Positions 1-28,207 of a DNA stretch of 28,207 nt are shown here, piece after piece. A program made the position numbers and the translations under genes. Every line of letters starts with the position of its first letter. Positions within the stretch are counted from its first letter, which is position 1. The stretch is from the NCBI GenBank assembly GCA_013054445.1, contig JAAMPI010000683.1, positions 1 to 28,207 on the forward strand. Direction: 5' to 3'. Below the pieces are notes generated by a model. That model saw nothing but the letters and a program-made list of their open reading frames with translations, was not told where the DNA came from and did not search any database. Origin of the DNA: Cudoniella acicularis (lineage: Eukaryota; Ascomycota; Leotiomycetes; Helotiales; Helotiaceae).

Positions 1-2007
1 GAGTCTTCCGGTAAAGCGAGTTCTCAAGCTTTAAGCGCCAACACCAGCACCAGCATTCAAGAACCAAGACACTAGCTCGTGAAGAATCGCACATCACAAG
101 CCTGAGAGGGCAGAACGGACCCCACTGTGCCCATTAGAAACGGCACGGTACCTGGGTACCTGTCCGCGACGCTCCAGTCCTAGTCAAGAGCAAAGAGGGC
201 TTCCTTCTCGAACGTCCAGTGACTGGCAGGAGACCGCGAACCCCATCCCGCCGCCGTATCGGGATTCCACGCAGCCAGTGACGTCCTCATGCGGCGAAAC
301 GCCAGTGTGGAAGAAACCAGGACAGTGTTGAGGCGATCAGACACAAGGCCAAACCGGGACACTTCCTTCACCCCCTCTCTCTTATTAGAGAGCTGAGATG
401 TTGCGAACCTTGGATATCTCTGCACTGTGTATCGCTGGTTCGGACCCGTGGTGCTGCTGCAAGAAGAACGGTGTTGGATGCTTTGACTTACTAGTGTATA
501 GGAGTACGGAGCACGGAGCACGGAGGACATACCAACCTCGTACCTTTAGCTCAGGCGATCTAGGGCGGTAGACATCAGGGGACTTAGGGGACTCAGGGCA
601 TTGGCAAACGGGGCATCAGGGCATACAGCACAGCACACAGCGCCTAGGCCCAGTTTTGCAATAGGCTACCGAGGCGGGCCACTGTGCCACCGTACCACAG
701 GCTTTGCGCACTGCAGGGTTCTCCACCGGCTGCTGACTACTGAGCATACTGAACTCTCCCACGTCACTAAAGCGTACGACGCGCTTCCGGCATCCGCGCG
801 ACTGAACAACTGGGACAGGCCAATGGCGGAGGCTTCCCTTTGCACCACCATCGAGAGGCCATCCAGTGCCCGTAGTTTGGGACAGTCCAGCGCCCACAGG
901 GGCCCACAGTGGCCCACAGTACCCCGTTTTAGCTCTACGGTATCCAGAATTCCAGGCTACCTGGGCTAGGTATCCACGATGGGTCGCCTGTTGCTCAGCA
1001 AGCTGCCACCAACGAAAGCCTTCCTGCCCCTGGACCTCAGAAAAGTATCCCCCCTGGATCAACCAACTCCAGCACCACAAACCATCCGATTTCCGCTTTG
1101 CCATCCCTATCCTCACGCAGTCCCCTCCCCATCCATCCCCTGCTGCCATGTTCAAGCTCGGCCCTGCGGTGTACTATATTGCCTCCCCCATGCTGCCCTG
1201 GGGACTTACCGTAGACTCCGGTCCACGGTAACGACCACAACCAAAAATCGCCCGCTGCAAACGTTGATTGTAGAGCCACCATCGGCCTACTAAGTGTCCA
1301 TGCTCATCCCAATAAGCCTCCAAGCCCAATTTGAGCCATGATCCATCTCATCCTCACCCCAGTGCCGGCCCCGGTCCGTTTTCACAATCAAGCACCTGCA
1401 ATAAGCCCCGTCACCCGTGAAAAGTATATACAGCCGTCTCCTGCCATCAGTTCGGTATGTATCCGCCTCAACAATCCGTCTGCCAGTACATACATACCTA
1501 CGTGCAATCATCTCGCTCCACACGTACATACGAATTCTTGGGAAGGCTATCTGCTGTCTGCTGTCTGCTGTCTGCTGTCTGCGTTGGCTTGGTTTGCTAC
1601 CATACGGTCCTGTATTCTTCTTTTTGACGCCATCTTCCAACCTTTTATAACATACTTTGAACTCATCATCGCCATTGGAAAAACGAGCAAAGTGGGTTTG
1701 ACAGCAAGGCTTGAATATTGAATATAAAGTGCTTGCTACGCCCCCCCCCCCTACCGGTGAAAAAGACAAACAGCACCTATTCACCTTTGAAGCGAGCCTT
1801 CACTTTCGGCCTTTATCCGACCTATTCACTTTTGAATTTTCAACTTCCACTAAGAACTCCAAACCGGCCTGTCTTAAAAAGACGTCGACGACCCTTGCAA
1901 ACCCTCCCGTCTTCCACTTCCAACTTGAACCTCCACCACCACGACCACAACCTCCCACCTTGACCTTCGCTTTGGATTGTTTGCTGGTCATTCTCTGAGC
2001 TTCTAGA
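1..2007. other. Gene-free region: upstream sequence and leader of the CxxC mini-protein gene
   Basis: I see no coding region that I can support here. The open frames present lack recognisable motifs and overlap each other on both strands. From about 1740 onward the top strand is rich in C and T, with an 11-base C run at 1741-1751 followed by many short CT tracts, as is common in fungal promoters and transcribed leaders. This fits a leader for the small gene starting at 2137. A 7-bp tandem repeat lies at 1551-1582. Confidence 0.5.
1551..1582 (+). repeat. 7-bp tandem repeat (CTGCTGT)n
   Basis: Four and a half direct copies of the heptamer CTGCTGT run without interruption. It lies in non-coding sequence upstream of the mini-protein gene. 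It is a simple microsatellite with no evident function. Confidence 0.9.
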
Positions 2008-2060
2008 GTATGTGACCTCTTCCCGACTCTTCTTGTCTTACATCCGCTGACCAGCTCCAG
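2008..2060 (+). other. Probable intron in the 5' untranslated leader
   Basis: GTATGT at 2008-2013 is a good fungal donor. A CTGAC branch site lies at 2047-2051, and the acceptor CTCCAG ends at 2060, the usual distance beyond the branch. The 53-bp size matches the short introns of the other genes here. It would be removed from the leader 76 bases before the start codon at 2137. This is predicted from motifs only; no coding frame tests it. Confidence 0.45.
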
Positions 2061-2136
2061 ACCATCGTGCCAGCGCATTGGGAATCAACACTCGCCGCCA
2101 TCCTCCTTCTACGTGGCTTCGCCTTCAACCAGCAAC

Positions 2137-2301
2137 ATGGCAGTTCCAGGATATTGCAACCACTCCTTCAACCTCCTCAAGTCCGAATCAACACTGATTC
2201 AATGGGTGTGCTCCATGTGCCACTCTGGCCCGCATTGGTACATTTTTGAGTGCAAGTACTGCAGACTCAAGACCTGTCGGCCCTGCACCAACAAAGCCTA
2301 A
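2137..2301 (+). CDS. 54-residue CxxC zinc-binding-type mini-protein, unknown function
   Basis: The product has 54 residues, with no signal peptide and no membrane segment. Three CxxC pairs (C25/C28, C39/C42, C47/C50), plus C7, H9, H29 and H33, give a dense set of potential zinc ligands. The core reads CSMCHSGPHWYIFECKYC, and the C-terminus has a third CxxC knuckle. ATG at 2137 is the first ATG in this frame; upstream in-frame codons offer only GTG. I recall small conserved fungal proteins with the same C-H-S-G-P-H-W core, so I take it as a real gene, but I know no function. A treble-clef or RanBP2-like fold is inference. The gene stands alone, with a long CT-rich leader and a probable leader intron. 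It is easily missed because of its size. Confidence 0.75.
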   Translation: MAVPGYCNHSFNLLKSESTLIQWVCSMCHSGPHWYIFECKYCRLKTCRPCTNKA

Positions 2302-5300
2302 GATGTCATTATCCGTCGGTTTGTCCGTTCGCAGGTACGTGTTCCCGGGGTTGTTAGCACTTTTTTTTCTCTCTCGCAGATGTGTGGAAAATTCAAACCG
2401 TTTAGCAATCAGGGTTTCAGTCGAGTTGAAGCATTGATCATTTATATACATCACATTTGTTACTTTTTGTTGGTGTTCAGAGACGGAAATAGCCACTGAC
2501 ATCAGCCGTGCAGGCCCCTCGCGCACCTTGGCTGTTTAATCGACGCCCACATCCCCGAATCTACATCGCCGAACCTGCATCCACCTCCAAAAAAAAAAGA
2601 AAAGGAACCCAAAAAAATAAGTCTAACAGCGGGCCGACTTCACATACACCCCACTACCATCATAATTACCTCATTCCCAAGCCCCAGGCCTTCTCCTGCA
2701 GTGTCTCAAATATGCATAATGCAGCCTGGGTCTCGCTGGGGGATCAAGTGCTGGGCTGCAGACAAGCGCAGGATGTGCTGCAAGGGCGATCCCTCCTGAA
2801 AGACAAGGTCCGACCACAATCACAGCACATGTACAGTACAAGTACAACGGCCAGATGTACTACTTTCAGCACCTGTCTATCTCCGGGGCGGCCCCTGAAT
2901 TTTTTTTCCCTTTCTCCTTCAACTTTCTCACGGACAGACGGACAAACCACCGATACGACATGATAATGATGAAACACACTCTAAAAATTTGATTTCTGTC
3001 TCGATATTTTACTTTTCTCGACTTTTTTTTAGATTGGCACCACATCCACGATTTTCACGACTTATAACGACAAACACAGTACTATTCTTCGCATTTCCTT
3101 CTTACTCGGCACCCTAGGATGATTGCTCAGCCGATATTCACTGTAACTTCTGTTTAGCACTGCTTTGCACTTCTCTGCTTGATGGATACAGCACATCAGC
3201 ATATTTGCAGCAGCTGCTGCATACTTGGCACCTACAGTACAGTACACACATACAACAGTTTTGTTTGACTCAACATGTCACTTCTCTCTTTACAAAACCA
3301 GGCCAATCTTTCTATCGACCAGCGCACTAATGGCCCGGCTCCCGACGAAGGCCAGCCGGAAGGAATGTAATAGATACATCACAACTGTTTGGCTTCCCTG
3401 ACGACACTCGACCCTCACACACACAAATTCGCACGCGACTTCATCATTGGGCAGAAAGACTCTTTTTGCTTTCTGTTTGGCCTGTTCAGTTTGATTTGGC
3501 TTGCGTTTGGGTTGGGCGGCAAGACTCCATCTATCTGTTTGCTCGTCTATCTGTTTGTTTACCCCTCAACACTCCCTTTTTTTTCTTCGTGGATTACAGT
3601 ACACAACAACGGCGCACAAAAGCTTTTTGTATTTTTCTTTCCCCCGGTTTCTTTTCCGACTGATCTGTACCATTGTATGGCTACACTAATAATGGGCGGG
3701 TGACGGAGCGGATTGCGTTTTTNTTTTTTTTTTTTTGTTTTTTTTTTTTTTGTTTTGTCTCCTGACAACCGACAGTACATTCTGCAAAAAATTTCTTTTG
3801 TCATCACGGGGTTGACTAGTCGTAAGACTTGATAAAAAGCAGTCCGTAAGCTGTGTAAGCTGTTTACGGATGCCGAAAATGGTGGCAGTGGAGCTGGTGT
3901 ATATTATCTGCCTTGGTTTGGAATTAGCCTAAACCTTTGTCAATAAACTCCATCAGCTAAAAGTTCAATTGCTTCACTCGTTGAGCGATAGACAGGAAAC
4001 CATTGTGAGTGGTTCAATTGTCAAACACTTCGTCCGAACATACTTCGGATGAAAATTTTGCAATTCGCCCAGTTTGTGACCGAATTCGGATACTCATTTC
4101 TACTCTACAGGGCTATCTTTGGCATTGCACAGTACTAACCCCTAGTCCCACGAAGTTCTTCCCGTTGTTGTCTTCAATAGAACCCGTCGCTATAGATAGC
4201 ATATTGAACTTTTGCCCTTGGGATTTTGAACTTGAATAGGCAAGCCTTAGTCCTCATTGCAAGGAATTGCGCCTCTCACTTTTGTCTAATTACTTCCAGG
4301 GCAAGCCTTTGAGTTCCCAGAACCATTTCAGACCTTGAGGCGAATAATGATGTGTTTTCTTCAGATATGAAAATTGATTTCATCAAGTAATTTTTTGAAC
4401 CGATTGTCCCTCTAGTGATTAGGCGGGCCGTGCCGGTAACGCACCCACAACGCTTTAAAGATTAAAAACAGTGCTACAGTGAGAGCTTTAAAAGGGTGAA
4501 ATGAGAAGCATTATTTAAGCATATCTTTTCTTTTCACTTTTCATGTATGCTTTTAATTTCGTGGTTATTTTATTATTTTCAAGTGTCCTGTGCGATTTAG
4601 CGGCAGGTAACTAGGCGGTCGAAGCGACGATTTAAGACGACACAGTAAACAGACGTTGGAAATTAAAAACATAATTATTTTATGCCATGAACAAGAACCT
4701 TTGAAAAAGACATACATATTCGGGTTATTAACAATAAGAAGAGTTGAAACGAATCTATGATGTACCAACTCTTGGAGTCTTGACCGAGCCAATGGGACAA
4801 ACATTTTCACAATCAGAAGCACTCGCTGAATTCAAGGGATTAGAACTCATCCAAACAATAGAGTCCTAGTCGACGTGTTTCTGTTGAAGTACGATTAAGA
4901 GACGTGTCACATTACTAAGAACCTTGTAGATGCACTGCTAATTGGTCGCAATTTGGTACCTTGTCATTTTATGAAGTCAGAATTAAGGATTGCTAATCCT
5001 CAATCTACCTAGTATTTAAGTTCCCGCTTTAGCATATCAAAGTCATGGAAAGCTGCAATTTCACTTTCACCTCTTCTATTTATTACCTCATACGAGCTTC
5101 GACTATCAGACAATTGCTCAGTCTTGTAGCAAAGAAGCCTACTTCAGATCGAATGTGCGTGCCTGTTCCCGATATTGGTTTTCCATTATTAACACTTTGA
5201 AAGCTAGCTTTGAAACGGATGCTCTTACTATCTCGGTTAGACTTTCTTCCGCGACTGGCGTCTGTTGGTCCAAGCCTTCTGTTGATAAACTTGATCTCAA

Positions 5301-5936
5301 TGATCTTATGTTCGTAATACTCATCATTTGTATCCACCAGCTTCACGAATTAAGATTGGGTTTTGATTGGTTCCTTTCTAAATTGGACCAAATAAAGAGG
5401 TGTGACTGAAACCTGAACCTTACAAGGATCGAAAATTACTAGGAATCATGCAAATTCTGTAAGATTCTACCACGTTTTCCCCCTACGAATCTTGGGTTTT
5501 ATCTCCCCTCACAGTGTTCCGCTTATTTACAAGTAGTAAATATCGTCATAACGGTCGCGGTATCCAATAATGCAATTAGCTTTCCGAGGTCATATAGCTA
5601 ATATAGTACGTATCCTCTATAGTTATAAGTATGAAAGTCGCATTGCTTTTTAAATAATGCCTGTTACTTCCTAATAAATTTTCTTCTTAATTCATACAAG
5701 TACAGCTGTTCTACTTTATTATCCAATCTTTATCTTTCCTCATACCTGCCTCGCTATCAACCCCTATTCGGATCTCGGCTGCATCCCTGCATGTGGCGTG
5801 ATAAGATCTTTGGTGATCGGCATGCGAACCGGATCCCGGTAGCCGCCGTCGCGGCAAAAAAATATATATCCACGACAGCATCCCAGATCAACACAATACC
5901 GAATTCCAAAGTTCGATTGATCGCCAATATGCCAAT
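2302..5936. other. Gene-free spacer, partly AT-rich, with poly-T tract and one undetermined base
   Basis: No coding region can be supported in these 3.6 kb. The first part is the probable 3' UTR of the mini-protein gene and has long T/CT tracts. A poly-T run at about 3719-3756 contains the only N (3723), probably a sequencing or assembly difficulty. The part from about 3850 to 5900 is AT-rich and full of stops in all frames; it may contain eroded repeats, but I recognise none. The final few hundred bases should hold the MTO1 promoter. Confidence 0.5.
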
Positions 5937-5940
5937 ATGA
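5929..5940 (+). promoter_or_regulatory. Three-codon upstream ORF overlapping the MTO1 start codon
   Basis: ATG CCA ATA TGA runs at 5929-5940. Its stop codon shares two bases with the MTO1 start at 5937-5939 (the ATGA arrangement). If the transcript starts upstream of it, ribosomes would meet this mini-ORF first and would need leaky scanning or reinitiation to make MTO1. The effect is inferred; the overlap is seen directly. Confidence 0.4.
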
Positions 5941-8090
5941 AACGAGCATTGGTCTCAGGCCGGCACACATCATGGTCTCGCAGCGCGCAGTTTCGGTCCG
6001 TCCGCCAGCAACGGTACTTCGCTGATGTCGCAGCGGGTGTTAGGTAGGTTCTGCCATATTCGAGAGTTTTCTAGATCGCATACTAATACTTTCCATCAGG
6101 CCATACGATGTCGTCGTGATTGGGGGCGGCCATGCTGGCTCGGAGGCATGCGCTGGTGCTGCACGCGCGGGCGCAAGGACGGCGCTCGTCACACCGAAGA
6201 TTGATAATATAGGGGTCTGCTCTTGCAACCCGAGTTTTGGTGGTATCGGGAAGGGGACGATGCTGAGGGAGGTCGATGCACTGGATGGAGTCGCTGGCAG
6301 GATAATAGACAAGGCCGGTGTTCAGTTCAAGGTGTTGAATAGAAAGAAAGGGCCGGCTGTCTGGGTAATTATGATTTCGGGAACCCTCATTTTGGCGACG
6401 GCACGCTAACACCTACCAGGGACCCCGAGCACAGATTGATAGAGACCTTTATAAGAAACATATGAGGGAAGAGTTGCAAGAATATCCGAATCTATCAATT
6501 GTGCCCGGAAGTGTTGCAGACATTATCGTAACACATGATGAGGAAAACCCAACATCTAAAGGAAAGATATCCGGAGTACGGCTTGAGTCAGGAGAAATAA
6601 TACCTACGAATCATGTGGTAATCACCACTGGCACCTTCCTCGGAGGAGAAATCCATATTGGTCTCGAATGCCACCCAGCTGGGCGTATGGGGGAAGCTGC
6701 CACTTTCGGCTTGAGTAAATCGTTGAAGGATGCTGGCTTTCAATTAGGTAGACTCAAGACTGGCACTCCCCCACGCCTAGCAAAACAAAGCATCGATTAC
6801 TCAACGCTTGTTGCCCAGCATGGTGATGAGCCCCCTACACCTTTCAGCTACCTAAACGAGACTGTAGCTGTCCAGGATCAATTGCTTTGCTATGCCACTT
6901 ACACGAACGAGGCCTCGCACAATGTTGTTCGGGCTAACCTTGACAAGTCTATTCATATCAGAGAAACTGTCAAGGGACCTAGATACTGTCCATCCCTGGA
7001 GTCCAAGGTCATACGGTTTGCCGACAAGGAGAGACACATCATATGGTTGGAGCCTGAAGGTTTTAACAGCGATGTGATCTACCCTAATGGAATCTCCATG
7101 ACGATCCCCGCCGAAGCCCAAGAACAGCTACTGAGGACCGTTAAGGGACTCGAAAATGTCACGATGCTGCAACCGGGGTACGGTGTGGAGTATGACTACG
7201 TGGACCCACGGAGTCTCAAAGCAAGTCTAGAAACGAAAGCAATCCGTGGTCTGTTCTTGGCCGGCCAAATCAATGGAACCACGGGATACGAGGAGGCTGC
7301 TGCACAAGGAATCATTGCCGGCATAAACGCTGGCTTGTCATCACTCTCGAAGCCCCAAATGGCACTGTCTCGCAGCGATGGATACATCGGCATCATGATA
7401 GATGACTTGATCACCAAAGGAGTGTCAGAGCCATATCGAATGTTCACCTCTCGCAGCGAATATCGCATGAGTGCCCGAGCAGACAATGCTGATCTGCGTC
7501 TCACCGCAAAAGGTCGAGACGCCGGTATCGTCGGTGACGAACGCTGGTCAAGCTTCCAGTCAGAGGTAGACCAGATGAATAACCTCAAGGCGGCGCTCAC
7601 AGCAAAGTCAGTTAGTGCTCCAAATTGGATTAAAGATGGATTCAAGGTTGGGAACGATTCTACACGGAGAACCGCGTTTGATGTGCTCCGTCTCTCTGGC
7701 GTCACGGTGTCGGATATGGAAAGCGCAGTACCGGAAGTCACCAATTATTCAGCACGCATCCAAAATCGAGTTTGGATTGACTCTGTCTACGCGCCCTACG
7801 TTGCACATCAAACGGCTAGAATAAAGGTTTTTCTGAAAGACGAGAGCCTCAAACTGCCCATCGACCTCAACTATGAACAGGTCCACGGGCTTTCCATGCA
7901 CGAGAAGTCAGTGCTTCTTGCTACGAGGCCTGAATCAGTAGGGCAAGCGCGAAGGATAGAGGGTATGACACCTTCAGGCCTCGTGCGACTACTAGCTTAT
8001 GTGCGAAATCACAACCGGACTCTGAAAAATGTGGATGTTGGTCAGGAAATAGGTGCCGAGCAAGCTGGCGCTAGTGTCAAAATTATTTAA
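5937..8090 (+). CDS. MTO1: MTO1/GidA (MnmG family), mitochondrial tRNA wobble-uridine modification flavoprotein
   Basis: This is the FAD-dependent subunit that, with an MnmE/Mss1 GTPase, makes the 5-carboxymethylaminomethyl group on wobble U34 of mitochondrial tRNAs. Exons are 5937-6043, 6100-6364 and 6420-8090 (680 residues). Intron 1 has TACTAAT before its CAG, and intron 2 has GCTAAC. Residues 1-30 are rich in Arg, Ser and Gln with no acidic residue before D30, a typical mitochondrial presequence. The FAD dinucleotide-binding loop GGGHAG is at about 44-49. The family signatures follow: RLKTGTPPR at about 235-243, GPRYCPSLE at about 310-318 and [16 protein letters not shown] at about 406-421. 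The C-terminal helical domain is complete and length is normal. Splicing restores the conserved [16 protein letters not shown] stretch across intron 2. The gene looks intact, and identification is secure. Confidence 0.96.
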
Positions 8091-8407
8091 TAATTTTACC
8101 AGAAATGCTGGATTTGGACTGGTGAGCACCCACAATCATCACATGTACATTAATTGTAGAGTTTTTACATATCAGAGCAAGACAAATGTACGATAGTGCA
8201 ATTTGAAATCATTGTAGGCTCTCTGATAAATTCTCTCTGCCCATGCTTCAGTTTCCTTCTTTCCTCCAGTTTCCCTCCGTTCATAGTTCACCACCGCAAC
8301 AAGAGAACTCACAATGCCTATCGAGATGTCTTTAGCTAGCCTTTGGACGGCTTCAAGCAATACCACTAATTCAGGGGAAATTCAAGGCAGGGAGTTCTTA
8401 GGCGATT
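8091..8407. other. Spacer after MTO1
   Basis: This is the MTO1 3' flank and the sequence before the decayed repeat gene. An open frame from ATG 8314 runs into the repeats in a frame different from the best Pro-rich one, so I do not use it as a start. Nothing else is recognisable. Confidence 0.4.
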
Positions 8408-9769
8408 TTGTCAAAAACCGCCTGGATGAAGGATCCTTCTTTCCGGATTCAGTCACCAGAGGAGAGTGTCTCTCCTACAGTGGGTGCCTCAGCCCCTCCT
8501 CCAGCCACCCGAGAGGGTATTCTTCTGACCAACAACTCGACCCTGCAAATTTTATCTCTTGCGAGAGCCTCAGCAACCCCTCTAGCCGACGAAGAAGCTG
8601 TTCCATCATCCCCCCACCTGGCGAGGCAGAATCTCTCTCTTGCGCTGAGACCTTCAGCACCACCTCCAGCCGTTCAAGAGGCTGGCCCTCCAACCACCGA
8701 CCCAGCTTACCAAAATCCTCCTGGTACTGTGAGCCCTTCAGCACCACCTCCATTCCCAGCCAACCAACAAGAGCCGGTTGCTGGAAATTCGTCATCTCCA
8801 ATTCCAGCAGGCCAAAATCTTCATTGCACTGTGGCAACCTCTGCTCCAGCTCCATCTCCAGCTCCCGAGACCTCATCACCTTCCGGCAGGGCAATTCGGG
8901 GTACATAACAGTCCAGTTCCTCGGAAACTCCTTCCCCAGCGCTACCAACCAAAAAAAGAAAGCGACCACCTGGTCGGCCACCCTCCTCTTTTCCTACGGC
9001 CAATAGGACATTTATAACCACAACAGTGGTCTGAGAGGGCGTCACAACAACCTGGTGCGTACCAGGGCAGCCTTGGTGGTCTGGACTCCGGACCTTTCCC
9101 ACGGCACCAAAGGTCCATCAGTGATCCACAGTACTTCGGTACCTCTGCTCACCAGGGTGACTCTTTTGCTGGTCCCTCTTCTCCCGCCCGAATAGCTTTA
9201 TACTCACAGCAAGAGGCTACGAGTGTGCCACAGCGAGCCGGATTCTCTGCCCAGCACGTCAATTCTTGGGCCGGCCACAATGTCCCTTCCGCCATCCAAC
9301 AACAACCGCAACCACGAGGGCCTGTGGGTGCGTTACAGAAAGCTGGTTTCCCTGCCCATCAAGGGTATTCCTTTGCCAACCCTTCTCCTGCTGTCCAAGG
9401 AGCTCTATACTCACAACGAGAGCGTGTGGATGTGTCACAGCAAGTTGGTGCTTTTGTCAACCAGGGCAACGGTTGGGCAGGCCAGCCTTCTCCTCCACTC
9501 GCCCAATGCCCAGCAGTACAATCGCAACCGCAACCACAATAGGGTTTTATGAGTATGTCACAGCAAGCTGGGTGCCCTGCGTACCAGGAAACTCTGGGGC
9601 CAGCTACAATCCTCCTCCCGTTCAACACCCAGCAAGACGACAATAGCCACAACAGGGGCTTGGGGGTATGCCACAGTATGCTGGTTATCCTGCACAGATG
9701 GAGGCTGGTCAACCTTACGGTGGCGGCCAGGCTCCTCTTGGATCTCCGCATGGTGAGTTTGGTGGTTGA
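8408..9769 (+). pseudogene. Decayed Pro/Gln-rich tandem-repeat protein with AT-hook
   Basis: Three stretches in two reading frames together look like one former protein. The first (8408-9030) has degenerate units of about 28-33 residues, each starting SAPPPA or a variant, followed by a basic AT-hook-like motif TKKRKRPPGRPPSS at about 8948-8989. The second (about 9015-9590, another frame) carries repeats of the type SQQAGFPAHQG followed by a QPQPQ block. The third (about 9590-9769, first frame again) has MPQYAGYPAQ and ends in a Gly-rich tail at TGA 9767-9769. In-frame stops at 8906, 9540 and 9644 fall where Gln would be expected. AT-hooks bind AT-rich DNA, so a chromatin role for the ancestor is a guess. 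No intron with good borders rescues the frames. It could alternatively be a fast-evolving gene with sequencing errors. Confidence 0.5.
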
Positions 9770-9793
9770 AATGAGAGGGATTCACACCGGCAG

Positions 9794-10040
9794 GGTGTTT
9801 ATTGATTGTTTTTCCGGACGGTGTCGTCGGCGTGCTTAGAACGTGGAGGTTATGGAGAGATACCCACTGCAGCATGGTGTTTATTGGCTATCTTCCTGGA
9901 TGGTATGCTTAGAAGATGGAGGTTATGGAGAGATACCCACAGTAGCTTGGTGTTTATTGGAAACTGGAAATTGTATGTTCATGTTTTTTAGGAGATTGAC
10001 GAAGATATACCCACAGCAGAATAGAGTTTATTGGTTATAT
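9794..10040 (+). repeat. Degenerate minisatellite, four copies of a ~73-82 bp unit
   Basis: The phrase GGTGTTTATTGG or a close variant recurs at about 9794, 9876, 9949 and 10023. It is preceded by GAGATACCCAC(A/T)GCAGC-like sequence and followed by GGAGGTTATGGAGAG-like sequence in the better copies. The second and third copies are the most alike. The array starts about 25 bases after the last stop of the decayed repeat gene, so it may be its former 3' UTR or more eroded coding repeats. Confidence 0.75.
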
Positions 10041-10262
10041 AATAACTTGTATTATGGCACAAAAAATAATTCTTGCAATTCTTGCCCTTATCTCCTTCTG
10101 AAACTTCTCTCTACCCGGAAGCTTGAGAAAATTGCTAACCTACTGGTGGCACCCCTGACTTTCAAACGCAAGACGGATCTCCGATCTTCCAAAGAGCCTA
10201 GTGCCCCGAGAAGAGCGCAAATCTGGAAATTTATTCAAGACCATTTACAAAACAATCCCTAA
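9843..10262 (+). other. Open frame of 139 codons across the minisatellite, doubtful gene
   Basis: An ATG-initiated frame runs through the minisatellite, giving repeated YP-Q-VYW-like phrases, and continues into a basic tail ending QNNP. It resembles no family I know. Because part of it is a tandem repeat with unit lengths that are not all multiples of three, it is probably chance or an eroded end of the upstream repeat gene. Confidence 0.15.
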
Positions 10263-10813
10263 ACTAATATCTTATTGTTTGCATCAGAGTTGTATTGTCT
10301 ATTAACGCACTTTTAATTCCAGTCCGAGACCTCCTCAGCCGCTGAACCCCTTTTCCTCCTCGGTAAACACGCCTCTCTGCATATGACCAACATATGACGA
10401 ACATATGACGAACATATGACGAACATATGACGAACATATGACCACAATCGCGATGTGCAACAAAAAAGAATCCCTGAAGCTGGCGTGCATGGACGTTTCT
10501 AAAAATAGTTTGTCTGTCCCATTCGTACAGCATCCCACAACTTCGAAACTTCGAAAAAGATCGCGAAATGAACTTGTCTTGAATTGCCTGTAGGCAATAT
10601 TGGATTTAAAAAGTTTGCATGATGCGAGAGGAGCTTTTAGAGCAGAGAGGTGCACATTAGACACTTGGAAAGCGCAATCAGAGGTTAGATGTCATCTTTG
10701 AGAGGCTCCATCGCAAATCCAGTTCGAAGCCAATGCGGAATCAATCCTAAGTATATTGGTACACGATGAGCTTTTGTTACTCCCTTTTCTAGTTTACATT
10801 TTCCATACCATCC
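10263..10813. other. Spacer between the repeat region and the 3' end of CRD1
   Basis: No coding region is seen. It contains the 11-bp tandem repeat at 10380-10442 and, at its right edge, the CRD1 3' UTR (CRD1 is on the minus strand). Confidence 0.5.
10380..10442 (+). repeat. 11-bp tandem repeat (CATATGACGAA)n
   Basis: Five to six head-to-tail copies of CATATGACGAA, with the outer copies slightly changed (ACCAA, ACCAC). Each unit contains the palindrome CATATG. The array is in non-coding sequence. Confidence 0.92.
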
Positions 10814-12372
10814 CTATTTTTTGAGCGACTCGTCATTCGTCTTGCTTTCCTGGGTCAATATCTTCACAGCATCTTTTGTATATACATAACTGGCACCGCT
10901 CCAAATAGTCGTCGTTGCGACTAAATACCTGATTTTTATTGTCAGCAAATGCCTTCTGTAAATTTTTCGGAGAGTTGAAAAGGTGTGTCACTTACTGCAT
11001 AGCCGTCATTGCAGCACCAACATCCATCGTCACAAGTGGCATTGCCGTAGTCGCTCCAATTAATGCTAGTTGTAGTGCAGTGTTATATTTACTGATGGTT
11101 GTGGGGTGGACTTCCGCAGATGGTAGGGAGAAGTCCCAATATCGTGCGAAGGTCTTGGGAGGTGGTAATGAGATCCAGCGGTAGTAGATTGCGGCTGTTC
11201 CTAGACCGACATCTCGACCGAGGATGATAAATGCGAGCCAGACTGTAATGTGAATAGTCAGCGAGTATTCAAATGTTGTGGTTACTTTGATAAAAATGAC
11301 AAAACAAAGAGCATTATATTTAGGGATAATAAGTTGAATTGCTCATCAGAAAAGAAGGAAACATCAAGAGTAATTAAGGCGCATGCAAAAAAATGAAAGA
11401 AATTATTATAAATTCAAGAGTACCAACTTCGACCGCCCAGCACAGGAGAGGAGAAGAATTGATTGAGGTAGGTAGATCGCGTAGACTGAAGCGCAAAACG
11501 AAGGCTCAAGAAACCGCGGATGGAAAGAACAGAGAAGACAAATGGAGTGGATGTAATAAGGAACTTACCTGGAAGAGAACCCTTGACAGCCAAACACACA
11601 GTCAAAATGGTCATTAGCGTCTTGTCAGCCATTGGATCTATAACCGTCCCAACAACGGTCTGCATATTCCATCTTCGAGCAATGTAGCCATCTACAAGAT
11701 CCGTAATTCCTGCATAAGCGAACAATCCTACAGCCCATGCATGTTGGTCATGCAGAACGAGGTAGCCGATGACAGGAGCTGCGATGAGCCGGGAAAATGT
11801 AAGGATATTAGGGATAGTGTAGATGTTCTCGTGGGGTGTGAGCTGTTTGAGAGCTTTCATGAGAGGCTTTTTGGGAGCTGGGGACGGGTTCTTGGGGCTA
11901 GGAATTATCAGCTCTCAATTGGAAAAGGGGGTCTTATCACGTGATCGATAGAAAGGGGGACTTCGAAAGCCATTAGGGCCTGCGACAGAAGGTGATCTAT
12001 GGCCGAGAGTTTTGTTGGGAAGGGGACTTTATACCTTTGGCCATTTTGCGGGGGTCTAGACGTTGAGTATAACACTCTTCGTCCTCTAGCAGAATTTGTC
12101 TCCGATCTCCTGAATTTCTTGTCAGACACATCCAGCACACGCAGCCAACGAGATTCTTACGCAACAAACGATGGACCAAAGTTCGTCATCTGGCATGCTG
12201 TCCATATTCCGCGATAGTTGCGAGCCACGCTACTCCTAGAGCCCGAGGCAGGCCAGATCAAAGACTCCGAAGAGCCCGAAAATCCGGAGTAGCCCAGGGA
12301 CGATGTCCAAGCAGCCTTTGCCCATCTCGAGCATGGTCTGCACCCGATTCTCATGGGCCTAACCATCGCCAT
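10814..12372 (-). CDS. CRD1: Cardiolipin synthase (CDP-alcohol phosphatidyltransferase family)
   Basis: The enzyme condenses phosphatidylglycerol with CDP-diacylglycerol to make cardiolipin in the mitochondrial inner membrane. Exons on the minus strand are 12372-12161, 12109-12035, 11897-11569, 11242-10996 and 10928-10814, giving 325 residues with all phases agreeing. The catalytic motif D-x2-DG-x2-AR-x8-G-x3-D-x3-D is complete at about 162-187. It is preceded by the family phrase LTPHENIYTIPNILTFSRL and followed by hydrophobic segments. Residues 1-70 (Arg, Ser and Trp rich, almost no acid) look like a mitochondrial targeting region. Introns are 51, 137, 326 and 67 bp, most with CTGA-type branch sites; the 326-bp one is long for this window. 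ATG at 12372 has further in-frame ATGs close behind it, and an out-of-frame ATG lies 5 bases upstream. The first exon is less certain than the rest. Confidence 0.92.
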
Positions 12373-14751
12373 CGCATTTTGTGGAGGGAGGGTGTAAAGG
12401 AGAAGATGTCACGGCCAAGAAGAAATGCTGCGTGAAACTGGGATTGACACTCGGACAAGTATCTCGCATGGGTGTGCTGCAAAAGGCAAGGCGGCGTCAG
12501 AGTGCAGGAGAGCCGCCATTGACGAAGTAAACGCGCGCCTAGTAGCGCGTTTGTTTTCGGCTCCGGGCTCTTGTTTGAGTCCAGGTTCCAACTTTTGTTT
12601 CTGTCTGTGCCCGGTAGGTCCGTGCATGTCCGCGTGCTTGTTCGACGTCATTCAAGCCATGCGGGAAGAGACGAACTTTTTGTGCCCGAGAATTTGACCG
12701 CGCTTCAGTCCAAACAATTGAAACATCCAAACAAACGCCCAAACATCTCCATCTCTCGTTCAAGATGCGACTGCAAATCGCGCACGGTTACGGGCTTTTC
12801 GGTGCTTTTTCCAGAAAGCGTTAGCTCTACCGACTACGGCTCGAGCCCGGGTATGAAGTATGGAGGTGTCGATCAATGTCAACTGCAGTCGTAGCCGTAG
12901 CCGTCGACTCTGCATCCCACGAACGGCTTCATATACTTGGAGTGGGAGGTACCGTTTGCCCCATGAGATCGTGGTCCGGATTATTGAGTTTGTCCCGTTT
13001 GGCCGCCCTCCCATGATTCTCCTATCGCAACACTCGTCTCGTCGTCCTCTTTTGTACTGTAAGTTCTGTTGACAACAGTACCCGCACATCCTGGAACTCT
13101 ACCGCAACCTTGAGTTACATTGGCGAACAACGGCCTGATAGTAGCAGTGCTTGAGTTCGTGCCAATGTCCAATGTGGTCGAGGGCATAGCCTTTCGTGAG
13201 CTGGAGATCATGGACAACGAATAACCTAGGTGTATGGTCGAGTGTATCTGACTCTGAGAAACCTTGCTGGATTTTGAGGCGAATTTGGAATTACCGTTCC
13301 CCAACCAAATTTCTTGAAGCCATTGATGTGGTTCATGGGAGTCCTGAATCTGTAAGCCTTGGCAGTGCTTCTTAGAGGGCAAGCATTTTCGACCAGCGTC
13401 TGGAGTCAAGCTTTGGTCTCCAACCGCCTCGAATCGAACTTGGACTATGAATTGCATGAACGCGTTACTGGTTTGGGACACCTCTACCATCTTGGCGGTT
13501 GCCAAATCTTAGATTCGCGAGGCAGTTGCAATGGCAGCTTGGGAGTTCAGACCTGCTCATACCAGTTTCTAGATATGCGTTGAGGGGTCCGTGTTCTACC
13601 CGCTAAGAAGACGATCTCGGGACTTCGAATGCTACGCATTTCAGGATGCGCGACCTAACGGCCATCTTACGAAGATCCCGAACCCGCCGATTACTCTCAG
13701 CCATTGAACCTGGCCGACCGACTCTCAGACCTCACCCGTCCCCGTCTTACTCGCCTTCCAAATCTTCATGCCCAACCCCGACCTGGATATACCCTGTCTC
13801 TACCAGAGTCCAGACCGAACAAGTCTTCCATCATCTGACATTCAAAACACATTGGCGTTATGCCCCAACAGTGTCATAACAAGCGAGGATCACCATGTCC
13901 TTTTTAACCTCAGCAAACACCAGGACTTACATGCTTCTTGTTCCGAATTTTTCCTTCCCGCATGTCGGTTGAAGTTCACAAGCCAACATACAACACTTAG
14001 ATCAAGGTGAACTGCGGTTCGTGCTTGTTGGGTCCAGTGACCAAAACTTATAGTTTATAGAAGGTCAAACCTCACTGCTGGTAATCCATTTCTCTTGTCT
14101 ACGCCAAAGCATGAACTTATGTCGAGGCTCAAGATACCAGTCAGATGCTGGTAGAGGGACCTACATGTTCTCCTTTTGTTGCCCGAGCACCAACGCTATT
14201 GATCAGCCCTATGACGCTTTATGCAACACTTCCGCATAAGAAGTTTGACATCTCAACGACCTCGCAAGTTCATTACTTCATCGGCACGTGGGCAAGAAAA
14301 CATAATATGCTTCTCTTTCTGTGGGAGTTTCATTGGTATCGAACTGTTGCAGTATTTTTATCCTGAAGCCAAAAAAATGCGTTGATCTGATCCTGCTGTG
14401 ACGTTTTGATGGTATTCCCATTCTCCCTCGTCATCTTTAACCATACAATCGTACACTACATGGATTATCCATGCTCAACAGAGAACCACCATTACTGGCA
14501 CATCTCACCTAAAAGACAAATGCAAAGCGCATCCGCACTACAAAACGAGGGTCGGGTATGTCCTTATCAACTCAAAACTCTGTGAACACCGCTAAGCCCA
14601 TGCCTAATGTCCCTTGACCCTATCATACGCCAATCGACGACCTTCCCTCACCCCACATAACCAGACAAAGATGAAAAAGAAATTCGTTAGAAGATGTAAT
14701 GAAGTACGACCATCGCTTTTCGCTTCATGTAATACAAAAAGAATTCGGCTC
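12373..14751. other. Spacer between CRD1 and the WOPR gene, with a possible gene relic
   Basis: It contains the CRD1 promoter at its left end and the WOPR gene 3' flank at its right. No intact gene is evident. Several frames on both strands of 12860-13600 are fairly long but mutually overlapping; the most gene-like piece is described separately. A short inverted repeat, AACGCGC/GCGCGTT, with an 8-base loop lies near 12531-12552. Confidence 0.45.
12860..13583 (+). pseudogene. Possible decayed F-box-type gene
   Basis: The plus-strand frame ending near 13072 contains YRLPHEIVVRIIEFVPFG, which resembles the start of a fungal F-box (LP-EI---I-EF--). It stops soon after. Further plus-strand pieces that look protein-like lie downstream in other frames, for example one with LDYELHERVTGLGHLYHLGG at about 13439-13498. 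No splice pattern that I could find joins them. An antisense frame of 174 codons overlaps and has no recognisable motif. The F-box assignment rests on one short match and is weak. Confidence 0.25.
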
Positions 14752-16146
14752 CTAAGACGTCCCTGCACTAGCCCATTGTTGATGTGCGGTCATGTAGTGA
14801 CCATGCCCCGCACTTGCATTTCCCATTGGCCATATTTCCTGTTTTAAGCTTGGGCTCTCCACCCCTGTATATGATTGCGCCAGTCTGTCATAAGAACTAT
14901 GTTGAGTCAGGGTCGGCAAGGACCTTTGGAGGGAGTAGTTGTGAGGCGTATGGCTGTTTTCTCTGAAACTGCCAAAAAATCCTTGAGAAGCATATCTAGA
15001 ATCGTTGCTAATCTTAGAGTCTGCTGACGTGGAGGAGATGGCCGAAATCCCTGAATCGACGGAACTGCCTTGTTCATATGTCGAAGAACGGCGGGCGAAC
15101 TGTGTAGCGAGAGCTGGAACCTGACCGCGAGATGAATCGGAGCTGATTCCGATGACCGAGTTGTAACGTTGTTGTCGATAGCCACCCATATCATAATTTT
15201 CGGTCTTTGGGGCTAGATAGATGCCAGACGCTGGAGTAAAGTATTGATTGGAGCTCCCCGAATGGACGGCTGGAATACCATCATATAACATGGAATTGGT
15301 GCTCATTCCATAGTTATTGAAAATGGTGGACGCTGGATATGAGATTGGCGGTGTTGGTAAGGACATGGCTCGGCTCGAGATACTCTGATTTGTCATTTCA
15401 TATCCGTTGTGGACGTATTGGTAGGCGCTATAAACTGTTCGATCCTCCATCCGGTCCATGGAGTCCACCTCATCTATTGGTGTGCGGAAATTTTGTTTTG
15501 TGACTAGGTCTGGCCGGAGTGCAATGTGCTGAAATCTAGGGTCTTTAGTTGGAGTGCTGAATTTGTTGTTCATAACGTCGGCGACGGTATAATAGGAGAC
15601 CAGGTGGTGAGAAATACCTCCAACCGTGACGCTAACGGTTTTTTTGACAAGGCCTTCTTCCTTGAACCCGTATGAGTCAACAAGTGACCCTATCAACGAC
15701 CGTTCGGTTTCCTTGCTCAAGGAATTCGACGAGGATGAGTCCAGGTATGAATTGACCGCCGAGGCAGTGTAGCTAGTACCCAAGCCAGAAGCTCCGTAAG
15801 GTTCTTGAGCTTTACTGATGCCAGGGGATCTTTTGCTGCGCTTCATGGCCCTTTTCTTCTCTCCTGGGGGAAATGGGCGCTCCAGTTCTCGATATACAAG
15901 GAAATTTCCCAAGATACGGCTGGGACTCCACGGTACGCCATCGGTCCACCGTTTAATTCCAGAAGAATGCTCTTCGTAGATGAATACATTGCCGCTCTTG
16001 ATTAAGCTCATACGCTCGCGATCATGGGGCCGGCGAGCGACATGATTGAGTGCTCCACTGAGACATGCCTCAAACAGGACGAGAGCGTCCTGAGTGGAAG
16101 CAATATGGCCATAGAAAGTTGGGGAGAGAGGTGAAGCTGATGCCAT
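14752..16146 (-). CDS. REG1: WOPR-domain transcription regulator (Gti1/Pac2 family; Wor1/Ryp1/Sge1/Reg1 type)
   Basis: The gene is a single exon of 464 residues. WOPRa covers about 10-92: an N-terminal phrase TFYGHIASTQDALVLFEA, then the signature IKRWTDGVPWSPSRI at 64-78. The Thr in KRWTDG is the conserved candidate kinase site known for the family. A basic patch, KKRAMKRSKR (98-107), may be a nuclear localisation signal. WOPRb is at about 165-222 (VKKTVSVTVGG...HLVSYYTVADV...RPDL). The C-terminal half is low-complexity, rich in Ser, Tyr, Asn and Gln, as usual. WOPR proteins bind DNA and act as switches: white-opaque switching (Wor1), the yeast phase (Ryp1), and effector or metabolite genes and virulence in plant pathogens (Sge1, BcReg1). 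Its targets here are unknown. The nearly 2 kb of upstream sequence suggests a large promoter or leader. Gti1/Pac2 paralogues are an alternative, but the N-terminus favours the Reg1 branch. Confidence 0.93.
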   Translation of the reverse strand: MASASPLSPTFYGHIASTQDALVLFEACLSGALNHVARRPHDRERMSLIKSGNVFIYEEHSSGIKRWTDGVPWSPSRILGNFLVYRELERPFPPGEKKRAMKRSKRSPGISKAQEPYGASGLGTSYTASAVNSYLDSSSSNSLSKETERSLIGSLVDSYGFKEEGLVKKTVSVTVGGISHHLVSYYTVADVMNNKFSTPTKDPRFQHIALRPDLVTKQNFRTPIDEVDSMDRMEDRTVYSAYQYVHNGYEMTNQSISSRAMSLPTPPISYPASTIFNNYGMSTNSMLYDGIPAVHSGSSNQYFTPASGIYLAPKTENYDMGGYRQQRYNSVIGISSDSSRGQVPALATQFARRSSTYEQGSSVDSGISAISSTSADSKISNDSRYASQGFFGSFRENSHTPHNYSLQRSLPTLTQHSSYDRLAQSYTGVESPSLKQEIWPMGNASAGHGHYMTAHQQWASAGTS

Positions 16147-18062
16147 GATGAATCTCGAAGATCGGCTTGTTTATGGAGGGATGTATGGAGAGCAGATTGG
16201 CATCAGACACGACCGGAGGGTTTGCCTGAAGTGGAAAGGTAATGCTTAACTGTGAAAGCGGGAAGAGGGACTTTATCAAAGCTTCTGTGGTTGGCGAAAG
16301 GTTGAGAACTGATCCAAGGTGAAGACCAGGTTCGGACCGGGTTTCGAGGAGTTGAATTGGTCGTAGACGTAGAATTGTTTATGCGTTATGGTGCTCGAGT
16401 GCTGGGACGACGAGATTGTGAGGGAGGGGCCGAAAGTTGTTTCAACCGTGCAGGTGAAAGGAAGAGCATATGTAGTTCAGCAATGCGGAAAGAGGCTGGC
16501 GGGATTCCGGCAGGCGCAAGGGTATCGATGTGAAGGGGCGCGGCTTCCGTGACAGGAGAGGCCAGGTCAGGCAGGAGAGGATGGGTGGATGGGAATTGGG
16601 AATTGGGCGGCAGCCCGATCGGTTCTTGTGCTTGCCCAAGAAAGATGATGCTTGCTTGAATGCAGCGGGAACCCCAACGCTTCAAGGTCAATGCTCCAAC
16701 ACTTCAGCGCTCGCACGTTCGGGGACCTGCGCGCTCTACTGAGTACAGACTTTGCACTCGAGCCCTAACCCGGCAAGCAATCCTAGGGCGACCGGATGGC
16801 GTTGGTGAGGCTTGTGGAGGGAGAGTATGTGGAATGTGTCGCAACTCGGGAGCAGTGTTGTGGGAGGGCGCCGTGGAGTAGGATATAACGTGTGAACACG
16901 GCCCTGGTTGCGCTTCTGGGACCTGGAGGACGATGCGGCGATGGACCAACAATTTAACAACAACTATGATCTCTCAAGCTTCACGTTCACATTCTTGTGT
17001 AGACGGCGCGCAGAGGAGCTTTGGGGGGTTTGGGGGTGGTTCGTTAGCTTTTATGTGTCGCTTTGGGATTTTTGAGAAGGTTATACCGGGTGGGGGTTTA
17101 GTTATAGTGATTGAGAAGTTGTGGGATTGAGATATATTAGAAGAATGGAAACAGTGAGAACCAAATATAGAGATAGCTCTAACGCACCCTAAGTCAACAT
17201 AACTTATTTTTTTTTTGTAAAAAAGAACACTTCAAAAATTAAACTGCCTAAAGTCAAGCCGGAACAATGCTCTTTTCAAAACCCTCTATCAAATCAATTT
17301 ACACATCTTAGTTAATAACAATTCTTAATAGTCATTTTACTATTTTGAAGTACCTTTTTCTCTAAAATCCCGTGAAGATAATTTATAGCACTTAAGTCAA
17401 CTCGAGTTTTTACTCCTGACCAGGTAATGTTTGATCTTTTCTTGAAAATTTCCATCACTAAGATGCGTATAGCGTATTGCTTAGTGGTTCTCGGAGAATC
17501 GGGATTCGATCCTTCCTTGGACTGGGGAATTGAGTTTGGCACCAGCTAGAAATGTTCAGCGTTGGTAAATGCAATCTTACTGTATCTAGGATTTTGGGTG
17601 AGTATCCAGCCAGACCCAGATCTTGTTCGGCGACAAACACACCCCTGCGGGATGTGGAATATGTGGTAGTAGATTCTTGTGGTCGTCTCACTAGTTGTGT
17701 GGTTTGTGAATTAGCTGCGTTGCCCCTGAAGTTTTAGCGATCCGAAGCCTAAATCTCAGGCTGGGTACGCTGGGCCCCTTTCACCACCCCACAGTAACTG
17801 TAAGCGACAACTTCTCTAGAATATCTCGATAACACTTCAAAACCATCACAATTCAACACAATTTAAATGCAATGAAAATGAGTTGATTGAAATCCATTAC
17901 TACTGAGGTCTATTGGTATTAATCTTCCACCGCTTTAATGCGTGGTTATTTTTACTAACTTTAAGTGTTAGGGAGTATCTCGGGGCTAACTCCGAAACCC
18001 CCTTGCGATTGATATTAAAAAGTCTCCACCCTCTATGTCTAAAATGTCCAAGATATCCCCAT
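16147..18062. promoter_or_regulatory. Long upstream region of the WOPR gene
   Basis: There is no supportable gene in 1.9 kb. The part next to the WOPR start (16147-17050) is of higher GC, with CT/GA-rich stretches; 17100-17460 is an AT-rich island with T runs; 17460-18062 is mixed. WOPR regulators in other fungi have long, heavily regulated upstream regions and leaders, and the size fits that. The boundary between promoter and transcribed leader cannot be placed from sequence. The right edge is the 3' flank of the membrane-protein gene. Confidence 0.45.
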
Positions 18063-20211
18063 TCATCTGTACAGCCGTCCTTTCATCAACATTCCTTTAG
18101 ATATTCCCCTATCCTCCGCAATCGCGATATGTCCAATGTCGCTATCAGCCTCCACATCAATCAACCGAATCTTCATATTCGCATACTTCCTCGCCCGATC
18201 CGAGCCATCGAGGAAAGACTCGCCGCCCCCTCCTCGAACACGCAGATTCTCCCGCAACAGCGAAGACGAATATCCCAAGATGTCCGGGCCACGAGTGGCG
18301 AGACTGAAAAACGCCCCAAGTATCGCAGCGCAAAGTGCCAGTGTTGAAGCCGCGAAAAGCACTACCAACCATGGGAAGTTGCAAACATAAATTTCTTCTG
18401 AAACGACGTACGTGGCTTGTGTGGTAATATTGCTTGGCGGTGTGAAAGGGATGTAATCATCTGACTGTGTAAAAGTCAAGTTGTTTGGAATTAGATTGCC
18501 CATCATGACGTAAGGATTATAGCTTCCGAACCAGTAGGCATTGATTATCTGTTGGAATCTCACGCTGAAATCCTCGACTGAGACATTTCCCAAGGGCGCC
18601 AGTATTTGGCCGGCTTGTGCCGCCGAGTTTGGATTGGCGAGGTACATCTCAAGAGCTGTGGAATATGCCTCGTGGACTTTGAAGGTCGATGCAGCTATCA
18701 GATTCGACGAAAATTGGTAAAATGCTCCAGAAAACCCAAGATTGGTGAGATTTGTGTTGGCATGATGCAGAGTTGAGGGGCGGATCGCTGTCACGGAGCA
18801 ATTTGCTCCATTGCAGAAGACAGCCGATTCAACATATGTGGTTGTAATCGAGCACCATGCAGTGATTTCATTAAAAGATTCAAACCTTATGGTGAAGGGT
18901 TCATAAGGCGTGGTATCGTTAATAAAATCCGCTACGTTGCCGTAAGTTGCGTTTGTGTAGGCGCCATTTATAGCAATCCCAAAGAATTGCATAGATTCAG
19001 TTGGTGGGCCTTGGAATGTGCTGTTATGAGTTGGCGCGGTATCATTATCGAGGGCACCAAGCCTTAGGGTGATATTGTTGAAACAGTGAAAGGAGAGATA
19101 AGACGTCTCCATGTTGAATGTTGTGTTTCCTTCTGTGGAGATATTGCCGAGCGGATTTCCAAGGATGGAGGAGTAGATGACCGTGCTGCTATCTGCAGGG
19201 ACATCGTACCACCCAGCAGAGTCTGGAGTAATGGTTTCCGGAAGTCTTGAAATGTCTGGAACTTTGACGTTTCCCCACAAATCCATGCTCGAATTCCGAA
19301 TGGCGGCAGGGGCCATCAAAATGGACGAATATAAGGCGTTCAAGGCAGGGACGTTGAAGACATCTCCACTTGAAAATCCGGGATCCGATTCAGTATTAAA
19401 GTATAAGACATTGGTCGACGTCGTGATTGGTCGTTCAGCAAGATTTATGATTTGAAGTGAAGATTGACTTCCGAGGGGTGAAAAGGCCCAGGTACAAAAC
19501 AGGAAGAGTGTTAGAAAATTGAAGCGCCGGACGAAAAATTGCGTGGTAGCGGTTGAACCGAGACCCCGACTTCCTATCAACTGTTCTAGATGGCCAACGG
19601 TTATACCCCTCTCCAACTTCCAGGCTGCAATTTGGTGTATTAAACGGCCAACCACAACTGAGAAGACGAAAGGAAATGCTGTGGCAAGCTAAATCGTCGT
19701 CAGTAAGAGCTTGGCTTCTGCTACTGGACATCCGTACCTTCTTCCCGAAATCGATAAATTCCCTTGAATACTGTTGGTTGTCGACAGACTTATGGTGCAG
19801 ATGCCAAGCCTGATTACCATACATAAAAAACGGAACTGTAAGACCAGCCAGAATAATGCCAAAAACAAGGTCACGAATCAAGTAATGTCGGAAAGTTTGT
19901 GGCCTCTCCGTCAAATATTCACTATCAACCGATCCGTGACCCCTGCTGAATAAAGTTGTACTGGAAAGCGTTGACCTATGGCTTTTCTTGGAGGACCTTG
20001 GTGTCGGAGGTTGCGGATAAGGCGCATATGATGGCAAAGAAGGCCAAGATGGAGAATATGGCGAGGATTCGGGCGACAGTGATTTGTGCGCTTCTTCGGA
20101 TTCGTCCATCGCTGTGACTTTGGTGTAGACAGAACCTGATTTTTGAATATCTTGGAGATTGGAAAGAGTCCCCGAAAAACAATTTTGTCGTTGTTCTGGG
20201 AAACCCTCCAT
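18063..20211 (-). CDS. Multi-pass membrane protein with large N-glycosylatable loop, unknown function
   Basis: There are two exons (20211-19738 and 19688-18063) with a 49-bp phase-0 intron that has TACTGAC ten bases before TTTAG; the product is 699 residues. Residues 46-72 are Ser/Pro-rich and probably cytosolic. Hydrophobic segments lie at about 113-131, 159-179, 214-232 and 600-621. Between the last two is a loop of about 370 residues rich in N-x-S/T sequons and Thr/Ser, as expected for an extracytoplasmic domain. The tail of about 78 residues is charged, with a Gly run (RVRGGGGES). The plan resembles a widespread uncharacterised family of filamentous fungi, some members of which carry the unhelpful label 'formylmethionine deformylase-like'. 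I see no catalytic motif and cannot name a function. The gene looks intact, with a normal ATG. Confidence 0.85.
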
Positions 20212-21519
20212 GGCTGCTTAAATACCAGTCGAAGGGGGACTAAATAGTGAATGCGAGATTCGAGGCTTTGAGAATTCGAGTGTTTTTGAATAAGTTGACG
20301 TCAATAAAAAAAAGACACATAAAGCAAGACACGCAAACAGTAGGTTGGAAGTCCCGGTAAGTCGCGTGGACAAGACAGAGTCTAAGCAGAGGATTCACCT
20401 TCACATCAGAATATCTTTTGTGTAGCAAAAACATCATGAAGGATTTTCTCTTAAACAAATTGCGAGGTGATTTCCAGGCACGATGTGAGTTGGCTCCGGC
20501 TGAATATGAAATACAACTGTTGGTGAGTGACTGCATCCACCTTGTTGGTACTCCGGAGTCACGGCGGGGTGTTCATAGGTTCTCAGCATAACCTCATACG
20601 TGATTCTCCGCCGCACCTCTTCTCAATACACGATGATTGGTGTGCATTATCTCATTCTTACCCGGCATAGTGGCGCAGGTGTAACATGCATATTAAGCGC
20701 TGCTGGTTTTTTGATTCGCTTCAGCCTTCACCTCGTATCCTAAAGAAGAACCAACATTTACTGCAGGTAGTCTGAGACGAAACCTGACCGACTTTGCCTC
20801 GAACGCGGTTAGTCAGCGTCGCTGCCCCGCTCTGCTCAGGCGCTACTCTAGGCTTCGAGTGAGAATGGGTTAGACGGAAGGGTAATGTGACTTGCGTCCT
20901 TCAGTGTGTCTGCCTATAGAAAGGCGAAGTAGATGACATATTTTAGTTATAATATAGTAAGCAGCCCAGCACCTTCACTTAAAGTAGGCTTCGCCTGCTG
21001 AAGCGAGGCTGCATGCGGTTTTCACTCTTTCGAATCACAGAAGAGTGCAATGAATGTCATGCGTGTAGCCTTACCAGCTCAAGCACCAATCATTTTACTA
21101 TTGCTATGGGCGTTCTAGGTCGCATTGGCCGGCAACATGGGATTGTTTCTAGAGTTCTTTCGGAGGTTTAGTTTTCCTTTTAGATCTTAGGATTTTAAAT
21201 TATTCATGGATCATCATGCTATTGTGCGAGTGGCAGCGCCACCGGCAGTTCACAGTTCAAGGAAAAGTCCCCAGACATAACACATCAATTGTACTTGTCT
21301 AAGTATATTACAGATATCAACCCATCTCTCTCCATAGCTATTCAACAGATGAAAGAATGACTGATTCACTATGTTATCAGGCTGAAAGGTCTCTTTGAGA
21401 AGCAGTTTTTTCAGCTGAGCTCACACTCGGGTCATGAAATTGCCAGAGCCTCGGAAGGTCTCGCAGAATCTCCACTTTACCTTTAAAAATTAGCTGAGCT
21501 GGTAGATAGTAAACACAAC
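20212..21519. other. Spacer between the membrane-protein gene and the repeat precursor
   Basis: It should hold the promoter of the membrane-protein gene (left) and the 3' UTR of the repeat precursor (right), both minus strand. No open frame has recognisable features; the longest are under 100 codons and contain no motif. Confidence 0.5.
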
Positions 21520-22006
21520 TTAATAGACGCACTTCGAATCAGTCTCCTCGACTTTGGAGTAGTCAATGTAACGAGCCCTCACCCCGTCCACATCAGCAGA
21601 CTCAACCTTGCTGTATTCGATGTAACGTTTCTCATTATCGGCAGCCTCCACCTTGGAATAATCAATGTAGCGTGGCTTGAGCTTCTCTTCCGCTGTATCA
21701 ACCTTGGAGTAATCAATATAACGAGCTTTGAGCTTGTCGTCAGTGGTATCGACCTTGGAGTAGTCGATGTAGCGTTTCTCGTTGTCTGAAGTCTCAACTT
21801 TGGAGTAGTCGATGTAGCGAGGCTTCAGCTTGTCTTCTGCAGGCTCGACCTTGGAGTAGTCAATATAGCGACGGTCCCTGAAAAGCGTGATTAGCGTCTT
21901 TCTGCTCGTTCAAGCTTAGCCAACCGTGTGGGGAAATAACGCACAGAGCTACAGCAGATGTAGTCGCTGCCAGAAAGACTGCTGCGAAAAGGGTAGCGGT
22001 CTTCAT
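21520..22006 (-). CDS. Secreted Kex2-type repeat precursor, candidate dikaritin-like RiPP precursor (seven YI(D/E)YSKV units)
   Basis: There are two exons (22006-21945 and 21877-21520) with a 67-bp intron (GTGCGT donor, GCTAAT branch, TTTTCAG acceptor); the product is 139 residues. Residues 1-20 form a clear signal peptide (MKTA start, long Ala/Val/Phe core, Ala-x-Ala end). After L-D-R-R come seven units of 15-18 residues. Each starts YIDYSKV (YIEYSKV in the sixth), then E or D and an acidic spacer. Units end KLKPR, NEKR, KLKAR, KLKPR, NEKR and VRAR; the seventh ends the protein with C-V-Y. KR and RR are classical Kex2 sites; PR and AR are weaker ones. Signal peptide plus identical cores between basic sites is the plan of Kex2-processed repeat proteins and of ustiloxin/phomopsin-type precursors, whose cores also hold Tyr and Ile. 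No modifying enzyme gene is visible nearby, so a linear secreted peptide is equally possible. ATG 22006 is the only ATG before the signal peptide; the upstream in-frame alternative is TTG. Confidence 0.85.
21524..21868 (-). repeat. Coding tandem repeat, seven units of 45-54 bp
   Basis: The second exon of the precursor is seven tandem units of 45, 48, 51 or 54 bp, always a multiple of three. The core heptapeptide is kept while its codons vary: Tyr TAT/TAC, Ile ATT/ATC, Asp GAC/GAT, Lys AAG/AAA, Val GTC/GTT/GTG. In unit six Ser is AGC instead of TCC. This pattern points to selection on the peptide and not to recent DNA duplication. Units one-two and four-five form matching pairs (KPR then NEKR), suggesting an older two-unit duplication. 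Confidence 0.92.
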
Positions 22007-24079
22007 CTTCGATTCACCTATCGATGGAAATGCACCAGAGTTCAAGAGAGATAGGAAGGGCAAGCTTGTAGACCTAATGATAATTTCTTGAAAGCCTGCT
22101 GGTAGTCCAAAGTGAGGTTATGGGACCTATTTGTGCTCTGAGAAAGATACCCTGTGAGCTCGAAGTAACTGCTAATTCACCAACAAGAGTTTCACCGAAT
22201 AAGACTGGTCAGCTGTACACATCCACCTTGGAGGGTGAGGTAATCCTATCGACCTTCCTGTAAGTGAATGGTTCGTCATAGTCACCCTATCTGTCATCTT
22301 GATACAATATGTTGACCAATTATCAGGGCACGGGCCAAACATTTCCCTTCATCACAGCCACAGAGATACAGACGGCATCAACTGCGGGGTCGAAACCTTG
22401 GTGCTCTGCTTACCATGCATAAACTAGATACACAACTGCTGAATCCAATAAAAGGCTCTATTCAAGAGTATCTGATGCTATGATTGGCAACGTTGCATCC
22501 GAGCGGACCTAGGCTAGGGATTGGAAAAGGAAAAGATGGACATTGAGACCTTCAAAGCTGAAGGGAGATGCAAGCCAAGAATCCAGATAGTCAGAATATA
22601 GACCAAGTGTAATATACATCTTTGATGTATGTCAACCTCTTAATGGCATGCGGTTGAGTAGTATTATCCAATTGGGTAGCAATTTATAACCTCAGGCGAG
22701 CATTCAGTGATTCGAGAATATACGAGAGACGAATAGCGTCGATCGACAGAGTATAAAAACAGGAATATGATATAATCGTTCAACGATTGGATATATCGAA
22801 ATCGAGCGACTACCTGCTTTGAGAACAGATGTATCAGGTGGTCACCCTGGCACCTCAATGAGGGAATATGAGGATTACTTTATATTTTTTGTGGCCAAGG
22901 TACTGCATGTCATTGCATATACGAGAGCAGTGTTGTTCAATACCCCAAGCTAGGCCTTTTCATCGCCGCTTTCCCCACCTTCCCTTTACCTTCCCTGTGG
23001 CCTTGAGATTTCCCTTCTTCGACCAAGCTTATAAGGTCTACTCGCCTTTACCAGCTTAAGCAGAGGCAATTAAAGCTGGGTAAAGTGGCTTTTAAAATAG
23101 TTAATGCTTTTATTTCTGTATAAAAGTTGAGAGTTTACTTAAGTATTACGTATTATCAGATTTAATATTTCTTTTCAAACTTTCTCTTGTCCGGCTTTGC
23201 GCCGGAAACGGTCATCCTTTCTCGCTCACAGGGCAAGACTCGGCTCTGGTTAGCTTAAGTAGAGCCCAAGCGGAGGATAACATCGGCATTGAAATCACCG
23301 TATGAGACGTATGCACGCCTTATGCCAATGCAGGTCTTGGAGACAAAAAATGACAGGGTAAAGGAGTTGGTACCTGTTGAGAAAGCGATTCCAGTCACGT
23401 GCTCAGGGGTCGCTACCCGAAGGATTCTAAGGAAGCGGCTGTGATGATTATGCCTTTAGATCCTACGATGCCATTGATCATATGGGCCAAGGCATAAAGC
23501 TACTACTGTAGTTTATGCGTAGGAAGATGAGGGGTAGGAGGAGCGGACCTCATGGGAGGGGGTTGAAGAGGGTGGATACGGAGGAGAGGTTGGGGAGTGG
23601 GAGGGAGGCGACGTCGAAGCGGATTTACAGCATTAAGGAGGATGGGAAGGAAAAGTTGTGATGATGATGAGTTGTGGATTTTGGAAAGAACGGCGCATAC
23701 TGGATGGATACATACAGATCGCATGTTGGATCGCGCAGCAATGCATTTAAGGATAGAAGGGAGACATGCTTTCCCTCACTCAAGGCACATCCGGGACTTC
23801 ACCTCGGAATGATATAATGCAAACAAAATTTGTCAAAATCAAGAAGCCAAACTACTTTATTTTCACACTGGTCAGCCTGGTTCGCCCTCCTACCAGTTGA
23901 AAAAAGCCACCATGCATACGAGCAACATACATACAACTACATTTTTTTTTAAAACATGTCATACTTGACACTGGTCTAAGCAAGTAGGGATACAGCTAGT
24001 AATACAAAAAATCAGAGGTGAGAGCACCAAACCCATGGCATCAATACCCAACACCCAACACCCAACGTCTCAACCCCAC
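22007..24079. other. Spacer upstream of the repeat precursor
   Basis: In 2 kb I find no intact gene. In particular I see no frame with the HxxHC motifs of UstY/DUF3328 proteins. The precursor's promoter must lie at the left end, but I see no obvious TATA element near its start. The only coding-like piece is a 48-codon frame at 23515-23661. The right end is the GST 3' flank, with CCCAACA repeats near 24045-24065. Confidence 0.45.
23515..23661 (+). other. 48-codon basic open frame, possible gene remnant
   Basis: The frame begins with ATG just after an in-frame TAG and encodes an Arg/Lys/Gly-rich peptide ending KRIYSIKEDGKEKL. The second half reads like ordinary protein (TEERLGSGREATSKR), unlike the surrounding sequence. 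I recognise no family. It could be a leftover end of a lost gene or chance. Confidence 0.2.
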
Positions 24080-24852
24080 CTACCTCCTCTCCGGAATCTT
24101 CGGAAAAACATTCAAATCATACCCATTCCCCTTCTCCAACGCCCTCTTCCACGCCTCCCTCCCATAAACCCTCTCCAACCACGCATCCAACAAAGGAAAC
24201 TCCCCCTTTAAATCTGCCCAACCCCTTTGCTTAACCATACTAACTTGAAACTCTGCCAAAATATCCGCCCTTCCGGGCCTCTCCCCCATAAAATAACCCC
24301 CCTTGGGCCCCTCCTTCAATTCCCTCTCCAAATCCCCCAGTACACTCCCAAGACTTTTCAACCTCGCTGCTCCAGGTCCATCACCGGGTTTAATAGCGCC
24401 GAAATCAAGATAGAGAGAGAAGAAGAGGGTGCGATTGAGGTTGGTGGAGACAAGGGAGCAGATTACTTCGTCGCGGATCCAGTCGCCGTTTTGGAGGCCG
24501 AAAAGGTCCGAAGTGTCGAAGGTGCGGATGAGGTAGGTTGCGATGGCGCTGCTTTCGGGGAGGTACCGGGTGCCGTCTTTGGGGCCGGTGATGAGGAGGG
24601 GCGCTTTGCCGTAGGGGCCCGTGGATTTGAGGGTTTCTGGAGAGAGGAAAGGGGCGGTAGGGTGGGAGGAGGGGTTGCGTTCGTGCAGGACGAGGTTGTA
24701 TTCTATGTCTAGTTCTTCGAGGAGCCAGAGGATGCGTTGGGATTGTGAGTTCTGGTGGGATTTGGTGGTTAGTTGTTGACGATTTATGAGGGGAAATTGC
24801 GGGTGCTGGGGCTTACGTTGAGGTGGTGGAGCGTTAGTTTGTTGTCTGCCAT
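24080..24852 (-). CDS. Glutathione S-transferase, cytosolic type
   Basis: There are two exons (24852-24817 and 24751-24080) with a 65-bp phase-0 intron; the product is 235 residues, normal for the family. Joining restores the N-terminal phrase LTLHHLN/NSQSQRILWLLEEL, the first strand and helix of the thioredoxin-like domain, where the Ser/Asn region faces glutathione. GPYGKAPLL carries the conserved cis-Pro loop, and ESSAIATYL is the glutathione-binding SNAIL-type motif. The all-helical C-terminal domain includes FMGERPGRADILAEF, the usual helix-capping segment with its Asp. A longer frame exists upstream without splicing, but it reads through the intron and lacks the first strand, so I reject it. 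The likely role is conjugation or peroxide detoxification; the substrate is unknown. It resembles Gtt1-like fungal enzymes. Confidence 0.93.
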
Positions 24853-25627
24853 TTTGAATCTGTGTTTGCAGTGAAGTACTTGTAGGATAGAAAATGAAGA
24901 ACAAAATAATAAATTGTGAACACTTTATAATCTATCTATCACACCGGCCTTTACTTAAAAGCATAGCTTAACTCCAGTGTTGTCCACACAAAGTTTAAAA
25001 AAGACGGGGTGAAATTAGTCCGGATATGACTCTATTCCAAAACTCAGAAACCCATTTCAAGGAAACTACCGGAAAGGCATCGTATTCAGTGAGTCACTAC
25101 TACAGAGATCTCCCGAAGCTTCCGTCGAGCCCGAAATATTGGGCCGCGAAGTAGTACTCGAGGAAGATACAATTATCGTGAGCAACAAACAAAGAGTTGA
25201 TGAAGTGAAGGAGTGTACGTTTATTTCAATGACCAAAGGTGTAGTGATGTTTGAGGAAGATGAACCTCAGTAGATGTCTCCCCACTATCTGATAAGTTTT
25301 AGTTCCAGGCTAAAACTAGTACTTCACATGACCCACCCCCTTCTGGGCACAAACATCGCATGCCTCCTCTCGATATCAAATAGAACGGGGAGCATATGCA
25401 TTTAGAGAATCACAATTCGTCTGATACGATACGACATGACCGGTGAGTGCTGGTTTTGATTAAAATGTCGAGGTTGATGAAAAATTCTGCAAGTAATACA
25501 TAATTTGGGTATCGTGCAATTAAAGCAGTACTCCGGTGAGGGAATGCAAAGTCTAGAAGGGCAAAAACAAAATCACAAAAACGAAACCCCCTCTTCTAAA
25601 ACAGACTCACGGTTTCTTCATGAAGAA
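24853..25627. other. Spacer upstream of the GST gene
   Basis: It contains the GST promoter at its left end and the 3' flank of the AT-hook fragment at its right. No open frame of note is seen. Confidence 0.5.
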
Positions 25628-26075
25628 TCAACAGTTGTGATTCGAGTCTGAATCTGACCAAAATCCGGTCAAGTCAAGCTCCTGCTCGGGCCCACCCTTC
25701 ACTGGAGTGTATTTGACAGTTACTTTTTCTACCCGCGGTTTTGTGATGGTAGCTGGCGTGCGAGGCTCAAAATGATTTAGTTGTGCTTTCCAAAGTGTAG
25801 AATTTAGTGGTTTTGGAGCCAGAACCCGGTCATCTTCATTGTCGGATGTCAAATTAATAACAATCCCCTTCTTGAATGGGAGCTTATTTTCTGGTCTGGG
25901 TGGTTGCGCAACGAGCGGATGGATATCTGCTGCTTTAGATGTTTTGATTTTCTTGGAAGTCGTAGCAGATGATTGCTCTGCAATCGAATTCTTTCGAGGT
26001 CTCCCTCTCTTTTTGGCGGGATCGATGGCTTTCAGATGACCCGTCAGGCTTCACAACCACTTTCTTCGTGCCCCT
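25628..26075 (-). pseudogene. C-terminal fragment of an AT-hook protein, frameshifted
   Basis: The minus-strand frame ending at TGA 25628-25630 reads back through about 135 codons without an ATG. It contains a textbook AT-hook, KKRGRPRK, encoded at 25991-26014, followed by a Lys/Ser/Thr-rich stretch, KLPFKKGIVINLTSDNEDD and a tail with LDLTGFWSDSDSN. Just upstream of the AT-hook the frame closes. A coding-like phrase, TKKVVVKPDGS, at about 26037-26070 lies in another frame, so one small insertion or deletion near 26025-26037 would explain the break. Beyond about 26,080 nothing continues it. AT-hook proteins bind the minor groove of AT-rich DNA. An undetected upstream exon is an alternative, but no acceptor fits well. 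Confidence 0.5.
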
Positions 26076-26100
26076 CGATAGGGAAGCTTGTCCAAGTGAC

Positions 26101-26589
26101 CACGACGGCCCCTATATATTCAACCAGCAGACATACAACGTCACAGTTCCACGACACCTAAATATCAGCGCCTCACCCGCCGATGCGGACAACATCTTCG
26201 AACTCGCACGTGAAGGCTACGGCATTGGAAACTACCCCGCATTCCCACTCATCACACGAAATACAACAGTCAGCTCTCAAGACATCAACAACATATTCAT
26301 TGAAATCCAACCTGGTCAAAATAAAACACTTGGATAGGTTCCTTTCATGCTGTACAGTTATGGCAACTTCGGAAACTGTACGAATTCGATTTTGAATGGG
26401 GTTGGTGTTATGACTGCTGCGCCGTATTTGATGAAGGATACGAATAATAATTCGGTGCTTGCGGGGACTTGGTTTGCGTCTGCGCGGAAAATTACTAGTC
26501 CGGCTGTGTCTATTAGACTTGGAGGTAGTACGTTGAGTGCGGTGATCAGTGGAATTGGTTTGACTGCCCTTTTTGCGTTGATGTTGTAG
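26101..26589 (+). pseudogene. C-terminal fragment of a secreted, probably GPI-anchored protein, with a stop codon inside
   Basis: One plus-strand frame from about 26101 to TAG 26587-26589 reads as good protein, with sequons (NVT, NIS, NTT, NKT, NCT), phrases such as GYGIGNYPAFPLI and YGNFGNCTNSILNGVGV, and a C-terminus of Gly/Ser followed by a hydrophobic run (STLSAVISGIGLTALFALML), the form of a GPI-anchor signal. It is broken by TAG at 26335-26337, after which the frame continues as VPFMLYSYG. No start codon or signal peptide precedes it; upstream the sequence belongs to the AT-hook fragment on the other strand. I do not recognise the family. An intron removing the TAG is possible but I see no good borders. 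Confidence 0.55.
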
Positions 26590-28207
26590 GCTGGAATTAT
26601 TGAGCGGTGGGGGACGACATCAAGTTTAGAATGGCAATACTATATAAAATTGCATCCTGTCCATTCAACTGGTACGGTACTATGCCATTGATCCGCGCAC
26701 AATCATACCCTGGATATGGACGTGCTGAGCGTCACGCCTCAAGTGGCCCCTCACCTCGGATGTCACTACGCCAGACAATATACTCCGGTGCTCAAGTGTA
26801 TAGTAGAAGGTAAATTGAGAAGTAAGTATTGAAGACGACGGCGATCATGTAGAATTTATATACTCGGAATTTGAGAATTTGTTGCTGTTGCTGTTTGGGA
26901 AAAGGTTGCTGTCGAGTTATCGGGTGCTGTTATTTCGTGTTACTTCACTTCGTTAAATCTTACCTCCACTCTCTCTTCTGGGTAAAACACCCTAGACGGA
27001 TAAAAGTTACAAAACCCAAACGCCTTTCAAAGTCTAATTAAACCAGTGCGCGATCCTTTACGTCCTTCTTCGTTGTACCAGGATTCTGCATTTTCAGTTT
27101 CTCGCGTGATATCTCTGGGGATGTTGATACTTATTGCTTTTATAGAATATTTGTTAGGGAAATGAGGGACGGATTCGTGATAGAACTTTTTAAAGAAGAG
27201 ATAACTCAAGTTCTTCTAGAAGAGTTAGAGTATTCTAATTTTTACCGAACTATGCTCTCTATCTTCCTTCTATTCTTTTTAAGCTAGGATATTAAACTCT
27301 AGAAAGGCAGTTGGAAAGCTCAGCATTGATTAATTACCCTCCTCCTTAAGTCCTATCATCCCCCGAGACTCGCATAATATAAAAGGAGGGGCTGTACCAG
27401 CAGTTAGGAATCACCAATGAACAAGTTTTCGAATTCCCCATGTCACATGGGAAATAGTGGGAGCCCGCGGGACATTGAAGAAGCTCTGGGGTTTTGACAC
27501 GTTGAAAATGAACCAAGGCTTATGCTCCAGTTATCTAGTTGGGGCTTTGATATTCAATGTATGTTGATATGAAGTGATGTGTGCTTTTGTTGTTGTCATT
27601 CTATAGATTGCTGTCATTTTATCTTCGCCTAGCTTTTCACTCATGTATATAGCCGCCGATGCTTTGATTGATAGAGAACAGCTCGTAAAGAAGACACGTA
27701 TCCTGTTATTTGTAGCGAAAATGAACTTCTTCCCCGTATCCCCAAAATATCTTCCAGATGCCGTTGCGTTGACAGTGTTCACAGTTAGCAAAGGAGGAGG
27801 GGGTGCGCCTGGTGATTTTAGTATAACAACTTACATGTACAACTATTTATATCCTAGGGTTAGTTCGAAATTACCGGAAATGGAAACTACCTAGTTCGCT
27901 ATCTCCGCACATTATTTCCTCCCATGAAAAAAAAAATCCTAATTAATTTTTAACTCTAAACCAGCTTTTGCGAATTATTTACAAGTATTCCCAAATTTAT
28001 AGTACTAAAAATGGAATGAATCTCTATTCACCCTAATCATGAGAAACTTTTAATTTCTGATAATACTTCAGGGTTACAGGGCCACTTCCTGCTATTTACA
28101 CGAAATGAGAGGTCTTCTGGTAATATTTATAGCCCTTTAATCTCTCGTATCTTCCCTCGTTAGACATTAACGGATGGGTTGCCCCTCCTCAGATCCTTGC
28201 TCGTGGG
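26590..28207. other. Gene-free, mostly AT-rich right end
   Basis: There is no supportable coding region. Open frames are short, overlap on both strands and show no motif. A near-perfect inverted repeat CCCATGT-C-ACATGGG lies at 27437-27451. From about 27890 the sequence is strongly AT-rich with A and T runs. Confidence 0.5.

Follow-up and report, generated by a model that had tools for sequence, protein, structure and literature searches.

The window analysed here, 28,207 bases long, is the whole of one contig (C1486), with a single N in the assembly at position 3723. On its minus strand, at 22006..21520 and flanked by 21.5 kb and 6.2 kb, lies a small predicted gene made up of a 62-nt exon, a 67-bp intron and a 358-nt exon. 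Its spliced product is a 139-aa precursor that begins MKTATLFAAVFLAATTSAVAL-DRR and continues with seven units built on YI(D/E)YSKV. The parts of the gene, taken from the translation unless another basis is given, are as follows.

21945..22006, minus strand: exon 1, with the ATG and the signal peptide MKTATLFAAVFLAATTSAVAL, whose last Leu codon is split by the intron
21878..21944, minus strand: 67-bp intron, with a GTGCGT donor, a CTAAT branch-like site and a CAG acceptor (from the sequence)
21520..21877, minus strand: exon 2, the repeat array and the stop codon (from the reading frame and translation)
21868..21876, minus strand: DRR site ahead of unit 1 (LDRR with the preceding Leu); P0001, a homologue described below, has RGRR at the equivalent place
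21817..21867, minus strand: unit 1, YIDYSKVEPAEDKLKPR, 14 of whose 17 residues, counted by eye, equal unit 1 of P0001
21772..21816, minus strand: unit 2, YIDYSKVETSDNEKR
21721..21771, minus strand: unit 3, YIDYSKVDTTDDKLKAR
21670..21720, minus strand: unit 4, YIDYSKVDTAEEKLKPR
21625..21669, minus strand: unit 5, YIDYSKVEAADNEKR
21571..21624, minus strand: unit 6, YIEYSKVESADVDGVRAR
21523..21570, minus strand: unit 7, YIDYSKVEETDSKCVY, which has no closing basic site

Elsewhere on the contig, the following frames were assigned.

6378..8087, plus strand: GidA/MnmG (Pfam)
11417..11914, minus strand: CDP-alcohol phosphatidyltransferase (Pfam)
14755..16146, minus strand: Gti1/Pac2 (Pfam)
18066..19688, minus strand: membrane-protein-like frame (by eye; its Pfam match is sub-threshold only)
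24083..24931, minus strand: glutathione S-transferase (Pfam)

Ten further frames of 59–99 aa gave a sub-threshold DUF6060 match as their sole Pfam match. At 25966..26586 on the plus strand, two adjacent frames resemble a small secreted or membrane-anchored protein, and the second carries a sub-threshold DUF6060 match. No RiPP tailoring cluster was apparent among the window frames scanned, and nothing turned up when the window was scanned for Rfam families and tRNAs.

Retranslation reproduced the coordinates, the strand, the 67-bp intron (21944..21878) and the 139 residues given in a preliminary description of this DNA, together with the DRR site, the seven YI(D/E)YSKV cores and the signal peptide, which was recognised by eye in the 139-aa translation. 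The same description had all seven units, which are 15–18 residues long (n = 7), closing with a basic site; this holds for units 1–6, but unit 7 ends EETDSKCVY. Because the exon-2 frame, at 129 codons, contains no Met, translation requires the splice.

Searching approximately 5.8 billion proteins recovered one homologue, P0001 (152 aa, E = 2.5e-14), which a profile search found again, and a third protein search with a shorter profile added P0002 (36 aa, E = 1.1e-7), a near-identical copy of the end of P0001 that matches it at 35 of 36 residues. The proteome search for tandem YIDYSK-type units in relatives, proposed as a check on the gene, has in this way been run and yielded one family, P0001 and P0002. 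At the one residue where the two differ, core position 3, P0002 (source jgi) has D in place of the E of P0001, and this position also varies among the window cores. P0001 comes from a contig of 5.8 kb, and the longest contig with P0002 measures 13.6 kb. DNA and protein searches of the gene's own 53.2-Mb genome matched the gene itself only, revealing no paralogue, and among 22 pattern matches in viral contigs and 63 in bacterial and archaeal genomes none was a relative by tblastn.

P0001 looks like an unspliced read-through. We compared the possible codons of the P0001 protein with the window, in a register fixed by eye beforehand, and found that its upstream stretch, read in a shifted frame, fits window exon 1 at 51 of 63 bases, a value reached by none of 3,000 random offsets (mean 26.1, s.d. 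3.3, maximum 40). The next 22 codons of P0001, which correspond to the intron interior, were compatible at 33 of 66 bases (random mean 27.3; 206 of 3,000 offsets reached 33), and the 24 codons preceding exon 1 at 38 of 72 (mean 31.4; 131 of 3,000 reached 38). A looser, residue-level test found 14 of 21 signal-peptide positions compatible, which 14 of 2,000 shuffles reached. Since exons 1 and 2 share one ungapped register, P0001 would have an intron that is likewise 67 bp long and equal in phase, and on our reading its splice points are a GT in a Cys codon and an AG in an AGR Arg codon. A conserved exon, an intron interior that is not clearly conserved between the possible codons of P0001 and the window, and an equal inferred phase and length give the proposed intron at 21878–21944 independent backing.

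The window gene and P0001 share the signal-peptide exon, the intron position, the RR site, the cores and the KLKxR spacers. Their joint core consensus is Y-(I/V/T)-(D/E)-Y-(S/F)-(K/G)-V-(E/D), and both Tyr residues are retained in all 11 full units. Core position 2 reads T, V, I and I in the P0001 units, always a beta-branched residue. Within the window array, compared over 21 pairs of units, the seven codons of the core gave a pS of 0.744 and a pN of 0.050, and the five codons after the core gave 0.664 and 0.367, respectively. High pS combined with low pN indicates that the cores are not young copies and that selection on the peptide keeps them, which puts numbers to the earlier remark that synonymous variation preserves the core. 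We rejected synonymous saturation as a special property of this gene, as the other Kex2-processed repeat protein (KEP)-like arrays examined share it: eight arrays linked to UstYa matches elsewhere in the genome had pS values of 0.58–1.05 and pN values of 0–0.11, a ninth (L021) having been left out of this comparison for its irregular unit. A possible cause of the saturation, offered as an idea only, is that scrambling the codons keeps the repeats from recombining or slipping against one another, or from repeat-induced mutation.

The junctions of the array are, in order, LDRR, LKPR, NEKR, LKAR, LKPR, NEKR and VRAR. Three of the seven are dibasic (LDRR and the two NEKR) and the remaining four are LKPR (twice), LKAR and VRAR; in P0001 one junction of four is dibasic. 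Arg stands before every core; the preliminary description lumped dibasic and single-Arg junctions together. The placement of Arg is unlikely to be incidental: in 200,000 shuffles of the 70 non-core residues from Leu21 onwards, Arg never came to stand directly ahead of every core (six of the seven at most), and all nine Arg residues of the precursor lie at position −1 (seven), −2 (one) or −3 (one) relative to a core. P0001 likewise has Arg before all four of its cores, although its cores and tails have changed.

In PMC8528282, extended Kex2 sites have Arg at P1, Leu or another aliphatic residue at P4 and a tolerant P2, and yeast Kex2 is described in PMC6258133 as strongly preferring LXXR. We applied the extended rule, [KR]R or [LIVAP]xxR, to the window precursor from Leu21 and to P0001 from RGRR. 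All seven window junctions satisfy it, and it divides the window precursor into LDRR plus exactly seven units (eight pieces) and P0001 into RGRR plus exactly four units (five pieces), with no cut inside a unit in either. If Ala20, outside the tested string, is included, ALDR also matches, one residue ahead of the RR cut. A dibasic-only rule gave LDRR plus blocks 1–2, 3–5 and 6–7 for the window precursor, and RGRR plus a single uncut array for P0001. LKAR and VRAR have Ala at P2, which is missing from the P2 residues listed in PMC8528282. KEPs expressed in Pichia gave products ending at a single Arg, according to PMC9769878. As four of the junctions are not dibasic, cutting at those four is a prediction. 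The genome gave one P_proprotein (kexin-type P-domain) match, with one in-frame stop inside that may mark an intron.

Judged from its sequence, the predicted gene looks real and of the KEP kind, and we consider it likely that it encodes a new KEP from which short, acidic, Tyr-rich and probably linear peptides are released. The secreted, Kex2-type repeat plan put forward at the outset finds support in the architecture, the homologue and the unit-exact pattern of sites. The signal peptide would route the precursor into the secretory pathway, where Kex2 may cut after Arg at the seven unit boundaries, through canonical (LDRR, NEKR) and extended (LKPR, LKAR, VRAR) sites. Kex1-type trimming of C-terminal basic residues would then leave peptides of 13–17 residues, all predicted to start Y-(beta-branched)-(D/E)-Y-x-x-V-(D/E). 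These would be secreted, most likely linear or lightly modified, and may act extracellularly, either as signals or on the biotic environment. With two alternating kinds of site, processing may be staged: the dibasic sites might be cut first, giving blocks 1–2, 3–5 and 6–7, and the single-Arg sites afterwards, giving monomers. The computed monoisotopic masses of the predicted linear peptides are 1561.678 (YIDYSKVETSDNE), 1515.673 (YIDYSKVEAADNE), 1893.972 (YIDYSKVEPAEDKLKP), 1873.931 (YIDYSKVDTTDDKLKA), 1897.967 (YIDYSKVDTAEEKLKP) and 1899.921 (YIEYSKVESADVDGVRA), with 1940.871 for the C-terminal peptide YIDYSKVEETDSKCVY.

The gene resembles described KEPs (Le Marquer 2019, Umemura 2020) in its signal peptide, its three or more near-identical short units, its Kex2-type sites, its compact array and its small size, and differs from them in having (Leu/Val)xxR instead of a dibasic site at four of seven junctions. 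KEPs are characterised by three or more near-identical repeats of at least 8 residues each, and the window precursor has seven of 15–18. The survey methods count dibasic sites only, as set out in PMC6339444 and PMC7329392, so the family of the window gene could be missed by both surveys. The gene shows that precursors with Leu-x-x-Arg junctions could escape dibasic-only surveys. The linear KEP peptides Rep1, MiSSP8, alpha-factor and candidalysin are similar in that Kex2 releases them from precursors. They are likened to the window gene by plan, not by sequence, and we take their core and charge pattern to differ from those seen here. YI(D/E)YSKV-type core strings were not found in the main texts of the open-licence PMC papers searched. 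The core is new relative to those texts, in keeping with the preliminary description, which did not place it among described compounds. The gene adds to the known KEPs one with a core new to the searched literature and a homologue elsewhere, and the masses listed above make its peptides searchable.

A dikaritin-like RiPP, its cores cross-linked through Tyr1 or Tyr4 by an oxidase of the UstYa type whose gene lies past the end of the contig or at another place in the genome, seems unlikely to us. The gene does share with the dikaritins (ustiloxin, phomopsin and asperipin-2a) a KEP precursor plan and a Tyr-rich core, and the core follows directly after the site, presumably as in asperipin-2a. In favour of such a product are the two Tyr residues in 11 of 11 full units, the constantly beta-branched position 2 (I, V or T) and the UstYa matches (UstYa/UstYb, DUF3328) of the genome, at least 121 at E = 0.001 or better. 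Tyrosinase matches number at least 48 at that threshold; both figures are lower bounds on matches that were tallied exon by exon and so correspond to fewer genes. Also in favour, in PMC7329392 Tyr occurs in 65.6% of DUF3328-linked KEP repeats and in 38.2% of the others. Against it, the 28.2-kb contig holds neither a UstYa/UstYb nor a tyrosinase match, its end lying 6.2 kb from the gene, and the EDYxI core reported for ustiloxins and phomopsins (PMC6339444) is absent from the window precursor, whose core is YI(D/E)YSKV. The dikaritin-type identity suggested in the preliminary description is unsupported on both counts, and a ring is only hypothetical. Its proposal of a Tyr–Ile ether, or of cyclization through Ile2, fares no better: Ile2 is not kept across the window gene and P0001, so the ether is unsupported, and with no UstYa match near the gene we set it aside. 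A link through the two Tyr residues is possible in its place.

The surroundings of UstYa matches elsewhere in the genome also weigh against a dikaritin-like product. As a control, we took 20 stretches, none longer than 10 kb, around UstYa matches, mostly the best-scoring ones, on 19 contigs, and called arrays by an exact-4-mer repeat scan alone; the sample is entirely UstYa-centred. The scan covered 35 loci plus the window, and we dropped from the count L001, L014 and the window, as the window gene's own copies, as well as L010, which holds the same array as L024, and four rows that cover this array in other reading frames, two from each of these loci. A KEP-like array was present in 9 of the 20 stretches (L015, L021, L024, L028, L029, L031, L032, L033 and L034), 569–2,152 bases from the nearest UstYa match, unlike the context of the window gene. 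Example units are NYYYYGE, IPWTKNYGEYEE, NEADVDSIQW and HHTEAQIAAKKAKA. In eight of the nine arrays the units are separated by dibasic sites, with a single KG junction in L031 as the exception; the ninth array is L029. The predicted window gene differs in context and sites from most of these sampled arrays, and the genome looks rich in UstYa-linked peptide clusters, given its at least 121 UstYa matches and the nine arrays.

A second doubtful possibility is that the gene represents a class of repeat precursor of its own, which surveys restricted to dibasic sites would mostly overlook. In this class, alternating dibasic (NEKR/LDRR) and single-Arg (LKxR/VRAR) Kex2 sites would set staged processing, so that one gene gives a twin-Tyr peptide as dimers and trimers and also as monomers, and a trans-acting oxidase might cross-link the peptide.

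We think it improbable that the cut units are surface-active or structural peptides like the Ustilago maydis Rep1 repellents, forming fibrils on the hyphal wall. Kex2-cut repeat proteins are capable of such assembly, according to PMC8528282, and a single-sequence structure model shows six strands along the array. The units are short and highly charged, however, and the modelled strands carry little weight because the model averages a pLDDT of 43.9 and not one residue reaches 70.

That the protein is secreted uncut, to serve as a repetitive and mostly unfolded component of the wall or surface whose basic residues are incidental, is very improbable. It would agree with classical dibasic sites at just three of seven junctions, and with a DUF2171 match to the precursor of 27.4 bits, above the curated Pfam cut-off of 25. 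Yet in this tandem-repeat query no single stretch of the DUF2171 match, or of a DUF2999 match (21.6 bits, under its cut-off of 25), passes alone; both were rejected, and the DUF2171 match is probably the sum of chance repeat matches. The confinement of every Arg to a core boundary, the shuffling result and the retention of Arg before all four P0001 cores despite changed cores and tails also speak against whole-protein secretion. A mating-pheromone-like precursor, for all its common prepro-repeat plan, can be dismissed almost entirely: the Ste13 XA/XP dipeptides that serve in PMC6339444 as a criterion for alpha-pheromone precursors are absent directly after the sites, all seven units opening with YI, and there is no Cys/Trp core of the kind we presume to be pheromone-like.

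Among the arrays linked to UstYa, the one at L029:2278-3153 (minus strand) consists of 11 di-His units (HHTEAQIAAKKAKA) close to the UstYa match. In front of each of the 11 units, P4 is L, I or V and P1 is Arg, so the window gene is not alone in having (L/I/V)xxR junctions. Five of these junctions lead directly into the His-His core and the others into the dipeptides EP, AP or EA, which look similar to Ste13 signatures.
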